The notes beneath the pieces were generated by a model, which saw only the letters and a list, made by a program, of their open reading frames with translations, had not been told where the DNA came from and did not search any database. Made by a program: the position numbers and the translations under genes. A stretch of DNA of 64,000 bases from positions 1 through 64,000 of the forward strand of contig NZ_JTDL01000016.1 of NCBI RefSeq assembly GCF_000802235.1. The letters run 5' to 3'. This document shows positions 1-64,000 of the stretch, piece after piece. Every line of letters starts with the position of its first letter. Position 1 is the first letter of the stretch. This DNA is from Sinomonas humi. Its GTDB lineage: Bacteria > Actinomycetota > Actinomycetes > Actinomycetales > Micrococcaceae.

Positions 1-151
1 GCGCGTCGTCTACGACGAACGCACCGTGGCGTTCTTCGACGAGCAGGGCACCGAGATCCTCGCCCACCCCAGACCGCCCGAGGGCACCAGATTCGTCTCC
101 CGCAGCGGCCTCAAGCACCCCGCCCCACCCAAAGCGCCCACACTCACGTGA
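1..151 (+). CDS. IS481-type transposase, C-terminal end (partial)
   Basis: The reading frame is open from the window edge to TGA at 149-151 and encodes the last 49 residues of a protein. The segment includes RVVYDERTVAFFDEQGTEI and ends in APTLT. Its wording, with a VYDERTVAFFDE-like stretch close to the C-terminus, resembles the tail of actinobacterial IS481/integrase-core transposases. The catalytic core lies outside the window, so activity cannot be judged. The tandem sites that follow immediately are typical of an insertion-sequence end and support the call. Family assignment is by recollection of the tail and is only moderately sure. Confidence 0.55.
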   Translation, partial: RVVYDERTVAFFDEQGTEILAHPRPPEGTRFVSRSGLKHPAPPKAPTLT

Positions 152-211
152 GACATGAACTGTCCACACTCACGCGAGACATGAACCGTCCACGATCACC
201 TGAGACATCAC
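141..211. mobile_element. Insertion-sequence terminus with tandem direct repeats
   Basis: Two adjacent 26-bp copies begin CACTCAC and contain GAGACATGAAC (141-166 and 167-192). A third, diverged copy ends in TGAGACATCAC (193-211). The first copy overlaps the last codons of the transposase-like frame. Repeated sites at an IS end commonly bind the transposase. No target-site duplication can be tested because the other end is outside the window. Confidence 0.5.
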
Positions 212-212
212 A

Positions 213-277
213 CGTTGAGAGGGGGGAGTTGGCGTACCCGAAACGTTGAGAGGGGGGAGTTGGCGTACCCGAGACGG
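213..277. repeat. Family 1 dispersed repeat, two 31-bp units
   Basis: Two tandem units with a 31-bp period start at 213 and 244. Each has CGTTGAGAGGGGGGAG followed by TTGGCGTACCCGA. The second unit ends exactly at the stop codon of purM, which is read towards it. The same unit, with the core GTACCCGAAAC and the same period, recurs nine times near 51451-51745. The function is unknown. Confidence 0.8.
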
Positions 278-1459
278 TCAGGCGTAGGCGTTGACGAGGC
301 GGACAGCCCCGCCGTCAACGCCCTTTGCGCCCTGAATGTGATCGGGATCGCTGGAGGCCCCGGCAGCCGAGGAGGCTCCGGCGTCGTCCGTTCCCACGCT
401 GCCCATCGCCCACGCCGGCACGCCTCGCTCGGCGAGCCTTGCGAGCGCCGCGTCTGCTGCCTCGGGGGCAACGATCGCCACCATGCCGACACCCAGATTG
501 AGCGTCCGCTCGAGGTCCGCCTGCGGGACGTTCCCGAGTTCGGCGACGAGCTTGAAGATGGCGGGGAGTTCCCAAGTCGAGCGGTCGACGGTCGCGAGCA
601 GGCCCTTGGGCAGCACGCGAGCGAGGTTGGCAGCAAGACCGCCGCCGGTGACGTGGCTGAATCCACGAAGCGGAAGATCGGACCCGCCGGCACTGCCGTT
701 GAGGCTGTGGACGAGGTCGAGGCAGTCGGCTGCATACACGCGGGTCGGCTCGAGCAGCTCCTCGCCCAGCGTGCGTCCGAGCTCTGAGACCTGGCGGTCC
801 AAGGCCCATCCCGCATGGTTGATGACCCGGCGCACGAGGGAGTACCCGTTCGAATGGATCCCCGAGGAAGCCATGCCGATGACGACGTCGCCCGCCTTGA
901 CCCGCTCCGGGCCCAGAAGCGCGTCGGCCTCGACGACACCCGTTGCCGCGCCCGCGACGTCGTACTCGTTCTGCCCAAGGAGGCCGGGGTGCTCGGCCGT
1001 TTCCCCGCCCACAAGCGCCGTGCCCGCCTGAGCGCACGCTGCGGCAATTCCGCGCACGATGCCGGCGATCCGCTCAGGAACAACCTTGCCGCAGGCGATG
1101 TAGTCGGTCATGTACAGGGGCTCGGCGCCCACTACGACAATGTCGTCCACGACCATGCCCACGAGGTCGAAGCCGATGGTGTCGTGCACATCCATGGCTT
1201 GGGCGATGGCGACTTTCGTGCCTACGCCATCAGTCGACGTCGCGAGCAGAGGGCGTCGGTAGGTGAGGAGCCTGCTCACGTCGAACAGGCCGGCGAAACC
1301 GCCGACGCCGCCCAGCACCGATGCGCTGTGAGTCGCCTTGACGGCGTCCTTCATGAGTTCGACGGCGCGGTCCCCCGCTTCGACGTCGACGCCGGCAGCG
1401 GCATAAGTGATGCCCGTCGCGGCGGGGGAAGTGGTGGGCTGGGGAACGGAGTTCGTCAT
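278..1459 (-). CDS. purM: Phosphoribosylformylglycinamidine cyclo-ligase (AIR synthetase)
   Basis: The 393-residue protein should catalyse ATP-dependent ring closure of FGAM to AIR, the fifth step of de novo purine synthesis, in the cytoplasm. Family motifs are present: GGVGGFAGLFDVSR near residue 50, DGVGTKVAIAQAMD near 77, and GGETAEHPG near 150. The N-terminus carries a short Ser/Pro/Thr-rich lead before ITYAAAGVD, which is common in Actinobacteria. The ATG overlaps the stop of purF by four bases, so the two genes are translationally coupled. About 50 C-terminal residues, which include a GASSAAGASS stretch, are low in complexity. A dispersed 31-bp repeat begins right after the stop codon. 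Confidence 0.95.
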   Translation of the reverse strand: MTNSVPQPTTSPAATGITYAAAGVDVEAGDRAVELMKDAVKATHSASVLGGVGGFAGLFDVSRLLTYRRPLLATSTDGVGTKVAIAQAMDVHDTIGFDLVGMVVDDIVVVGAEPLYMTDYIACGKVVPERIAGIVRGIAAACAQAGTALVGGETAEHPGLLGQNEYDVAGAATGVVEADALLGPERVKAGDVVIGMASSGIHSNGYSLVRRVINHAGWALDRQVSELGRTLGEELLEPTRVYAADCLDLVHSLNGSAGGSDLPLRGFSHVTGGGLAANLARVLPKGLLATVDRSTWELPAIFKLVAELGNVPQADLERTLNLGVGMVAIVAPEAADAALARLAERGVPAWAMGSVGTDDAGASSAAGASSDPDHIQGAKGVDGGAVRLVNAYA

Positions 1460-3054
1460 ACGTTGGCCTCGTCGCGGTCTGCGGGGGTCAGGAGGGGTTC
1501 AAGTTCCGAATCGGGCCCCGGATCGCAGCCAGCCGCGCCAGGGCGGTCGGCCGGATCGGTGGTGGCCCCGTCTTCGGTCGCCTCGGACGTTACTTCACGC
1601 TCGAGGAGGTTCTTGCCGAGCTTGTCGGCGCTCGGGAGCTCGATGGGGTACGTGCCGGTGAAGCACGCCGTGCAGAGGCGCTCGCGAGGCTGTTGGGTCG
1701 CGGTGATCATCCCGTCCTCCGAGATGTAGCCGAGCGAGTCCGCGCCGATAGCCTGGGAGATTTCCTCGACCGTGGCGCCATTGGCTATGAGCTCGGCACG
1801 CGAAGCGAAGTCAATTCCGTAGAAGCAGGGCCATTTGACGGGCGGCGACGAGATCTTGACGTGGACCTCCTTCGCGCCGGCCTCCCGCAGCATGCGCACA
1901 ATCGCCCGCTGGGTGTTGCCGCGCACGATGGAGTCGTCCACGACCACCACACGCTTGCCGCGGATCACCGACTCAAGGGCGTTGAGCTTGAGCCGGATAC
2001 CCAACTGCCGCAACGTCTGCGAGGGCTGGATGAACGTTCGACCCACGTACGAGTTCTTGACGAAGCCGTGCGCGAACGGGATGCCCGATTCTTCGGCGTA
2101 GCCGACTGCGGCCGGCGTGCCGGACTCGGGGACCGGAATGACGATGTCGGCCTCGTGAGTGTTCTCGCGAGCGAGCTGGCGGCCCATCTCGACGCGCGAT
2201 TCGTACACCGAACGTCCCGCGATGCTCGCATCCGGACGTGCCAGATAGACGTACTCGAAGACGCAGCCCGCGGGAGTGGGCTTGCCGAAATGCTGCGAGC
2301 GGACGCCCTTCTCGTCGATCGCGATGAACTCGCCGGGCTCGATCTCCCGAATGAAGCTCGCTCCCACGGTCGCCAACGCCGACTGCTCAGACGCGACCAC
2401 CCAGCCACGCTCGAGGCGGCCAAGGCAGAGGGGGCGGATGCCGTATGTGTCCCGTGCGGCGTAGAGGGTCCCCTCGTCCATGAACACGAAGCAGAACCCG
2501 CCGCGGATCTTGGGCAGGAGCGCCATCGCGGTTTCCTCGAGAGTCTGCCCCTTCTCGCCCGCCAGCAGTGCCGTGACGAGCGCCGTGTCCGAGGTGTTGC
2601 CCTGCTTCATCTCGCCCGTGAGATGGCCGCCCGTGAGCTCTTCGATCATGTCGCGGAGTTCGGCGGTGTTGGTCAGATTGCCGTTGTGGGCGAGGGCGAC
2701 GGTTCCGTTGGCGGTCGCCCCGAGGGTCGGCTGCGCGTTCGCCCAGTGGCTCGCGCCCGTAGTCGAGTAGCGGCAGTGGCCGACGGCGATGTGCCCGGTG
2801 AGCGTGTTGAGAGTCGACTCGTCGAACACCTGCGAAACGAGGCCCATGTCCTTGTACACACTGATCCGCGCGCCGTCGCTCGCGGCGATGCCCGCGGACT
2901 CCTGTCCGCGGTGCTGTAGGGCGTACAGGCCATAGTAGGTGAGCTTGGCGACCTCTTCGCCGGGTGCCCACACACCGAAGACGCCACAGGCGTCCTTCGG
3001 TCCTTTGTCGATTGGGTCTAGGTCAAGTGAGAGGAGTCCGTCACCGCGTACCAC
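1456..3054 (-). CDS. purF: Amidophosphoribosyltransferase
   Basis: The 532-residue enzyme makes phosphoribosylamine from PRPP and glutamine, the first committed step of purine synthesis. The glutaminase nucleophile is Cys23 in DACGVFGVW, exposed after removal of a 22-residue propeptide, as in the Bacillus-type enzyme. The PRPP-binding motif VVVVDDSIVRGNT lies near residue 360. The cysteines CFYGID and CTACFTGTYP match the ligands of the 4Fe-4S cluster in this subtype. The chosen start is GTG. It gives the short propeptide expected and has no strong Shine-Dalgarno sequence. The C-terminal 50 residues are a low-complexity acidic/Pro tail. Confidence 0.95.
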   Translation of the reverse strand: MVRGDGLLSLDLDPIDKGPKDACGVFGVWAPGEEVAKLTYYGLYALQHRGQESAGIAASDGARISVYKDMGLVSQVFDESTLNTLTGHIAVGHCRYSTTGASHWANAQPTLGATANGTVALAHNGNLTNTAELRDMIEELTGGHLTGEMKQGNTSDTALVTALLAGEKGQTLEETAMALLPKIRGGFCFVFMDEGTLYAARDTYGIRPLCLGRLERGWVVASEQSALATVGASFIREIEPGEFIAIDEKGVRSQHFGKPTPAGCVFEYVYLARPDASIAGRSVYESRVEMGRQLARENTHEADIVIPVPESGTPAAVGYAEESGIPFAHGFVKNSYVGRTFIQPSQTLRQLGIRLKLNALESVIRGKRVVVVDDSIVRGNTQRAIVRMLREAGAKEVHVKISSPPVKWPCFYGIDFASRAELIANGATVEEISQAIGADSLGYISEDGMITATQQPRERLCTACFTGTYPIELPSADKLGKNLLEREVTSEATEDGATTDPADRPGAAGCDPGPDSELEPLLTPADRDEANV

Positions 3055-3089
3055 TGGCCAATTGTCTCATGACCGGGAGGGGCCCCGTT

Positions 3090-3386
3090 TCAGGAGGTTG
3101 CGCCCTCGTCATCTGCCTCGTCGGGAAGCTCCTCAACGGTCGCGCGGCGCGCTCGTTTGATGCTCACGCGGTCGACGATGAGCACCGCGACTCCACCGAC
3201 TAGGACGCCAACGGCGACGAACAGGACAAGGAAGTATCCGAACGCCGATTGACTCGTGTAGCCATCCGGTAGATCGCCTCCGGAACCGAAGATGACGGCC
3301 GCAATGGCGCCGAGAAGGCCGCCTGTTACGAGGAACGGGACGAACTTCGGGGCACGGCGAACGGTGATCTGGCGCTGCGAGGGCAT
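3090..3386 (-). CDS. Small two-helix membrane protein next to purF
   Basis: This 98-residue protein has a basic N-terminus (RQITVRRAPKFVP), two hydrophobic segments (about residues 17-33 and 50-70) separated by a Gly/Asp loop, and a charged cytoplasmic tail rich in Arg then Glu/Asp. Small membrane proteins of this design are frequent beside purF/purM in Actinobacteria, but I know of no assigned function. TACCCT lies six bases before the ATG with no ribosome-binding site, which suggests a leaderless transcript. It is transcribed towards purF, 35 bp away, and may be co-transcribed. Confidence 0.8.
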   Translation of the reverse strand: MPSQRQITVRRAPKFVPFLVTGGLLGAIAAVIFGSGGDLPDGYTSQSAFGYFLVLFVAVGVLVGGVAVLIVDRVSIKRARRATVEELPDEADDEGATS

Positions 3387-3437
3387 GTATCTAGGGTACC
3401 GAGTTTCGTGCTGCAGGATTCAACGACCTGGACGATG

Positions 3438-3473
3438 GGGTGGGTCCCGGCGCAGACGGCACAGGACCCACCC
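3438..3473 (-). terminator. Hairpin downstream of the RCC1-repeat gene
   Basis: GGGTGGGTCC pairs with GGACCCACCC, a perfect 10-bp stem with a 16-base loop. It lies 16 bases past the stop codon of the minus-strand RCC1 gene. It has no clear U tract, as is usual for high-GC Actinobacteria. Confidence 0.65.
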
Positions 3474-3488
3474 AGTTGGTCTTAGAGG

Positions 3489-5111
3489 CTACTTTCGAGC
3501 GAAGACCCCACCGTGGCTGTTGGGGAAGAAGCCAGCCGCAACAACTGGAACGCCTGGAGCGGTCAGCGCGCGCACTGGGTTGGTGAGGTAGACGGTGGTG
3601 GTTCCGTTGGCGCCCTGACCATAAGCGCCGTAGCCCCAGTTCCACACTGAGCCGTCCGCGAGGCGGATGTGGGTTCCGTAGTAGCTGAGCGCCATCTCGG
3701 TGATCGTGCCGGCGGGTAGGCCGCCGGCGTAGGGAGCAGCGTAGACCCGGCTTGCCTCGCTCGAGGGCGAATGGACGTAGTACGAGCCGTAGCCCCACGT
3801 GTAAACCGTGTTGTCGCTTCTCAGCGCGGCGCTGTGGTACGCCTCGTGGTAGAACTTCGGCAGCTGTGCGACCCCAGTCAGCGGCGTTCCGGGACCCGTG
3901 AGCACGGGCGCGGCGTAGTTCTGGTTGGAGTTGCTGCCGTTGGCGTTCATTCCGCCGGCGCCGTAGCCCCAGCTGTACACCATGCCGTTTCGTAGTGCCA
4001 AGCCTCCCTTGAAGCGCCCTCGGATCTGGCTTACCCCTGAGATCGGCGTACCGTCCTGAAGGATGACGGGCTTCATGACCGACTGATTGCCGCTGAGGCC
4101 TGTTCCGAGGTCAGACTGGTCGTTGATGCCCCAAGTCCAGACCCGGCCCTTGGTGTCGAGAGCGATCCCGCCCGTGTATCCGGCAGAGATCGCGGTAATG
4201 AACACGTCCGGTTGCGGATTGATGACGACTTTCGGCGCGTTGGTGTCCGGGCCGAAGGTTGCGTTGCCCAGCGAACCGGTGGACGTGTTGAAGCCCCAAG
4301 AGAAGACGCGGCCGTGGGTCGTGAGGACGTACCCGCCGCCCGTGAAGGCGACAGTGTCTACAAACTTCTCTCCCGGCAGCAGAGCCGATGCACCGCCGAA
4401 TCCGAAGATCCCGGCAATGGTCGGGGTGGTTCCGGGGGCACAGGCGTTGGAGCCAGCTCCGTGGCTCCACAGCGTGTTGTCACTCCGGATGAGGTAGCTG
4501 TTGTGATCGCGGTAGCCTCCGGCCAGGGCAATGATCGACTTGGAGCCGAGGGTGCCTGGGCCGTTGAGGTTCTCGGGCGTTACAGCATACGTCTGGAGCA
4601 GGGCGCCGCTGCGGTAGAGCGTGGTCGCGAGATTCTCACCCCACACGATGCCGTCGGTCGCGGGCGGGACCGGGTTCAGGGCGACGATGAGAGTTGTGGT
4701 CCCGGGTGTAAAGCCGGAGGAGCTAGCCGCGAGCGGCGCGCTGCCCACGTTGCCGGGTGCCACGACGCCGTTGACGGTGAAGGTTCCGTCGACTGGATTG
4801 ACCGCGGCAGTTCCCGGGCCACTCCAACCCGGCGGATAGGTGAGCGTCACTGTCGCGGGTAGCGAGGTCCCCACGTTCGGCACAACCTTGCCCGTGATCG
4901 AGCCGTAGGTCATACCCGGGCCCACGATGTATTCGGGGTAGTCGAACAGGATGACGCCCCCCGTCGGGGATGCGGCCGCGAGGGGCGTGGCAACCACTGC
5001 GAGGGCGACGGGTACGGACCACGCGGCAGTGCGGGTGATGGTCCGCCGCGGGATGCCCTCGGTCGTGGGTTTCTCGCCGTTCGGGGGGCCGGGGACAGTG
5101 GGCTCGGGCAT
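3489..5111 (-). CDS. Secreted RCC1-repeat (beta-propeller) protein
   Basis: The 540-residue protein starts with a polar region, then a twin-arginine-like signal (RRTITRTAAWSVPVALAVV, residues about 22-40) and an Ala-rich cleavage region ending in AAASP. Residues 50-150 look like an Ig-like or surface domain of beta strands. From about residue 160 to the end are RCC1-type blades, recognised by repeated WGYGAYGQG, WGINDQSDLG, FSWGFNTSTGSLG and ALRSDNTVYTWG motifs. RCC1 propellers bind protein or DNA in eukaryotes. In secreted bacterial proteins the partner is unknown, so a surface or extracellular binding role is only inferred. It is divergent from an AraC-type regulator 244 bp away, which may control it. 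Confidence 0.8.
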   Translation of the reverse strand: MPEPTVPGPPNGEKPTTEGIPRRTITRTAAWSVPVALAVVATPLAAASPTGGVILFDYPEYIVGPGMTYGSITGKVVPNVGTSLPATVTLTYPPGWSGPGTAAVNPVDGTFTVNGVVAPGNVGSAPLAASSSGFTPGTTTLIVALNPVPPATDGIVWGENLATTLYRSGALLQTYAVTPENLNGPGTLGSKSIIALAGGYRDHNSYLIRSDNTLWSHGAGSNACAPGTTPTIAGIFGFGGASALLPGEKFVDTVAFTGGGYVLTTHGRVFSWGFNTSTGSLGNATFGPDTNAPKVVINPQPDVFITAISAGYTGGIALDTKGRVWTWGINDQSDLGTGLSGNQSVMKPVILQDGTPISGVSQIRGRFKGGLALRNGMVYSWGYGAGGMNANGSNSNQNYAAPVLTGPGTPLTGVAQLPKFYHEAYHSAALRSDNTVYTWGYGSYYVHSPSSEASRVYAAPYAGGLPAGTITEMALSYYGTHIRLADGSVWNWGYGAYGQGANGTTTVYLTNPVRALTAPGVPVVAAGFFPNSHGGVFARK

Positions 5112-5355
5112 GCTGACTCTTTCTCACAGGAATTCGTTGATGGCGACTTCGAGCGGAAGCCGGACATTCTGAACCGTAGAGGTGCGATGAGGCGCACGCG
5201 GTGCAAAGTGCAGATCTGCGCCAAGAGGCCAGCACTATCCGTCTAAGTGGTGCCGACCGCCGTTTATCGTGTGGGGAAAGTCGCGACCCGAGCGTCTCAC
5301 AGACCCGGCAGGGCGCTGACTGAATTCTCGATTTGAGTGGCGCACAGGGGGACGT

Positions 5356-6243
5356 GTGGTTAAGAGATGGGTCGACGGGAATCAGCATGACTTCCTCGGG
5401 GCCGAGGGCGTTGCCGAGCTGGGAGGACTGGTTGAACCACTTGGCGAAGCGGGAGGCTTCGCCCTGCGGCTGAGAGCCGTCCGTGCCGGCCACATGGTCT
5501 TGACCTATGTGGCCGCGACCGAATGCCGCTCCACGGGCGTGGCGGTCTTCCCCTCAAGGGAGGACTGCGTTCACCTCGTGCTGCCATTCGACACACAGTT
5601 CCGCGTCGAAGAGTCCACTGTCCCACCCGGCGGCATGGTGGCGATGCGGGAGGGCGCGCCCGTTGAACTGCGTCTCGAGGCACCGGGCAGGGCCCTCGTG
5701 GTGAGCATGACGAAGGGAGTTGGGCCGGCCGAAGTCGCCTTCTCCGTGGACACGCCCTATCTTCTCCGTGGAGCCTCGACGAGCATGGCAGCCGTTAGAG
5801 CGGTAGCGGAAGTGGTCTTCCGGTCCCCCGGGCGGGACGCAGGTGCCGCCGAACTGCTCCTCGGCCTTTCCACCGCCGTCCTCGTAGAAGCATCTATCAC
5901 GGCTTCTATTTCAGGGGACCGGGAGGAGCGGCTGGCTGTGGAAGCGTTGAGGGTCATCGCGCGGGAGTTCCGCAGCCGCGAACTGACGGCGAAGCAGTTG
6001 GCAGGGAGGGTTGGAGTCTCGGTTCGGGCGCTCCAACGTGCGTTCTCGACCAGGGGTGGCCTGGGGAACGTGATCCGTTCCTATCGGACTCAGGAAGCGA
6101 TCAGATTGCTGGGATTGAAGGATATGGAGGAGGCGACTTTCGAGGTGATTGCCAGAATGAGCGGATTCCTGGATGCCCGGGCAATGCGAAAGGCGATTAT
6201 TGGTGCCACGGGAATGCTGCCGGCACATCACCGGAGGAATTGA
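5356..6243 (+). CDS. AraC-type transcriptional regulator
   Basis: The 295-residue protein has a C-terminal AraC-type double helix-turn-helix. The first helix pair falls around LTAKQLAGRVGVSVRALQRAF and the second around ATFEVIARMSGFLDARAMRKA. The N-terminal 180 residues resemble the effector and dimerisation half of AraC-type regulators similar to those annotated AraC_binding_2, but no ligand can be read from sequence. Translation starts at GTG with a weak upstream GGGGGAC purine stretch. The gene is divergent from the RCC1-repeat surface protein and convergent with the urate permease, so the surface protein is its likeliest target. Confidence 0.85.
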   Translation: MVKRWVDGNQHDFLGAEGVAELGGLVEPLGEAGGFALRLRAVRAGHMVLTYVAATECRSTGVAVFPSREDCVHLVLPFDTQFRVEESTVPPGGMVAMREGAPVELRLEAPGRALVVSMTKGVGPAEVAFSVDTPYLLRGASTSMAAVRAVAEVVFRSPGRDAGAAELLLGLSTAVLVEASITASISGDREERLAVEALRVIAREFRSRELTAKQLAGRVGVSVRALQRAFSTRGGLGNVIRSYRTQEAIRLLGLKDMEEATFEVIARMSGFLDARAMRKAIIGATGMLPAHHRRN

Positions 6244-6280
6244 CTTGGTTTCCTAATACTCGAAGAGTCGGATCATAAAG

Positions 6281-6316
6281 GTAGGCCCTGCTCTCTAAGT
6301 GGAGAGCAGGGCCTAC
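6281..6316. terminator. Bidirectional terminator between araC-type gene and permease
   Basis: GTAGGCCCTGCTCTC pairs with GAGAGCAGGGCCTAC around a short loop, a perfect stem of about 15 bp. It lies between two convergent genes and can serve both. Confidence 0.8.
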
Positions 6317-6346
6317 TAGGTGTTTACTCAGTGCGCAATCTCAGTG

Positions 6347-7843
6347 TCAATGAACCTCGTGAGACGTCTCGACTTGGACTTCGTTGCCGTCCTTGTCGAA
6401 GATCTTCCCGTTCTCGCAGCGATCGCCCTCCTCGAGAGCATCCAGGACCACGATCGGCACCATGCGAGTCGGCGCCGCTGCGAACACCGACGGGCTGTTC
6501 GGAGTGCCGCGCCTGATGACGTTGAACAGGATGTTCAGCAGGACCGCCATGAGGGCCGCTGAGCTGATGCCCGAGGAGAAGATGACCTGGACCCAAGTCG
6601 GGAACTTCGAGTAGAACGTCGGGTCGACGACCGGAACGAGACCGAACGCGATCGACGTCGCGACGATGATCAGGTTCATGTTGTCCTTGTAGTCAACCTT
6701 CGAAAGCGTCCGGATACCCGACGCCGCGACGGTGCCGAAGAGGACGATCCCAGCACCGCCGAGAACCGGCATCGGTATGGCGGCGACAACGCGGCCGAGT
6801 ACGGGCATCAGGCCAAGGACCATGAGGACGACGCCGCCGGCAGCCACCGCGAAGCGGCTCTTGATTCCAGTGACTGCCACGAGGCCGACGTTCTGCGCGA
6901 AGGCGCTCTGCGTGAATCCGTTGAAGACCGGGGAGACCGCCGAGGACAGCATGTCTGCGCGGAGACCATTCGCGATCCGCTTCGAATCGATCTTGGCACC
7001 GGTAACCTCGGCAACGGCGAGGATGTCCGCCGTCGTCTCGGTCAGGATCACGAGGACGACGATGACCATCGAGATGATGGCCGCCGGCTCGAACGTTGGG
7101 AGACCGAAGTGGAACGGCTCCGGGAAGGCGAAGATCGGACCGTTGAGCACCTGCGAGAAGTCAGCCTTGCCGAGGAACACCGCGATGATCGTGCCGATGA
7201 TGATCGCCAACAGGATCGAGAGGCGCGAGACGACGCCGCTTCCGAGCTTGCTCAGGACCATGATGATGACGAGCGTGAGGGCCATGAGGCCGATGTTCGC
7301 GGGGCTCCCATAGTCCGGAGCGGACGAGGAATTGCCGAGCGCCCAGCCAGCAGCGACCGGGACGAGCGAGAGGCCGATCGTGGTGATCACCACGCCGGTC
7401 ACTACCGGTGGGAAGAAGTGGATGATCTGGGAGAAGAAGGGGGCAATGATCAGGCCGATGACAGAGGCGGCCATGACGGCGCCGAAGACGGCTGGCAGCC
7501 CTCCGCCGCCGTTCACGATTGCGAGCAGCGTCGCAACCGAGGCGAACGAGGTCCCCTGAACGAGTGGGAGGCGCGAGCCGAACCACTTGATGCCGAGAGT
7601 CTGCAGCAGGGTTGCAAGTCCGCCGATGAAGAGGCATGCCGTGATCAGCAGGGCAAGATCCGGCCCCTTGAGCCCGGCGGCCGAACCGATGATGAGCGGC
7701 GGTGCAATGATGCCGCCGTACATCGTGAGCACGTGCTGGATGCCATAGGCGAACGCCGTGGAAACAGGCAGCTTCTGGTTCTCTGGGCTCGTCGTCTCCG
7801 TGCTGGGATCAGCAACAGAGACCGGCGCTGTCTTTCGGGACAT
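6347..7843 (-). CDS. NCS2-family urate/xanthine permease
   Basis: The 498-residue protein has about 12-14 hydrophobic segments and the NCS2 signature around QNVGLVAVTGIKSR near residue 320. The family imports uracil, xanthine or urate with protons. Its position beside urate oxidase makes urate or xanthine the likely substrate. The ATG at 7843 is preferred over upstream possibilities because AAGGAGG lies seven bases before it. A hairpin separates it from the urate oxidase gene, so it probably has its own promoter. No copy of the island's operator motif was seen in its upstream region. Confidence 0.9.
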   Translation of the reverse strand: MSRKTAPVSVADPSTETTSPENQKLPVSTAFAYGIQHVLTMYGGIIAPPLIIGSAAGLKGPDLALLITACLFIGGLATLLQTLGIKWFGSRLPLVQGTSFASVATLLAIVNGGGGLPAVFGAVMAASVIGLIIAPFFSQIIHFFPPVVTGVVITTIGLSLVPVAAGWALGNSSSAPDYGSPANIGLMALTLVIIMVLSKLGSGVVSRLSILLAIIIGTIIAVFLGKADFSQVLNGPIFAFPEPFHFGLPTFEPAAIISMVIVVLVILTETTADILAVAEVTGAKIDSKRIANGLRADMLSSAVSPVFNGFTQSAFAQNVGLVAVTGIKSRFAVAAGGVVLMVLGLMPVLGRVVAAIPMPVLGGAGIVLFGTVAASGIRTLSKVDYKDNMNLIIVATSIAFGLVPVVDPTFYSKFPTWVQVIFSSGISSAALMAVLLNILFNVIRRGTPNSPSVFAAAPTRMVPIVVLDALEEGDRCENGKIFDKDGNEVQVETSHEVH

Positions 7844-7942
7844 AGCAGACCTCCTTGTCAGCTTTGAATACCGAGTGCGCAACTGAGGGTGGTGATGGTG
7901 GGTTGGGTGGGCAATGGATCAGGTGATGCGACGGAAAGGGCG

Positions 7943-7977
7943 GGCGACGGCGGCCGGAGTTCACCGCCGTCGTCCGC
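7943..7977 (-). terminator. Hairpin after urate oxidase gene
   Basis: CGACGGCGG and CCGCCGTCG form a perfect 9-bp stem, extended by imperfect pairing of GCGGG-type flanks. It lies 45 bases past the stop of the urate oxidase gene on its strand. Confidence 0.6.
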
Positions 7978-8022
7978 GCCTTACTCAGGTGGTGCGGAGT
8001 GAGCGAGAAAGGATGGCCCGGC

Positions 8023-8961
8023 TCAGCAGAAGCCGGCGATGCCGTCCCAGGCGTTACCGGGGTCGGAGATGCTCTCACGCTCGAAGTTCGCCTCGATGAG
8101 GCCGTACGGGCGGTCAGCCGCGTAGAAGACCTCGTTCGGGTTGTCGAGGCCGAACGGGGTCAGGTCGACGACGAAGTGGTGCTTGTTCGGCGTCGAGAAC
8201 CGGACCTCGTCGATCTCGGGATGCGCGTCCAGGACCTTCTGGGCCATCTGGAAGAGCGTCTGCTGGAGGGCGTACGAGTAGCCCTCGGTGAAGCCCTCGA
8301 GCAGGAGGGCCTTGACGTCGTCGTACGCCTTGTTGAAGTCGACGGTGCCGTTGGCGATCGCCTCGTTGTTGTAGCGCCAGCGTGCGGAGACGTCGGTTGC
8401 GAGGATCCGGTCCGTCGTTTCCTGAAGGGTGGTGAAGCGGTCCTTCGGGTAGCCGACGAAGCCGGACTCAGTGGACTTCAGGACCGTGAGGTCGTTGAGG
8501 CCCGAGATGACGTAGACGTTGTCGCCATCCTTGGTCACGACGGCGTTGCGGACCTCCTGGCCCTTGCGGACGAAGGAGTGGTCGTGGCCCTCGCCGTGGG
8601 CGATGATGCGCTCCCAGGCGCACTGCTCGGCTTCCCAGCGTCCCCCGGTGACCCAGCCGAACTCCGACGTGAAGTGGTTCGCGAGCCGGATGAGGAACTC
8701 CTCGGGGGAGCCGATTCCCTCGCGGGCCAGGCCGTAGACGGTGTTCTTCTGGGTGTCGGTCGGGACGACGTGGCCGTTGTCGCCGTCGAGGTGTGCCGCC
8801 TCGAAGTCGCCCCGCAGCTGCGAGGTGACGTTGAGGTCCTCGATCTCGTGGCGGGCCGTGTCACGGGTGATCTTGACGACCCGGACCTCGGCCTTGCCGT
8901 ACTGGTTCTTGCCCAGGACGATCTTGCTGGCGGTGTTCTCTCCAGTGTTGTTCTGCGCCAT
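8023..8961 (-). CDS. pucL: Urate oxidase (factor-independent urate hydroxylase)
   Basis: The 312-residue cofactor-free enzyme oxidises urate to 5-hydroxyisourate with O2 and releases H2O2. Two T-fold domains are visible. The N-terminal half contains LGKNQYGKAEVRVVKI and the catalytic threonine context VVPTDTQKNTVYGLA. The C-terminal half contains RFSTPNKHHFVVDL and ends LIEANFERE. Length and motifs match bacterial uricases. It is last in the operon uraD-HIU hydrolase-uricase, five bases after the hydrolase stop. The product is unstable, so tight coupling with the next two enzymes makes sense. The H2O2 by-product may explain the nearby peroxiredoxin gene. Confidence 0.96.
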   Translation of the reverse strand: MAQNNTGENTASKIVLGKNQYGKAEVRVVKITRDTARHEIEDLNVTSQLRGDFEAAHLDGDNGHVVPTDTQKNTVYGLAREGIGSPEEFLIRLANHFTSEFGWVTGGRWEAEQCAWERIIAHGEGHDHSFVRKGQEVRNAVVTKDGDNVYVISGLNDLTVLKSTESGFVGYPKDRFTTLQETTDRILATDVSARWRYNNEAIANGTVDFNKAYDDVKALLLEGFTEGYSYALQQTLFQMAQKVLDAHPEIDEVRFSTPNKHHFVVDLTPFGLDNPNEVFYAADRPYGLIEANFERESISDPGNAWDGIAGFC

Positions 8962-8966
8962 GGTGC

Positions 8967-9308
8967 TTAGCTCCCTCGGTAAGTAGAAAAGGCGAAAGGA
9001 CTCAGCAGGAGCGGCACGTGGTAGTGCGACTCGTTCTCGTTGACCGTGAAGGTCAGAGAAACCTCCGGGAAGAAGGTCTCCTGCCCGATGCCGGCGAAGT
9101 AGGCTCCGGTGGCGAACTGAAGGCGGTAGGAACCGCTCTCCAGACGCTCCGGGCCGAGGTCTTTCACCCGCCCGTCAGCATCGGTGGTGCCCGTTCCAAT
9201 CTGGGACCATGCCTCGCCGTCGCGGGCGTAGAGTTCGACGGCGACACCTGCTGCCGGCTTGCCGGCCGCGGTATCCAGAATGTGGGTGGTCACATGGGAG
9301 ATGCTCAT
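8967..9308 (-). CDS. uraH: 5-hydroxyisourate hydrolase (transthyretin-like)
   Basis: The 113-residue protein hydrolyses 5-hydroxyisourate to OHCU, the second step of urate breakdown. Diagnostic features are the N-terminal SHVTTHILDTAAGKPA, a central GRVKDL region, and the C-terminal tetrapeptide YRGS, which marks the enzyme apart from true transthyretin. The active-site His, Arg and terminal residues are all present. The start ATG overlaps the stop of uraD by four bases and the gene runs directly into urate oxidase. Confidence 0.96.
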   Translation of the reverse strand: MSISHVTTHILDTAAGKPAAGVAVELYARDGEAWSQIGTGTTDADGRVKDLGPERLESGSYRLQFATGAYFAGIGQETFFPEVSLTFTVNENESHYHVPLLLSPFAFSTYRGS

Positions 9309-9856
9309 GCGCTGGGCTCCTCTCGAGTCAGGCTTTGCTCAAGCCGGAGCACCGCGATCTCGCGGAGCTGCTCCGCGACAACTGGCTCCTCCTGCTCGGG
9401 CGTGTGGCCCAGGCGTTCCTGGAGTGCGGTGAGCACCTCGTTGGCCGAACGGCCGGCGGCACGGATCAGGAAGACCCGGCCGAATTTCTCCTCGTAAGCC
9501 CGGTTCCCCTCCGCCAGTGCGGCGACCGTCTCCGGGTCGCGCTGGTCGACCCCGGATTGCTCGTTGCGCGACATCGAGGCCTCTGCGGACTTGCCGCTCG
9601 CCTTCTCGCCGATGCGCGGATGGTGGGAAAGAGCGCCCTCGAGCTCAGCCGGGGTGAAGGGATCGGCCGCGCCTCGAGCAGTCGCCAGAAGGGCGTCGAG
9701 GCTTGCGAAGGGGCGGGCGGCGGTGATCTCTTCGATCCAGCGGGGCACATCGAGGCAGGGCTTCAAAAGCTCGCGAGCCTCGCGGGCGGGGGCGGCGTTG
9801 AACTGTTCAAGCAACATGGCTTGTCGGGTCCTCAACTGCTCAATGCTGGCATCCAC
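9305..9856 (-). CDS. uraD: OHCU decarboxylase
   Basis: The 183-residue all-helical enzyme decarboxylates OHCU to S-allantoin, the third step of the urate pathway. The catalytic motif HPRIGEKASG lies near residue 90. WIEEITAARPF and the conserved EKFGRVFLIRAAGRS follow the family pattern. Two starts are possible: the ATG used here, or an internal ATG at residue 14 (MLLEQFNAAP) with a GAGGA-like sequence 13 bases upstream. The internal start would match the usual N-terminus better. It is first in the operon uraD-uraH-pucL and has an operator-like palindrome just upstream. Confidence 0.93.
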   Translation of the reverse strand: MDASIEQLRTRQAMLLEQFNAAPAREARELLKPCLDVPRWIEEITAARPFASLDALLATARGAADPFTPAELEGALSHHPRIGEKASGKSAEASMSRNEQSGVDQRDPETVAALAEGNRAYEEKFGRVFLIRAAGRSANEVLTALQERLGHTPEQEEPVVAEQLREIAVLRLEQSLTREEPSA

Positions 9857-9866
9857 GGTGACGGCT

Positions 9867-9905
9867 ATACGGAACGTCGGTTTCTTGGGTTCCGTATCGT
9901 GGAAC
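9867..9905 (-). promoter_or_regulatory. IclR-type operator before uraD operon
   Basis: The 16-mer TTCCGTATCGTGGAAC at 9890-9905 fits the island consensus TTYCG-N6-YGGAWW. An overlapping second symmetry, ATACGGAAC and GTTCCGTAT with a 13-base spacer (9867-9897), could be a second half-site pair. It lies within 50 bases of the uraD start, where a repressor would block initiation. Confidence 0.6.
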
Positions 9906-9984
9906 TGTTATTTCAGCATGTGTAAATAGTTTGGGGGATCCGGGTGTGATTGTCAACACCTTATTGTGTGACCGGCTTCGCTGC

Positions 9985-10090
9985 TCGCGCTCCAGCCCAC
10001 TTCTGCTGCGGCCGAGCGCGTGTCCCGCTGAAACACGCCGCGCCCGGAGTGATTGGGAAAGCACAAGCGGGAGGGAGCGCGGGATGGGAA
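9985..10090 (+). repeat. Family 3 dispersed repeat (about 100 bp)
   Basis: The unit begins with CTCGCGCTCCAGCCCACTTC and ends with GATTGGGAA, CACAAGCGGGAGGGAGCG. Copies with the same order of blocks lie at 35993-36100 (same strand) and 31353-31475 (opposite strand). It contains no reading frame of its own that looks genuine. Confidence 0.65.
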
Positions 10091-10095
10091 CGAAA

Positions 10096-10129
10096 AGGAG
10101 GGCCCCAGACGCGTGTCCGGGGCCCTCCT
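10096..10129 (-). terminator. Terminator of the hyi-to-bcp operon
   Basis: AGGAGGGCCCC pairs with GGGGCCCTCCT, a perfect 11-bp stem with a 12-base loop, 15 bases past the stop codon of the peroxiredoxin gene. On the minus strand it is followed by TTTTCG. Confidence 0.85.
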
Positions 10130-10144
10130 AGGGAGCGAGGTCGG

Positions 10145-10618
10145 CTAGACGCCCAGCTTCTCCCGCAGCGCGGCCACGTGGCCGTCTGCGTTCACGTTGT
10201 AATCGATCGACTCGATCGAGCCATCCGGCGCGACGACCGCAGTCGAGCGCAGGATGCCCTCGACCACCTCACCATTGCGAATGCGCTCGCCCCAGGCGCC
10301 CCAGGCCTTGGCCACGGCAGCCCCCTCGTCCGCAAGGAGCGGGAAGGTGAGGCCGAAGTCATCGGCGAACGAAGCGATGGCCTCCACCGGGTCCGGCGAG
10401 ATGCCGATGACGCTCACGCCCGCGGCGTTGAGCGAGTCGAGACTGTCGCGGAAGTCGCAGGCCTCCGTCGTGCAGCCAGGGGTGGCCGCCTTCGGGTAGA
10501 AGTAGACGACAGCGCGGCGGCCACGGTAGTCCGCGAGCGAGACATCCTTCCCGGAAGCGTCCGGGAGCGTGAAGTCCGGGGCCTGCTGCCCCGCACTGAG
10601 CTTCGTGGTGGTTGTCAT
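10145..10618 (-). CDS. bcp: Thioredoxin-dependent peroxiredoxin (Bcp/PrxQ type)
   Basis: The 157-residue enzyme reduces H2O2 and organic peroxides using thioredoxin. The peroxidatic cysteine is Cys49 in PGCTTEACDF and the resolving cysteine is Cys54, the CX4C spacing of the atypical two-cysteine Bcp/PrxQ group. Length and the C-terminal DYNVNADGHVAALRE fit the family. It lies 21 bases after allantoinase on the same strand, so it is the last gene of the hyi-glxR-gcl-glxK-allB-bcp operon. A likely job is removing H2O2 made by urate oxidase, though this is inferred from context only. Confidence 0.93.
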   Translation of the reverse strand: MTTTTKLSAGQQAPDFTLPDASGKDVSLADYRGRRAVVYFYPKAATPGCTTEACDFRDSLDSLNAAGVSVIGISPDPVEAIASFADDFGLTFPLLADEGAAVAKAWGAWGERIRNGEVVEGILRSTAVVAPDGSIESIDYNVNADGHVAALREKLGV

Positions 10619-10639
10619 GGTTCCTCCTAGGGAGTTCGG

Positions 10640-11983
10640 TCAGGCCGTGCCTCGGCGGATCAGCTGGCCCCTGGGCTCGCTGAAGTCCACCTCGGTGCCG
10701 CGCACAAACGTGCGGCGCACCACGCCGGAGAGGGTCTTTCCCTGGTAAGGCGTGATGTGGTTCTTGTGGTACAGCTTGTCCGCATCGACGACGAACGCCT
10801 CATCCGCCGCGAAGATCGCAAGGTCAGCATCGTACCCCGGGGCGAGAGTTCCCTTGCGCTGGAGCCGGGCGAGCTCGGCCGGCTTGCGGCCCATCCATTC
10901 GATGACCCGCTCAAGCGGGAGGCCGCGGCGGCGTGCCTCGGTCCAGATGATCGGGAGACCGAGCTGGAGCGACGCAACGCCGCCCCACGCCACGCCGAAA
11001 TCTCCGTTCTCAAGGTCCTTGAGGTCGATCGTGCTGGGGGAGTGGTCCGAGACGATGCAGTCGATGACGCCGTCCTCGAGGCCCTTCCACAGCAGCTCCC
11101 GGTTCGAGGCTTCGCGAATCGGCGGGCAGCACTTGAACGCGGTCGCCCCGTTGGGGATCTCCTCGGCCAGCAGCGTGAGGTAGTGGGGGCATGTCTCGAC
11201 CGTGATCTTGACCCCGTCCCGCTTCGCCGTGGCGATCATCGCGAGGGCGTCCGACGACGAAAGGTGCAGGATGTGCGCGCGCGCACCTGTCCATCTGGCC
11301 CGCTCGATCACCTGGGCGATCGCGACGTTCTCCGCCCCGCGCGGCCGCGAGTGCAGGAAGCTCTCGTAGATGTCGCCCTCGGGGTTCGGCGCGTGGTCGA
11401 TGGCCCGCGAGTCTTCGGCGTGGACGATCATGAGGCCGTCGAACGATGCAATCTCGCCCAGATCCTTCTCGAGTTCGTCGACTTCCAGGTGCGGGAACTC
11501 GTCGACGCCCGAATGCAGGAGGAAGCACTTGAAGCCGAAGACGCCCTCGTCGTGCAGTGCCCGGAGGTCGCCCGTGTTGCCCGGAATGGCGCCGCCCCAG
11601 AAGCCGACGTCCACGAACGACTGCGTCTCGGCAGCGGCCCGCTTCACGCGCAGCGCGTCCACATTGACCGTCGGCGGGATGCTGTTGAGGGGCATGTCGA
11701 TGATGGTCGTGACGCCGCCGGCCGCGGCAGCGCGGGTCGCTGAGGCGAACCCTTCCCATTCGGTGCGGCCGGGCTCGTTCACGTGGACGTGGCTGTCGAC
11801 GAGGCCCGGGATGAGGGTCTCATCGTCGCCGAGCTCGATGACCTCGCGCCCGGCGAGGCCATTGCCCAGCGGCTCGAGCGCGACGATGCGCCCATCCGTG
11901 ATGCCCACTTCGCGCGGGACGATGCCCGCCGTCGTGAGCACGCGCTGCCCGCGGATGACCAGATCGAATTCGGTGTCAGTCAT
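10640..11983 (-). CDS. allB: Allantoinase
   Basis: The 447-residue cyclic amidohydrolase opens the hydantoin ring of allantoin to allantoate. The metal-binding HVH is in DSHVHVNEPGRTEWEGF (near residue 65). The lysine expected to be carboxylated is in FGFKCFLLHSG (near 150), followed by HAEDS, HLSSSDAL and CIVSDHSPST, the remaining metal ligands and catalytic Asp. DxHVHxNEPGRTEWEGF is specific for allantoinase among the dihydropyrimidinase relatives. It overlaps glycerate kinase by four bases. The next enzyme, allantoate amidohydrolase, is absent from the window. Confidence 0.96.
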   Translation of the reverse strand: MTDTEFDLVIRGQRVLTTAGIVPREVGITDGRIVALEPLGNGLAGREVIELGDDETLIPGLVDSHVHVNEPGRTEWEGFASATRAAAAGGVTTIIDMPLNSIPPTVNVDALRVKRAAAETQSFVDVGFWGGAIPGNTGDLRALHDEGVFGFKCFLLHSGVDEFPHLEVDELEKDLGEIASFDGLMIVHAEDSRAIDHAPNPEGDIYESFLHSRPRGAENVAIAQVIERARWTGARAHILHLSSSDALAMIATAKRDGVKITVETCPHYLTLLAEEIPNGATAFKCCPPIREASNRELLWKGLEDGVIDCIVSDHSPSTIDLKDLENGDFGVAWGGVASLQLGLPIIWTEARRRGLPLERVIEWMGRKPAELARLQRKGTLAPGYDADLAIFAADEAFVVDADKLYHKNHITPYQGKTLSGVVRRTFVRGTEVDFSEPRGQLIRRGTA

Positions 11984-13182
11984 CGCACAGATTCCTTCCT
12001 GCTGTCAGTGTCAACGATAGTGAGGGGCTCGAACGTTCCCGTGAGCGCCCGTGAAAGGTCCGCCGCGATGAGGCGCCCGGTCTCGCGCACGAGGCGGCGG
12101 GCGTCCGCGAGGCAGACCTCGACGTCGGGTTCGAGGTCGGTGAGTGCGTGCACAGCGGCGAAGCCGGCAGCGCGGCGCGTGGCCTCATCGAGCTGGTTCC
12201 TGCCGCACACCGCCACAGCTGGCACGCCATGCGTGCGCGCCACCGTCGCGACGCCGACAGGCGCCTTCCCCGAAAGCGACTGCGAGTCGAGGCTGCCCTC
12301 GCCCGTGACGACCAGGGAGGCGCCTTCGAGCTTCTCGCGCAGCGCGGTGAATTCGACGACGACGTCGATTCCGCGCCGCCGCTGGGCGCCGAGGGTGAGC
12401 GCCGCGTAGCCGACGCCGCCGGCGGCACCGGCCCCCGGAGCGTCCTTCGCGGCTTTCGCGCGGCCGCCCATTGCCCCGCCGAGGACTTCGGCGAAGCGAG
12501 CGAGGGCGGCGTCGAGGTCGGCGACATCCGACGGCGTTGCCCCCTTCTGGGGGCCGAACACGGCGGCGGCGCCGCGCTCGCCGAGAAGGGGATTGTCGAC
12601 GTCGGCCGCGAGAACCAAAGTTGCCGTGTCCAGACGGGCGTCGAGCCCGCCGAGATCAGCTTCGGCGATGCGCGCGAGAGCCGCGCCCCCGAGCGGGAGC
12701 TCGTTCCCGGCGTCGTCCGTGAAGCGCGCGCCGAGGCCTTGCAGCATCCCGGCGCCGCCGTCGGTGCATGCGCTGCCGCCTACACCGAGGACGATCTCGC
12801 GGGCCCCGGCGTCGAGCGCGGCGCGGATGAGCTGGCCGGTTCCGAGGCTCGTCGCGTTGCGCGCGTTCTTGACACCGCCGGGCAGGACGTCGAGCCCCGA
12901 GGCGGCAGCCATCTCGACGACGGCGCGGCCCGCCGCGTCGACGGCGAATTCTGCCGTGAGCGGCTGGCCGGTGGGCCCCGAGACGCGCGCTCGGCGCGGG
13001 GAGAACCCCGCGCCGAGCGCTGCAGTCACGGTGCCCTCGCCGCCGTCGGCCACAGGGACCAGGACAAGCTTGGCCGCAGGGAGCACATCTCGGATGCCTT
13101 CTGCGAGTGCTGCCGCCACCTCGGGCGCCGTGAGGGTGCCCTTGAACTTGTCCGGGGCGAGGACGATCTTCGTGGGCTTCAT
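11980..13182 (-). CDS. glxK: Glycerate 2-kinase (type I, GlxK/GarK family)
   Basis: The 400-residue kinase phosphorylates D-glycerate, probably to 2-phosphoglycerate, feeding glyoxylate-derived carbon into glycolysis. The N-terminal LAPDKFKGTLTAPEVA, VADGGEGTV and the GVGGSACTDGGAGMLQGLG block are hallmarks of the type I family. The C-terminal half carries VVTGEGSLDSQSLSGKAP. It is slightly long because of a 15-20 residue tail after ADLSRALTG. It lies in an operon with gcl upstream (12-base gap) and allB downstream (four-base overlap). Confidence 0.93.
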   Translation of the reverse strand: MKPTKIVLAPDKFKGTLTAPEVAAALAEGIRDVLPAAKLVLVPVADGGEGTVTAALGAGFSPRRARVSGPTGQPLTAEFAVDAAGRAVVEMAAASGLDVLPGGVKNARNATSLGTGQLIRAALDAGAREIVLGVGGSACTDGGAGMLQGLGARFTDDAGNELPLGGAALARIAEADLGGLDARLDTATLVLAADVDNPLLGERGAAAVFGPQKGATPSDVADLDAALARFAEVLGGAMGGRAKAAKDAPGAGAAGGVGYAALTLGAQRRRGIDVVVEFTALREKLEGASLVVTGEGSLDSQSLSGKAPVGVATVARTHGVPAVAVCGRNQLDEATRRAAGFAAVHALTDLEPDVEVCLADARRLVRETGRLIAADLSRALTGTFEPLTIVDTDSRKESVR

Positions 13183-13194
13183 GGAAGCGATCGC

Positions 13195-14982
<1,788 letters not shown>

Positions 14983-14994
14983 GTCGGTGCTCCT

Positions 14995-15891
14995 TTAGTT
15001 CTTGCCGGAAAGTTCGTTGGTGAGTTTGAAGAGGCCCGAGTGGTCGAGGCCGCCGTCGCCGCGCGCGACGAGAGCGGAGACCAGCTGCGCGACAGCCGCG
15101 CCGAGGGGGACGACGACGCCGGCTTCGCGGGCGGCGGAGGTGACGATCCCGAGGTCCTTGTTGTGGAGGGCGAGACGGAAGCCAGGGTCGAAGTTGCGGT
15201 CGAGCATCTTCTGGCCCTTCTGATCGAGGACCTTGGAGCCGGCAAGGCCGCCGCCGAGGACCTTCAGGGCCGCGTCGGTGTCGACACCGTAGGCCTCGAG
15301 GAAGACGATCGCCTCCGAGAGTGCCTGGATGTTGACCGCGACGATGAGCTGGTTGGCAGCCTTGACGGTCTGGCCGGAGCCGGAGGGACCGACGTGGACG
15401 ATTGTCTTGCCGACCGCGTTCAGGATGGGCTGGGCGGCCTCGAAATCCTCGTGTGCACCGCCGACCATGATGGACAGGACTGCGTCGATCGCTCCCTGCT
15501 CGCCGCCGGAGACCGGGGCGTCCAGAGGCCGGAGGCCGGCGGTGCGCGCGGCCTCGGCGAGGCGGACGGCGACGTCGGGGCGGATCGAGGAGGCATCGAT
15601 CCAGAGGGCGCCGGGCTTGGCGTTGGCGAAGACGCCGTCCTCGCCGGTCGTGACGGCCTCGACGTCGGGGGAGTCGGGGACCATGGTGATGATGACGTCG
15701 GCGTCCTTGACGGCCTCGGCGACGCTTGCTGCGGCCTTGCCGCCGTCACTTGCGAGCTTCGCGGCCTTCTCAGGGCTGCGGTTGTAACCCGTGACCGCGT
15801 AGCCGGCCTTGACGAGGTTGACGGCCATGGGAAGGCCCATGATGCCCAGGCCGATGACAGCGATGCTGGCCTTGTTCTCTGCGTTGGTCAT
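14995..15891 (-). CDS. glxR: Tartronate semialdehyde reductase
   Basis: The 298-residue enzyme of the 3-hydroxyisobutyrate dehydrogenase family reduces tartronate semialdehyde to D-glycerate with NAD(P)H. Rossmann motif VIGLGIMGLPMAVNLVKAG is at residues 9-27, the substrate-binding DAPVSGGEQGA is near 125, and the catalytic lysine is in GSGQTVKAANQ near 175. The ATG at 15891 is preferred because it starts just before the Rossmann fold and follows GGAGAGAACC. Context with gcl and glxK fixes the substrate better than sequence alone. Confidence 0.94.
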   Translation of the reverse strand: MTNAENKASIAVIGLGIMGLPMAVNLVKAGYAVTGYNRSPEKAAKLASDGGKAAASVAEAVKDADVIITMVPDSPDVEAVTTGEDGVFANAKPGALWIDASSIRPDVAVRLAEAARTAGLRPLDAPVSGGEQGAIDAVLSIMVGGAHEDFEAAQPILNAVGKTIVHVGPSGSGQTVKAANQLIVAVNIQALSEAIVFLEAYGVDTDAALKVLGGGLAGSKVLDQKGQKMLDRNFDPGFRLALHNKDLGIVTSAAREAGVVVPLGAAVAQLVSALVARGDGGLDHSGLFKLTNELSGKN

Positions 15892-15958
15892 TGGTTCTCT
15901 CCTTCGGGAAGCCTGTGCTGGATGTGCTTGCGGCGGTGGCTGGCGCTTGCTGAGGTGG

Positions 15959-16753
15959 TCAGCCGGCGACGGGGCGGATGGCCCAAGTGAAGGCCTCGGC
16001 GGCGGGGGCCTTGTACTCGAGCCCGATGTAGCCGTCGTAGCCGAGCTCACGCGAGCGGGTGATCCACTCGCCCAGGGGGAGGGCGCCGGTGCCGGGCGCG
16101 CCGCGACCGGGGTTGTCGGCGATCTGGACGTGGCCGAAGTCCTTGGCGTGCTCTTCGATCACTGCGGGAACGTCATCCCCGTTCACTGCGAGGTGGTAGA
16201 AGTCCGCCAGGAGCTTGACGTTCTCGACGCCCGCTTCCTTGGTCTTGGCGATGACTGCGAGGGCGTCTGCGGCGGTCTTGAGGGGGTAGGACGGGGTGCC
16301 GGAAACGGGCTCGAGGAGCACGATGCCCCCCACCTTCGCCACGCCCTCGGCAGCCGCGACAAGGTTCTTCAGGCCCAGCTCGTCCTGCGCTTCGGGTGTG
16401 GACTCGGGGAGGCGGTTGCCGTACAGGGCATTGAACGCCTTGGTCCCGGTGCGCTCGGCGATGCCGACGACCACGTCGATGTTGTCCTTGAACTCTCCGC
16501 AGCGGCCCTTCCACGACACGAGGCCGCGGTCACCGCCCGGCATGTCGCCCGCGAAGAAGTTCAGGCCGCTCAGCTGCACGCCGGCATCCTTGACCGCGGT
16601 GACGAACGCGTCGACATCCTTGTCGGAGGGCACTGCCTCCGCGAAGGGCCACCAGAACTCGACCGCGTCGAAGCCGGCGGCCTTAGCCGCGGCGGGGCGC
16701 TCGAGGAGGGGGAGCTCGGTGAGGAGGATTGAGCAGTTCACCGTGTACGTCAT
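15959..16753 (-). CDS. hyi: Hydroxypyruvate isomerase
   Basis: The 264-residue TIM-barrel enzyme interconverts hydroxypyruvate and tartronate semialdehyde and is a usual partner of gcl and glxR. The N-terminus MTYTVNCSILLTELPLLER and the GFDAVEFWWPF segment are typical. HVQIADNPGRGAPGTG and GYIGLEYKA near the C-terminus carry metal and substrate residues of the xylose isomerase-like fold. The ATG at 16753 is favoured over longer frames because the protein then begins at the family's usual start and AGGAAGG precedes it. It is first in the operon, downstream of an operator-like palindrome. Confidence 0.94.
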   Translation of the reverse strand: MTYTVNCSILLTELPLLERPAAAKAAGFDAVEFWWPFAEAVPSDKDVDAFVTAVKDAGVQLSGLNFFAGDMPGGDRGLVSWKGRCGEFKDNIDVVVGIAERTGTKAFNALYGNRLPESTPEAQDELGLKNLVAAAEGVAKVGGIVLLEPVSGTPSYPLKTAADALAVIAKTKEAGVENVKLLADFYHLAVNGDDVPAVIEEHAKDFGHVQIADNPGRGAPGTGALPLGEWITRSRELGYDGYIGLEYKAPAAEAFTWAIRPVAG

Positions 16754-16774
16754 TGTCGGACCTTCCTGCGTCGC

Positions 16775-16790
16775 TTTCGCAATGTGGAAT
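16775..16790 (-). promoter_or_regulatory. IclR-type operator before the hyi operon
   Basis: TTTCGCAATGTGGAAT lies 22 bases before the hyi start codon and matches the island consensus TTYCG-N6-YGGAWW. It is 13/16 identical to a site before the SDR gene at 34739. A separate perfect palindrome TGACCCGGGTCA lies at 16828-16839; its role is unknown. Confidence 0.6.
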
Positions 16791-17014
16791 AAGAATTTCT
16801 CTTGATGAAAAGTGTAGAACTGAGCTGTGACCCGGGTCAACCCGGGCAAGGGGAGGCGCGGCGGTCTGGCCCACTTCTGGACGGGCGAGGTCGCGACTCG
16901 CCGAGATTTTCATCTCCGACACGCCTTCGCCACCTTCAGAAACGGGCTGGAGCGCGGGCGCGAGGGTCTTTGTGGCACTGGCGCGCCCCATGTAGCGCGG
17001 TGAACAATGGCCAC

Positions 17015-17269
17015 ATGGCCAGTTACGTCGGCGCCGAGCGCGCCTCAAGTACAGATCCCCGCGACTGGGGACGGGCTCTCGCGGTTGCTCTCGAGCGACT
17101 CCTGGAGGCCGCCCGACTCGACGGACGTTACGCGCAGCACGAGCATCTTTGCGGCGTCGACCTCGTGCTCCGGATCGAAGAAGACGGCGATGGCGCCAAG
17201 GTTGCGGTCCGGTGGGTCCCTGAGGACGGGGACGCGGACGGTGGTGAGAGCGAGAGGCTCGCGAGCTGA
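17015..17269 (+). CDS. Hypothetical 84-residue protein
   Basis: I do not recognise this product. The frame begins MASYVGAERASSTDP, has a helical stretch (WGRALAVALERLLEAARLDG), then a beta-rich segment (VDLVLRIEEDGDGAKVAVRWVPED) and a charged tail. Amino-acid composition is that of a soluble acidic protein, not of a shadow frame, and third-position GC looks coding. It is the only plus-strand gene between two minus-strand operons and has a strong terminator 12 bases after its stop, which supports it being real. The start codon is uncertain. Confidence 0.4.
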   Translation: MASYVGAERASSTDPRDWGRALAVALERLLEAARLDGRYAQHEHLCGVDLVLRIEEDGDGAKVAVRWVPEDGDADGGESERLAS

Positions 17270-17280
17270 AAGACGAAATG

Positions 17281-17316
17281 CCTCCGCCCCCGGCGTTGCG
17301 CGACCGGGGGCGGAGG
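17281..17316 (+). terminator. Strong hairpin after the 84-residue gene
   Basis: CCTCCGCCCCCGG pairs perfectly with CCGGGGGCGGAGG around a 10-base loop. It is positioned for the plus-strand small gene. A second hairpin serves the convergent allE operon. Confidence 0.75.
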
Positions 17317-17380
17317 ATTGGGTACGACGGCGCGGAGCGGCTCAGTGCCAGTCCGGCCCCGCGCCGTCGTGCTTTGGGGC

Positions 17381-17423
17381 CTGCTTGCTGGCCCTCCCGG
17401 TAAAGGGAGGGGGTAGCGAGCAG
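17381..17423 (-). terminator. Terminator of the maeA-to-allE operon
   Basis: CTGCTTGCT and AGCGAGCAG form the base and CCCTCCC and GGGAGGG the top of one long interrupted stem with loop GGTAAA. It lies 15 bases past the allE stop codon. Confidence 0.7.
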
Positions 17424-17437
17424 GCGGGGGAGGGGCG

Positions 17438-18247
17438 TCAGGTGAGGCGGATCTGCCGGTTGACGTCCTTGTACAGGAGGTAGCGGAAGCGGCCCGGGCC
17501 ACCGGCGTAGCAGGCCTGGGGGCAGAACGCCCGCAGCCACATGAAGTCGCCGGCCTCGACCTCGACCCAGTCGTCATTGAGTCGGTACACGGCCTTGCCT
17601 TCGAGGACGAAGAGTCCGTGCTCCATGACGTGGGTCTCGGCGAAGGGGATGGTCCCGCCGGGCTCGAAGGTCACGATGTTCACGTGCATGTCGTGCGCGA
17701 GATCGCCCGGATCCACGAAACGGGTGGTGGACCAGACGCCGTTGACGTTCGGCATGGGGGTCGGGGCGACCTCCTTGTCGCTCGTCACGAAGCTCTTGGC
17801 CTCGTAGCCCTCGAGCCGCTCATACGCCTTGCGGATCCACTGGAACGAGGCGATCGCGTCCGATTCATTCGCGAGCGACCAGTCGGCTCCCGCCGCGAGG
17901 TAGGCGTAGCCGCCCTCCTCGAGGTGGTGGGTCTCGCCGTCGAGCGTAAGGGTGAGCTTCCCCTTGGTCAGGAAGACGACGCCCTCAACCCCAGCCTCGG
18001 GCTCGGGCTTCTTCGAGCCGCCGCCCGGGCCGACCTCGACGATGAGCTGCGAGAACGTCGTCGCGAAGCCCGCGATGGGGCGCGCGAGGATCCACGAGCG
18101 GGTGTTCTCCCAGCCGGGAAGGTTGCTCGTGACGATGTCGCGCAGGACGCCCTTGGGGATGACCGTGTAGGCCTCCTTGACGATCGCGCGGTCGGTGAGG
18201 AGCTGGGTCTGCGGGGGCAGGCCGCCCTCTGGGTAGAAGTAGCTCAT
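17438..18247 (-). CDS. allE: (S)-ureidoglycine aminohydrolase
   Basis: The 269-residue bicupin releases ammonia from S-ureidoglycine to give S-ureidoglycolate, normally with Mn(II). The N-terminal cupin covers about residues 50-130 (FLTKGKLTLTLDGETHHLEEGG). The C-terminal cupin carries the metal-binding pattern around PFAETHVMEHGLFVLEGKA and ends FMWLRAFCPQACYAGGPG, closely matching AllE/YlbA proteins. The ATG at 18247 starts at the family's usual N-terminus (MSYFYPEGGLPPQT) and overlaps the upstream gene by four bases. Its substrate needs allantoate amidohydrolase, which is not in this window. Confidence 0.93.
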   Translation of the reverse strand: MSYFYPEGGLPPQTQLLTDRAIVKEAYTVIPKGVLRDIVTSNLPGWENTRSWILARPIAGFATTFSQLIVEVGPGGGSKKPEPEAGVEGVVFLTKGKLTLTLDGETHHLEEGGYAYLAAGADWSLANESDAIASFQWIRKAYERLEGYEAKSFVTSDKEVAPTPMPNVNGVWSTTRFVDPGDLAHDMHVNIVTFEPGGTIPFAETHVMEHGLFVLEGKAVYRLNDDWVEVEAGDFMWLRAFCPQACYAGGPGRFRYLLYKDVNRQIRLT

Positions 18248-19608
18248 CGTGACGCTCCTTGGGGTTCCGCGGCCGGGGCCGCGAGGGTGGTCGCAGGGAT
18301 CTGTTCCGCTAGGCGCGGGTGGGCGAGGCGGGTGAGGTCGAGCTCCGAGAGGCCCGTCGACGCGCGGACCTCGTCCGCCCCGACAGCGCCGCACTGCACG
18401 CCGCGGAGCACGAACGCGGCAAGGGCGCGAGCGGTCGCAGGCTCGTCGAGGACGGCTCCGACGGTCTGCTGGACATAGTTTCGCAGCCGCTCGGTGGCCT
18501 TGGGGAGACCCTCCCGGTAGAACGCATACGTCGCGATGTAGCGCGTGGGGAGCTGGTGCGCGTGCAGGTCCCAGCCCTGGTAATAGCCGCGTTCGAGTGA
18601 TCGGCGAACCAGCCGCGCGTGCAGCTTCCAGGCTTCCTCGCGCTGCGCGGCGTCACCCACGGGAAGGACGTTCGTCGAACCGTCCGAGAGCCGGATGCCC
18701 GTTCCGGCGACGGCGAGCTGCATGACTTCCTTCGCGAAGTCAGCCGCAGGGTGCTCCATCGACTGATACGCGGCGGCGATCTGGAGGGAGGCCGAATAGT
18801 CGTACGTTCCGTAGTGCAGCGCCGTGATGCGCCCGTCCGCCTGGTGCGGGAGCTGCGCCACGGGGTGGCTGCCGTCTGCGCCGATGATGAGCTGCGGCGT
18901 CTCGACCTGAACCTCGAAGCCGAGGCGCCCCGGGTGCAGGCGCAGTGAGGACTCGAGGCGTTCGACGGCGTAGACCATCGCCTTGACCTGGTCCACGGTG
19001 CTCACCTTGGGCAGCGTGAGGACGAGGCCCTCGGGCAGTCCGCCCTGCTGGACGAGGCGTGAGACGAACAGCTCGAGCGTCCGCAGTCCGCGTCGGCGGG
19101 TTGTCTCCTCGAGGCACTTGAAGCGGATGCCGACGAACGGCGTCGCCGTCCCGGACGCGACGGCGGCGGTGACCTGATCGGCCGCCCGGATCGCCTCGGC
19201 GTCCTCCGTTGCATTTGGATCGCTGGTCTTCGCGGCGGCGAGGTAGCCGTCCTCGAAGTCGATCCGGAGATCCTCGATCGGCTCCTCTCGCAGCTTCGCC
19301 TCGACCCGCGAAGCGACTTCGGCCGCGAGTTCGGGGGCGAGGCCCACGAGCTCGGCGAGACGCTGGATCCCGCCGGCCTCGGCTGCCGCGGCCAGGGCCT
19401 GCTGGCCCCAGTCCGCGGCGAGCGACGGCGAGTAGCGGTCCGCTGGCACGTAGACGGTGTGCACGGGCTGGCGCGTGCCCGCGTCCCCGGGGTATCCGTC
19501 GGCGAGGAGACGGTCGGTGTCGGCGAGGCCGGCGTCGATCCGCTCGTAGTCGCCGTCGTCGAACACCTGGGCCGGGAAGCCGCTTCCGGAAGTCGGGAGG
19601 CTCATCAT
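18244..19608 (-). CDS. DUF6986-type, citrate lyase/aldolase-like protein
   Basis: The 454-residue protein is, to my recollection, of the family called DUF6986, related to the HpcH/HpaI aldolase and citrate lyase beta-subunit barrel. Segments that look like the barrel's metal and CoA or oxoacid site are DLRIDFEDGY (near 115), VGIRFKCLEE (near 160), LPKVSTVDQVKAMV (near 205), and EVQVETPQLIIG (near 240). No reaction has been assigned that I know. It is wedged between malate synthase and AllE with four-base overlaps on both sides, so it should act on glyoxylate, malate or a ureido compound. A role replacing a missing ureidoglycolate lyase is one possibility. Confidence 0.75.
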   Translation of the reverse strand: MMSLPTSGSGFPAQVFDDGDYERIDAGLADTDRLLADGYPGDAGTRQPVHTVYVPADRYSPSLAADWGQQALAAAAEAGGIQRLAELVGLAPELAAEVASRVEAKLREEPIEDLRIDFEDGYLAAAKTSDPNATEDAEAIRAADQVTAAVASGTATPFVGIRFKCLEETTRRRGLRTLELFVSRLVQQGGLPEGLVLTLPKVSTVDQVKAMVYAVERLESSLRLHPGRLGFEVQVETPQLIIGADGSHPVAQLPHQADGRITALHYGTYDYSASLQIAAAYQSMEHPAADFAKEVMQLAVAGTGIRLSDGSTNVLPVGDAAQREEAWKLHARLVRRSLERGYYQGWDLHAHQLPTRYIATYAFYREGLPKATERLRNYVQQTVGAVLDEPATARALAAFVLRGVQCGAVGADEVRASTGLSELDLTRLAHPRLAEQIPATTLAAPAAEPQGASR

Positions 19609-21203
19609 CCCACCAGCTCGTAGGCAGGAGTCGTGAGGAAGTCCGTGTAGTCCTCGGAGAGGCAGATGTCCGCGATGAGGCGGCTCGCCGGCTCGTAGAA
19701 GTTCGCGAACTGCTGAGGATCGACCTCCCCGCGGAGGCGCTCCGTCTCTTCGGCGAGGATGCGCTCGACGAGCTCACGCGTCACCGTGTTGCCGGTATCG
19801 GCGAGCACGACCTTGTTGCGGATCTGCTGCCACACCTGTGAGCGCGAGATCTCTGCCGTTGCCGCGTCCTCCATGAGGTTGTGGATTGCCACGGCGCCGT
19901 TGCCCGAGAGCCACACGGCCGTGTAGGCGACGGCGACGTACAGGTTGAGGTGCAGGCCCTCCTCCGTCGCGACACCCTCGGTCGAGGCGACGTCGAGCAG
20001 CTGATCTGCCGTCACGTGGACCTCGGGACGCTGCCGGTCGACCTGATTCGGCTTGTCGCCGAGGAAGCTGTCGAAGACCTCCTCGCACGTGGAGACGAGG
20101 TCCGGGTGCGCAACCCACGAACCGTCGAAGCCATCCGTGGCCTCGCGGGTCTTGTCGGCGCGGACCTTCTCGATGGCCGCCGCGGTGATCTCCGGTTCCT
20201 TGCGGTTCGGGATGAACGCAGCCATGCCGCCCATGGCGAAGGCGCCGCGCTTGTGGCAGGTCTGGACGAGGAGCTCGGTGTAGGCGCGCATGAACGGCGC
20301 CGTCATCACCACGGACGCGCGGTCCGGGAGCGTGAACTGCTCGCCCGCGTCGCGGAAGTACTTGATGATGCTGAAGAGGTAGTCCCAGCGGCCAGCGTTG
20401 AGGCCCGAGGCGTGGTCGCGGAGCTCGTACAGGATCTCATCCATCTCGAAGGCGGCCGGGATGGTCTCGATGAGCACAGTCGCGCGGATGGTGCCCTGCG
20501 GGATGCCGAGGTAGTCCTGTGCGAACACGAAGATCTCGTTCCAGAGGCGGGCCTCGAGGTGGCTCTCCATCTTGGGCAGGTAGTAGTACGGGCCCCGACC
20601 GGACTCGATGAGGAGCTTCGCGACGTGGAAGAAGTGCAGGCCGAAGTCCACGAGCGCGCCCGAGGCGGGCTCGCCGTCGACCAGAACGTGCCGCTCCTCC
20701 ATGTGCCACCCGCGCGGGCGGGTGACGACGACGGCGAGCGGCGCGTCCGTGCGCAGCCGGTACTCCTTGCCCTCAGGAGAGGTGAAGGAGAGGGTTCCGA
20801 GCGCCGCGTCCCGCAGGTTGAGGACCGAGTCGACGACGTTGCTCCAGTGCGGGCTCGAGGCGTCCTCCATGTCGGCGAGCCACACCTTGGCGCCCGAGTT
20901 GAGGGCGTTGATGGCCATCTTTGCGGGGCTGGCGGGGCCAGTCATCTCGACACGGCGGTCCTGGAGCGGCGCCGGTGCCTCCGCAACCTTCCAATCGCCC
21001 GCGCGGATCTCTGCCGTCTCCGGCAGGAAGTCGAGCTTGCCGGTCGAGGCGGCCTCCGCGCGTCGTACCTTGCGCGCCTCGAGGCGAGCCTTGCGCTCGC
21101 CGGCGAAGCGGCGGTGCAGTTCCTCGACGAACGCGAGCGCTTCGTCGGTGAGGACCTCCTCGGCCCGGTCCACGGGGTGGTTGTCGGTCACGGTGATGGC
21201 CAT
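19605..21203 (-). CDS. aceB: Malate synthase A
   Basis: The 532-residue enzyme condenses glyoxylate and acetyl-CoA to malate. Motifs of the A isoform are present: MTGPASPAKMAINALNSGAK, WLADMEDASSPHWSN, VVTRPRGWHM, RATVLIETIPAAFEMDEIL and GRWDYLFSIIKYF. The catalytic Arg and Glu are in RATVLIETIPA, and the Asp is expected near NRKEPEITA and DGSWVAHPDLV. The ATG at 21203 begins MAITVTDNHP and is preceded by GAAGGAAAG. It is 46 bases downstream of malic enzyme and overlaps the DUF6986 gene, so it is in the maeA-aceB-DUF6986-allE operon. Confidence 0.96.
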   Translation of the reverse strand: MAITVTDNHPVDRAEEVLTDEALAFVEELHRRFAGERKARLEARKVRRAEAASTGKLDFLPETAEIRAGDWKVAEAPAPLQDRRVEMTGPASPAKMAINALNSGAKVWLADMEDASSPHWSNVVDSVLNLRDAALGTLSFTSPEGKEYRLRTDAPLAVVVTRPRGWHMEERHVLVDGEPASGALVDFGLHFFHVAKLLIESGRGPYYYLPKMESHLEARLWNEIFVFAQDYLGIPQGTIRATVLIETIPAAFEMDEILYELRDHASGLNAGRWDYLFSIIKYFRDAGEQFTLPDRASVVMTAPFMRAYTELLVQTCHKRGAFAMGGMAAFIPNRKEPEITAAAIEKVRADKTREATDGFDGSWVAHPDLVSTCEEVFDSFLGDKPNQVDRQRPEVHVTADQLLDVASTEGVATEEGLHLNLYVAVAYTAVWLSGNGAVAIHNLMEDAATAEISRSQVWQQIRNKVVLADTGNTVTRELVERILAEETERLRGEVDPQQFANFYEPASRLIADICLSEDYTDFLTTPAYELVG

Positions 21204-21249
21204 AGCGATACTTTCCTTCTCCCTGGTGTGAGGTCTTGGTCCCGAAGAA

Positions 21250-22632
21250 TCAGGCGGTCGCGGCGGTGACGATGGCCGCTGCCACATCCTGCGCGACATG
21301 CGGATCGAACACGCTCGGGATGATGAAGCTCGCGTTGAGCTCCTCGTCCGAGACTCGCGCCGCGATGGCCTGTGCCGCTGCGACCAGCATGGCAGGCGTG
21401 ATGTCGGCCACGCCAGCGTCGAGCAGGCCGCGGAAGACGCCGGGGAAGGCGAGCACGTTGTTGATCTGGTTCGGGAAGTCGCTCCGGCCTGTCGCGACGA
21501 CGGCGGCGTGCTCGGCAGCGGCGATGGGATCTGTCTCCGGATCGGGGTTCGCCATCGCGAACACGATCGCGTCCTCGGCCATCGTAGCGACCTGTTCGGG
21601 GCCGAAGAGGTTCGGGGCCGAGACGCCGATGAAGACGTCTGCGCCCTTGAGCGCGTCGTGGAGTGTGCCGGAGAAGGCCTCGGGGTTCGTGTTCTCGGCG
21701 ATCCAGATGCGGTGCGCGTCCGTGAGGTCCTGGCCCTTGTGGATGGCGCCCTTGCGGTCGCACGCAACGATGTTCTGTGCGCCCTGGGCGAGGAGCAGCT
21801 GGATGATTGCGTTGCCCGCCGCGCCCACGCCGGAGACGACGATGCGCACGTCCTCGATCCGCTTCTTCACGAGCTTGAGAGCGTTGACGAGGGCGGCGAG
21901 GGTGACGATCGCGGTTCCGTGCTGGTCGTCGTGGAACACGGGGATGTCGAGCTCTTCGCGGAGGCGGGCCTCGATCTCGAAGCAACGCGGTGCGGCGATG
22001 TCCTCGAGGTTGACGCCGCCGTAGACAGGGGCGAGGGCCTTGACGATCTTGATGATCTCCTCGGTGTCCTGGGTGTCGAGGCAGACTGGCCACGCGTCGA
22101 CGTTCGCGAACTGCTTGAACAGCGCGGCCTTGCCCTCCATCACGGGCAGCGCGGCGGCCGGCCCGATGTTGCCGAGCCCGAGCACGGCCGAGCCGTCGGT
22201 GACGACGGCGACGGTGTTCCGCTTGACGGTGAGGCGGCGGGCGTCCTCGGGGTTCTCCGCGATAGCACGGCACACGCGGGCGACGCCGGGAGTGTAGGCG
22301 CGCGAGAGGTCGTCGCGGTTGCGGAGGGGAACCTTCGGGACGACCTCGAGCTTGCCGCCGAGGTGCATGAGGAAGGTGCGGTCCGAGACCTTGCGGACGG
22401 TTACGCCGTCGAGCGCCTCGAGCGCAGCGGCGACCTGCTCGGCGTGCTGCTCCGAAGTCGTGTTGCATGTGATGTCGACGACGAGATGATCATGGTGCGA
22501 GTCGCTGATGTCGAGGGCGGTCACAGGAGCGCCGGCCGCAGCGACGGCGGCGGCAAGCTCGCTCGTGATGCTGATGCGCGACGGCGCGTCGAGGCGGAGG
22601 GTGATGGAGTTGCCGGGGCTGGGACTCGCCAT
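21250..22632 (-). CDS. NAD-type malic enzyme with N-terminal ACT domain
   Basis: The 460-residue enzyme decarboxylates malate to pyruvate. Residues 1-85 form an ACT-like domain (SITLRLDAPSRISITSELAAAV, DISDSHHDHLVVDI), a feature of an actinobacterial malic enzyme group. The catalytic part has SRAYTPGVARVC, TDGSAVLGLGNIGP, EGKAALFKQFANVDAWP and the metal site DIPVFHDDQHGTA. The NAD-binding VVSGVGAAGNAIIQLL follows. The ATG at 22632 gives a start just before the ACT domain, with AAGGATGATTC upstream. First gene of a four-gene operon, under an operator-like palindrome. Confidence 0.93.
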   Translation of the reverse strand: MASPSPGNSITLRLDAPSRISITSELAAAVAAAGAPVTALDISDSHHDHLVVDITCNTTSEQHAEQVAAALEALDGVTVRKVSDRTFLMHLGGKLEVVPKVPLRNRDDLSRAYTPGVARVCRAIAENPEDARRLTVKRNTVAVVTDGSAVLGLGNIGPAAALPVMEGKAALFKQFANVDAWPVCLDTQDTEEIIKIVKALAPVYGGVNLEDIAAPRCFEIEARLREELDIPVFHDDQHGTAIVTLAALVNALKLVKKRIEDVRIVVSGVGAAGNAIIQLLLAQGAQNIVACDRKGAIHKGQDLTDAHRIWIAENTNPEAFSGTLHDALKGADVFIGVSAPNLFGPEQVATMAEDAIVFAMANPDPETDPIAAAEHAAVVATGRSDFPNQINNVLAFPGVFRGLLDAGVADITPAMLVAAAQAIAARVSDEELNASFIIPSVFDPHVAQDVAAAIVTAATA

Positions 22633-22675
22633 TGAATCATCCTTCGATCGGGAGGCATCGGCCTCGCTAAAAAGT

Positions 22676-22691
22676 TTCCGTACTACGGATA
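22676..22691 (-). promoter_or_regulatory. IclR-type operator before malic enzyme operon
   Basis: TTCCGTACTACGGATA fits the island consensus TTYCG-N6-YGGAWW and is almost a perfect palindrome (TCCGTA, TACGGA). It overlaps an AT-rich -10-like ATAAT on the minus strand, 44 bases from the start codon. Confidence 0.65.
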
Positions 22692-22816
22692 TTATTGTCT
22701 GCATCTTGGAAATACAAGTCCCCTTCGCTGCGCTGCCATCTGTGCCGGGTCCCAACTCTTCGTTGACGGCGGCGCCAAGGAAGTTGGGGTGCGGTATCGT
22801 GAGATAGCCGCAGATT

Positions 22817-22832
22817 TTCCGGGATGCGGATA
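22817..22832 (+). promoter_or_regulatory. IclR-type operator, autoregulatory site
   Basis: TTCCGGGATGCGGATA lies before the IclR gene and overlaps the -10-like sequence GATAAT. It matches the same consensus as the maeA site about 140 bp away on the other side of the divergent region, which suggests autoregulation. Confidence 0.6.
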
Positions 22833-22874
22833 ATATTTGCCGGAACATCACCGGCCGCTACCCATGGAGGACAC

Positions 22875-23630
22875 ATGGCCGAGAAGGCCTCAGGCGGCGT
22901 CCAATCGGTCGAGCGGGTTTTCGAACTCCTCGAACTCATCACCGACGCCGGCGGGGATGTGACGCTCAGCGAGCTCTCGTCGTCGACCGAGCTCCCGCTG
23001 CCCACGATCCACCGGCTGCTCCGCACGCTGGTCGCGCTTGGGTACGTGCGGCAGCTGCCCAACCGGCGCTACGCGCTCGGTCCCCGCCTCATCCGCCTCG
23101 GGGAGGGTGCGAACAAGCAGCTCGGTGCGCTCGCGCAGCCCGAGCTCAAGACCCTCGTCGACAGCCTCGGCGAGACGGCGAACATGGCCGTGCTCGATTC
23201 GGACATGGTCATCTACGTCGCCCAGGTCCCCTCGCCGCATTCGATGCGCATGTTCACCGAGGTCGGGCGCCGTGCCCATATGCACGACACCGGCGTCGGC
23301 AAGGCGATCCTGGCCCAGCTCGACGACGAGCAGGTGCGGTCGATCGTGGGCCGCCAGGGGATGCCGACCCCCACCACCTACAGCATCGGCGACGTCGAGA
23401 CCCTCCTCGCCGACCTCGACAAGATCCGCGCGCGCGGGTACGCGATCGACGAGCAGGAGCAGGAGGTTGGCGTTCGCTGCTTCTCGATGGCGGTCCCGAA
23501 TGCGCCGACACCCACGGCGATCTCCGTCTCGGGCCCCGTGTCCCGTGTCGACGAGATGTTCGGCGAGCGGGCGGTGCCGGCGCTTCGCTCGGCGGCCGAA
23601 CGCATCTCGGCGGAGCTCAACCGGGCGTAG
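22875..23630 (+). CDS. IclR-family regulator of purine/glyoxylate island
   Basis: The 251-residue protein has an N-terminal winged helix-turn-helix (SVERVFELLELITDAGG, LSELSSSTELPLPTIHRLL, ALGYVRQLPNRRYALG) and a C-terminal IclR effector domain (MRMFTEVGRRAHMHDTGVGKAILA, RARGYAIDEQEQEVGVRC). Those C-terminal motifs are shared by AllR, GylR and IclR types. The start ATG at 22875 follows GGAGGACAC. It is divergent from the malic enzyme operon. Given its position, the likely effector is allantoin, glyoxylate or a similar metabolite, as for enterobacterial AllR. This is inferred, not read from sequence. Confidence 0.93.
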   Translation: MAEKASGGVQSVERVFELLELITDAGGDVTLSELSSSTELPLPTIHRLLRTLVALGYVRQLPNRRYALGPRLIRLGEGANKQLGALAQPELKTLVDSLGETANMAVLDSDMVIYVAQVPSPHSMRMFTEVGRRAHMHDTGVGKAILAQLDDEQVRSIVGRQGMPTPTTYSIGDVETLLADLDKIRARGYAIDEQEQEVGVRCFSMAVPNAPTPTAISVSGPVSRVDEMFGERAVPALRSAAERISAELNRA

Positions 23631-23644
23631 CGCCCGCGCCCCCC

Positions 23645-23770
23645 GTTTGTTGGTCACGTCCTGCGGGTGTGCGGGGGTTTGTTGGTCACGTCCTGCGGGT
23701 GTGCGGGGGTTTGTTGGTCACGTCCTGCGGGTGTGCGGGGGTTTGTTGGTCACGTCCTGCGGGTGTGCGG
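23645..23770 (+). repeat. Family 2 tandem repeat, block A (four 32-bp units)
   Basis: Four units start at 23645, 23677, 23709 and 23741, spaced exactly 32 bp. Each begins GTTTGTTGGTCACGTCC and continues TGCGGGTGTGCGGGG, with the last one truncated at the 3' side. Units are identical apart from the end. 32 is not a multiple of three, so a protein repeat is unlikely. Related units in the opposite orientation follow in block B. Confidence 0.9.
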
Positions 23771-23801
23771 CGTCGGTCGCTTCCCGGCGCGTGATCTTCT
23801 T

Positions 23802-23957
23802 ACGGGGCGGCACCGTCGGGAGGTGACGGTTGGACGGGGCGGCACCGTCGGGAGGTGACGGTTGGACGGGGCGGCACCGTCGGGAGGTGACGGTTGGACG
23901 GGGCGGCACCGTCGGGAGGTGACGGTTGGACGGGGCGGCACCGTCGGGAGGTGACCA
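23802..23957 (-). repeat. Family 2 tandem repeat, block B (five 32-bp units)
   Basis: Five units start at 23802, 23834, 23866, 23898 and 23930, again with a 32-bp period. Each reads ACGGGGCGGCACCGTCGGGA then GGTGACGGTTGG. The last unit ends GGTGACCACCAAAC, close to the reverse complement of the start of block A units (GTTTGTTGGTCAC). Blocks A and B are therefore inverted relatives. With 23631-24212 otherwise free of genes, this array fills most of the gap between the IclR and guaD genes. Confidence 0.9.
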
Positions 23958-23973
23958 CCAAACGGGATGGCGC

Positions 23974-23989
23974 TTCCGGGTCGCGGAAA
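23974..23989 (+). promoter_or_regulatory. IclR-type operator before the guaD operon
   Basis: TTCCGGGTCGCGGAAA fits the island consensus. It lies about 225 bases before guaD, so the promoter is likely near it and the transcript has a long untranslated leader. The intervening 24000-24212 holds no recognised feature. Confidence 0.5.
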
Positions 23990-24212
23990 CCAAATTCCAA
24001 AAATCTTCGCCGAACCTATGGTGCGCATCACAGCCTCTTGCTACCGTTGAACCGTCACGGCGGGCCAACGGGTGATCTGTCCAGCAGATCCCGGAAGGCT
24101 ATCTACCAGGCAACCTCAATTCAGAGCTTTCGAAGTCTGGTCAGGCCTGGTCTGCACGGATAGCCCCGGGCGAACTCGGTGGGCCGGACTTCCCCAAGCG
24201 AGGGAGTCTCCC

Positions 24213-24716
24213 ATGACCACCACCCCCAGCCGCACCTCTGCTCAGGCCGACAGTCTCTTCTTGAGCCGGGCAATCGAGCTCGCGGCGCAGAATGTCCTCG
24301 ACAACGGCGGCCCGTTCGGCGCCGTCGTCGTCACCCCAGACGGGCAAGCGTTCGACGGCGTCAACCGCGTCACCGCAAGCAATGACCCGACCGCCCACGC
24401 CGAAGTCACGGCGATCCGCGCGGCCTGCCGCGCGCTAGGCACGTTCGACCTCACCGGCGCCACCCTCTATTCGAGCTGCGAGCCGTGCCCCATGTGCCTT
24501 GCGTCGGCACTGTGGGCGCGCATCGCCGTCGTCCGCTTCGCCGCGGACCGGCACGACGCAGCGAGCGCCGGCTTCGACGACGCGGTGTTCTACGACTACT
24601 TCGACACGCCCGTCGAACTGCGGTCGATGCCCGTGCTGCACACCGAGCCCGAGGGAGTCAGCCGCATGGCACCCTTCGAGCAGTGGGCGGCTTTCGCGCA
24701 GCGCATCGAATACTGA
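24213..24716 (+). CDS. guaD: Guanine deaminase (cytidine/deoxycytidylate deaminase fold)
   Basis: The 167-residue enzyme should convert guanine to xanthine with a zinc ion. The zinc and catalytic residues are in HAEVTAIRAAC (near residue 66) and PCPMCLASAL (near 96), the HAE and PCxxC pattern of the family. The C-terminal region FYDYFDTPVELRSMPV is as in the short bacterial guanine deaminases. tRNA adenosine deaminases share the fold, but the substrate loops and the neighbouring purine permease and xanthine dehydrogenase favour guanine. The ATG at 24213 follows GCGAGGGAGTC. It starts an operon with the permease 11 bases downstream. Confidence 0.88.
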   Translation: MTTTPSRTSAQADSLFLSRAIELAAQNVLDNGGPFGAVVVTPDGQAFDGVNRVTASNDPTAHAEVTAIRAACRALGTFDLTGATLYSSCEPCPMCLASALWARIAVVRFAADRHDAASAGFDDAVFYDYFDTPVELRSMPVLHTEPEGVSRMAPFEQWAAFAQRIEY

Positions 24717-24726
24717 GGCGGCTGCC

Positions 24727-26259
24727 ATGAGCATCGAAACCAGCGCTCAGACAAGCACCGACGAGTTCGAGCCCGAGGGCGAGCGGACGACGACGGCGCC
24801 CGTGACCCGTGCGGGCGGGCCGAAGGCCGCGAACGGTTTCCTCGACCGGTTCTTCAGCGTCACGCTCCGGGGCTCCACAGTCTCGCGGGAGATCCGCGGC
24901 GGCCTCGTCACGTTCTTCACGATGGCGTACATCGTGATCCTCAATCCGCTCATTCTCGGCGGCTTCAACGCCTCGAGTGCTCCGCTCGACGTCACAGGGG
25001 CATTCCTTCCCGCAGCCCAGGTAGGCGCGGTCACGGGCCTCACGGCCGGCGTGCTGACGATCCTCTTCGGCATCTTCGCGAACCTGCCCTTCGGCCTCGC
25101 TGCCGGGCTCGGGATCAACTCGTTCCTGGCGGTCGCCGTCGTCAAGGACGTCTCGTGGCCCGAGGCCATGGGGCTCGTGGTGATCAACGGCGTGCTCATC
25201 GTGCTGTTCGGCATAACCGGCGCCAGGACGGCGATCTTCCGGGCCGTGCCGAAGGAGCTCAAGGCCGCCATCACGGTCGGTATCGGGCTGTTCATTGCGT
25301 TCATCGGCTTCGTTGACTCGGGCTTCGTTCGGGGAACCCAGTCGGGGCCGCCGGTCCAGCTCGGCGACAACGGCTCGATCACCACGCTCCCCACGCTCGT
25401 CTTCGTGGTCGGGCTGATCCTCATGGGTATTCTCGTTGCGCGGAAGATCCAGGGCGGACTCCTCATCGGCATCATCGCGACGACGGCACTCGCCATGCTC
25501 GTCGAGGCAATCTGGCATCTCGGGGCAGCTGGGCCGAAGAACCCGGACGGTTGGCATCTGAACACTCCGGTCCTCTCAGGCCAGCTCCTCTCCGTCCCGG
25601 ACCTGAGCCTCGTGGGCCACTTCGACCTCTTCGGCGCGTTCCACCGCATCGGCCTCCTCGCAGGCCTGACCCTCGTCTTCACGCTCGTGTTCACGAACTT
25701 CTTCGACGCGATGGGGACCATGACGGGGCTCGCGAAGGGCGCGGGGCTCACGCAGAAGGACGGCACGTTCCCGCGGCTCAAGGCCGCCTTCATCATCGAG
25801 GGTTTCGGCGCCGTTCTCGGCGGGGCGAACTCCGGCTCGTCGAATACGGTCTACGTCGACTCCGCGTCCGGCATCGGCGAGGGGGCACGCACAGGCCTCG
25901 CGTCGGTGGTGACGGGGGCGCTCTTCTTGGGATCCATGTTCCTCACGCCGCTCACCAGCGTTGTGCCGCTCGAGGTCGCCTCGGCCGCGCTCGTCGTCGT
26001 CGGGACGATGATGGCCGGCCAGATCCGCGAGATCAACTTCCGCAAGTTCGACGTGGCTCTGCCCTCATTCCTCACGATCGTGACGATGCCCCTGACCTAC
26101 TCGATTTCGAACGGCATCGGTGCCGGCTTCGTGACGTGGGTCCTCGTGCGGGCAGCGAGCGGCAAGGCGCGGAAAATCCATCCGCTCATGTGGGTGGTCG
26201 CTGCGGGCTTCGTCGTGTACTTCGCACGCGGCCCGTTGGGCAACCTGATCGGAGCCTAG
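24727..26259 (+). CDS. AzgA-like guanine/hypoxanthine permease (NCS2)
   Basis: The 510-residue integral membrane protein has about 12 hydrophobic segments after a 45-residue cytoplasmic lead. FFTMAYIVILNPLIL, ANLPFGLAAGLGINSFLA and GANSGSSNTVYVDSASGIGEG are typical of the AzgA/COG2252 group, which imports adenine, guanine or hypoxanthine with protons. It follows guanine deaminase with an 11-base gap, so it probably supplies guanine or hypoxanthine to the pathway. The start MSIETSAQT is preferred since it lies just after guaD. A hairpin 36 bases after its stop separates it from xdhC. Confidence 0.9.
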   Translation: MSIETSAQTSTDEFEPEGERTTTAPVTRAGGPKAANGFLDRFFSVTLRGSTVSREIRGGLVTFFTMAYIVILNPLILGGFNASSAPLDVTGAFLPAAQVGAVTGLTAGVLTILFGIFANLPFGLAAGLGINSFLAVAVVKDVSWPEAMGLVVINGVLIVLFGITGARTAIFRAVPKELKAAITVGIGLFIAFIGFVDSGFVRGTQSGPPVQLGDNGSITTLPTLVFVVGLILMGILVARKIQGGLLIGIIATTALAMLVEAIWHLGAAGPKNPDGWHLNTPVLSGQLLSVPDLSLVGHFDLFGAFHRIGLLAGLTLVFTLVFTNFFDAMGTMTGLAKGAGLTQKDGTFPRLKAAFIIEGFGAVLGGANSGSSNTVYVDSASGIGEGARTGLASVVTGALFLGSMFLTPLTSVVPLEVASAALVVVGTMMAGQIREINFRKFDVALPSFLTIVTMPLTYSISNGIGAGFVTWVLVRAASGKARKIHPLMWVVAAGFVVYFARGPLGNLIGA

Positions 26260-26294
26260 GACCGGCGGAGCGGCCCAAAAGAAATCCCATAGAC

Positions 26295-26337
26295 CGCGCC
26301 CGTGGGTCCGGAAGTGACGCTCCGGCCCCGCGGGCGC
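26295..26337 (+). terminator. Hairpin between purine permease and xdhC
   Basis: GCGCCCG and CGGGCGC frame TCCGGA-type inner pairing with a short loop (GAAGTGACGCT). It could terminate the guaD operon or act as an attenuator for xdhC. An AT-rich stretch ATATATACAGT follows it and may be the xdh promoter. Confidence 0.6.
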
Positions 26338-26399
26338 ACGATATATACAGTCCGTCCGACGCGTTCGCCGCCGGACGCAGCTCATCAGAAGGGGGAGCC

Positions 26400-27647
26400 A
26401 TGATCGAGCTCCTGAGCACGCTGCCCTCGTGGCAGCCAGCGATGCGCGGGGAACGCTGCGCCGTCGCGACCGTGGTGTCCGTGACGGGCTCGGCGCCGCG
26501 ACCGATTGGGACGACCATGCTCGTCGCAGCGCCCGGACTCGCCCCCGGCGACACCGCGCCACGGGTCCTCGGCAGCCTCTCCGGCGGGTGCGTCGAGGGC
26601 GCGGTCGTGGCGGCGGCACTTGACGTCATTGACGACGGCACCGCCAGGCTCGAGCGCTTCGGCTACTCCGCCGACGACGCGTTCGCCGCCGGTCTCACGT
26701 GCGGGGGCGAACTCGAGGTTCACCTCGAGCCCATCTCGGCCGACGCCCTGGCCGAGCTCGCCCGCTGCACCCAGCCGGCCGCCGTCGTCCGTCGCCTTCG
26801 GGGGCCCGGAGAGCGAACGGACGACGACGCCGCCCGGCAGGTCATCCTCGTCGGCACTCCCGCGGACTCCGCGAAGCTTGCCGCCGCTCTCGGCCCGCTT
26901 TTCGCCCCCGGTTCAAGGGAGGCCTCCCGCGCGGTCGGGCTCGTGGCGCGGGTCCTCGCGCAGGGGGTCACCGCTGTCGTCACCGTCGAACCGGACGCTG
27001 GATGCTCGCCCGATTCCGAACCCATCCGCCTCCTCGTCGAGAGCCGCCTGCCGGCCCCGCGGCTCATCGTCGTCGGCGCCAACGATTTCGGCGCCGCACT
27101 CGTCCCGGCCGCGAAGCTCCTCGGCTACCGTGTGACCCTCGTGGATGCCCGCCAGACGTTCGCGGAGCAGGAGCGGTTCGCCGGGGCGGACGAGATCGCC
27201 GTCGCGTGGCCGCACGCGTACCTCGCGGCAGAGGCAGCTGCGGGTCGCCTCGATGCCCGAACGGCCCTGTGCGTGGTGAGCCACGACCCCAAGTTCGACA
27301 TCCCGCTCCTCGACGCCGCGCTCCGCCTGAACCTCGCCTACGTGGGCGCCATGGGCTCGCGCCGGAGCCACGAGCAGCGCATCGCGTCCCTGCTCGAGGC
27401 CGGTCACGGCCCGCTGGACCTCGCACGGCTGCGCTCCCCGATTGGGCTCGACCTCGGGGCGGTCACGCCGGCCGAGGTCGCGGTCTCGATTCTCGCCGAG
27501 CTCATCCGGTCGCGGAATCCCGCCGCGAGCGGGGCGCCGCTGCGGGAAGGCAGCGGACGGATCCACGGCCTTCAACCGTCACCTCCCGTCGGTGTTGACC
27601 CGCGGGACGTGACTCTTGGATGGGAAAGCGAGCCGTCATGGACATGA
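26400..27647 (+). CDS. xdhC: XdhC-family molybdenum cofactor insertion chaperone
   Basis: The 415-residue protein binds molybdenum cofactor and inserts it, with sulfuration, into xanthine dehydrogenase. The N-terminal domain has VTGSAPRPIGTTMLV (residues 30-45) and GSLSGGCVEGAVV (near 61). The C-terminal Rossmann domain starts LIVVGANDFGAALV (near 223), with SHDPKFDIPLL and YVGAMGSRRSHEQR following. Family length is about 300-380. The last 25 residues (from GLQPSPPVGVDPRDV) are encoded by an embedded family 2 repeat, so the native C-terminus probably lies earlier. The stop overlaps the start region of the FAD subunit gene. Confidence 0.9.
   Translation: MIELLSTLPSWQPAMRGERCAVATVVSVTGSAPRPIGTTMLVAAPGLAPGDTAPRVLGSLSGGCVEGAVVAAALDVIDDGTARLERFGYSADDAFAAGLTCGGELEVHLEPISADALAELARCTQPAAVVRRLRGPGERTDDDAARQVILVGTPADSAKLAAALGPLFAPGSREASRAVGLVARVLAQGVTAVVTVEPDAGCSPDSEPIRLLVESRLPAPRLIVVGANDFGAALVPAAKLLGYRVTLVDARQTFAEQERFAGADEIAVAWPHAYLAAEAAAGRLDARTALCVVSHDPKFDIPLLDAALRLNLAYVGAMGSRRSHEQRIASLLEAGHGPLDLARLRSPIGLDLGAVTPAEVAVSILAELIRSRNPAASGAPLREGSGRIHGLQPSPPVGVDPRDVTLGWESEPSWT
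27571..27620. repeat. Family 2 inverted pair inside the xdhC 3' end
   Basis: CAACCGTCACCTCCCGTC on the left and CGCGGGACGTGACTC on the right are two opposing half-units of the 32-bp family described near 23645. It is inside the coding sequence of xdhC and encodes its unusual tail. Confidence 0.7.
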
Positions 27648-28474
27648 ACACGATCGAGGCTCTCGTCCCGACAGCGGACCCGGCAGAGTGGCGCGAAGGG
27701 GACGCCTGGCTCGCAGGAGGAACCGTGCTTTTCTCCTACGGGAGCCAGACGCTGAAGCGGCTCCTCGACCTCACCTCAGCCGGGTGGGAACCGGTCGAGG
27801 AGGACGACGGCGGGCTCACCTTCGCCGCGACGTGCACCATCGCGCGGCTCTGGGAAGTCGGGGACCCGGCAGGGGCGACGGTGGCGCGCTGGCCGGGGCT
27901 CGGCGTCGTCCGCTCGTGCTGCGACGCGTTCGTGGCCTCCTTCAAGATCTGGAACCTCTCGACTATCGGCGGCAACATCGCGACCTCGCTCCCTGCGGGG
28001 CCGATGACATCGCTCTGCGCGGGGCTCGACGGCGTGGCGACCCTCTGGAGCGCGCGGGGCACGCGGCAACTGCCCGTCGCGGAGCTCGTCACGGGAGACG
28101 GCCGCAATGCGCTCGCGCCCGGGGAACTCATCCGCTCGATCCATCTGCCAGCCCACGCACTCTTGGCCCGCACCGCGTTCCGCCGCCTCTCGCTCAGCAA
28201 CCTGGGACGCTCGGGCGTGCTGCTCATCGCGCGGCGAGACCAGGACGGCCGCTTCGTCCTGACCGTGACCGCGTCGACCAAGCGCCCCGTTCAGCTCCGG
28301 TTCGGGGCCGAGGCGCTTCCAGACCACGCGGTTCTCGCCGCGGCCCTCGACGACGCAATCCCCGAAACCCTCTACCACGACGACATCCACGGCCTGCCCG
28401 CGTGGCGCCGCGACATGACCTACCGGCTCGCCGAAGAACTGCGGGCGGAGCTGCTGGGGCAGGAAGGAGCCTGA
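27638..28474 (+). CDS. Xanthine dehydrogenase FAD-binding subunit
   Basis: The 278-residue subunit of the CoxM/YgfM type carries FAD in the electron path of xanthine dehydrogenase. AWLAGGTVLFSYG is the flavin-binding start (near residue 20) and KIWNLSTIGGNIATSLPAGPM (near 100) is the second signature. It is a little short compared with 290-300. The start at MDMNTIEAL follows a weak AAAGCGAG. It is one base from the next gene, a fusion of the other two subunits, giving the order XdhC, FAD subunit, iron-sulfur plus molybdenum subunit. Confidence 0.88.
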   Translation: MDMNTIEALVPTADPAEWREGDAWLAGGTVLFSYGSQTLKRLLDLTSAGWEPVEEDDGGLTFAATCTIARLWEVGDPAGATVARWPGLGVVRSCCDAFVASFKIWNLSTIGGNIATSLPAGPMTSLCAGLDGVATLWSARGTRQLPVAELVTGDGRNALAPGELIRSIHLPAHALLARTAFRRLSLSNLGRSGVLLIARRDQDGRFVLTVTASTKRPVQLRFGAEALPDHAVLAAALDDAIPETLYHDDIHGLPAWRRDMTYRLAEELRAELLGQEGA

Positions 28475-28475
28475 C

Positions 28476-31304
28476 ATGGCCATCGAGATCAACGGGACGC
28501 GCGCCGACGCAGCGCCCCGACCTGGCCAGTGCCTGCGTACCTTCCTCCGCGAACAGGGCGCCCTCGGGGTCAAGAAGGGCTGCGACGCCGGTGACTGCGG
28601 CGCGTGCACGGTTCACGTCGATGGCGTCCCGGTCCATTCGTGCCTCTACCCTGCGCAGCGGGCCGAGGGTCACGAGGTCACGACGATCGAGGGGCTCGCG
28701 GCGACCTGCTCGGGCGGCGCAGATGGGCTCCACCCGATGCAGCGCCAGTTCGTCGACGCCCAGGGCTTCCAGTGCGGCTTCTGCACGGCCGGCATGGTGA
28801 TGACGGCGGCGACGTTCGACGGCGCTCAGCTCGCCAACCTGCCGAGGAATCTCAAGGGGAACCTCTGCCGGTGCACCGGCTACGCGGCGATCGAAGCTGC
28901 CGTCACCGGCGTCGGCCAAGGCGGGCCCAGCGACGGGCGGATGGGCGAGGACGTCCCGGCCCTCGCGGGGCGCCGGATCGTTTCGGGTACAGAAAAGTAC
29001 ACACTCGACGTCACCGATACCGAGGTGCCGGGCGGAGCTGCCGCACTCCTGCATCTGAAACTCGTGCGGTCGCCCCACGCCCACGCCCGCATCCGGTCGA
29101 TCGACACCTCCGCGGCGCTCGCCACGCCTGGCGTCGTCGCCGTCTTCACGTCCGACGACGCGCCGGACGTGCTCTACTCGTCGGCACAGCACGAGCTCGT
29201 CGAGGACGACCCGGACGACACTCGCCTCTTCGACACCGTGGTGCGGTTCCGCGGGCAGCGCGTCGCCGCTGTCGTGGCCGAGTCGGTCGCCGCCGCCGAA
29301 GCCGGGGTGCGCGCCGTCGTCGTCGACTACGAGGTGCTGCCCGCGGTCCTGACCCCGGAAGACGCCCTCACCCCGGGTGCGCCGCTCGTGCACGGCGAGA
29401 AGGACGCCGCGACTGCACGGATCGCCGACCCGGCGCGGAATCTCGTGGCCGAGCTTCATTCCGAGATCGGCGATGCTTCGGCTGGCCTCAACGCCGCCGA
29501 TTTCGTCTACGAGGACACCTTCCGGACACAGCGTGTCCAGCACGTCGCGCTCGAGACGCACTGCTCGATCGCCTGGACCGAGGGCGACGTGCTGGGCGGC
29601 GAGGGAACGCTCGTCGTGCGTTCCTCCACCCAAGTCCCGTTCCTCGCGCGCCGCACACTCTCCCGCATCTTCGGGCTCGCCCCCGAGCGCGTGAGAGTGC
29701 TGACCGGCCGCGTGGGCGGCGGGTTCGGCGGCAAGCAGGAGGTCCTGACCGAGGATGTCGCGGCCCTCGCCGCGCTCCGGCTCGGCCGCCCCGTCCAGCT
29801 CGAGCTCACGCGTTCCGAGCAATTCCGCGCCACCACGACTCGCCACCCCTTCACAATCCGCCTGCGCGCGGGTGCGAAGCGGGACGGGACGCTCACCGCG
29901 CTCGCGGTTGATGTCGTGACGAACACGGGCGCGTACGGCAACCATGCCCCCGGAGTGATGTTCCACGGCTGCAACGAGTCGGTGAGCGTCTACCGGTGCG
30001 CGAACAAGAAGATCGACGCGAAGGCCGTGTACACCCACACGGTCCCGGCCGGGGCGTTCCGGGGATACGGCCTGAGTCAGATGATCTTCGCGATCGAATC
30101 GGCCATGGACGAGCTCGCGGCGGGGATCGGAATGGATCCGCTCCAGTTCCGGCGGCGCAACATGGTCCACCGGGACGATCCCATGATCGCCTCGCACCCC
30201 GAACCCGAGGCAGACGTGCTGTACGGCAGCTACGGACTCGACCAGTGTGTGCGGCTCGTGGGGAAGGCACTCAAGCGCGGGCGGGAGCGGGAACGGGTGT
30301 TCGGGACGCGTCAACTCGGGCCGGAGTGGCTCGTGGGCGAGGGCACAGCGCTTTCGATGATCGACACCGTTCCTCCTCGAGGGCACTTCGCGCACTCGCG
30401 GATCGCCCTCCTGCCGGACGGCCGCTTCGGGCTCAACGTCGGGACGGCTGAATTCGGCAACGGCACGAGCACTGTGCACGCGCAGCTTGCAGCGACTGCG
30501 CTCTCGGCGGGCGCAGACGACATTGTGCTGCGGAACGCCGACACCGCCCTCACCGACCACGACACGGGTGCGTTCGGCTCAACCGGGACTGTCGTGGCAG
30601 GCAAGGCAACGCTCGCCGCCGCAGAGACCCTTTCGCGGCGAATCCTCGCCTTTGCGGCAGAGCTGACTGGCGATGATGTCGGTCTGTGCGTCCTCGCGAG
30701 GGGCGCAGTCCGCTGCGGCGGGCAGGAGCTGCCGCTCGCTGAACTGGCGAGGACTGCCGCCGAACGCGGGGTGGAACTTGCCGCGGAAGGGCGTTGGGGT
30801 GGGACGCCGCGATCGGTTGCGTTCAATGTCCACGGCTTCCGGGTCGCCGTCCACCGGGGGACAGGCGAGCTGCAGATCCTCCAGAGCGTCCAGGCTGCCG
30901 ACGCGGGCGTCGTCGTCAACCCGCGGCAGTGCCGGGGACAGGTCGAGGGCGGGATCGCCCAAGCCCTCGGCGCAGCCCTGTGGGAGAACGTGCGCGTCGA
31001 CGAGGCTGGGGAGGTCACCACGGACATCCTCCGGCAGTACCACATCCCGACTTTCGCGGACGTGCCGCGGAGCGAGGTCTATTTCGCCGAGACCTCGGAC
31101 GCGCTCGGGCCGCTCGGCGCGAAGTCGATGAGCGAGAGCCCGTTCAACCCGGTCGCGCCCGCGCTCGCCAATGCGCTCAAGGCGGCAACGGGCCTACGTT
31201 TCACCGAGCTGCCGTTCACCCGGGACCGCATCTATCTCGCGCTCAAGGAGGCCGGCCTGGCTGCACCCGTGGCACGGCCCGTGCAAAGCCCGGCTTCCGT
31301 CTGA
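28476..31304 (+). CDS. Xanthine dehydrogenase, fused 2Fe-2S and molybdenum subunits
   Basis: The 942-residue protein oxidises hypoxanthine or xanthine to urate at a molybdopterin site. The N-terminal 145 residues are an iron-sulfur domain with two clusters: [21 protein letters not shown] (near 35) and CGFCTAGM plus CRCTGY (near 105 and 132). The molybdenum part has [10 protein letters not shown] (near 415), [10 protein letters not shown] (near 520) and the catalytic glutamate context [16 protein letters not shown] (near 885). The two parts are often separate genes; here they are fused without an intervening FAD domain. ATG follows GGAAGGAGCCTGAC. Confidence 0.92.
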
Positions 31305-31352
31305 CCTGCCGCGCCGGCTCGCCGGCTGGGCCCGCGCGCGTCCGGGTTACCG

Positions 31353-31475
31353 GCCGCTCCTCGCGCTGGCTGCTCCCGGCGCTCCCGCCCGGTTGTGACT
31401 TCCCAATCGGTCGGAAACGCGGCGCGCCGTCCCTTTTCCTCATGAGTCGGCCCCAGAAACGGGCCAGAGCGCGGC
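31353..31475 (-). repeat. Family 3 dispersed repeat (opposite orientation)
   Basis: On the minus strand it reads CTCTGGCCCGTTTC, then GATTGGGAA and CACAACCGGGCGGGAGCG, then GCTGCCAGCGCGAG-like sequence. It matches copies at 9985-10090 and 35993-36100. It lies between the xanthine dehydrogenase gene and the operator for the small gene. Confidence 0.65.
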
Positions 31476-31531
31476 GATCTCTTGACCCAGTTCCGCAGCT
31501 CCATCTACAATTTCATGTATCAGAAAAAACT

Positions 31532-31547
31532 TTTCGAATAGCGGAAA
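31532..31547 (+). promoter_or_regulatory. IclR-type operator before the 55-residue gene
   Basis: TTTCGAATAGCGGAAA fits the island consensus TTYCG-N6-YGGAWW. It is 22 bases before the start codon, in an AT-rich promoter-like stretch (CAGAAAAAACTTTTCG). Confidence 0.6.
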
Positions 31548-31569
31548 TCGAGTCCAGAAAGGGGAGGAA

Positions 31570-31737
31570 ATGCCCACCAAGGAGACCATCCAGCTCGCAC
31601 CCACGCAGGAGGCGCCGGCCGTCGAGCGCTACATCCCCCGTGAGTGGACCACCGATCCCGATTTCTCGGTCGACACCGACCGTCACGACGGCAAGCGGAG
31701 CTGGTTCACGAGGCTGCTGGGCGCTGTCGCCCGCTGA
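31570..31737 (+). CDS. Conserved-looking 55-residue protein of the purine island
   Basis: I do not recognise the family. The product starts MPTKETIQLAPTQEAPAVE, contains YIPREWTTDPDFSVDTD, and ends HDGKRSWFTRLLGAVAR, a short amphipathic cationic helix. It has its own operator-like palindrome, a GGGGAGG ribosome-binding site close to the ATG, and a strong terminator 17 bases after the stop, so it is a single-gene transcript under control of the island regulator. Acidic middle and basic helical tail suggest membrane or protein binding. A regulator, an enzyme-associated subunit or a small membrane-associated protein are open options. Confidence 0.7.
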   Translation: MPTKETIQLAPTQEAPAVERYIPREWTTDPDFSVDTDRHDGKRSWFTRLLGAVAR

Positions 31738-31754
31738 AGTCTCGCCGTCTGGCA

Positions 31755-31791
31755 GGGAAGGGCCCCGACGCCGAGCGTCGAGGCCCTTCCC
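31755..31791 (+). terminator. Terminator of the 55-residue gene
   Basis: GGGAAGGGCC and GGCCCTTCCC form the outer stem and CGACGC and GCGTCG the inner, with a three-base loop. It is followed by CTTTGCTTTC. Confidence 0.85.
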
Positions 31792-31800
31792 TTTGCTTTC

Positions 31801-31845
31801 GCCGGTCAGCTCCGCAGGGGTAAGCAGCCTGCGGAGCTGACCGGC
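31801..31845 (-). terminator. 18-bp perfect hairpin after aceE
   Basis: GCCGGTCAGCTCCGCAGG pairs perfectly with CCTGCGGAGCTGACCGGC around a nine-base loop, nine bases past the aceE stop. Together with the hairpin just upstream it insulates two convergent transcripts. Confidence 0.8.
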
Positions 31846-31853
31846 GCGACGGA

Positions 31854-34625
31854 TTAGTCGTCCGTGCTTGCGGCCGGACCCGCGTTGACGTCCAGCAGGC
31901 GGTACTTCTCGATGGCCTGCCGCGGCACGTCCGCCGGGATCTCGCCCCGTCGCGCTAGCTCTTGCAGAGCGCGGACGACGACCGACGTCGAGTCGATCTT
32001 GAAGAACCGCCGGGCCGCGGCGCGGGTGTCCGAGAACCCGAAGCCGTCGGCCCCGAGAACGGCGTAGTCCCCAGGCACGAATTGGCGGATCTGGTCGGGA
32101 ACGGCCTTCATGTAGTCCGTCACGGCCACCACCGGGCCGCGCGTGCCCGCGAGTTGCTGAGTCACGAACGGCACAGGGGCCTCCAGCTCCGGGTGCAGGA
32201 AGGCCTGCTCCTCAGCCGCGAGCCCGTCGCGGCGCAGCTCGGTCCACGAGGTCACGCTCCACACGTCCGCTCCCACGCCCCAGTCTTCGGCGAGGAGGCG
32301 CCGGGCCTCGACCGCCCAAGGCACGGCCACACCCGAAGCGAGCAGCTGCGCGCGGGGCGCATCGTCGGCGAGGCGGGAGGCGGCGCCGTCCGCGCTGTCC
32401 GCTTCGCCAAGCGGCAGGCGGTACATCCCGCGCAGCAGCCCGTCGACGTCGAGCCCCTCGGGCTCGGCAGGCTGGACGATCGGCTCGTTGTAAACCGTGA
32501 GGTAGTACATGACGTTCGGATCCCGATGGTTGCCCCCATACATCCGCTCGAGCCCCGCCCGCACGATGTGGCCGATCTCATACCCGTACGCCGGGTCGTA
32601 GGTGACCACTGCGGGATTCGTCGAAGCCAAGATGGGGGAGTGGCCGTCGGCGTGCTGGAGGCCTTCGCCGGTGAGCGTCGTGCGGCCGGCGGTCGCACCG
32701 ATGATGAAGCCGCGCGTCATCTGGTCGGCTGCCGCCCAGAACGAGTCGCCAGTGCGCTGGAAGCCGAACATCGAGTAGAAGACGTAGATCGGCACGAGCG
32801 GCTCGCCGTGCGTCGCGTAGGAGGTGCCAGCCGCCGTGAACGCCGCCACCGCGCCGGCCTCGTTGATGCCGGGGTGGATAAGCTGACCGGCGGGCGACTC
32901 CTTGTACGCGAGCACCAGGTCGCGGTCCACCGAGAGGTAGTTCTGGCCCTTCGGGTTGTAGATCTTGGCCGTGGGGAAGAACGCGTCCATGCCGAAGGTC
33001 CGGCTCTCGTCGGGCACGATCGGGACCACGCGCCGGCCGAATTCCTTGTCCCGCATGAGGTCCTTGAGCAGGCGGACGAACGCCATCGTCGTGGCCGCCT
33101 GCTGCTTTCCGGAGCCGCGGCGGGCGACGGCGTAGGCGGACGACGGCGGGAGGCTCACCTCGGTGTGCCGGTTGCGGCGCTCCGGGACTGAGCCGCCGAG
33201 GGCGCGGCGCCGGTCGAGGAGGTACTGGATCTCGGGCGCGTCCATGCCGGGGTGGTAGTAGGGCGGCCGGTACGGGTCGGCTTCGAGCTGCTCGTCGCTG
33301 ATCGGGATGCGCAGGAGGTCGCGGAAGTCCTTGAGGTCCTGGAGCGTGAGCTTCTTCATCTGGTGGGTCGCGTTCCGGCCCTCGAAGTGCGAGCCCAGCC
33401 CGTAGCCCTTGACGGTCTTCACGAGGACAACGGTCGGCTTGCCCTTGAACTCGACCGCCGACTTATATGCCGCGTAGACCTTGTGGTAGTCGTGGCCGCC
33501 GCGCTTGAGATTCCAGATCTGCTCGTCCGTCAGGTCCGCGACGAGCTCTTTCGTCTCTGGCGACTTGCCGAAGAAGTGCTCGCGGACGAAGCCGCCGTCC
33601 TCAGCCTTGTAGGTCTGGTAGTCGCCGTCGGGCGTTTCGTTCATGATGCGCACAAGGTGGCCTTCGCGGTCCTTCTGCAGGAGCGAGTCCCACTCGCGGC
33701 CCCAGACCACTTTGACCACGTTCCAGCCCGCGCCCCGGAAGAACGCCTCGAGTTCCTGCATGATCTTCCCGTTTCCGCGAACGGGACCGTCGAGGCGCTG
33801 GAGGTTGCAGTTCACCACGAACGTGAGGTTGTCGAGGCCCTCGTTGGCCGCGAGCTGGAGGAGGCCGCGGCTCTCGGGCTCGTCCATCTCGCCGTCCCCG
33901 AGGAACGCCCACACGTGCTGGTCGGAGGTGTCCTTGATGCCACGCTGGGCGAGATAGCGGTTCGACTGCGCCTGGTAGATCGCGTTCATCGGGCCGATGC
34001 CCATGGAAACCGTCGGGAATTCCCAGAAGGAGGGCATGAGTCGGGGGTGCGGATACGAGGAGAGGGAGTGGCCCTCGTGGGACTTCTCTTGGCGGAAGCC
34101 GTCGAGGTCCTCCTCGGTAAGCCGGCCTTCCATGAAGGCCCGCGCGTACATGCCGGGGGAAGCGTGGCCTTGGAAGAAGACCTGGTCCCCGCCGCCGGGG
34201 TGGTCCTTGCCACGGAAGAAGTGGTTGAAGCCGACCTCGTAGAGCGTGGCAGCCCCGGCATAGGTCGAGATGTGGCCGCCGACGCCGACCCCGGGCCGCT
34301 GCGCGCGGTGGACGAGGACAGCCGCGTTCCACCGCATCCACGCCCTGTACCTGCGTTCTGTCTCCTCGTCGCCAGGGTAGGCAGGCTCCTGGTCGGCGGG
34401 GATGGTGTTGACGTAGTCGGTCGTCGTGACCAGCGGAACGCCGACACTCTGGGCTCCCGCCCGCTGAAGGATGTTCTGCACTACGAACTGTGCCCGCTCG
34501 GTGCCCCGTTCCTGCACGAGTGAGTCGAAGGACTCGATCCACTCGGCGGTCTCCTCGGGATCATGGTCGGGGAGATGGGCGCCGAGCCCGCCGAAAAGAT
34601 GCTGGGTATGCTCTCCAGTCAACAC
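31854..34625 (-). CDS. aceE: Pyruvate dehydrogenase E1 component (AceE type)
   Basis: The 923-residue homodimeric E1 decarboxylates pyruvate on TPP and passes the acetyl group to E2. TPP motif [12 protein letters not shown] with NCN about 30 residues on (near 230-262), [19 protein letters not shown] (near 105), and [10 protein letters not shown] (near 640) identify the AceE family. The GTG at 34625 gives the common start before [12 protein letters not shown] and has AGAGG upstream. E2 and E3 genes are not nearby. The divergent region holds two operator-like palindromes, which places this aceE in the purine/glyoxylate regulon and suggests a paralogue for regenerating acetyl-CoA. Whether a second aceE exists elsewhere cannot be seen. 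Confidence 0.93.
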
Positions 34626-34717
34626 GTCGAACCTCTTTCCTGCACGCGGGGTTGCGCGCGCTCGTCCGGGGGACTTCGTTATCCACACGGATGGCTTAGG
34701 CTGCATCGCTTCCTAGA

Positions 34718-34754
34718 TTTCGTATAATGGAAACGATTTATTGCAATGTGGATT
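34718..34754. promoter_or_regulatory. Two IclR-type operators between aceE and SDR
   Basis: TTTCGTATAATGGAAA (34718-34733) and TATTGCAATGTGGATT (34739-34754) both resemble the island consensus. The second is 13/16 identical to the hyi site at 16775. TATAAT inside the first, on the plus strand, may be the -10 of the SDR gene, so repressor binding would occlude it. The arrangement is bidirectional. Confidence 0.6.
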
Positions 34755-34810
34755 AAGAGTGACGCGCGGACGTGATGCGCGTCAAGCTCAGCTCGGTTAA
34801 GGGAGGCTGT

Positions 34811-35566
34811 ATGAACGAGACCAGGCAGGTCGCCGTCGTCACCGGAGCCGGCTCGGGGATCGGCCGCGCGGTCGCGTGCAAGCTCCTCGGCGAGGGGTGG
34901 CGCGTCGCGCTGGCGGGGCGCCGCCACGAGTTGCTGGAGCAGACCGCGGACGGATTCGGCGACGCCGCGCTTCCCTTCGTTGCAGATGTCACCGAACCCG
35001 ATGCAGTCGAGCGGCTCTTCGCCGAAGTGAAGCGCCGCTGGGGACGCGTCGACGTCCTCTTCAACAATGCCGGCATGTTCGGTCCGAGCGGCGACGTCGG
35101 CGAGATCTCCCCCTCGGATTGGGACGCAGTCCTCGGAGTGAACCTCACCGGCAGCTTCCTCTGCGCCGCGGCCGCGTTCCGGGCCATGAAGGCGCAGGAG
35201 CCGAGAGGGGGCCGCATCATCAACAACGGCTCGATCTCGGCCCACAGCCCTCGGCCCAAATCGGTCGCCTACACCGCCACGAAGCACGCCATCACGGGCC
35301 TGACGAAGAGCATCGAGCTCGACGGCCGGCCTTACGGGATCACGTGCGGGCAGATAGACATCGGGAACACCCGTACGGAAATCATGGACACCCTCGGCGT
35401 GGGCGAGGGGGCGCTCCAAGCCGACGGGTCCCGCCGCGTCGAGCCGACCTTCCCCGTCGAGGAGGCCGCGAACGCCGTCTTCCTGATGGCGTCCCTCCCT
35501 CCCTCTGCGACCGTCGGCTCGCTGCTCATCACCGCGTCCGGCATGCCGCTCGTGGGGCGGGGGTAG
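34811..35566 (+). CDS. Short-chain dehydrogenase/reductase (SDR)
   Basis: The 251-residue NAD(P)-dependent oxidoreductase has [13 protein letters not shown] (near 12), NNAG (near 88), and the Ser-Tyr-Lys triad: serine in NNGSISAHS (near 142) and YTATKHA (near 157). The substrate is not deducible. The gene shares two operators with aceE, so a substrate in ureide, glyoxylate or malate metabolism is inferred, for example oxidation of ureidoglycolate. The ATG at 34811 follows GGGAGGCTGT. It ends three bases before the convergent SCP2-like gene. Confidence 0.9.
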
Positions 35567-35569
35567 GGA

Positions 35570-35953
35570 CTACGCGAGCGGCAGGAGCTCGCTCAGGTCC
35601 GTGCGTGTTCCGGAGGCGCTGAGCTTCCCGGACGCGAGGGCTTCAGGCCAGGCGATGCGCCCGGTTGCGAGTGAGAGCCACGTCTCCGCGTCCGATTCGA
35701 CAACATTCGGCGGCGTGCCGCGCGTGTGCCGGGGTCCTTCGATGCATTGGGCGACCCCGAACGGGGGAACACGTACTTCGACCGAGTTCCCCGGCGCGCG
35801 GGTCGCGAGTTCCTCGAGGGTGTAGCGCACGGCCGTCGCCAGCAGGGGGCGGCCCAGCTTCGTCGCTTCCCCGCCGGTCTCCTCTCGCGCCGCGAGCCAC
35901 GCAGCGATCGCCGCCCGCCCTTCATCGGCCGCGATTCTCCGTCTTGGCGGCAC
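35570..35953 (-). CDS. SCP2-like (sterol carrier family) small protein
   Basis: The 127-residue protein has a lipid-carrier-type design. AIAAWLAAREETGGE is helical, then VRYTLEELATRAPGNSVEVRVPPFGVAQC and TPPNVVESDAETWLSLATG resemble the sterol carrier 2 fold, ending KLSASGTRTDLSELLPL. In Actinobacteria such a gene usually sits by purF or asparaginase, as here. The ligand is unknown. The GTG at 35953 is preferred because GAGGAGGG lies seven bases before it. Confidence 0.8.
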   Translation of the reverse strand: MPPRRRIAADEGRAAIAAWLAAREETGGEATKLGRPLLATAVRYTLEELATRAPGNSVEVRVPPFGVAQCIEGPRHTRGTPPNVVESDAETWLSLATGRIAWPEALASGKLSASGTRTDLSELLPLA

Positions 35954-35992
35954 TTTTGTCCCTCCTCGTTCCTCTTCTGCCACGCTAGCCAG

Positions 35993-36100
35993 CCTTCCGG
36001 CCCGCTTCTCACCGTTCGTGATTCGTGTCGCTCGGCGCCACGCCGGCTCCTGAGTGATTGGGAAATCACAACCGGGCGGGAGCGCGGGCAGGAGGCTCCT
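35993..36100 (+). repeat. Family 3 dispersed repeat (same orientation as at 9985)
   Basis: Starts TTCCGGCCCGCTTC, ends GATTGGGAA, CACAACCGGGCGGGAGCG. The middle is divergent from the other copies. It lies between SCP2-like and asparaginase genes and may influence both. Confidence 0.65.
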
Positions 36101-36123
36101 CAAGGGGTTCCGGAGAGGTGCCG

Positions 36124-37140
36124 CTAGCCCAAGAGAGCCGAGACGGCGCTGCCGAGGCGGATCCGTCCCACCGGACGCCCGCCGCCCATAACGGGCTCCA
36201 CGACGTTCTCGAGGACGCGTGCAACTTCGGGGATGTCGACGGCATCGGCGGCCGCCAGCATCGTGAGCCCGACGAGCGTGGTCGCGCGGACGTTGCCGTC
36301 GAGGACCTTGACGGCCGCCGTGGCACCCTGCGGGGTCGCGAGGACCAGGACGCCCTCGGCACCGATCTTCGCGAGGATGCCGAGCTCCTCCATGACCACG
36401 GTGTTCTCTCGCCCGCGCCCTTGAACCGCCCACGGGTAGTCGAGCATCGACGTTGCGATGGTGGCGGATCGCGCGTCCCCCGCCGCCCCGCGTGCACCCG
36501 GGGCCTTTGCGAGGCGCGAGAAGGCGCGGGCGAGGCCCGTGAGCGAAATGGCTGCGACGGGCGCTCCGCAGCCGTCGATCCCGAGATGCGCGATGCTTTC
36601 CTCGGTGTATTCCTCAATGGTCTCGCGCACCCGCTGCTGGAGTGGATGGTTCGGCTCGAGATAGCTCTTGCGGTCCCACCCGTTCACCGAGCACGCCCAC
36701 AGGAACGCGGCGTGCTTGCCCGAGCAGTTGAAGGCGAGGCGTCGGCGGCCGATCTCGGAGCGGACAAGCCACGCGCGCGCCTCCTCGTCCTTGGGCCAAT
36801 CAGGCGGGCAGAGGAGATCCGCTTCGCGGAGTCCGGCGGCCTTGAGCATCCCTTCGACTACATCCATGTGGTCGAGCGAGCCGACGTGCGAGGCACACGC
36901 GAGCGCCACCTGGGCACCCCGGAGCGGAACGCCGCTCCGCATGGACGCGAGTGCTTGGAGGGGCTTGAGGGCGGAGCGCGCAAAGACGGGTGTCGTGACG
37001 TCTCCCAGTGCGGTTACTACGGTGCCATCGCCGGCGAGCACGACGGCGGAACCGATGTGCCGGGACTCGACGAATCCGCTGCGCTCGATCACAGCGAGTT
37101 CCACGGCGTCGTCAGCCGTGAAGGTTGAATGGGAGGCCAT
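36124..37140 (-). CDS. L-asparaginase (class 3, Rhizobium-type family)
   Basis: The 338-residue enzyme hydrolyses asparagine to aspartate and ammonia. It belongs to the asparaginase II family unrelated to AnsA/AnsB. ARSALKPLQALA carries the Ser-x-x-Lys pair and LAFNCSGKHAAFLWAC has the second Ser-Gly-Lys pair with the zinc-coordinating cysteine pattern; GIDGCGAPVAAIS follows. The start MASHSTF is the one with a full N-terminal beta strand. It is divergent from purD (83 bp) and precedes the SCP2-like gene on the same strand. Confidence 0.88.
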   Translation of the reverse strand: MASHSTFTADDAVELAVIERSGFVESRHIGSAVVLAGDGTVVTALGDVTTPVFARSALKPLQALASMRSGVPLRGAQVALACASHVGSLDHMDVVEGMLKAAGLREADLLCPPDWPKDEEARAWLVRSEIGRRRLAFNCSGKHAAFLWACSVNGWDRKSYLEPNHPLQQRVRETIEEYTEESIAHLGIDGCGAPVAAISLTGLARAFSRLAKAPGARGAAGDARSATIATSMLDYPWAVQGRGRENTVVMEELGILAKIGAEGVLVLATPQGATAAVKVLDGNVRATTLVGLTMLAAADAVDIPEVARVLENVVEPVMGGGRPVGRIRLGSAVSALLG

Positions 37141-37223
37141 GTGCGAAGTCTATGCGGCGTAGAACGGCCGTCATGGGAGGGCTCGCTGTGCACCGGCTTC
37201 GGCACGCCCGATACCCTTGTCGG

Positions 37224-38522
37224 GTGAAGGTTCTCGTGATCGGCCCGGGCGGCCGCGAACACGCTCTTGTCCGTTCCCTCCTCGCCGATCCCGCTGTGAC
37301 TGAAGTCCATGCGGCGCCTGGCAACGCGGGCATCGCCCAGGTCGTTCCGACCCACTCGATCAACGCCAATGATCCTGCCGAGGTCACCGAGCTCGCCCGG
37401 AAGCTCGACGTCGACCTCGTCGTAGTCGGCCCCGAGGCGCCGCTCGCAGCGGGCGTCGCGGACGCGGTGCGTGAGGCCGGCATCCCGGTTTTCGGCCCGA
37501 GCAAGGCGGCTGCGCAGCTCGAGGCCTCCAAGGCGTTCGCGAAGCAGGTCATGGCCGAGGCCGGCGTGCCGACGGCGATGGCGCGCGTAGCGACGACGGT
37601 GGAGGAGGCCGCGGACGCCCTCGACGCGTTCGGTGCCCCGTACGTCGTCAAGGACGATGGGCTCGCGGCCGGCAAGGGAGTCGTCGTGACCGAGGACCGC
37701 GATGCCGCGCTTGCCCACGCCCAGGCTTGCTTCGATGCGGGCGGCTCAGTGGTCATCGAAGAGTTCCTCGACGGCCCCGAGGTCTCGCTCTTCGTCGTCA
37801 GCGACGGCCAGACGGTGATCCCGCTCTCCCCGGCCCAGGACTTCAAGCGCATCTTCGACAACGACGAGGGCCCCAACACCGGCGGCATGGGCGCGTACAC
37901 GCCGCTGGACTGGGCCCCCGAGGGCCTCGTGGACGAGGTCGTGCAGCGCATCGCCCAGCCGACCGTCGACGAAATGGCCAAGCGCGGCACCCCCTTCGTC
38001 GGCGTCCTCTACTGCGGCTTGGCACTCACCTCCCGCGGCACCCGCGTGATCGAGTTCAACGTCCGCTTCGGCGACCCGGAGACCCAAGCGGTCCTCGCGC
38101 GCCTCAAGACTCCGCTCGGCGGCATCCTGCTGGCCGCGGCGAAGGAGCAGCTCGCGGACGTGCAGGAGCTGCGCTGGTCGCAGGAGAGCGCGGTCGCCGT
38201 CGTCCTCGCGTCCGAGAACTATCCGGACAAGCCCCGCACCGGCGACCGCATCCGCGGGCTCAAGAAGGCGGGTGCGATCGAGGGCGTGCACGTCCTGCAC
38301 GCGGGAACGAGGGTCGACGACGAGGGGAACGTTGTGAGCGCGGGCGGCCGCGTGCTGGCGGTCGTCGCGCTTGGCGAGGACCTCCAGGAGGCGCGGGAGC
38401 ATGCCTACGAGGGCATCGGCCTCATCCGCCTCGACGGCGGCCAGTACCGCAAGGACATTGCGGCCAAGGCCGCGCGCGGCGAGATCAGGGTCCCCGAGCG
38501 GGCCGGGAAGGCAGGCGTGTGA
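37224..38522 (+). CDS. purD: Phosphoribosylamine-glycine ligase (GAR synthetase)
   Basis: The 432-residue ATP-grasp enzyme joins phosphoribosylamine with glycine, the second purine step. The N-terminus KVLVIGPGGREHALVRSL, DDGLAAGKGVVVTED (near 155), SLFVVSDGQTVIPLSPAQDFKRI and EFNVRFGDPETQAVL (near 280) are diagnostic. Translation begins at GTG with TACCCT six bases upstream and no ribosome-binding site, which suggests leaderless initiation. The stop overlaps the purC start by one base (TGATG). Confidence 0.96.
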   Translation: MKVLVIGPGGREHALVRSLLADPAVTEVHAAPGNAGIAQVVPTHSINANDPAEVTELARKLDVDLVVVGPEAPLAAGVADAVREAGIPVFGPSKAAAQLEASKAFAKQVMAEAGVPTAMARVATTVEEAADALDAFGAPYVVKDDGLAAGKGVVVTEDRDAALAHAQACFDAGGSVVIEEFLDGPEVSLFVVSDGQTVIPLSPAQDFKRIFDNDEGPNTGGMGAYTPLDWAPEGLVDEVVQRIAQPTVDEMAKRGTPFVGVLYCGLALTSRGTRVIEFNVRFGDPETQAVLARLKTPLGGILLAAAKEQLADVQELRWSQESAVAVVLASENYPDKPRTGDRIRGLKKAGAIEGVHVLHAGTRVDDEGNVVSAGGRVLAVVALGEDLQEAREHAYEGIGLIRLDGGQYRKDIAAKAARGEIRVPERAGKAGV

Positions 38523-39532
38523 TGAGCGAGCACGGCACACCCAGCAGTTCGGGCCCTGCAAGTAGTTCAGGCCCTGCAAGCAGTTCGGGCACCGTGGGCG
38601 GCGCGGGCGGGAAGCGCGGCTACGATACAGACGCCCCGCAGCTCGAGGGCTGGAAGCACATCTACTCGGGCAAGGTCCGCGACCTCTACGAGCCAGTCGA
38701 CGGGTCAGGCTTCTCGCATCCTGCAGATGTTGTTCTCGTCGTCGCGAGCGATCGGATCAGCGCCTACGACTACGTCCTCTCGAGCACGATCCCTGACAAG
38801 GGCCGGGTTCTGACCCAGCTGAGCCTCTGGTGGTTCGAGCAGCTCAACGTGCCGAATCATGTGGTCGGGTCAACGGCCGACGACGGCGTCCCCGCCGAAG
38901 TTGTCGGCCGCGCCATGGTCTGCCGGCGCCTTGAGATGTACCCGGTCGAGTGCATCGCCCGCGGGTACCTCACCGGCTCGGGGCTCGTGGAGTACCGCGA
39001 GCACGGGACGGTGTGCGAGATCCCGCTGCCGGGCGGCCTCGTCGACGGCTCACGGCTCCCGGAAGCGATCTTCACGCCGTCCGCGAAGGCCGAGGTCGGG
39101 GACCACGACGAGAACATCACCTACGAGGACGTCACCGGGATGGTGGGCGACGACGCGGCCGCCCGGCTGCGCGACCTCACGCTTGAGGTGTACCGCGAGG
39201 CGGAGCGGGTCGCGCGCGAGCGGGGCATCATCCTCGCGGACACGAAGGTCGAGTTCGGCTTGGACCCCGTCACCGGCGACATCACCCTCGGCGACGAGGT
39301 GCTCACGCCCGACTCGTCCCGGTTCTGGGACGCGGCCACGTGGGAGCCCGGGAAGGCCCAGCCGTCGTTCGACAAGCAGTTCGTCCGGGACTGGCTTACG
39401 TCGTCGGCCTCGGGTTGGGACCGCCACTCGGGCGAGGAGCCGCCCGCGCTGCCGGCCGACGTCGTCGAACGCACCCGCGAGCGGTACGTCGAGGCCTACG
39501 AGCGGCTCACCGGGCGTCGCTTCGACGTCTGA
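38522..39532 (+). CDS. purC: SAICAR synthase
   Basis: The 336-residue enzyme links aspartate to CAIR. After a Ser/Gly/Pro-rich 30-residue lead the domain begins at YSGKVRDLYEP; ASDRISAYDYVL, CRRLEMYPVECIARGYLTGSG and TLEVYREAERVARERGIILADTKVEFG are family blocks. The lead contains SSSGPASSSGPASSSGT, from a short duplicated DNA segment (CCCTGCAAGxAGTTC); most PurC proteins lack it. The ATG is the only start at the purD stop. Followed by a shared terminator. Confidence 0.95.
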   Translation: MSEHGTPSSSGPASSSGPASSSGTVGGAGGKRGYDTDAPQLEGWKHIYSGKVRDLYEPVDGSGFSHPADVVLVVASDRISAYDYVLSSTIPDKGRVLTQLSLWWFEQLNVPNHVVGSTADDGVPAEVVGRAMVCRRLEMYPVECIARGYLTGSGLVEYREHGTVCEIPLPGGLVDGSRLPEAIFTPSAKAEVGDHDENITYEDVTGMVGDDAAARLRDLTLEVYREAERVARERGIILADTKVEFGLDPVTGDITLGDEVLTPDSSRFWDAATWEPGKAQPSFDKQFVRDWLTSSASGWDRHSGEEPPALPADVVERTRERYVEAYERLTGRRFDV

Positions 39533-39546
39533 TCGCGGCAAATGAC

Positions 39547-39576
39547 GTGGCGGGCGCCCTTTGGGGCCCCCGCCAC
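39547..39576. terminator. Bidirectional terminator between purC and the regulator
   Basis: GTGGCGGG and CCCGCCAC form the base with GCGCC and GGGGC pairing above, around CTTT. It is between convergent purC and the TPR regulator. Confidence 0.75.
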
Positions 39577-39592
39577 AATGCTCTGACCGTCT

Positions 39593-40843
39593 CTAGTCGC
39601 CGGCCCGCTGCTGCGCGAGCCGGATCTCGAGGATTGCGTCCATGGTCTGCTGGACCTTCTCCGAGGCTCCCGCGTAACTGAACTGTTCGCGGGCGTCCTT
39701 CAGCAGTTCGAGCGCCTCGTCATTGCGGCCGAGCGCCTTGAGCGCCCGCCCGTAGAGGAGCGCGACCTCGCCTGCCGTGTGCCGCCCCAGGGCCGTCTTC
39801 TCGGAGTGGATCTCCTTGAGCCGCTCGATGGCCTCGGGAATCTGGCCGTTGAGGTAGAGCCAACGGGCTCGGATGAAGGCGACCTCGAGCTGCTCGGGCC
39901 TCGATCCGCCCACGATCGAGAGGGCGAGCTCGGCACGTTCGATGGCGGCGAGGGTCTCGGGCTCGACGATCCCGCCCGAGAGACGGACAGCGGCCGAGGC
40001 TTTGTTGAACCGGGCCCAGAGCTCGATGTCGTTGGCGGGGGAGAGCAGCTTCGCGGCGCGCTCGTGGTGCTTGACGCCCTCCTCGTAGTCCGCACGCATG
40101 AACGCGACGTTGCCGATCACCCACTCGACCTCGCCCGAGAGCTGCCCCATGGACTCCTCGTCAACGAGGGTGCCGAGGATTCGGCAGTAGTCCCACGCCT
40201 CGTCGAGGCGACCGCTCTCGGCCAGCGCCCCGATGAGGGCGCGCAGCGCTCCGATGTAGATCGTGGAGCCGGCCGGAAGCTGGGCACCGAGGCGTACCGC
40301 CTCGCGGGCGTGTTCGACGGCGGTGCCAAGCTGGCCGAGGCCGTGGGACACCGCTGCGAGCATCTGGTGTGCGCGCACCGCGAGGCCGTCCGACTCCGCG
40401 ATGATGGGGTGCTCGAGGAGGTGCTGGACGATCCGCTGGCACTCGGCGAGCTGGCCCTGCTTCATGAGGCACTCGGCCTGCATGTAGGTCATGTTCCACC
40501 ACGCGCTGTTGTTCTTCGCCTCGAGGGCGAACTGTGCGGCGGTTGCGGCGTGGCTCGCCGCCTGCGCGTAGTCGCGCATGTCCCAGGCCTGCCGGGCGTA
40601 GAGGCCCGCCAGGACATACTCGGCGTCGTTGGCCGTGACGGGCTGGCTCCAGGCCTCCAGTGCCTTCGGAGCGAGCTCGAGCCGGCGCGCGAGCTCTTGG
40701 ATTACCTCGGGGGTGGGCTCACGGCGCCCTGTTTCGAGGAGGGAGATGTAGCTCGGCGAGTACAGGTCCTTCCCGAGCTCTGCCTGCGTCAGCCCACGCT
40801 CGAGGCGCTCGGCTCGCAACTTTTCGCCGAATCCGCTACCCAC
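39593..40843 (-). CDS. Helix-turn-helix regulator with TPR domain (RRNPP-like)
   Basis: The 416-residue protein starts with a Cro/CI-type helix-turn-helix (GEKLRAERLERGLTQAELGKD and SYISLLETGRREPTPEVIQE, residues about 5-58) and then about 340 residues of paired helices with TPR features, such as ALEAWSQPVTANDAEYVLAG, AAQFALEAKNNSAWWN, AVEHAREAVRLGAQ, YCRILGTLVDEES, AIERLKEIHSEK and ALLYGRALKALGRNDEALELL. This design matches the peptide-sensing RRNPP group (Rgg, PlcR, NprR types). GTG at 40843 is favoured by GAGGAGGAAG upstream. It is divergent from the repeat-peptide gene with 155 bp between starts, so the peptide is its plausible ligand; this is not proven. Confidence 0.85.
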   Translation of the reverse strand: MGSGFGEKLRAERLERGLTQAELGKDLYSPSYISLLETGRREPTPEVIQELARRLELAPKALEAWSQPVTANDAEYVLAGLYARQAWDMRDYAQAASHAATAAQFALEAKNNSAWWNMTYMQAECLMKQGQLAECQRIVQHLLEHPIIAESDGLAVRAHQMLAAVSHGLGQLGTAVEHAREAVRLGAQLPAGSTIYIGALRALIGALAESGRLDEAWDYCRILGTLVDEESMGQLSGEVEWVIGNVAFMRADYEEGVKHHERAAKLLSPANDIELWARFNKASAAVRLSGGIVEPETLAAIERAELALSIVGGSRPEQLEVAFIRARWLYLNGQIPEAIERLKEIHSEKTALGRHTAGEVALLYGRALKALGRNDEALELLKDAREQFSYAGASEKVQQTMDAILEIRLAQQRAGD

Positions 40844-40904
40844 AACTTCCTCCTCGACTGGCCCCCCACCCAGTGGCTTGGGGGTAAGGCGATAGACTAG
40901 CGGC

Positions 40905-40943
40905 TTGACACCTGCTGTGGATGTTATTTTACTTGGGGTGTCA
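40905..40943. promoter_or_regulatory. Inverted repeat in divergent regulator/peptide promoter
   Basis: TTGACACC at 40905-40912 and its exact complement GGTGTCAA at 40936-40943 are separated by 23 bases. On each strand the TTGACA can act as a -35. This symmetry midway between divergent genes is what an operator for a dimeric regulator would look like. Confidence 0.6.
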
Positions 40944-40998
40944 ATCACGACAAAGCACGCTCTGCCCGATTGCACCCGCTACAACATAAGGACACGAC

Positions 40999-41259
40999 AT
41001 GCTCAAGAAGCTGACTGCGTCACTCGCCCTCATCGGCGCGCTGGCAGTTGGAGGCGTTTCTGTTGCCCCGACCGCCATCGGCAACTGGCCCGACCCCATG
41101 AAGACCACCGCGATCGGCAACTGGCCCGATCCTATGAAGGCCACGGCCATTGGCAACTGGCCCGATCCCATGAAGGCCACGGCCATTGGCAACTGGCCTG
41201 ACCCCATGAAGGCCACCGCGATCGGCAACTGGCCCGACCCGATGAAGTCGACCTTCTGA
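40999..41259 (+). CDS. Secreted precursor with five 12-residue peptide repeats
   Basis: The 86-residue product has a Sec-type signal: MLKKLTASLALIGALAVGG (residues 1-19), a likely cleavage after VSVA at residue 23, then five tandem 12-residue repeats (residues 24-83) each ending TAIGNWPDPMK, and a closing STF. Only the first two residues of each repeat vary (PT, TT, AT, AT, AT). Codons vary between repeats while the residues do not, so the peptide is under selection. Cutting after Met-Lys would release identical short peptides. AAGGA lies six bases before the ATG. No homologue comes to mind, and a peptide pheromone role is inferred from design and from the adjacent TPR regulator. Confidence 0.85.
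   Translation: MLKKLTASLALIGALAVGGVSVAPTAIGNWPDPMKTTAIGNWPDPMKATAIGNWPDPMKATAIGNWPDPMKATAIGNWPDPMKSTF
41068..41247 (+). repeat. Five 36-bp coding repeats of the peptide precursor
   Basis: Five in-frame units of 36 bp encode 12-residue repeats. They differ at third codon positions (for example GCC ATC, GCG ATC, GCC ATT; GAC CCC, GAT CCT, GAC CCG) without changing the core residues, so recent identical duplication does not explain their likeness. Confidence 0.9.
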
Positions 41260-41333
41260 TTCGACTTCGGTGAGGGCCACCCGCCCTCATTCATGATCCG
41301 CTGTTGATCTAGCGGGTCCAGAGAAGTGCCAGG

Positions 41334-41368
41334 AAAGCCCCGCTTGTCTACCGACAGGCGGGGCTTTT
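41334..41368. terminator. Terminator between peptide gene and phosphoesterase
   Basis: AAAGCCCCGC and GCGGGGCTTTT form the stem with TGTC and GACA pairing above a TACC loop; both strands have a T run. It can end the plus-strand peptide transcript and the convergent phosphoesterase transcript. Confidence 0.85.
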
Positions 41369-41428
41369 CCCGTCTCACGCTCCGTCAAATTCGCGCGCCA
41401 TCCCTTGACAAATGTGTCAAACGCTTGC

Positions 41429-42238
41429 TTACGTTTGCCGCTCCTGCTGGGTTCGCCCGTTCCTCTGCCCGGGGATTTGGACGAACTGTTCGACGCTGAG
41501 AGTCTTCGTGTCGAGGACGACCGAGTTGCCCAGACGACGCTGCATATCGAGAACCTGGAGGAGGGTCTCGCTTCCGGGGACGTGAACCGTGAGGCGTTGG
41601 TGCCAGTGGCCCGAGAACATCTGGGCCGGCCGGGTGGCTTCGACTGCAGCCTGTACGAGCTGCCGGTTGCGATTGACTGCGGCTGCAGTCTCTGGACGAA
41701 GGCGGAGCAGGCCCGGCAGTTCGACGCTCGAGGGCACCTCGTGGGTGAGCAGGACGTCCAATCGCCCGTCACCGAGGCGGCGGACGTCGTCGGCTGTGAG
41801 CTCTTCCTCCGGCCACCAGTCAACGTGGTGGCGCCGCTGCCGGCGGTCAACAGAGTAAGCCCCTCCCAGCGCGCCGAATCGCCTCCGGCCCAGACGGAAG
41901 CGCGTGCCTCGGGGAAGGTACGTGAGCCCCATCATCTCGGCGCGCCCGCCACGGCGTCGCGGCAGCTGCGCGAGGAATTCATGGTTGTCATTGTTCCCGT
42001 CGATGAACATGAACCGTATGTTCGCGTCGCGGACTGCCTCTGAGAGGGAGCGAGTGAAGCCGTAAGCGTTCCCGAAACGATTCGTGCGGCTCGGGAGCTC
42101 GGGGTAGTCGGAGGGCCAGAAGACACCCAGATCGCCCAGATGGATGAGGTGCCGCAATCCCTGCTGCCGCGCGGCCTTGATGGTCTCGACCGCCCAGTGG
42201 GCGTCCCGATGCCAGTCTCCAGCGATCAGAATCTTCAT
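41429..42238 (-). CDS. Calcineurin-like metallophosphoesterase
   Basis: The 269-residue protein has the metal-binding motifs of the superfamily in order: GDWHRDAHW (near 7), HLGDLGVF (near 35), DGNNDNHEF (near 80), LTHEVP (near 165) and SGHWHQRL (near 215). The specific phosphoester is unknown. The ATG at 42238 follows CAGGAGGGCACC and starts immediately before the first motif. It stands alone and reads towards the peptide gene's terminator. Confidence 0.88.
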   Translation of the reverse strand: MKILIAGDWHRDAHWAVETIKAARQQGLRHLIHLGDLGVFWPSDYPELPSRTNRFGNAYGFTRSLSEAVRDANIRFMFIDGNNDNHEFLAQLPRRRGGRAEMMGLTYLPRGTRFRLGRRRFGALGGAYSVDRRQRRHHVDWWPEEELTADDVRRLGDGRLDVLLTHEVPSSVELPGLLRLRPETAAAVNRNRQLVQAAVEATRPAQMFSGHWHQRLTVHVPGSETLLQVLDMQRRLGNSVVLDTKTLSVEQFVQIPGQRNGRTQQERQT

Positions 42239-42355
42239 GGTGCCCTCCTGACCCGTCGTCCTCGATTCTTCCATGGACATCGATCGCGGCGCTCCGCCGC
42301 CCATTCAGATGTGGACAACCCCAGACTTGGACAGCGCGAGAAGTGGCATCGGCCG

Positions 42356-42389
42356 GCGATAGCCCAGACAACGCGATAGCCCAGACAAC
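42356..42389. repeat. 17-bp tandem duplication downstream of the tRNA
   Basis: GCGATAGCCCAGACAAC occurs twice head to tail without a spacer, adjacent to the tRNA terminator. Short duplications near tRNA genes can be integration scars, but nothing else here suggests an integrated element. Confidence 0.8.
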
Positions 42390-42424
42390 AAGAAAGGCGC
42401 CGATTTCTCGGCGCCATTCTTGTT
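42387..42424 (-). terminator. Terminator of the tRNA-Pro gene
   Basis: AACAAGAA and TTCTTGTT form the outer stem and GGCGCCGA and TCGGCGCC the inner stem, beginning nine bases past the tRNA 3' end. With a T-rich flank it is a strong intrinsic terminator. Confidence 0.85.
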
Positions 42425-42432
42425 CACTCTGG

Positions 42433-42506
<74 letters not shown>

Positions 42507-42616
42507 ATCGCTGCCGGCTCCCCTTAGCGGGCTCCCCGAGCAACTCATACAGAATACCCGATCAGGCTCCCGCACGTGAAATCGTCGGGTGGCTCACGGC
42601 GGAATCCGAGGAGCCG

Positions 42617-44467
42617 TCACACGAGCGAATCGCGCCACGCTCCGTGGAGAGCGGCGAAGCGGCCACCACCGCGGATGAGTTCCTCGGGAGTGCCGTCCTC
42701 GACGATACGGCCGCCGTCCACGACGAGCACGCGATCGGCGATCTCGACCGTCGAGAGGCGGTGGGCGATGATGATCGCCGTCCGGCCCCTGCGCGCGAGC
42801 AGGTTGGAGAGGCCGGCCTGCACGAGGCGCTCGGAGGGGATGTCCAGCGACGAGGTCGCCTCGTCGAGGATGAGCACTGCTGGCGCGGCCAGGAACGCCC
42901 GAGCGAACGAGATGAGCTGGCGCTGGCCAGCAGAGACGCGTCCGCCGCGCTTGTTGACGTCCGTGTCATAGCCGTCCGGCAACGCCGAGATGAACTCATG
43001 CGCGCCCACCGCCTTGGCGGCGGCCTCGATTTCGTCGCGGGTCGCCGTCGGACGTCCCAAGGCGATGTTCTCCGCAACGGAGCCGCTGAAGAGGAAGGCC
43101 TCCTGGGTGACCATGACGACGGCGCGGCGCAGGTCCGGCGTCGAAAGGCGCCGGAGATCGACGCCGTCGAGGGTCAGTGCGCCCGAGGAGACGTCGTAGA
43201 AGCGCGCCACGAGCTTTGCGAGCGTCGACTTCCCCGCCCCGGTCGCGCCGACGAGCGCGACGGTCTGGCCGGCTGGGATCTCGAGGCTGAACTCGGGCAG
43301 CACGAGGGGACCGTCGCCGTAGCGGAACTCGACGTGGTCGAAGCGGATGCTGCCGCGTGGCTCGGGGAGCGGCTCGGGGTCCTTCGGCGGGACGACGGTC
43401 GGGACCTCCTCGAGCAGGCCGGACACCTTCTCGAGGGCAGCCTGGGCGCTCTGGAAGGAGTTGTAGAACATGGCCATGTCGGCGATCGGCTGGTAGAAGC
43501 GCTTGACCGAGAGCACGAGGGCGAGGAGGACGCCGACGGCGAGGGCGCCGTTGAGCACGCGAAGGCCGGCCACGAGGAGCACGACGGAGACCGTGATGTT
43601 GCCAATGAGGACGAGGCCGGGCTGCAGGATGCCGTTGAGCTGGATCGACCGGGCGGTGACCTTGCGGTAGTCCTCCGTGAGGGCGCCGAACTCCTCGTTG
43701 TTCTCCGGCTCCTTGCGGAACGCCTTCACCGCGCGGATGCCGGTCATGGTCTCGACGAAGTGCACGATGAGCCGAGCTGATGCCACTCGGGAGGCGCGGT
43801 AGGCGATCTGTGAACGGATCTGGTACCAGCGCGCGAGCGCAAACATCGGAACCGCTGCCGCGAGCATGATGAGCCCCGACGTCCAGTCGAGGAGGAACAC
43901 CGTACTTGCCGTGAACACCATGAACAGGATGCCCGAGACGAGGGAGCTCACACCCGAATCGAGGAGGTCGCGCAAGGCCTCGAGGTCCGAGGTCTGGCGG
44001 CTGATGATGCGTCCTGAAGTGTAGTGCTCGTGGAAGTCGAGGCTTAGCCGCTGCGTGTGGCGGAACACGCGGACGCGCAGGTCGAGGAGCATCGTCTGGC
44101 TCAGCTTCGCGGTTGACGTCACGTACCCGGCGGTAAGGCCCGCCGTCGTCAGAGCCGCGGCGAGGTACGCGGCACCGGCGAACCACGTCATGAGCGAGCG
44201 CCCATGAATGAGCGCTGGCAGCGCGTTGTCGATGCCGAACGCGATGATCGCAGGTCCCGCGGCCTTGGTCGCCTGCGACACCACGACCATGCCGAGCGTC
44301 GCCCAGAAGCGCACTCGCACGGGGTAGATGAGTTCGCGCAGGAGGCGGAGCGAGCGGCGGCGGACGGCCCTCGAGTCCTCGCGGGTGAGGTCGACGGCGT
44401 CCTCCGCGTGATCCTGCCCGGCCCCTGCCCGCTGCATGGCCGGGGCGGTGCGGGGAGCGGGGCTCAT
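42617..44467 (-). CDS. ABC exporter half-transporter (catalytic half)
   Basis: The 616-residue protein has an ABC transmembrane domain (residues about 40-330, six helices) and a nucleotide-binding domain (about 360-600) with Walker [14 protein letters not shown], Walker [12 protein letters not shown] with catalytic Glu, the H-switch [10 protein letters not shown], and a degenerate signature VSAGQRQ in place of LSGGQ. It overlaps its partner by four bases. In such heterodimers one ATP site is consensus and the other degenerate, as in TmrAB or BmrCD. The substrate (drug, lipid or peptide) is unknown. Confidence 0.92.
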
Positions 44468-46413
44468 CGTGCCTCCTCAAGATCGTCGAGGCTGTCGTCG
44501 GGGTCGAGCCCGGAGTCGAGATCCCGCGGCTCCGTGTCGAGGCTCGCGATGACGTAGCGATAATGAGCGCTGCGGGCCAAAAGCTCGGAGTGGGTGCCGA
44601 CGTCGTCGATCACGCCATCCCTGAGGAGAGCAACGCGGTCCGCGAGGGCGACCGTTGAGGGCCGATGGGCGACGATGAGCGTCGTCGTCTCGGCGAGCAC
44701 CTCGCGGAGGCGCGCCTCGACGCGTTCCTCCGTCGCGACGTCGAGCGCCGAAAGCGGATCGTCGAGAACGAGGACGGAAGGCTTCGCCGCGATGGCCCGG
44801 GCGAGCGCAATACGCTGCCGCTGGCCGCCCGAGAGGCTCAACCCCTCCTCACCGACCCTTGTATCGAGCCCCTCGGGGAGCGAGTACGCGAAGTGGGCCT
44901 GCGCGACGTCGAGCGCTTCGCCGAGGATCGCCTCGGCCTCGGGGCCCTCACGGACGGGGGCGCCGAGGAGGACGTTGTCGCGGACCGAGCTCGAGAAGAG
45001 CGTCGTGTCCTCGAAGGCGACGGAGACGATGCGCCGCAGCTCGGCGAGCGGGAGTCGGCGGACATCGACTCCGTCGATTTCGACGGCGCCGCCGCTCACC
45101 TCGTAGAGGCGTGGGACGAGCTGGAGCAGAGTGCTCTTGCCCGATCCCGTAATCCCCACGAGGGCCATCGTCTCGCCGGGGACGAGCTCAAGGTCCACGC
45201 CTCGGAGCACCGGGCGGCCGGCGTCGTCGTGCGCTGCGGCGCGGCTTGGTGCCTGCTTGCCCGCGCGGGGCGCCCTTGGCGCCGTCGTGCGGCTCGGCCG
45301 CGGCGGTTCGTAGGCGAAGCGCACACCGCGGAAGGCGAGCGCACCGCGCGTGGCGGCCGACGGCGGCTGCGAGCCTGTGCGGGCTGGGTCGGCGGGGTCG
45401 GTGATGGACACAGGCTCGTCCATGACCTCGTAGTGGCGGTCGATCGCCGTCTTGGCTGTCAGGGCCATGCCCACGAGGGCACCGGACATCTCGACAGGGT
45501 TCGCGACTGCCGCCGCCGTCGCGAAGAAGGCTGCGAGCGCCCCGACTGTGATCTGCCCGGTTGCCGCGAGCCATAGCCCGACCATGAGCCCGCTGCCGAG
45601 CGCGAGCTCGGGGAGCAGCGTCACGACCATGCTGAACACCGCGAGGTGGCGTGCCTTCGCGACTTCGGTCTCCCGCAGCCCCTCGGCCTGAACCGCGAAA
45701 TTCTCGAGCGCCTCCCGGCTACGGCCGAACGCCTTGAGCACGCGGATGCCATGCACGGACTCCTCGACGGCCGTCGCGAGATCGCCCGCCTGGTCCTGGC
45801 TCCGACGGGAGGCTGCGACGTACTGGCGGCGGAAGCGGAAGCTGTAGACGCTGATCGGAATGGCGGCTGCAAGGAAGATGAGCGCGAGCTGCCACGAGAT
45901 CGTGAACAGCATCGAGATGCCGACGATCACGGTCGCGAACGAGATGACGAGATAGATGGCGCCGAAGGCGAGCCAGCGGCGGAGCATGTTGAGGTCGGTC
46001 ATCGCGCGCGAGAGCAGCTGGCCCGAGCCCCAACCGTCGTGGAACGAGACGGGAAGCAGCTGCAGATGGCGGTAGATCTTCACCCGCAGCGAGGCCTCGA
46101 CGTTCGTCGCTGGATCGAGCACGAAGAGCCGCCGCAGGAAGGTCAGGACCGCTTCGAAGACGCCCATGACAAGTACGACGGCGGCCGCCCAGACAACGGC
46201 CGACGGCCCCGCGCCGGGCCGGAGCAGGGCGTCGATGACGGCGCGGAAGACCTGCGGGACGAGCACGGCGAGGACAGACGCCGAAAGTCCCACCCCGAGG
46301 CCCGCGAGGAGGCGCGGAATGATCGGACGGGCTTCCGGGGCGAGCCGGGCGAGGCTGCTGCGGAAAGGAATCTGGTGACTGGCGGGGGCCTGTGCAGGCA
46401 TGCCGGCGCTCAC
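44464..46413 (-). CDS. ABC exporter half-transporter (degenerate-site half)
   Basis: The 649-residue partner has the same layout, with an inserted low-complexity linker ([18 protein letters not shown]) before the nucleotide-binding domain. The Walker A is [13 protein letters not shown]. The signature [14 protein letters not shown] is intact, but Walker B is [11 protein letters not shown], with Asp where the catalytic Glu is usual. Together with the downstream gene it makes one consensus and one degenerate ATP site. The start is uncertain: GTG at 46413 is too near its GGAGG, while an ATG at 46403 is 13 bases from it. Confidence 0.9.
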
Positions 46414-46447
46414 ACCTCCGGCTAGAAGTAGTTAGCTGTGGCAACTA

Positions 46448-46473
46448 CCCTACGCCATGTGCCCGGCGTAGGG
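46448..46473 (-). terminator. Terminator of phosphoesterase 2
   Basis: CCCTACGCC pairs perfectly with GGCGTAGGG around an eight-base loop, just after the stop of the penicillin-binding-protein-linked phosphoesterase on the minus strand. The region upstream of the ABC genes starts after it. Confidence 0.7.
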
Positions 46474-46481
46474 GAGCGGGC

Positions 46482-47480
46482 TCAGGGCCGGGCAGTGAGC
46501 GTCAGGAGGACTGCCTCCGGGCGGCACGCGATGCGGATGGGCGCGAAGCGGGACGTCCCGATCCCGCCCGAGACGTTGAGCTGAGACCAGTTCCCCGCGT
46601 GCTCCCATTTCGTGAGGCCTTTCGCGCGCCACGTCGGGAGGTCACAGTTCGAGACGAGTGCGCCGTAGCCCGGGAGGCAGATCTGACCGCCGTGGGTGTG
46701 CCCGGCGAGGATCAGGTCCGCACCCGTGTCCGTGAAATGATCCAGCACCCGCTGATACGGAGCGTGGATCACCGCGATCTTCACGTGGGGGTCACGCTCG
46801 TGGTTGGAGGAGCCGCTGGGCCAGGCGGCGTACTGCTCGCGCTTGAGGTGCGGATCGTCGACTCCGGAGAACTCGAACCGTACTCGGTCGAACATTATGG
46901 ACTGGGAGCGGTTTGTGAGGTTGATCCACCCCGCTGCGCCGAAGCCGCCGAAGAGCTCGCGCCAGTCGAGCTCGACCCGGTCGGGGAGAGGGCGGCGGTT
47001 GGACGGCCCGAGGAGGTACGACGCCGGGTTCCTCGCGATGGGAGCGTAGTAGTCGTTCGAGCCCGGCACGAAGACGCCAGGGAACCGCAGCAGCGGGCCG
47101 AGTGCCTCGAGGAGCGGCGCTACGCCATCGACGTGGCTCAGGTTGTCTCCCGTGTTGACCACGAGATCCGGGTAGAGGTCGGCGAGGCTTGAGAGCCACG
47201 CCGCCTTCTTGGCCTGCCCCGGCACGAAATGGATGTCGCTCAGATGCAGGACACGGATCGGGGACGAACCCTTCGGGAGGATCGGCACCGTCTCCTCGCG
47301 GAGGCGGAACTGGTCCTTCTCCCACCAGCCGTAGGCAGCAGCCGCGGCCCCCGTCGAGGCAGCGATGGCGGCCAGGATGCCAGCCCGCTTGGCGCCGGTG
47401 GCGAGGGCCGCCGTCGTGCGCCGGACCGCACGGGTGAGGGTTCCCCCCTGAGTGGGGACGGACGCTCCGAGCGTGTCCAT
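46482..47480 (-). CDS. Membrane-anchored metallophosphoesterase (YkuE-like)
   Basis: The 332-residue protein has an N-terminal hydrophobic segment (RAGILAAIAASTGAAAAAYGWW, about residues 35-55) that could be a signal anchor or Tat-like leader, then the superfamily motifs HLSDIHFVPG, VNTGDNLSH, GSNDYY, IHAPYQ and AGHTHGGQICLPGYG. Similar proteins act outside the membrane on phosphoesters or nucleotides. The ATG at 47480 overlaps the penicillin-binding protein stop by ATGA, so a role in cell-envelope work is plausible. Confidence 0.85.
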   Translation of the reverse strand: MDTLGASVPTQGGTLTRAVRRTTAALATGAKRAGILAAIAASTGAAAAAYGWWEKDQFRLREETVPILPKGSSPIRVLHLSDIHFVPGQAKKAAWLSSLADLYPDLVVNTGDNLSHVDGVAPLLEALGPLLRFPGVFVPGSNDYYAPIARNPASYLLGPSNRRPLPDRVELDWRELFGGFGAAGWINLTNRSQSIMFDRVRFEFSGVDDPHLKREQYAAWPSGSSNHERDPHVKIAVIHAPYQRVLDHFTDTGADLILAGHTHGGQICLPGYGALVSNCDLPTWRAKGLTKWEHAGNWSQLNVSGGIGTSRFAPIRIACRPEAVLLTLTARP

Positions 47481-49849
47481 CAGCCCTTCTTCTTGGTCGT
47501 GGGCGCAGGTGCAGGAGGTGCGGGCGCCGGGGGCGCGGGGGCCGGGGGCGGCGGGGCCACGGTTGGAAGCGGGGCGGTCTGGTTCTGGCCCGTGGTGCCG
47601 CCGCCCGTGATGCCCTGCTGGCCAGTCCCCTGGCCTGTTGTCCCTTGGCCAAAGTTGCTGCTTGGGGGCTGGAACTGCGGCTGCGGCGAAGCGCCCGTGA
47701 TCAGGTTCTGCGGCGGGGCGTCGAAGTCGCCGTGGTCGTAGTACCCCAGTGCCTTCTGCATGTAGAACGCCCACTGGGGTCCGGCAATATACGCACCGTC
47801 GACGCTCGGGTAGAAGCGGCCGTTGATCGTGACGTTCTGGCCGATGTGCCCGGCGGGCTTGAAAGCGTCACCGAAGAACGACGCCGTCGAGAGGCCCTTC
47901 GTGTAGCCCACGACCCACGTCTGCCCGTTGTACTGGTTGGTGCCGGTCTTGGCAGCGTCAGGAACGCCGAGCTTGATCGTTTGGCCGTTGGCATCCTTGA
48001 TGTTGTAGCCGGAGCCCTTGTTCAGCACGTCTTGGAGGACGTTCGTCACGGCCTTCGCGACGTCGGGGTTGAGCGCGTTGGCCTGGCAGCTCTGGTTCTG
48101 GCCGCCGATCTTCTTGCCCTGGGAATCGTCCACCTCGGTGATGGACATGGGCTGGCAGAGCGTGCCGTTGCTCGCGAACGTTGCGAAGGCGTTGGCCATC
48201 GTCATCGGCGAGACATTCGAACCACCGAGCAGGTTGCCCAGAGTCGACATGTCGAGCTTCTCGTTCTTGCCGCTGCCGAGGTGCATTCCTATCGCGTCGG
48301 AGGCTCGCTGGATATCGCAGAAGTCGTTGAGCGCTGCGGCCGAGGCGAAGGTCGCGGTGTTGATCGACTGGTAGATGCCCTCCCGCACAGTCATCGGGCG
48401 GTACCATCCGTCTTCGTCATTCTGGAGGTCCATAGATCCGGGGACGGTGGAGTCATAGATGCCCTGAACCTTCTGGCACGTGGTCTTCCAGGGGTAGTTC
48501 GCGGGATATCTTCGCTGGGCCGCGTTGACGATCTGATTCGTCGGCTTGCCCTCATTGAGCCACGCTGCGAGCGTGATCGGCTTCATCGTCGAACCGGGCT
48601 GCATGCCGCCGATTCCGCCCAACGGGTTGCCGTTCGCATCCGCGCTGTCCACGTTGAAGTTGTACGAGGTGAGGAAATCGGCACCCTGGCCCGCGAGGAT
48701 CCTCGTGTTCTGAGCCATCGCAAGGACCTTGCCGGTGCCAGGCTGAACCGTCACGAGGGCGGCCGACCACTTGTCAGGGTTCGCGCCGGCCGTCGAATCG
48801 ACCTGTTGCTGGGCTGGGCCCTGCAGGCGCGGATCGAGGGTTGTCTTGATCGTCAGGCCCCCGCGCATGAGCTTCTGGACGCGATCATCCGTGGTGGCAC
48901 CGAAGGCAGGATCGTTCTGGATCTGGTTCACGACGTAATCGCAGAAGTACTGAGCCTGCGAGGCATAGGCGCAGCCCTGCTTCGGCGGGTTCAGCTTTAG
49001 CTGGATCGGGGTGTTGACCGCGTCGTCGTGCTGCTTCTTGTTGATGTACCCATGCTCAAGCATTGCGTCGAGGACGAGGTCGCGGCGTTCCTTGGATGCC
49101 TGCGGGTGCTGGGTCGGATCGTAGCCCGAGGGGCTGTTCACGAGACCTGCGAGGAGGGCGGCCTGCGGGAGCGTCAGATCCTTGGCATTCTCGGAGAAGA
49201 AGTACTGGCTCGCGGCCTGGATCCCGTAGGCGTTGCTGTTGAAGAAGACGATGTTGAGGTAGCCCTGAAGGATCTGGTCCTTCGAGTACTGCTTCTCGAG
49301 CGCGATCGCCAGCTTCATTTCGCGGAGCTTGTCGCCCACGCCCTTCTGGCCGTTGAGGACGACTTGGGCCTGCTTGCCCTGCGAGATGAGGTTCTCGTTG
49401 ATGACATTGGTCACATACTGCTGGGTGAGCGTCGAGGCACCCTGCTTGTCGCCGCGGACGTTAGAGACGAGCGCACGGAGGATGCCGGTCATGTCGACGC
49501 CGCCGTGCTGATAGAAGCGGTAGTCCTCGATCGCGACGATCGCGTTCTTGATGTTGGGAGACATCTGATCGAGCGGAACCTGAGTCCGGTTCTCGCTGAA
49601 AAGCGTGGCAATCGGCGATCCGTCCGAGGCGAGGATCTTTGTCGCCTGCCCCGGCGGGGTCACCGTGAGCTCGCTCGGCAGACTGTTGAAGAACTGCACC
49701 GAGCCGTTTGCGGCGCTCCCCGTGACCGCGGCGGCGGGCACCATGAGGCCCGCCACGAGCACTCCGCAGATCGCGCTTACTCCGAGGAAAGCGAGGATCT
49801 TGCCGAGCGTTGTGGCAGTGTCGAAGAGCGGGTTCTTGCCTGACGCCAT
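47480..49849 (-). CDS. Class A penicillin-binding protein (bifunctional)
   Basis: The 789-residue enzyme polymerises and crosslinks peptidoglycan. A cytoplasmic lead and one transmembrane helix (about 18-40) precede the glycosyltransferase domain, with the catalytic Glu in AIVAIEDYRFYQHGGVDM, then the transpeptidase domain with SxxK in PGSTMKPITLA, SIN in SINTATFASAA, and KTG in AAKTGTNQYNG. The tail is a Pro/Ala/Gln-rich extension ending KKKG, as in PonA-type enzymes. TAGACT lies seven bases before the ATG, so translation may be leaderless. It is divergent from DUF4177 by 37 bp. Confidence 0.95.
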   Translation of the reverse strand: MASGKNPLFDTATTLGKILAFLGVSAICGVLVAGLMVPAAAVTGSAANGSVQFFNSLPSELTVTPPGQATKILASDGSPIATLFSENRTQVPLDQMSPNIKNAIVAIEDYRFYQHGGVDMTGILRALVSNVRGDKQGASTLTQQYVTNVINENLISQGKQAQVVLNGQKGVGDKLREMKLAIALEKQYSKDQILQGYLNIVFFNSNAYGIQAASQYFFSENAKDLTLPQAALLAGLVNSPSGYDPTQHPQASKERRDLVLDAMLEHGYINKKQHDDAVNTPIQLKLNPPKQGCAYASQAQYFCDYVVNQIQNDPAFGATTDDRVQKLMRGGLTIKTTLDPRLQGPAQQQVDSTAGANPDKWSAALVTVQPGTGKVLAMAQNTRILAGQGADFLTSYNFNVDSADANGNPLGGIGGMQPGSTMKPITLAAWLNEGKPTNQIVNAAQRRYPANYPWKTTCQKVQGIYDSTVPGSMDLQNDEDGWYRPMTVREGIYQSINTATFASAAALNDFCDIQRASDAIGMHLGSGKNEKLDMSTLGNLLGGSNVSPMTMANAFATFASNGTLCQPMSITEVDDSQGKKIGGQNQSCQANALNPDVAKAVTNVLQDVLNKGSGYNIKDANGQTIKLGVPDAAKTGTNQYNGQTWVVGYTKGLSTASFFGDAFKPAGHIGQNVTINGRFYPSVDGAYIAGPQWAFYMQKALGYYDHGDFDAPPQNLITGASPQPQFQPPSSNFGQGTTGQGTGQQGITGGGTTGQNQTAPLPTVAPPPPAPAPPAPAPPAPAPTTKKKG

Positions 49850-49886
49850 GTAGGGCAGTCTACCGGGACCGATTACTCTGGATTTT

Positions 49887-50045
49887 ATGACCACGTGGGA
49901 GTACGCGACTGTACCGCTGATTGTCCACGCGACCAAGCAGATCCTCGACCAGTGGGGCGAGGACAGCTGGGAGCTCGTCCAGGTTGTTCCTGGCCCCGGC
50001 GGAAACGGGCTGGTGGCGTACATGAAAAGGGAGAAGCAGGCATGA
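49887..50045 (+). CDS. DUF4177-type small protein
   Basis: The 52-residue protein begins MTTWEYATVPLIVHATKQ and contains QWGEDSWELVQVVPG, the pattern of the DUF4177 family, common in Actinobacteria next to PBP genes. No function is known. It is short but has a good codon pattern and a clear stop overlapping the RidA start by four bases (ATGA). TACTCT seven bases before the ATG suggests a leaderless transcript. It is coupled to ridA and then the NUDIX gene. Confidence 0.88.
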   Translation: MTTWEYATVPLIVHATKQILDQWGEDSWELVQVVPGPGGNGLVAYMKREKQA

Positions 50046-50542
50046 GCGAAGCACAGGCCGCCACGGCAGGGACTGAAGCCGCAAGCGCCGTCGAACGGCG
50101 TCTCGCGGACCTCGGCCTCAACCTGCCCGAAGTGGCCGCGCCCGTTGCCGCATATGTTCCGGCCGCGGTGGCCGGCGGCTTCGTCTACACGTCTGGCCAG
50201 CTTCCTTTCGTCAAGGGCGAGCTGCCCGCTACGGGCAAGGTCGGCGCCGACGTCAGCGCTGAGGATGCGAAGCGCTACGCGGAGCTCTGCATCATCAACG
50301 CGCTCGCCGCAGTCAAGGCACAGATCGGCGACCTCGACCGCGTGACGCGCATCGTGAAGGTCGTGGGCTTTGTGGCCTCTGATCCCTCGTTCACCGGGCA
50401 GCCCGGCGTCGTCAACGGCGCCTCCGAACTGCTCGGCAAAGTGTTCGGCGACGCGGGCGCTCACGCCCGATCCGCCGTCGGCGTCGCGGTCCTGCCGCTC
50501 GACGCACCGGTCGAGGTGGAGTTGATTGCAGAGTTCGCATAG
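50042..50542 (+). CDS. RidA/YjgF family protein
   Basis: The 166-residue protein resembles the RidA group (reactive enamine/imine deaminase): YVPAAVAGGFVYTSGQLPFV, KRYAELCIINALAAVKAQIGDLDRVTRIVKV and ARSAVGVAVLPLDAPVEVELIAEFA. The catalytic Arg of true RidA is found in the ARSAVGVAVLP segment. The 25-residue N-terminal lead makes it longer than classic RidA, and it may be a subfamily without enamine deaminase activity. The start is set by the ATGA overlap with DUF4177. Confidence 0.88.
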   Translation: MSEAQAATAGTEAASAVERRLADLGLNLPEVAAPVAAYVPAAVAGGFVYTSGQLPFVKGELPATGKVGADVSAEDAKRYAELCIINALAAVKAQIGDLDRVTRIVKVVGFVASDPSFTGQPGVVNGASELLGKVFGDAGAHARSAVGVAVLPLDAPVEVELIAEFA

Positions 50543-51476
50543 CCGCCGCTTCATCGTCCCCAAGCGGCTTCAGGGGGCGGCGCGCAGCTGGCTCGAGGAG
50601 GCAGACCGGCCGCCGCGGACCACGCGGCTGGCTTCCTCGGTAGTACTGGTCCGGGATTCGGCCGAAGGCACGGAGACGTGGCTCGCGTACCGCCCCGGCA
50701 ACTCGCCGCTCGGGGTCGTCGCGTTCCCCGGGGGCTCGGTGCAGAATGCCGATCACGACACATTCGACTGGTTCGGCCCGTCTGTTGGCCAATGGGCAGA
50801 GATGCTCGGGGTCGAGGAGTTCTCGATCGCTCGAGCCCATGTCGTGGGAGCCATTCGGGAGCTCTTCGAGGAGACCGGCGTGCTCCTTGCTGGTTCGGAC
50901 GCCACGACGGTGGTCGAGGGCACCGGCACCGCCGAATGGACGCGGGCCCGGGAAGCCGTGGCCAACGAAGAGATCAGCTTTGCCGACTTGATGGCCAAGC
51001 GCGGACTCGGCCTGCGGACCGATCTCCTGCGGCCGCTCGTGCACTGGGTCTCGCCGGACTTTGCCCACCGGCGTTTCGACACCCGTTACTTCGCCGCGAC
51101 GCTTCCCGTGGGGCAGACTCCAATGCTTCTCCCCAGCCGCGGTGTCTGGGGCGAGTGGGTGCTGCCTGCTCGGCTACTCGCGGACCGTGAGACGCCGGCC
51201 TTCGGAGACCACGTCGGTGAGGACGACACCAAGGGACTTGCCTTGGCAGAGCTCCTCGTTCCGGCGAGCGAGATCATCCTCGAGAAGATCGCGAAGGCCA
51301 AGGGCTGCATTGCGTACCTCAACCTCAAGCGCTCGACGCACACCTATCAGGCGCAGCTCGAGCAGGAGGACGGGAAGCTCTGGCTCCGTGTAGAGGCCCC
51401 GACCGTGGCCCCGGCAACGGCAGCCCTCACCGCCGTCCCCCGCCCCACCGTTTCGGGTACAGATAATCCCTCCTGA
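50526..51476 (+). CDS. NUDIX hydrolase with interrupted NUDIX box
   Basis: The 316-residue protein has a NUDIX fold with GVVAFPGGS (near 63) and, after about 40 inserted residues, GAIRELFEETGVLLA (near 115), matching the REUXEEXGU part of the box. Such insertions occur in the NUDT19-like subgroup. The nucleotide or CoA substrate is unknown. The start is TTG at 50526, overlapping ridA by 17 bases, with GGTGGAG upstream. The last nine residues (TVSGTDNPS) are encoded by a dispersed 31-bp repeat, so the ancestral C-terminus lies before them. Confidence 0.82.
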   Translation: MQSSHSRRFIVPKRLQGAARSWLEEADRPPRTTRLASSVVLVRDSAEGTETWLAYRPGNSPLGVVAFPGGSVQNADHDTFDWFGPSVGQWAEMLGVEEFSIARAHVVGAIRELFEETGVLLAGSDATTVVEGTGTAEWTRAREAVANEEISFADLMAKRGLGLRTDLLRPLVHWVSPDFAHRRFDTRYFAATLPVGQTPMLLPSRGVWGEWVLPARLLADRETPAFGDHVGEDDTKGLALAELLVPASEIILEKIAKAKGCIAYLNLKRSTHTYQAQLEQEDGKLWLRVEAPTVAPATAALTAVPRPTVSGTDNPS

Positions 51477-51560
51477 GCCCATCTCGGGTACGGATACGAG
51501 CACCCCTAGGCGATTCGGGTACAGATAATCCGCCCTGAGCCCGTCTCGGGTACGGCTAAC
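51451..51560 (-). repeat. Family 1 repeat block, four units in one orientation
   Basis: Units start at 51451, 51482, 51513 and 51544, each 31 bp apart, reading TTCGGGTAC or CTCGGGTAC and AGATAATCC-type sequence. It is the reverse complement of the GTACCCGAAAC unit seen at 213-277. The first unit overlaps the NUDIX stop codon. Confidence 0.85.
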
Positions 51561-51564
51561 GACG

Positions 51565-51601
51565 ACGGCCGGCCCCTTCCGCTGTGGAAGTGGCCGGCCG
51601 T
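51565..51601. terminator. Central hairpin between opposing repeat blocks
   Basis: ACGGCCGGCC with CTTCC pairs with GGAAG and GGCCGGCCGT in a 15-bp stem with one mismatch. It lies between the oppositely oriented repeat blocks and is positioned to stop the convergent NUDIX and Crp-type transcripts. Confidence 0.75.
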
Positions 51602-51610
51602 TGAGTTTCC

Positions 51611-51743
51611 GTACCCGAGACGCCGGGGGAGTTGGCGTACCCGCAACGCTCTAGAGGGGGAGTTGGCGTACCCGAAACGGTCTAGAGAGGGAGTTGGCGT
51701 ACCCGAAACCGGTTTTGGCGCGAGTTGGCGTACCCGAGACGGG
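51611..51743 (+). repeat. Family 1 repeat block, five units in the other orientation
   Basis: GTACCCG cores lie at 51611, 51637, 51668, 51699 and 51730, with 26-bp then 31-bp spacings. Units have AGTTGGCGTACCCGAAACGG with TCTAGAGGGG-type linkers. The last unit abuts the stop codon of the Crp-type gene exactly, as at purM. Confidence 0.85.
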
Positions 51744-52421
51744 TTAGCGGGAGCGCTGACGCAGGCGCGGCATGTCGAGGATGACGACGGCACGCGCCTC
51801 GAGGCGGATCCACCCGCGCTGCACGAACTCGGCCAGGGCCTTGTTCACGGTCTCCCGGGAAGCGCCGACGAGCTGCGCGAGCTCCTCCTGAGTGAGCTCG
51901 TGGGCCACAAGGACGCCGTCCGTCGCAGGACGGCCGAAGCGGTCCGCGAGATCGAGGAGGGCCTTGGCGACGCGTCCGGGCACATCGCTGAACACGAGAT
52001 CGGAGAGCGAATCGTTCGTGCGCCGCAGGCGGCGGGCGAGGGCCTGGAGGAGCTGGGCCGAGACCTCGGGACGGGCGCGCAGGAGGGCTACGAGGGCATC
52101 GTTCTTGAGGCCGGCGAGCCGCGTCTCGGAGACAGCGGTCGCCGTTGCGGTGCGCGGAGCCGGGTCGAAGAGGGCCATCTCGCCGAAGAGCTCACCCGGG
52201 CCGAGGATCGCGAGGAGGGACTCACGCCCGTCAGGCGAGGTGCGGCCGAGCTTGATCTTGCCGGAGACGATGAAGTACATCTGATCGCCCTGATCGCCCT
52301 CGCGGAACACCGAGGCACCGCGGGAGAGGTCGACCTCCGTGAGCTCATCGGTCAGAAGGCGAAAAGCCTCGTCGTCGAGAGTGGCGAAGAGCGGCGCGCG
52401 GCGAAGTACCTCGATGTCCAA
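51744..52421 (-). CDS. Crp/Fnr-type regulator (GlxR-like, cAMP-binding)
   Basis: The 225-residue protein has a cyclic-nucleotide-binding domain (residues 1-115) with YFIVSGKIKLGR and PGELFGEMALFDPAPRTATATA, the phosphate-binding cassette of cAMP receptors, and a C-terminal winged helix-turn-helix (HELTQEELAQLVGASRETVNKALAEF). It closely resembles GlxR, the global carbon regulator of Corynebacterium and relatives. Its own gene is divergent from the MarP-like gene. Repeats begin at the stop. Confidence 0.94.
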   Translation of the reverse strand: MDIEVLRRAPLFATLDDEAFRLLTDELTEVDLSRGASVFREGDQGDQMYFIVSGKIKLGRTSPDGRESLLAILGPGELFGEMALFDPAPRTATATAVSETRLAGLKNDALVALLRARPEVSAQLLQALARRLRRTNDSLSDLVFSDVPGRVAKALLDLADRFGRPATDGVLVAHELTQEELAQLVGASRETVNKALAEFVQRGWIRLEARAVVILDMPRLRQRSR

Positions 52422-52552
52422 TTCAGTCTCCTAGTCAATAGCCAGTCCTAGCGCTGGGCCTCATTCTTCCAGACTTTGCAAGGGTTTGTGACGAACGCAC
52501 CACCCCCGCCGCGCCCAGCTTGACCACAGCACGCGCCGATAGACTGAGGCCA

Positions 52553-53737
52553 ATGTTCGACACGGCCTTCCTAGACCTTGTTCTCGTGGTGGTCCTGATC
52601 GGCTACCTCGTGTACGGGGTGCGGGCGGGATTCCTCGTGAGCCTCGGCGGCATCATCGGCTTCCTGGTGGGCGGCGCTGCGGCCTTCTTTGCTGTGCCCC
52701 TCGTGAGCCAGTGGCTCTCCGACAACTCGTGGCGGGCGGCCGCCGTCGTCGTCACCGCGATCCTGCTCATGGTGGCGGGCAACGCCGTGGGGACCACCCT
52801 CGGGCGGAAGGTGCGACGCAATATTCCGTGGAAGTCGTTCGGCGTGGTCGACCGGGTCCTGGGTGGGGTCGCGAACGTCGCCGTCGCCGCCCTCGTCATG
52901 TCGATGCTCGCCTTCACGGTCTCAAGCGTGGGCGTTCCGGTGCTCTCGCAGCAGCTCGCGTCCTCCCGCGTGATCACGACCATCAACGGGCTCACCCCCG
53001 ATCCAGTCAAGGCCGAGGCCGCGCAGCTGCGTGCATTCGTTCTCGGCGACACGCTCCCGCGGATCATCGAGGGGATCGGCCCGCTTCGGCCGGTTCCGAT
53101 CCCGCAGGAGAACACCGACTCGACCGCCCTCAGGACCGCTTCGACCTCGATCGTGCGGATCACCGGCACGGCCTACCAGTGCGGGCAGAACCAGACTGGA
53201 AGCGGCTTCGTGGTGGCGCCGAACCGAGTCATCACGAATGCCCACGTGGTCGCGGGGGTGCAGGAGCCCGTCGTCGACCTTCAGGACGGAAGCGTCCGCA
53301 CGGCCCGAGTGGTCTACTTCGACAGCGTCCATGATCTCGCCGTGCTCGCCGTCGACAACCTCCCGCTCCCGCCCCTCCATCTCACGGGCAACAGCCCGGG
53401 GGGAACGTCCGCCGCGTTCGGCGGCTACCCCCTCGGCGGCCCATTCCAGATACGGCCGGCCGCGATTCAAGGCACGACGACGGTGCTCGCCCCCGACATC
53501 TACGGCGCCAATGCCGTGCCGAAGGTCGTCTACCAGATCGCCGGCGACGTGCAGCAGGGGAACTCGGGCGGCCCGCTCCTGACGCTCGACGGTGCGGTGA
53601 CCGGGATCGTCTTCGCGAAGTCGGACAATACCCAGAACGTGGGCTACGCGATCACCATGACCGAGGTGCGGCCCGTAGCGGACGAGGCTCCATCGCTCTC
53701 CAAGTCGGTCCAGCCCGGGCAGTGCACGCGCAAGTAG
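52553..53737 (+). CDS. MarP-like membrane serine protease (CvpA plus trypsin domains)
   Basis: The 394-residue protein has four N-terminal membrane segments (about residues 5-22, 30-50, 61-80, 100-123), a CvpA-like domain, then a trypsin-like periplasmic domain. Catalytic residues are His231 in ITNAHVVAG, Asp261 in HDLAVL and Ser338 in GNSGGPL. Cys210 in AYQCGQN lies just before the protease strands and may form the disulfide known in MarP. MarP is needed for acid and oxidative stress in Mycobacterium; a similar envelope role is inferred. TAGACT seven bases before the ATG suggests leaderless translation. Confidence 0.9.
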   Translation: MFDTAFLDLVLVVVLIGYLVYGVRAGFLVSLGGIIGFLVGGAAAFFAVPLVSQWLSDNSWRAAAVVVTAILLMVAGNAVGTTLGRKVRRNIPWKSFGVVDRVLGGVANVAVAALVMSMLAFTVSSVGVPVLSQQLASSRVITTINGLTPDPVKAEAAQLRAFVLGDTLPRIIEGIGPLRPVPIPQENTDSTALRTASTSIVRITGTAYQCGQNQTGSGFVVAPNRVITNAHVVAGVQEPVVDLQDGSVRTARVVYFDSVHDLAVLAVDNLPLPPLHLTGNSPGGTSAAFGGYPLGGPFQIRPAAIQGTTTVLAPDIYGANAVPKVVYQIAGDVQQGNSGGPLLTLDGAVTGIVFAKSDNTQNVGYAITMTEVRPVADEAPSLSKSVQPGQCTRK

Positions 53738-53744
53738 GCGGGGC

Positions 53745-54224
53745 TCAGACGTTGCGGTCGCGGGTGAGTTCGGCGAGGTAGTCGATCGCGAAACGGTAGC
53801 CGAGCGGGCCGGCCCCAGCGATCACCGCACGGCACACGTCGCTCAGGTACGAATGGTGGCGGAACGGTTCGCGGGCGTGGACATTCGTGATGTGGACCTC
53901 GACGGCCGGAAGCTCGACCGCTGAGATCGCGTCGCGGATTGCGACTGAAGTGTGGGTGTAGGCAGCCGCGTTGATCACGATGCCCAGCGACTTCTGCCGA
54001 GCCTCGTGGATCGCGTCGACGAGCGCGCCTTCGTAGTTGGACTGCACGAAATCGCACTCGAGCCCGTGGGCATCGGCCGCGCCAGCGCAGAGCCGTTCGA
54101 TGTCGCCGAGGGTTGCGGTCCCGTATTTCTCGGGCTCGCGAGTGCCGAGGAGATTCAGGTTCGGGCCGTTGACCACGAGGATGCTCGAGCGGGCGGGGGC
54201 GGGGGAGACTGTGGGCTCGGTCAT
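53745..54224 (-). CDS. aroQ: 3-dehydroquinate dehydratase, type II
   Basis: The 159-residue enzyme dehydrates 3-dehydroquinate to 3-dehydroshikimate in the shikimate pathway. [20 protein letters not shown] (near 17) has the catalytic Arg and Tyr, and [17 protein letters not shown] (near 110) has the catalytic His. A 12-residue lead precedes the first strand. TAGGAT seven bases before the ATG suggests leaderless translation. It is convergent with the MarP-like gene, with seven bases between them. Confidence 0.95.
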
Positions 54225-54475
54225 GGTTCCGATCCTAAGCCGGGCAGGGCGTTGCCGGGCGCGTAGGCGAGGCCTACCCTAGACGGAGGTCCCCGGGGGC
54301 AAGGGGACCGGCACCCTATCTTCGACGAGGTCTCGGAGTCGAAACGGCGTTCACCCGGTGAAACGGGGCATCGTGTCGCGCCGTCCGCTCTGGGCGTGCG
54401 CACGGCGCACGCCAGCCACCCGCCGTCGTCCGCGCTGGCCGGCCACGGCACGCACCTCTTGCGAGGAGCACCCTC

Positions 54476-55411
54476 ATGTCATTTCCTCCGCATCGGCGCC
54501 GTCTTGCTGTCGTCGTCGCCTTGGCTGGCCTGCTGATCGGCCTCTTTGGAACGGCGCCCGCTCGGGCGTCCGACACCGACGACCATGCCGCCACTGTCAC
54601 CTGGAAGGTCCTCGTGGGCGAGCAGTCCCGGGACATGGCCATTCAAGGAATGAGCTTCCTTCCCGGCGACATCACGATAGACCAGGGCGATTCGATCAAC
54701 TTCGTCGCAAACAGCGCCGAGATCCATACCGTGAGCTACGGAACGCCGCCCCTCCCGCCCACAACCGTCAACAACATCCTCTCCGACGCCGCGCAGCGCG
54801 TCGGAGGCCCCGTCTTCAACCCGAAGGCACAGTGGACCAATTCGGGCATCATCACCACGATGCCGTCGCCGGAATTCCCGTCAGTGACTTCTTACGTCCA
54901 GAAGTTCACGATGCGCGGCAACTTCACCTTCTACTGCCTCATCCATGGACAGATGATGTCCCTCACCGTGCACGTCCATGCTCCGCACGCTCCATATCCG
55001 CACACCCAGGCGTGGTACGACCGGCAGGCCCGGACGGAGACCAGCACCATCCTCGCCGATGGCTACAGGCTCTGGGACGCGACAGCGGACAAGGCAACCC
55101 CAACCCATGTCTATGTGGGGGCGAGCGACGGCATGGCCATGGTCATGCGGTTCATCTGGTCTCATGACGTGGTGCGGCGCGGGACGACCGTGACGTTCGA
55201 CATGAGCGCGAACCAGACGGTCGAGCCGCATACCGTCACGTTCACGACGCTCCAGCAGAACGGGAAGCCCGTTGATTCGGGAACGATGCTGCCAGCGATT
55301 GCGGGCGGACCATCGACCTTCGCGGTCAAGTTCACTCAGAGCGGGACGTGGAACTACATCTGCCAGTTCCACGACAGCATGGGGATGGCAGGCAGCGTGA
55401 CAGTGCGCTGA
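54476..55411 (+). CDS. Secreted protein with two cupredoxin domains
   Basis: The 311-residue protein starts with a Sec signal (RRRLAVVVALAGLLIGLFG, cleavage near APARA-SD) and has two plastocyanin-like domains. Domain one (about 35-165) ends in FTFYCLIHGQMMS, with Cys, His and Met of a type 1 copper site and an upstream EIHTVSYG His. Domain two (about 190-311) ends WNYICQFHDSMGM with a second Cys-His-Met, and EPHTVTFTT gives the fourth ligand. It likely binds and transfers electrons or scavenges copper outside the cell. No partner gene for copper is next to it. ATG follows GCGAGGAGCACC. Confidence 0.85.
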   Translation: MSFPPHRRRLAVVVALAGLLIGLFGTAPARASDTDDHAATVTWKVLVGEQSRDMAIQGMSFLPGDITIDQGDSINFVANSAEIHTVSYGTPPLPPTTVNNILSDAAQRVGGPVFNPKAQWTNSGIITTMPSPEFPSVTSYVQKFTMRGNFTFYCLIHGQMMSLTVHVHAPHAPYPHTQAWYDRQARTETSTILADGYRLWDATADKATPTHVYVGASDGMAMVMRFIWSHDVVRRGTTVTFDMSANQTVEPHTVTFTTLQQNGKPVDSGTMLPAIAGGPSTFAVKFTQSGTWNYICQFHDSMGMAGSVTVR

Positions 55412-55436
55412 CCCTTCCTTCCCTGAGCGTCTGATT

Positions 55437-55473
55437 GTCACCTCCCGCGGGTCGCGCACCCGCGGGAGGTGAC
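55437..55473. repeat. Family 2 palindromic unit, also a likely terminator
   Basis: GTCACCTCCCGCGGGT pairs perfectly with ACCCGCGGGAGGTGAC around five bases. It lies between convergent cupredoxin and beta-galactosidase genes. The arms match the 32-bp units near 23645-23957. Confidence 0.85.
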
Positions 55474-55483
55474 TTCTGGACGC

Positions 55484-57517
55484 CTAGGAGAGGCGGACGA
55501 CGGCGACTGCGCCCGCGGGGACGGTCAGCTCGCCTGCCGTCGGGCTTCCCGAGAGCAGCTCGGTGCCATCGAGGGCCAGGCGGGCGTCATCCTCGCCGTG
55601 GTTGATCGCGAACACCCACGAACCGCCGTCGGAGGTTCGCCTCACCACCTCGAGGTCCGGGTGCTCGACGGCGTGGCGCGGGCTCTCGATTCCGGCGTCA
55701 TCGAGGAGCCGCGAGAGGAGTCCGGCGAGCGCCTCCGAATCCGGGGCGGTGCCCACGTAGTAGGCGTGTCCCGCTCCGACCTCGTTACGGGTGATCGCGG
55801 GGGATCCGGCCGTTGGTCCTGCCTTGTAGCGGGAGAGGACCTCCGCCGTCGTCGTCCGCCCCAACTCGCTCCAGCGCCCGCAGGCTCCCTCGGTGAGGGG
55901 TACGGCCTCGGCAGCCCTGAGCGGGAAGAACTCCTCGACCTCGATGCCGAGGAGCTCGCGGAAGGCGCCAGGGTAGCCTCCGCCGTCGATGGGATCCATG
56001 ATGATGCGGTCGTTCTGGTCGACGATCCCGGAGAAATAGGTCAGAACGAGCGTGCCACCGCCCTCGACGTACCGCCGGAGGTTCGCCGCGCCGTCGTCCG
56101 TGACGAGGTACAGCATCGGTGCCACGACGAGCCGGTAGGCGGAGAGGTCGTCGGTGCTCTGCCGGACATCGGTCGTGATGCCGGCGCGGAAGAGGGCGTC
56201 GTGCCATTCCCGGAGCTCGCGCACCGGCTGGGCTTCCACGCTCGGATGCGAGTCCAGCTCTGCCGCCCAACGGGCGTCCGTGTCGAAGACCAGCGCTGCG
56301 TCCGCGAGCACGCGGGAGCCGGCGACCTCGGATGCCTTCTCGAGGGCCGCGCCGAGCTCGACGACCTCGCGCCACACCTTGGTGTCCCGACCCGCATGCG
56401 GAAGCATGCCCGAGTGGTACTTCTCCGCGCCCGCGCGCGAGGCGCGCCACTGGAAGAAGAGGATGCCGTCGGCGCCCCGGGCGAGGTGCTGGAACGAGTT
56501 CCTTAGCATCTGTCCCGGGCTCTTGGCGATGTTGCGTTGCTGCCAGTTCACGGCCGAGGTGGAGTGCTCCATGAGCAGCCAAGGGTTGCTCTGGGCCCAG
56601 CCGCGCGTGAGGTCTGCGACAAGGGCGAGGTCCTGATGGTTCCTGGGATCTTCGGCCATGAGGTAGTGGTCGTTCGAGACGATGTCCATGCGCGGAGCCC
56701 AGCGCCAGTAGTCGATCGGGCGCGCCAGGCCCATGTTGATGCCCATGAAGTTCGTGGTGACGGGCTTGTCCGAATTAGCGCGGATGATTGAGGCCTCGGC
56801 CTCGAAGCATTCGAGGAGCGAATCGGAGGAGAAGCGCGCGAAGTCGAGCTGCTGAGTCGGGTTGACGTGGGTGCCCGAGTGGCGCGGGGGCATGATCTCG
56901 GCCCAGTTGTAGTAGTGCTGGGACCAGAAGGCCGTTCCCCAGGCGTCGTTGAGGGCATCGATGGTTCCATAGCGAGCCTCGAGCCATTCCCGGAAGCCGC
57001 GCTCCGCGTGCGGGCCGAAATCGGGCTGGTTGTGGCAGCCGTACTCATTGTGGATGTGCCACATCGCCAGCGCGGGGTGGGATGAGTAGCGCTGGGCGAT
57101 TGCCGTGGTGAGAGCCGCGGCGGCTCGGCGGTAGTCGGGGGAGCACGCGGCGAAGGCCTGACGCGAGCCGTGGGTCTGGCGGACGCCGTTCGCATCGACT
57201 GGCGCCGAATCGGGGTACTTCACGGTGAACCAAGGCGGTGGCGAGGCGCTCGCGTTGGCGAGGTCGACGGCGATTCCGTTCGCGTGCAGGAGGTCCATGA
57301 CCTCGTCCAGCCAGCCGAACTCGTAACGGCCCTCCTCGGGCTCGAGCAGAGCCCAACTGAAGATGCCGACGCTCACGAGGTTCACGCCGGCCTCGCGCAT
57401 GAGTTCGACGTCGTGCTTCCACACCTCCTTTGGCCACTGTTCGGGGTTGTAGTCCGCGCCGAACGCGATGCGGGGCGTTCCGTTGCCGAGGCGACGGGTG
57501 AGATCAGAGATGTCCAT
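55484..57517 (-). CDS. GH42 beta-galactosidase
   Basis: The 677-residue glycoside hydrolase removes terminal beta-galactose. The barrel starts with FGADYNPEQWPKEVW (near 20), has the acid/base Glu in MWHIHNEYGCH (near 155), and the nucleophile context LLMEHSTSAVNWQ (near 320). The trimerisation and C-terminal beta domains follow (about 400-677). There is no signal peptide, so it acts in the cytoplasm on imported oligosaccharides. It belongs with the alpha-galactosidase and importer downstream on the same strand, although a gap with small ORFs separates it. Confidence 0.92.
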   Translation of the reverse strand: MDISDLTRRLGNGTPRIAFGADYNPEQWPKEVWKHDVELMREAGVNLVSVGIFSWALLEPEEGRYEFGWLDEVMDLLHANGIAVDLANASASPPPWFTVKYPDSAPVDANGVRQTHGSRQAFAACSPDYRRAAAALTTAIAQRYSSHPALAMWHIHNEYGCHNQPDFGPHAERGFREWLEARYGTIDALNDAWGTAFWSQHYYNWAEIMPPRHSGTHVNPTQQLDFARFSSDSLLECFEAEASIIRANSDKPVTTNFMGINMGLARPIDYWRWAPRMDIVSNDHYLMAEDPRNHQDLALVADLTRGWAQSNPWLLMEHSTSAVNWQQRNIAKSPGQMLRNSFQHLARGADGILFFQWRASRAGAEKYHSGMLPHAGRDTKVWREVVELGAALEKASEVAGSRVLADAALVFDTDARWAAELDSHPSVEAQPVRELREWHDALFRAGITTDVRQSTDDLSAYRLVVAPMLYLVTDDGAANLRRYVEGGGTLVLTYFSGIVDQNDRIIMDPIDGGGYPGAFRELLGIEVEEFFPLRAAEAVPLTEGACGRWSELGRTTTAEVLSRYKAGPTAGSPAITRNEVGAGHAYYVGTAPDSEALAGLLSRLLDDAGIESPRHAVEHPDLEVVRRTSDGGSWVFAINHGEDDARLALDGTELLSGSPTAGELTVPAGAVAVVRLS

Positions 57518-57849
57518 AGGCGTGATCAGCCTCCGCGAGGGTCGCTTGGTGAGCTCAGGTATGACCCAGCGTATGCCCGTACACAGAAACTCACAGAACT
57601 AATCAGAAGCGAAAGTTTTTCGAGTTCGGTGAGCCCGCCATTGCTGGCAGGGCTACCTCGGCGAGGACGACGACGGCGGCACCACTGCCGTCGCCGCGCC
57701 AGGGCGCGGGTCTTGACTGTCCCGTGTGCGCGATCCCCAAGGCTTCTCCACCCGGCGGGCGGGGCACCCCCGCCTCCGCCGGCCACACAGGTAGCAGAGA
57801 CCGTTGGGCATGACGTGAACACCCGCCGGTGGTGCGTCATGTTCGGGTT
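57518..57849. other. Gap upstream of the beta-galactosidase gene
   Basis: This stretch holds the start region and likely promoter of the beta-galactosidase gene. I see no recognisable LacI-type operator, RNA gene or repeat. Frames through it in 57600-57850 are Arg/Pro-rich and lack coding-like codon bias. Confidence 0.5.
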
Positions 57850-58092
57850 CTAGGAGTCTTTCCGCCTTCTTCGCACTCGGAGCCACGGTTGGCCGCCGGG
57901 GACGCTCGCCGAGAAGATTCCGAAGATGAGCGCGAACATGACGGGACTGAAGTCGGTCGGTTTGATCTGTTGCCAGCTCGTGGCCCAGTAGAGGAGCCAT
58001 TGAGCAGAGTAAGCCCCGGCAGTTGACACGACGAAGAGAAAGAGGCGGCCCCTCCATGTCCCGGGTGTACGTAGGAGCGGGCTCGAACTCAT
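57850..58092 (-). CDS. Small two-helix membrane protein
   Basis: An 80-residue frame with two hydrophobic stretches (LFLFVVSTAGAYSAQWLLYW and FSPVMFALIFGIFSASV) and a basic tail (RVRRRRKD). The family is unknown to me. The start is set by ATGA overlap with the 38-residue frame upstream, which makes translation coupling likely. It is short, so membership as a real gene is not certain. Confidence 0.45.
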   Translation of the reverse strand: MSSSPLLRTPGTWRGRLFLFVVSTAGAYSAQWLLYWATSWQQIKPTDFSPVMFALIFGIFSASVPGGQPWLRVRRRRKDS

Positions 58093-58205
58093 ATCTTCTG
58101 TGTTAGCACGCGGCATCCCAGTTGATCAGCGGCGGCAACAACGGCAACCGCTAGCGCCTTTGCGCCTCCGAATCTGACTCGTCCCTCGAGGTTCTCGATG
58201 GTCAT
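58089..58205 (-). CDS. Putative 38-residue leader-like protein
   Basis: The frame begins MTIENLEGRVRFGGAKAL and ends GCRVLTQKI, with AGGGGAGCTA just before the ATG. It overlaps the start of the membrane protein by ATGA. No family is recognised, and it may be a remnant of a longer gene or a translational lead. An AT-rich promoter-like tract (around 58298-58330) lies upstream. Confidence 0.3.
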   Translation of the reverse strand: MTIENLEGRVRFGGAKALAVAVVAAADQLGCRVLTQKI

Positions 58206-58443
58206 TAGCTCCCCTAACAGTGACGGCGGGCGGTGCCTCGCTCGCGGCGTGGCCGGAACTTGGGAAGGTCGCCTCCCGGAGCGCAAGCTCACGCCCACCA
58301 AACTATTAAACATAGTCAATCGTCAATGAACTAAGGACGTCCTCTGCTCGCTATAGCCGCATAGCTCACGGAAACATAAGGACGAGAGGCGATGCCTTGG
58401 GCCAGACATACGAGCTTTTACCGTGGAAGCGTTTGTCGTCGCC

Positions 58444-60624
58444 TTACTCCACGGCTGTCACATGCAGCAGGATCGCGTGCTCCGGCCGGAGTATCGGCAG
58501 CGGAAGGCCGACCTCGGCCAGGAAGCGGCCCGTCGCCGTCGCTCCTTCCGAGAGCCAAGCGGGAGGTGACGTCTGGATGAAGCTGTCAACGAAGTCCGCG
58601 TCCTCGGGAGTCGGGAGGGCGACGGCGAGGCGGTAAGTCCGCTCGGGATCGAGCCCCGGAATCCCCACCCGGCCGGGCATCTCAGCCGACAGCGAGCCCA
58701 AGGCGACGGCCGCGAACAGGGCCTCGCCGCCGTCGTGCGCTACGACGCCGTGGAGCGTGAGGTTCGGCTCGGCGAGGTCCGCGTTGATGCGGACGCCCGA
58801 GTGCAGGAGATCCCGGTGCTGCTTGTAGAGCGCGATGGCGCGTCGGAGGGTCTCCCGCTCGGCAGCCGTTGCCTGGCGGATGTCCCATTCCATCCCGAAG
58901 TGCCCGAACAGGGCCGTGATGGCGCGGAACGAGATGTCGTGGACGCGGCCGGTCGTGTGGGAGTGGGTCGGGCCGACGTGCGCGCCGACGAGTTCGGGCG
59001 GGAGGACCGCTTCGGTCCAGCGCTGGATGGTCTGGCGCTCGAGCGCGTCGTTGCAGTCCGAGGCCCACACTCGGTCGGTCCGCTGGAGGATTCCGAGGTC
59101 CACCCTGCCTCCGCCCGAAGAGCACGATTCGATCTCGACTCGCGGATGCGCGGCCTTGAGCGCGTCGAAGAGCCGGTAGGCGGCGAGAGTCTGCTCGTGC
59201 ACAGACGGACGGCCGGCATGGCCTTGCTCGGCGAGGTCCCGGTTCTGGTCCCACTTGAGGTACGCGATGTCATTCTCGCGGAGCAGGGCGTCGAGGCGAT
59301 CGTAGACGTACTGCCACGCTTCGGGGTTGGCGAGGTCGAGGACGTGCTGGTGGCGCCATTCGCGCGGAAGCCGGCCGCCGTCTTTGGGCGAAGCCGCCGA
59401 CGGCCGGGAAATCCATTCCGGGTGCTCGCGGGCGACGTCGGAATCCAGGTTCACCATCTCCGGCTCGACCCAGAGGCCGAACTCCATTCCCCGCGAGGTG
59501 ACGGCCTCGATGAGCGGCGCGAGGCCGTCGGGCCACATGGTCTCGTCGACGTACCAGTCACCGAGGCCGGCATGGTCGTCTCGGCGCCCGCGGAACCAGC
59601 CGTCGTCGAGCACGAAGCGTTCGACGCCGAGGTCCGCGGCCGCGTCCGCGAGCTCGATGAGCGGCTCGAGGCGGTGGTCGAAGTACACCGCCTCCCACGT
59701 GTTGAGCACCACCGGCCGCGGTCGGTAATTCGCCAACGCGTGCGACGTCACGTGCTGACGCCGTGCTCTGAACCAGCGGTAGAACGCGTCCGTGACCCCG
59801 TCGAGGCCACTGTCTGAGTACGCCGCGTAGAGCGTGGGGGTCCGATAGCTTTCCCCCGCGGCGAGCACGATCTCTCCCGAGCCGAGCAACTCGGCGGCTC
59901 CGAGCATGCGGCGACCGTCGGCGAGCGAGTCGAGGTACTGCTCGTGATTGCCTGACCAGCCAAAATGGACAGCCCAGATGCGGCCACTGCGGTTCGAGAA
60001 GCCGACACTGCCTGCCGCGACGAGGAGCGAGGAGTCGTGCCCAGTGCGGCCGTGGCGTCCGGAGCGCACCCACGTCCCCTGCAGGATCTGCTGGCGCTGG
60101 GGGTGGTTCTCGCGGCACCAGCGCCCGGTGAGGTCCAGCAGCTCCGAGGCGGCGCTGGGGACGGGGACGACGACGCCGAGTTCCCCAAGGTGGTAGGCGC
60201 CGGTTCCGCGGTTGATCAGCTCGTGCGAGATCTCGAGGAGGCCGCCCTCGTTCAGAACGAGTTCCGACACGAGCTCGAGCCCCGCCTCCGCATCCGACTG
60301 GGTGATCCTCGCCCGGCGTCCATCCAGGCTCGCCTCCGCCGCGGTGACGCGCAGGGCGGGCGAAAAAGCGAAGCCGGGGGCGCCGTCGTCGTCTGTCCGA
60401 TGCCCCCGCAGCCCTGGCCGACCAAGCCAGCCGGACGAGGCTTGGGGAAGCAAGCCGGCGACGACGGGCACGTCCAAGGCGGAGTGCGGAACGGGGGCGC
60501 GCAGGAGATTGAGGTCGGGAATGGCCTCCCCGAGGTCTGCGCCCCAGTGCACGATCTCGGCCTCGCCGGAATCGAAGGCCAGCAGGAGGCTGACGCCGGC
60601 GGAACGGAGATGCAGGGGGTTCAT
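58444..60624 (-). CDS. GH36 alpha-galactosidase
   Basis: The 726-residue enzyme removes alpha-galactose, as from melibiose or raffinose. The N-terminal beta-sandwich (about 1-290) is followed by the barrel with WEAVYFDH and FVLDDGWFRGRR, the nucleophile Asp in YLKWDQNRD (near 455) and the acid/base Asp in SDCNDALERQ (near 515). SCSSGGGRVDLGIL is a family block. No signal peptide is present. The ATG at 60624 begins MNPLHLRSAG, before the first beta strand. A half-unit of the family 2 repeat occurs in frame near 58560. Confidence 0.92.
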   Translation of the reverse strand: MNPLHLRSAGVSLLLAFDSGEAEIVHWGADLGEAIPDLNLLRAPVPHSALDVPVVAGLLPQASSGWLGRPGLRGHRTDDDGAPGFAFSPALRVTAAEASLDGRRARITQSDAEAGLELVSELVLNEGGLLEISHELINRGTGAYHLGELGVVVPVPSAASELLDLTGRWCRENHPQRQQILQGTWVRSGRHGRTGHDSSLLVAAGSVGFSNRSGRIWAVHFGWSGNHEQYLDSLADGRRMLGAAELLGSGEIVLAAGESYRTPTLYAAYSDSGLDGVTDAFYRWFRARRQHVTSHALANYRPRPVVLNTWEAVYFDHRLEPLIELADAAADLGVERFVLDDGWFRGRRDDHAGLGDWYVDETMWPDGLAPLIEAVTSRGMEFGLWVEPEMVNLDSDVAREHPEWISRPSAASPKDGGRLPREWRHQHVLDLANPEAWQYVYDRLDALLRENDIAYLKWDQNRDLAEQGHAGRPSVHEQTLAAYRLFDALKAAHPRVEIESCSSGGGRVDLGILQRTDRVWASDCNDALERQTIQRWTEAVLPPELVGAHVGPTHSHTTGRVHDISFRAITALFGHFGMEWDIRQATAAERETLRRAIALYKQHRDLLHSGVRINADLAEPNLTLHGVVAHDGGEALFAAVALGSLSAEMPGRVGIPGLDPERTYRLAVALPTPEDADFVDSFIQTSPPAWLSEGATATGRFLAEVGLPLPILRPEHAILLHVTAVE

Positions 60625-60692
60625 GGGATCGCTTTCGGTCTTGAGGGGTGGGGGCTCGGATGGCCCGAGCCCCCACGGTACGGGCATGGCGT

Positions 60693-62045
60693 CTACTGCT
60701 GGAAGAGGGCGTTGACCTGATTGTTCGCATCGGTGAGGGAGCTCACCGGCGCTTTGCCGGACATCACGGAGTCCATGGCCGGCTGCATGATGTCGTTGAT
60801 CTTCGCGGCGTTGTTCGTGATCGGCATGAGGAACGTGGTGCCGTCCTTGACCTGCTGAGTGAATGGGGTGACGTCGGTTCCCTTGGCCTTGAAGGCCGCA
60901 GCGGCCTTGTCCGTTGCTTCCTTGATGGCTGGGAAGACGACGGCGTGCGAGGCGACGACGTCTTGGCAGGCCGACGAGGCGAGGTATTCGACCCACTTTG
61001 TCGAAGCAGCCGGGTTCTTGGTGGCGGCGTTGATGGAGTCAGCGAGGCCGTTGAACATCGAGGCACGCTTGCCATCGGGGCCGGTCGGGGTCGGGGCGAG
61101 GCCCAGGTTGATGCCCTTGTAGCCCTTGTACTGGCTGAGCAGCCAGTCGCCGTTGACGTTGATAGCCGACTTGCCCGCGCCGAAGTCATCGGGCTCGGAC
61201 GCTCCGACGGTCGTCTCGAGCTTGGGCATGTAGCCCTTGTCGATGAGGCCCTTGTACCAAGCGATGGTCTGCTGGAACTTCGGGTCGTTGTAGTTGTACT
61301 GAGTGCCCCAGGGATTCTTGTTCGTGTAGTTCCACCCGGTGGTGCCGGTCAGGAAGCTCCACTCGGTCTGACCGATGCCTGAGCCGGACCCGTCGAGGCC
61401 GAACCCGTAGGTAGCGACATTGTTCTTGTCGAAGCCGGGCTCGTCGCCGCGCTTTCCGTTCTTGTCGACGGTGAGGTGGGCGATGACCTTCTCGAAGCTG
61501 CCCCCATCCTGGGGGTTCCAGTTGAGACTCTGCATCGCCGAGTCGGAGATGCCGGCCTTGGCGAGCATGTCCTTGTTGTAGAACAGGGCGACCGTGTCCC
61601 AGTCCTTCGGCAGCCCGTAGCGCTTGCCGTCCGAGCCCACCCACAGGTCTGCGAGGCCGGGCTGGTACTGGTTGAGATCGATGTTGTCCGTCTTGACGGC
61701 GTCGTCGATGGGCAGGATCTCGTGGTTCTTCACGAAGTCGCCGAACTTCGAGAGGTGGTCGGTGAAGACGTCGGGCCCGTTGCCAGCGACAAGGCTGTTC
61801 GTGAGGTTGCCCCAGTAGTCATTCCAACCCGTCTGGGTCACCTTGACGGTGATGTTGGGGTTGGCCTTGTGGAAGTCGTCGGCGCACTGCTGGTAGGCGG
61901 GGAGCTGGTTCGCGTCCCAGAGCCAATAGTTGATGGTTCCGCTCGCGTCGCCCTTACTTGAGGCTTGGTTCGAGCCGCTCGTGCAGGCAGAGAGGGCGAG
62001 TGCTGCCGCAGCTGCGACGGCGACCGCGCCGAGTGCTTTCTTCAT
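60693..62045 (-). CDS. Sugar ABC transporter substrate-binding lipoprotein
   Basis: The 450-residue lipoprotein has a signal ending in LSACTSG, with the lipidated cysteine at residue 21. It captures oligosaccharides outside the membrane. The bilobed extracellular solute-binding fold is suggested by NPNITVKVTQTGWNDYWGNL, GPDVFTDHLSKFGDFV and GKRYGLPKDWDTVALFYNKD. It precedes the alpha-galactosidase gene by 68 bases and follows the permeases, so a galactoside substrate is likely. Confidence 0.9.
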   Translation of the reverse strand: MKKALGAVAVAAAAALALSACTSGSNQASSKGDASGTINYWLWDANQLPAYQQCADDFHKANPNITVKVTQTGWNDYWGNLTNSLVAGNGPDVFTDHLSKFGDFVKNHEILPIDDAVKTDNIDLNQYQPGLADLWVGSDGKRYGLPKDWDTVALFYNKDMLAKAGISDSAMQSLNWNPQDGGSFEKVIAHLTVDKNGKRGDEPGFDKNNVATYGFGLDGSGSGIGQTEWSFLTGTTGWNYTNKNPWGTQYNYNDPKFQQTIAWYKGLIDKGYMPKLETTVGASEPDDFGAGKSAINVNGDWLLSQYKGYKGINLGLAPTPTGPDGKRASMFNGLADSINAATKNPAASTKWVEYLASSACQDVVASHAVVFPAIKEATDKAAAAFKAKGTDVTPFTQQVKDGTTFLMPITNNAAKINDIMQPAMDSVMSGKAPVSSLTDANNQVNALFQQ

Positions 62046-62133
62046 GGTGGAGTCCTTTCAGGGAACGGAATCGGGCAGGGGAGAAGGGCGCTTCCGGCGT
62101 CCGCCGGGAGCTCGAGAAGGGACTTGCTGGGAC

Positions 62134-63033
62134 TTACTTGATGCCGGAGAAGCCGATGGAGTTGACGATCTTCTTTCCGAAGGCGACGAACAGCGCCAGG
62201 ATCGGCAGCGCCGAGATGAGCGTGGCCGCCATGAGGCCCGACCAGTCTGGGGCGCCCTGGGGGGACTGGGACTGGAAGATTCCGAGGGCCACGGTGAGGA
62301 CGCGTACCGAGGGATCATTGCCGACCAGAAGCGGCCAGAAGTAGTCATTCCAGGCAGTGATGAACGTGAGCAGGCACAGGGTCGCGAGGGGCGCGGTCGC
62401 GTTCGGGAGGGTGATCTGGAAGAAGATCCGCGCGTGCTTCGCCCCGTCGAGCATCGCGGCCTCCTCGACTTCCCGGGACATCCCGAGGAAGAACTGGCGC
62501 AGGAAGAACACGGCGAACGGCGTCATGAGCATGGTGGGGAGGGCGATCCCGAGATACGTGTTCAGAAGGCCGAGGTTCTTCACGAGCAGGAAGTTCGGCA
62601 GCGCGGTGAAGATCGACGGCACGAGGAGCGTGCCGAGGAACAGGCTGAACACCTTGTCCCGGCCCGGCCAGCGGAGACGGGCGAAGGCGTAGGCGGCGAG
62701 GGAGCTGAAGAAGACCTGGGAGACGGTGATGACCGTCGAGACGATCAGCGAGTTCAGCAGGTACTGCCAGAAGCTGATCGCAGCACCCGATCCGCCTTCC
62801 GCGATCGCCTGCGCCGGCGACTCGAGACCGAAGACTCGGGCGAACGCGCCCCAGCTGAAGTCCGCCGGGAGGAGGTCTGCCGAATGCGAGGCCAGGGCGT
62901 GGTCGCTTGAGAGGGCGGTGCGGAGCATCCACAGCATCGGTCCGAGGGAGACGGCGATGGCGACGGCGAGGGCTGCCCAGGCGGCCGTGCGTCCCCAGTC
63001 GATGCGGCGGCGCGGAGTGGTCATGGTTGTCAT
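62134..63033 (-). CDS. Sugar ABC transporter permease (MalG type)
   Basis: The 299-residue membrane protein has six hydrophobic segments and the EAA loop EVEEAAMLDGAKHARIFFQI (near 190), which docks to the ATPase. It begins MTTMTTPRRRIDWGRT. It is the second permease of the importer, 10 bases after the first. A dedicated ATPase is not encoded nearby, so a shared MsiK/MalK-type ATPase is probably used. Confidence 0.92.
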   Translation of the reverse strand: MTTMTTPRRRIDWGRTAAWAALAVAIAVSLGPMLWMLRTALSSDHALASHSADLLPADFSWGAFARVFGLESPAQAIAEGGSGAAISFWQYLLNSLIVSTVITVSQVFFSSLAAYAFARLRWPGRDKVFSLFLGTLLVPSIFTALPNFLLVKNLGLLNTYLGIALPTMLMTPFAVFFLRQFFLGMSREVEEAAMLDGAKHARIFFQITLPNATAPLATLCLLTFITAWNDYFWPLLVGNDPSVRVLTVALGIFQSQSPQGAPDWSGLMAATLISALPILALFVAFGKKIVNSIGFSGIK

Positions 63034-63043
63034 GGCTGTCCTC

Positions 63044-64000
63044 TCAGTCCAGGTCGTTCTCGTTGCCGCGGAGGATCTTCATCTGCAGGAAGGCGATGAT
63101 CGCCAGGATGATGAAGAGGATGACGCTCAGAGCCGACGCGTATCCGAACTCCTGATCAGAGAAGGCCTTCTGGTAGATGAAGTACTGGATCACCCTTGTG
63201 GCGTTCACCGGGCCGCCCTTGGTCGTCACAGCGACGGTGTCGAAGATCTGGAACGAGCCGGTGATCGTCACAACGAGGACGAGGAGGAGCACCGGACGCA
63301 GGAGCGGAATGGTGATCTTCCAGAACGTCTTCCACCTGTTCGCGCCATCGAGTGCCGCGACCTCGTAAACATGCTTCGGAATGGCCTGCAGCCCCGCGAA
63401 GAGCAGGAGGGCGGTATAGCCCATGTTCCGCCACACGTTGACGAACGCGATGGTCGGGATGGCCCATTGATCGTTTCCGAAGAATGCGACCCGGGGGAGT
63501 CCAATCCATTGCAGGATCTCGTTGACGATGCCGATCTGGTAGTCCAGCATCCAGAACCAGAGGAGCGCGACGACGACGTTCGCCACGAGGTAGGGCATGA
63601 GCAGGATGCCCCGGACGAGCGTCGACCTCGTGACGTGGTACATGAGGAGTGCGAGGCCGAGGGCGATGACCGTCTGGAAACCGATGTTCAGGAGGACGTA
63701 CTCGGTCGTGACGCCCATGGCGTTCCAGAAGAGCTTGTCCTGGAAGATCTTGATGTAGTTAGCAAGGCCCACCCAGACGGGGTTGGAGAAGAGATCGTAG
63801 TCCGTGAAGCTCAGGTAGACGCCTCGGACGGTCGGAACAAGGTAGAAGAGCACGAAGCCGACGAGCGCCGGCGCAACGAAGACGAGGGCAACACGCAGAT
63901 CGCCGAGCTGGCGCCGACGACGGTTGGGAGCACCGTCCGAGGGGAGGGCGCCGGCGCCGCGTCTTACTGGCTTCCGCGCTCCCACTGAGGTGGTCGTCAT
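63044..64000 (-). CDS. Sugar ABC transporter permease (MalF type), at window edge
   Basis: The 318-residue frame starts with an ATG at the final three bases of the window, so it may be complete or extend further. It has an Arg-rich cytoplasmic lead, about six membrane segments and the EAA loop HVYEVAALDGANRWKTFWKI (near 215). It forms the channel with the MalG-type permease. Confidence 0.85.
   Translation of the reverse strand: MTTTSVGARKPVRRGAGALPSDGAPNRRRRQLGDLRVALVFVAPALVGFVLFYLVPTVRGVYLSFTDYDLFSNPVWVGLANYIKIFQDKLFWNAMGVTTEYVLLNIGFQTVIALGLALLMYHVTRSTLVRGILLMPYLVANVVVALLWFWMLDYQIGIVNEILQWIGLPRVAFFGNDQWAIPTIAFVNVWRNMGYTALLLFAGLQAIPKHVYEVAALDGANRWKTFWKITIPLLRPVLLLVLVVTITGSFQIFDTVAVTTKGGPVNATRVIQYFIYQKAFSDQEFGYASALSVILFIILAIIAFLQMKILRGNENDLD

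Follow-up and report, generated by a model that had tools for sequence, protein, structure and literature searches.

The window analyzed here, a stretch of 64,000 nucleotides from Sinomonas humi, holds a gene pair that is real and strongly conserved: a regulator with a helix-turn-helix (HTH) and tetratricopeptide repeats (TPRs) and, divergent to it, a small precursor carrying five copies of an octapeptide (Table 1). The evidence as a whole is best explained if the two genes form a peptide-signalling pair of RRNPP-like action, as known from Bacillota, an explanation given a probability of about 0.8. The pair reads best as an RRNPP-like peptide/receptor system in Actinomycetes that family models do not match. 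An earlier note on this DNA had proposed a TPR regulator coupled to a multi-copy peptide precursor, and that core idea is now strongly supported: the pair is conserved and linked, the peptide is under selection, and peptide and receptor diverge together. The reach of the system is wider than was originally claimed for this locus.

Table 1. Features of the regulator-precursor locus, numbered from the first position of the window
Feature	Position	Strand	Details and basis
HTH-TPR regulator, candidate cytosolic peptide receptor	39593..40843	-	416 aa, GTG start; ORF and translation, Pfam
Conserved element TTGACA-N17-TTTACW-N5-TGTCAA	40905..40944		alignment of 25 intergenic regions
Peptide precursor, Sec-type leader then five peptide copies	40999..41259	+	86 aa; ORF, divergent homologue in 80/80 loci
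Sec-type leader MLKKLTASLALIGALAVGGVSVA (KK, hydrophobic core)	40999..41067	+	sequence by eye; homologues with similar leader
Peptide copy 1, IGNWPDPM	41077..41100	+	
Peptide copy 2, IGNWPDPM	41113..41136	+	
Peptide copy 3, IGNWPDPM	41149..41172	+	
Peptide copy 4, IGNWPDPM	41185..41208	+	
Peptide copy 5, IGNWPDPM	41221..41244	+	

The gene pair and its repeats

Pfam assigns HTH_3 (7e-12) and several TPR models (best 1.1e-9) to the regulator, in agreement with the HTH and TPR-like helices that the earlier note had read in it. The open frame of the regulator continues upstream of the GTG at 40843, to 40975; the start was set at this GTG because homologues start there. Both genes lie where that note had placed them, divergent and with 155 bp between the GTG at 40843 and the precursor ATG at 40999, and its 86-residue precursor with a Sec-type leader is likewise in place, the leader being judged by eye. 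The array spans 4.9 copies of a 36 bp unit with 89% matches, so that IGNWPDPM recurs every 12 residues. Five identical 12-residue repeats had been claimed; the number holds and the full identity does not, as the residue preceding TAIGNWPDPMK is P, T, A, A and A in turn. A degenerate GNWPDP pattern has five matches in the array and one elsewhere in the genome, and none in the reversed control; by this comparison the array is not a product of chance.

The unit conserved across species is the octapeptide [IV]GNWPDP[M], and the trailing Lys is not conserved. Among 226 repeats in 81 genes, the position after the repeat is a stop in 68, R in 48, S in 47, K in 31, Q in 8, G in 8, V in 6, T in 6 and another residue in 4. 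Of the 81 precursors, 68 end exactly at the M, V or A of the last copy, one residue past GNWPDP. Since the residue following the core may be R, S, K, Q, G or others, a Lys-specific cut is unlikely, and the cleavage after Lys envisaged from the single locus was rejected. Polyprotein precursors of the yeast alpha-factor type carry several copies of one peptide in each secreted precursor. The precursor described here resembles them in being multi-copy and predicted to be secreted, but differs in that neither Lys nor a dibasic site is conserved between its copies.

Selection on the octapeptide

The peptide sequence is under selection, as synonymous codon changes between the repeats had suggested. 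In 11 precursors with regular 12-residue spacing, whose units were positioned by period alone, pS and pN between units are 0.48 and 0.035 for the octapeptide and 0.53 and 0.24 for the remaining four residues, the spacer. All octapeptide changes trace to one unit of a single precursor (L144) that a longer spacer puts out of register; the other units printed are IGNWPDPM. An earlier codon measure on motif-picked repeats gave a pN of 0.004, which is biased low because those repeats were selected by the motif itself. Across the 226 motif-picked repeats of 81 precursors there are 97 kinds of spacer over 145 intervals, and the residues between cores range from 3 to 25 with the octapeptide kept. A recognisable degenerate copy, for example GNWADQ or IGNSPDS, occurs in 8 of the 81. 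A recent DNA-level repeat was considered for the array and is not the whole story, the copies differing in their codons.

Conservation among close relatives

A search of named genomes gave 296 receptor relatives, the best 80 of which, from Sinomonas, Arthrobacter, Paenarthrobacter and Pseudarthrobacter, were kept. All 80 loci have a divergent precursor, starting 124-217 bp away and carrying between one and six copies of GNWPDP (two in 37 loci, four in 18, three in 15, one in 6, five in 3 and six in 1); in one of them, L152, the repeats are mostly GIWPDPM. By eye, these homologues have a Sec-type leader resembling that of the window precursor. Orthologues of the regulator were found in 15 of 15 Sinomonas genomes searched, and a family search of 245 genomes (103 matching at E <= 1e-60) added 21 orthologues of 67-79% identity in two genera. 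The GNWPDP precursor is divergent at all 36 of these orthologue loci, a set that shares species with the set of 80. The earlier note had suggested looking for the repeat motif beside HTH-TPR genes and had taken homologous regulators mostly without the repeat gene as the sign against its idea; the close homologues have the precursor in 80 of 80 cases, and the wider relatives in 73 of 111 by the fixed rule given below.

The convergent neighbour is purC in 79 of the 80 close loci, and the remaining locus (L156) stops at a contig end. P0002 of the Sinomonas pair has no match in phage or plasmid collections. With this neighbourhood and without such matches, a mobile-element origin of the Sinomonas pair is not supported. 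Several Sinomonas genomes encode further receptor paralogues (L021-L031) of 40-71% identity, near which no W-P precursor was found; these are possible orphans or eavesdroppers.

The intergenic element

The intergenic region itself holds a conserved element. In all 14 genomes tested, from three genera, its TTTACW-N5-TGTCAA part has a single occurrence, always between receptor and precursor; the reversed control gave two matches. When the element was used to look for a regulon in three overlapping genome sets, it turned up at no place but the locus itself (6 of 6, 8 of 8 and 14 of 14 genomes, with 0, 0 and 2 matches for the reversed controls); with no second copy in the genomes tested, no regulon beyond the locus is visible. 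A promoter and terminator scan found no terminator. On the minus strand it found two promoter-like sites, where 0.1 would be expected; the one at 40953-40926 overlaps the element and points at the receptor gene. The rule of the scan cannot score the TTGACA-N17-TTTACT arrangement. The element is best described, from its sequence, as a candidate for overlapping divergent promoters, an operator, or both, and it may be promoter sequence alone.

Receptor structure and comparison with known systems

The AF2 model of the regulator has a mean pLDDT of 80.8, with a good helical TPR part and a low-scoring HTH part, and has the form of a TPR superhelix. In a Foldseek search with this model, eukaryotic LGN TPR domains and designed TPRs rank first, and PlcR:PapR and Rap:pheromone structures are among the matches. 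PlcR aligns poorly (TM 0.38/0.54, rmsd 10.8), and in view of this ranking the fold says TPR superhelix only. Invariant polar or aromatic residues lie on the A (inner) helices in 11 cases and on the B helices in 2 (p 0.02), an excess that is not significant at a looser 90% conservation cut (15 vs 9, p 0.29). In sequence, PlcR matches the regulator over the HTH only (E 0.03). The Pfam and NCBIfam libraries include RRNPP models, and no RRNPP family appears among the regulator's matches up to E 1.

The RRNPP or RRNPPA systems of Bacillota and phages, such as PlcR-PapR, NprR-NprX, Rap-Phr and AimR-AimP, share with the present pair a TPR receptor of 250-500 aa, either with an HTH (PlcR-like) or without one (Rap-like), and an adjoining gene for a small exported propeptide. 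Passages of PMC10075063 define the receptors by 250-500 aa with TPRs, plus an HTH for the regulator types. The regulator has this size and make-up, with 416 aa, Pfam HTH_3 and TPR, and a helical AF2 model, and a small propeptide gene, typically exported in such systems, adjoins it at 80 of 80 close loci (leader by eye); Pfam and NCBIfam up to E 1 place it in no RRNPPA subfamily by sequence. The differences are its occurrence in Actinomycetota, the divergent layout, a Trp-Pro core common to the peptides, an intergenic element seen at the locus only, and the missing RRNPP family match. The known range of RRNPPA is Bacillota and mobile elements, and the present pair falls outside it, in Micrococcaceae and Streptomycetaceae; plasmid matches exist for a distant Streptomycetaceae relative and for P0002 there are none. 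In RRNPPA systems, a mature peptide of 5-8 aa is re-imported by an oligopeptide permease and binds the TPR groove. Four SBP_bac_5 proteins are encoded in the window's genome.

The same source, in the parts concerned, applied RRNPP_detector to Firmicutes and viruses and introduces Actinomycetota as signalling typically through small molecules (PMC10075063). According to PMC9765709, the propeptides of AimR, NprR, Rap and PlcR commonly contain multiple copies, and propeptides with up to 8 copies occur in Bacillota according to PMC11343458, so the earlier remark that RRNPP precursors usually encode one peptide was overstated. The companion remark that nothing like this was known in Micrococcaceae stands insofar as no description was found in openly licensed papers, and falls short in understating the reach of the system beyond the locus. 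Among those openly licensed papers, no relevant description was found of W-P peptides or of RRNPP systems with Arthrobacter, and the main text of PMC12700828 contains no word beginning with actino or streptomyces. Another parallel is offered by the leaderless communication peptides of Bacillota (RopB-SIP/LCP), in which very short ORFs without a signal sequence encode the signal, as part of PMC10518010 describes. The window precursor, having a Sec-type leader, is not of this kind, and relatives at L116, L235 and L247 do have a leaderless short ORF beside the receptor. A difference is that here a single genome, for example G008 or G007, can contain the same peptide code both with a Sec-type leader and in leaderless form.

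A wider family of Trp-Pro peptides

Small ORFs with other Trp-Pro-core repeats are often found divergent to paralogous receptors of other genera and to relatives consisting of TPRs only; the repeats include FVGNWPDAV, VGIWPNS, GIWPDS, VGDWPH, VGEWPH, IGWWPN, NNWPY, IGDWPN and others. One fixed rule, which is post hoc in that many of these loci had already shown the pattern when it was written, found a divergent W-P precursor at 73 of 111 distinct HTH-TPR or TPR-only receptors. These 111 are the receptors among loci fetched from family-search matches (not all matches), with near-duplicates dropped and L273 set aside since its ORF runs across a masked stretch. The control positions gave 2 of 111 upstream on the same strand and 5 of 222 downstream; the former two are L006 and L009, where the precursor array occupies that region on the opposite strand. 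Weak cases among the 73 are L112 and L239, with one copy, distant or leaderless. Of the 38 receptors without a precursor by the rule, two (L071 and L234) have one by eye. No W-P precursor was found near many receptors of genus g24 and near the Sinomonas paralogues, which may be orphans, losses or missed cases. Most W-P precursors of the survey keep a Sec-type leader.

Peptide and receptor types diverge together. A tree was built of the 73 receptors and L071, whose label was assigned by hand. Over these 74 receptors, the peptide core changes 21 times, the minimum for 22 types, against 31-33 times in 200 shuffles. The tree is a quick one with several long branches, that of L239 being the longest, and since relatives share receptor and peptide by descent, the test shows pairing and co-inheritance, not specificity. 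One genome, G227, holds both an HTH-TPR receptor with IGNWPDPM (L063) and a TPR-only receptor with IGWWPN (L117). The TPR-only receptors are a Rap-like branch; relatives lacking the HTH were observed at L117, L129-L133, L135, L230, L231, L233, L234, L236, L237, L241, L242 and L244-L246, with divergent precursors of their own bearing IGWWPN, NNWPY, IDNWPN and others. Leaderless single-copy precursors of 19-32 aa, ending in IGDWPHA[AD] or VGDWPD, were also seen divergent to HTH-TPR receptors (L107, L110, L116, L235 and L247).

The octapeptide is also encoded away from the pair. The 15 Sinomonas genomes have 11 GNWPDP matches beyond the linked copies, compared with 18 in 209 family genomes outside the three genera and 4 in 245 for the reversed control. 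Ten of the 11 were read, and in all ten the frame stops one residue past GNWPDP; the copy at L263, which has no Shine-Dalgarno-like site and ends in E, may be chance. Leaderless mini-ORFs of 11-29 aa with a Shine-Dalgarno-like site, ending in IGNWPDP[M/V/I], were observed at L262, L264-L267 and L269. Those at L262, L266, L267 and L269 are only 11 aa long, and the mini-ORF products in Sinomonas include MSSIGNWPDPM, MYSIGNWPDPM and MSSIGNWPDPV, each followed by a stop. By eye, the mini-ORFs at L262, L266 and L269 adjoin a gene resembling a surface-protein gene, though one that Pfam does not match, and an isocitrate dehydrogenase gene lies near all three (Pfam IDH in L262 and L266). Pfam, run on eight proteins upstream of mini-ORFs, returned nothing but one sub-threshold collagen-like match. 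On contig C40 of the window's genome (L274), a single-copy ORF of 64 aa begins with a hydrophobic leader, and a relative of this ORF occurs at L268. Several leaderless ORFs of genus g9 lie behind genes whose products look secreted, and the one at L121 mixes IGWWPN and IGNWPDPM. As a separate observation, genes whose products end in FDPGSTPD, FDPGSSPD or FDPGCSPD directly precede GNWPDP mini-ORFs (L136, L267, L271 and L119-L121).

Relatives in Streptomyces and Kitasatospora

A search of the order (347 genomes, E <= 1e-40) matched 23 genomes, 20 of them in Micrococcaceae, and a search of the class (345 genomes, E <= 1e-20) matched 11, four in Micrococcaceae and seven in four other families. At these distant receptors, ORFs with a hydrophobic leader encode GGSWPT three times (L238), DIGWP twice (L298) and DIEWP twice (L299); L239 and L300 have single, less certain W-P ORFs, and no precursor was seen at L240, L297, L303 and L304. 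In the taxonomic family of L298, Streptomycetaceae, 92 of 297 genomes have a match at E <= 1e-30, and the lower-scoring matches may be other HTH-TPR regulators. Thirty loci were read whole, these being the best-scoring matches and not a random draw. Under a looser rule, a small ORF with [VIL]xWP is present at 15 of the 30, and nine of these 15 ORFs are multi-copy; 14 are upstream and divergent (two at 0.8-1 kb) and one, L333, is downstream, and nowhere else in the 30 loci satisfied the rule. The stricter first rule finds 9 of 30 (L327 looks spurious) and one chance match elsewhere (L309). The precursors of these Streptomyces and Kitasatospora relatives bear [DE][IV]xWP, some beside biosynthetic genes, and a PqqD-like protein is encoded near one Kitasatospora locus. 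The L333 precursor is identical to that of a Kitasatospora plasmid, at matching coordinates.

Searching plasmids with the L298 protein gave 37 records: 35 from Streptomyces, 1 from Kitasatospora and 1 from Embleya. All six plasmid regions that were read (L335-L340) have a W-P ORF. It is directly divergent to the receptor in L336 and in L338, where, being single-copy and leaderless, it is the least certain of the six, and downstream of the receptor in L339. In L335, L337 and L340, which are of one cluster kind, it lies some 1 kb upstream, separated from the receptor by an acyl carrier protein gene. The L335 precursor, from S. globisporus C-1027, ends in DDEVEWP and sits amid oxidoreductase, acyl-CoA dehydrogenase, thioesterase and carrier-protein genes, on a plasmid that presumably carries the C-1027 enediyne cluster. 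Across the six regions, some of the receptor/W-P ORF loci adjoin NRPS, ATP-grasp and acyl carrier protein genes, and several W-P ORFs are annotated merely as hypothetical proteins.

Proposed mechanism and alternative explanations

For the signalling pair, we infer a route from export, processing and import to binding, and from there to the direction of regulation and the output of the system. The precursor would leave the cell through Sec, and proteases would cut it down to approximately [IV]GNWPDPM; a last copy would need an N-terminal cut alone where it ends the protein, and inner copies two cuts. The peptide would then be taken up by an oligopeptide permease or, in the case of leaderless copies, be produced directly in the cytosol. 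Within the cell, it may bind in the concave groove that the TPRs of the HTH-TPR receptor form, and thereby alter the receptor's hold on the conserved element between the divergent genes. The system would in this way control its own expression and probably some further output.

An unlikely variant places the action of the peptide mainly inside the producing cell, with unexported precursor or mini-ORF products binding the receptor directly, so that the receptor would report Sec capacity or the transcription of genes adjoining the mini-ORFs and not population density. It draws on the unlinked leaderless Sinomonas ORFs, which by eye follow surface-protein-like genes and have a Shine-Dalgarno-like site, and on leaderless single-copy precursors, such as MKILQAPNPASAGTRVGDWPD followed by a stop, that are divergent to receptors. 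A Sec-type leader is nonetheless kept in the precursors of the 80 close loci and in most of the 111-receptor survey, and the leaderless peptides of a Streptococcus are, in the relevant part of PMC10518010, secreted and reimported all the same.

It is also conceivable, at rather long odds, that the exported peptide is an effector (an antimicrobial, an enzyme inhibitor or a RiPP core) whose production the TPR regulator controls in answer to another signal. Since the element is found at this locus only in the genomes tested, the precursor looks like the main target, which suits an effector, as does the PqqD-like protein in Kitasatospora. Against it, peptide types follow receptor types over 74 pairs, as they should for a receptor that reads its peptide; the neighbour seen to be conserved, at 79 of 80 loci, is purC and not a maturation or immunity gene; and 11-aa leaderless forms exist. 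A structural role is very improbable; the precursor would then be a repeat protein of the cell surface, never cut to peptides and linked to the regulator by a stable chromosomal accident. Surface proteins commonly carry tandem repeats behind a signal peptide, as this precursor does, yet here the octapeptide is kept as copy number and inter-core length vary (1-6 copies, 3-25 residues), 68 of 81 precursors end exactly at its last residue, it recurs at unlinked places, and the divergent arrangement is seen again in paralogues that have other peptides.

Implications

With peptide signalling as the preferred reading, it seems on balance that Actinomycetes own a wide family of Trp-Pro peptide signals and that TPR receptors, some with an HTH and some lacking it, read them. 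A single code would be issued in three ways, as Sec-type multi-copy precursors, Sec-type single-copy precursors and leaderless mini-ORFs behind surface-protein genes, and some Streptomyces pairs would lie beside, and maybe control, biosynthetic clusters. If Arthrobacter-like soil bacteria and Streptomyces have a peptide-receptor family whose code can be read, many signal-receptor pairs would become testable. Such a family would also provide a natural experiment in specificity, with HTH-bearing and HTH-less receptors and 22 peptide cores in 74 pairs. Since some Streptomyces pairs adjoin and may control biosynthetic clusters, synthetic peptides could, if this is true, activate clusters that are silent in Streptomyces, and such cheap peptides are possible switches for antibiotic gene clusters.
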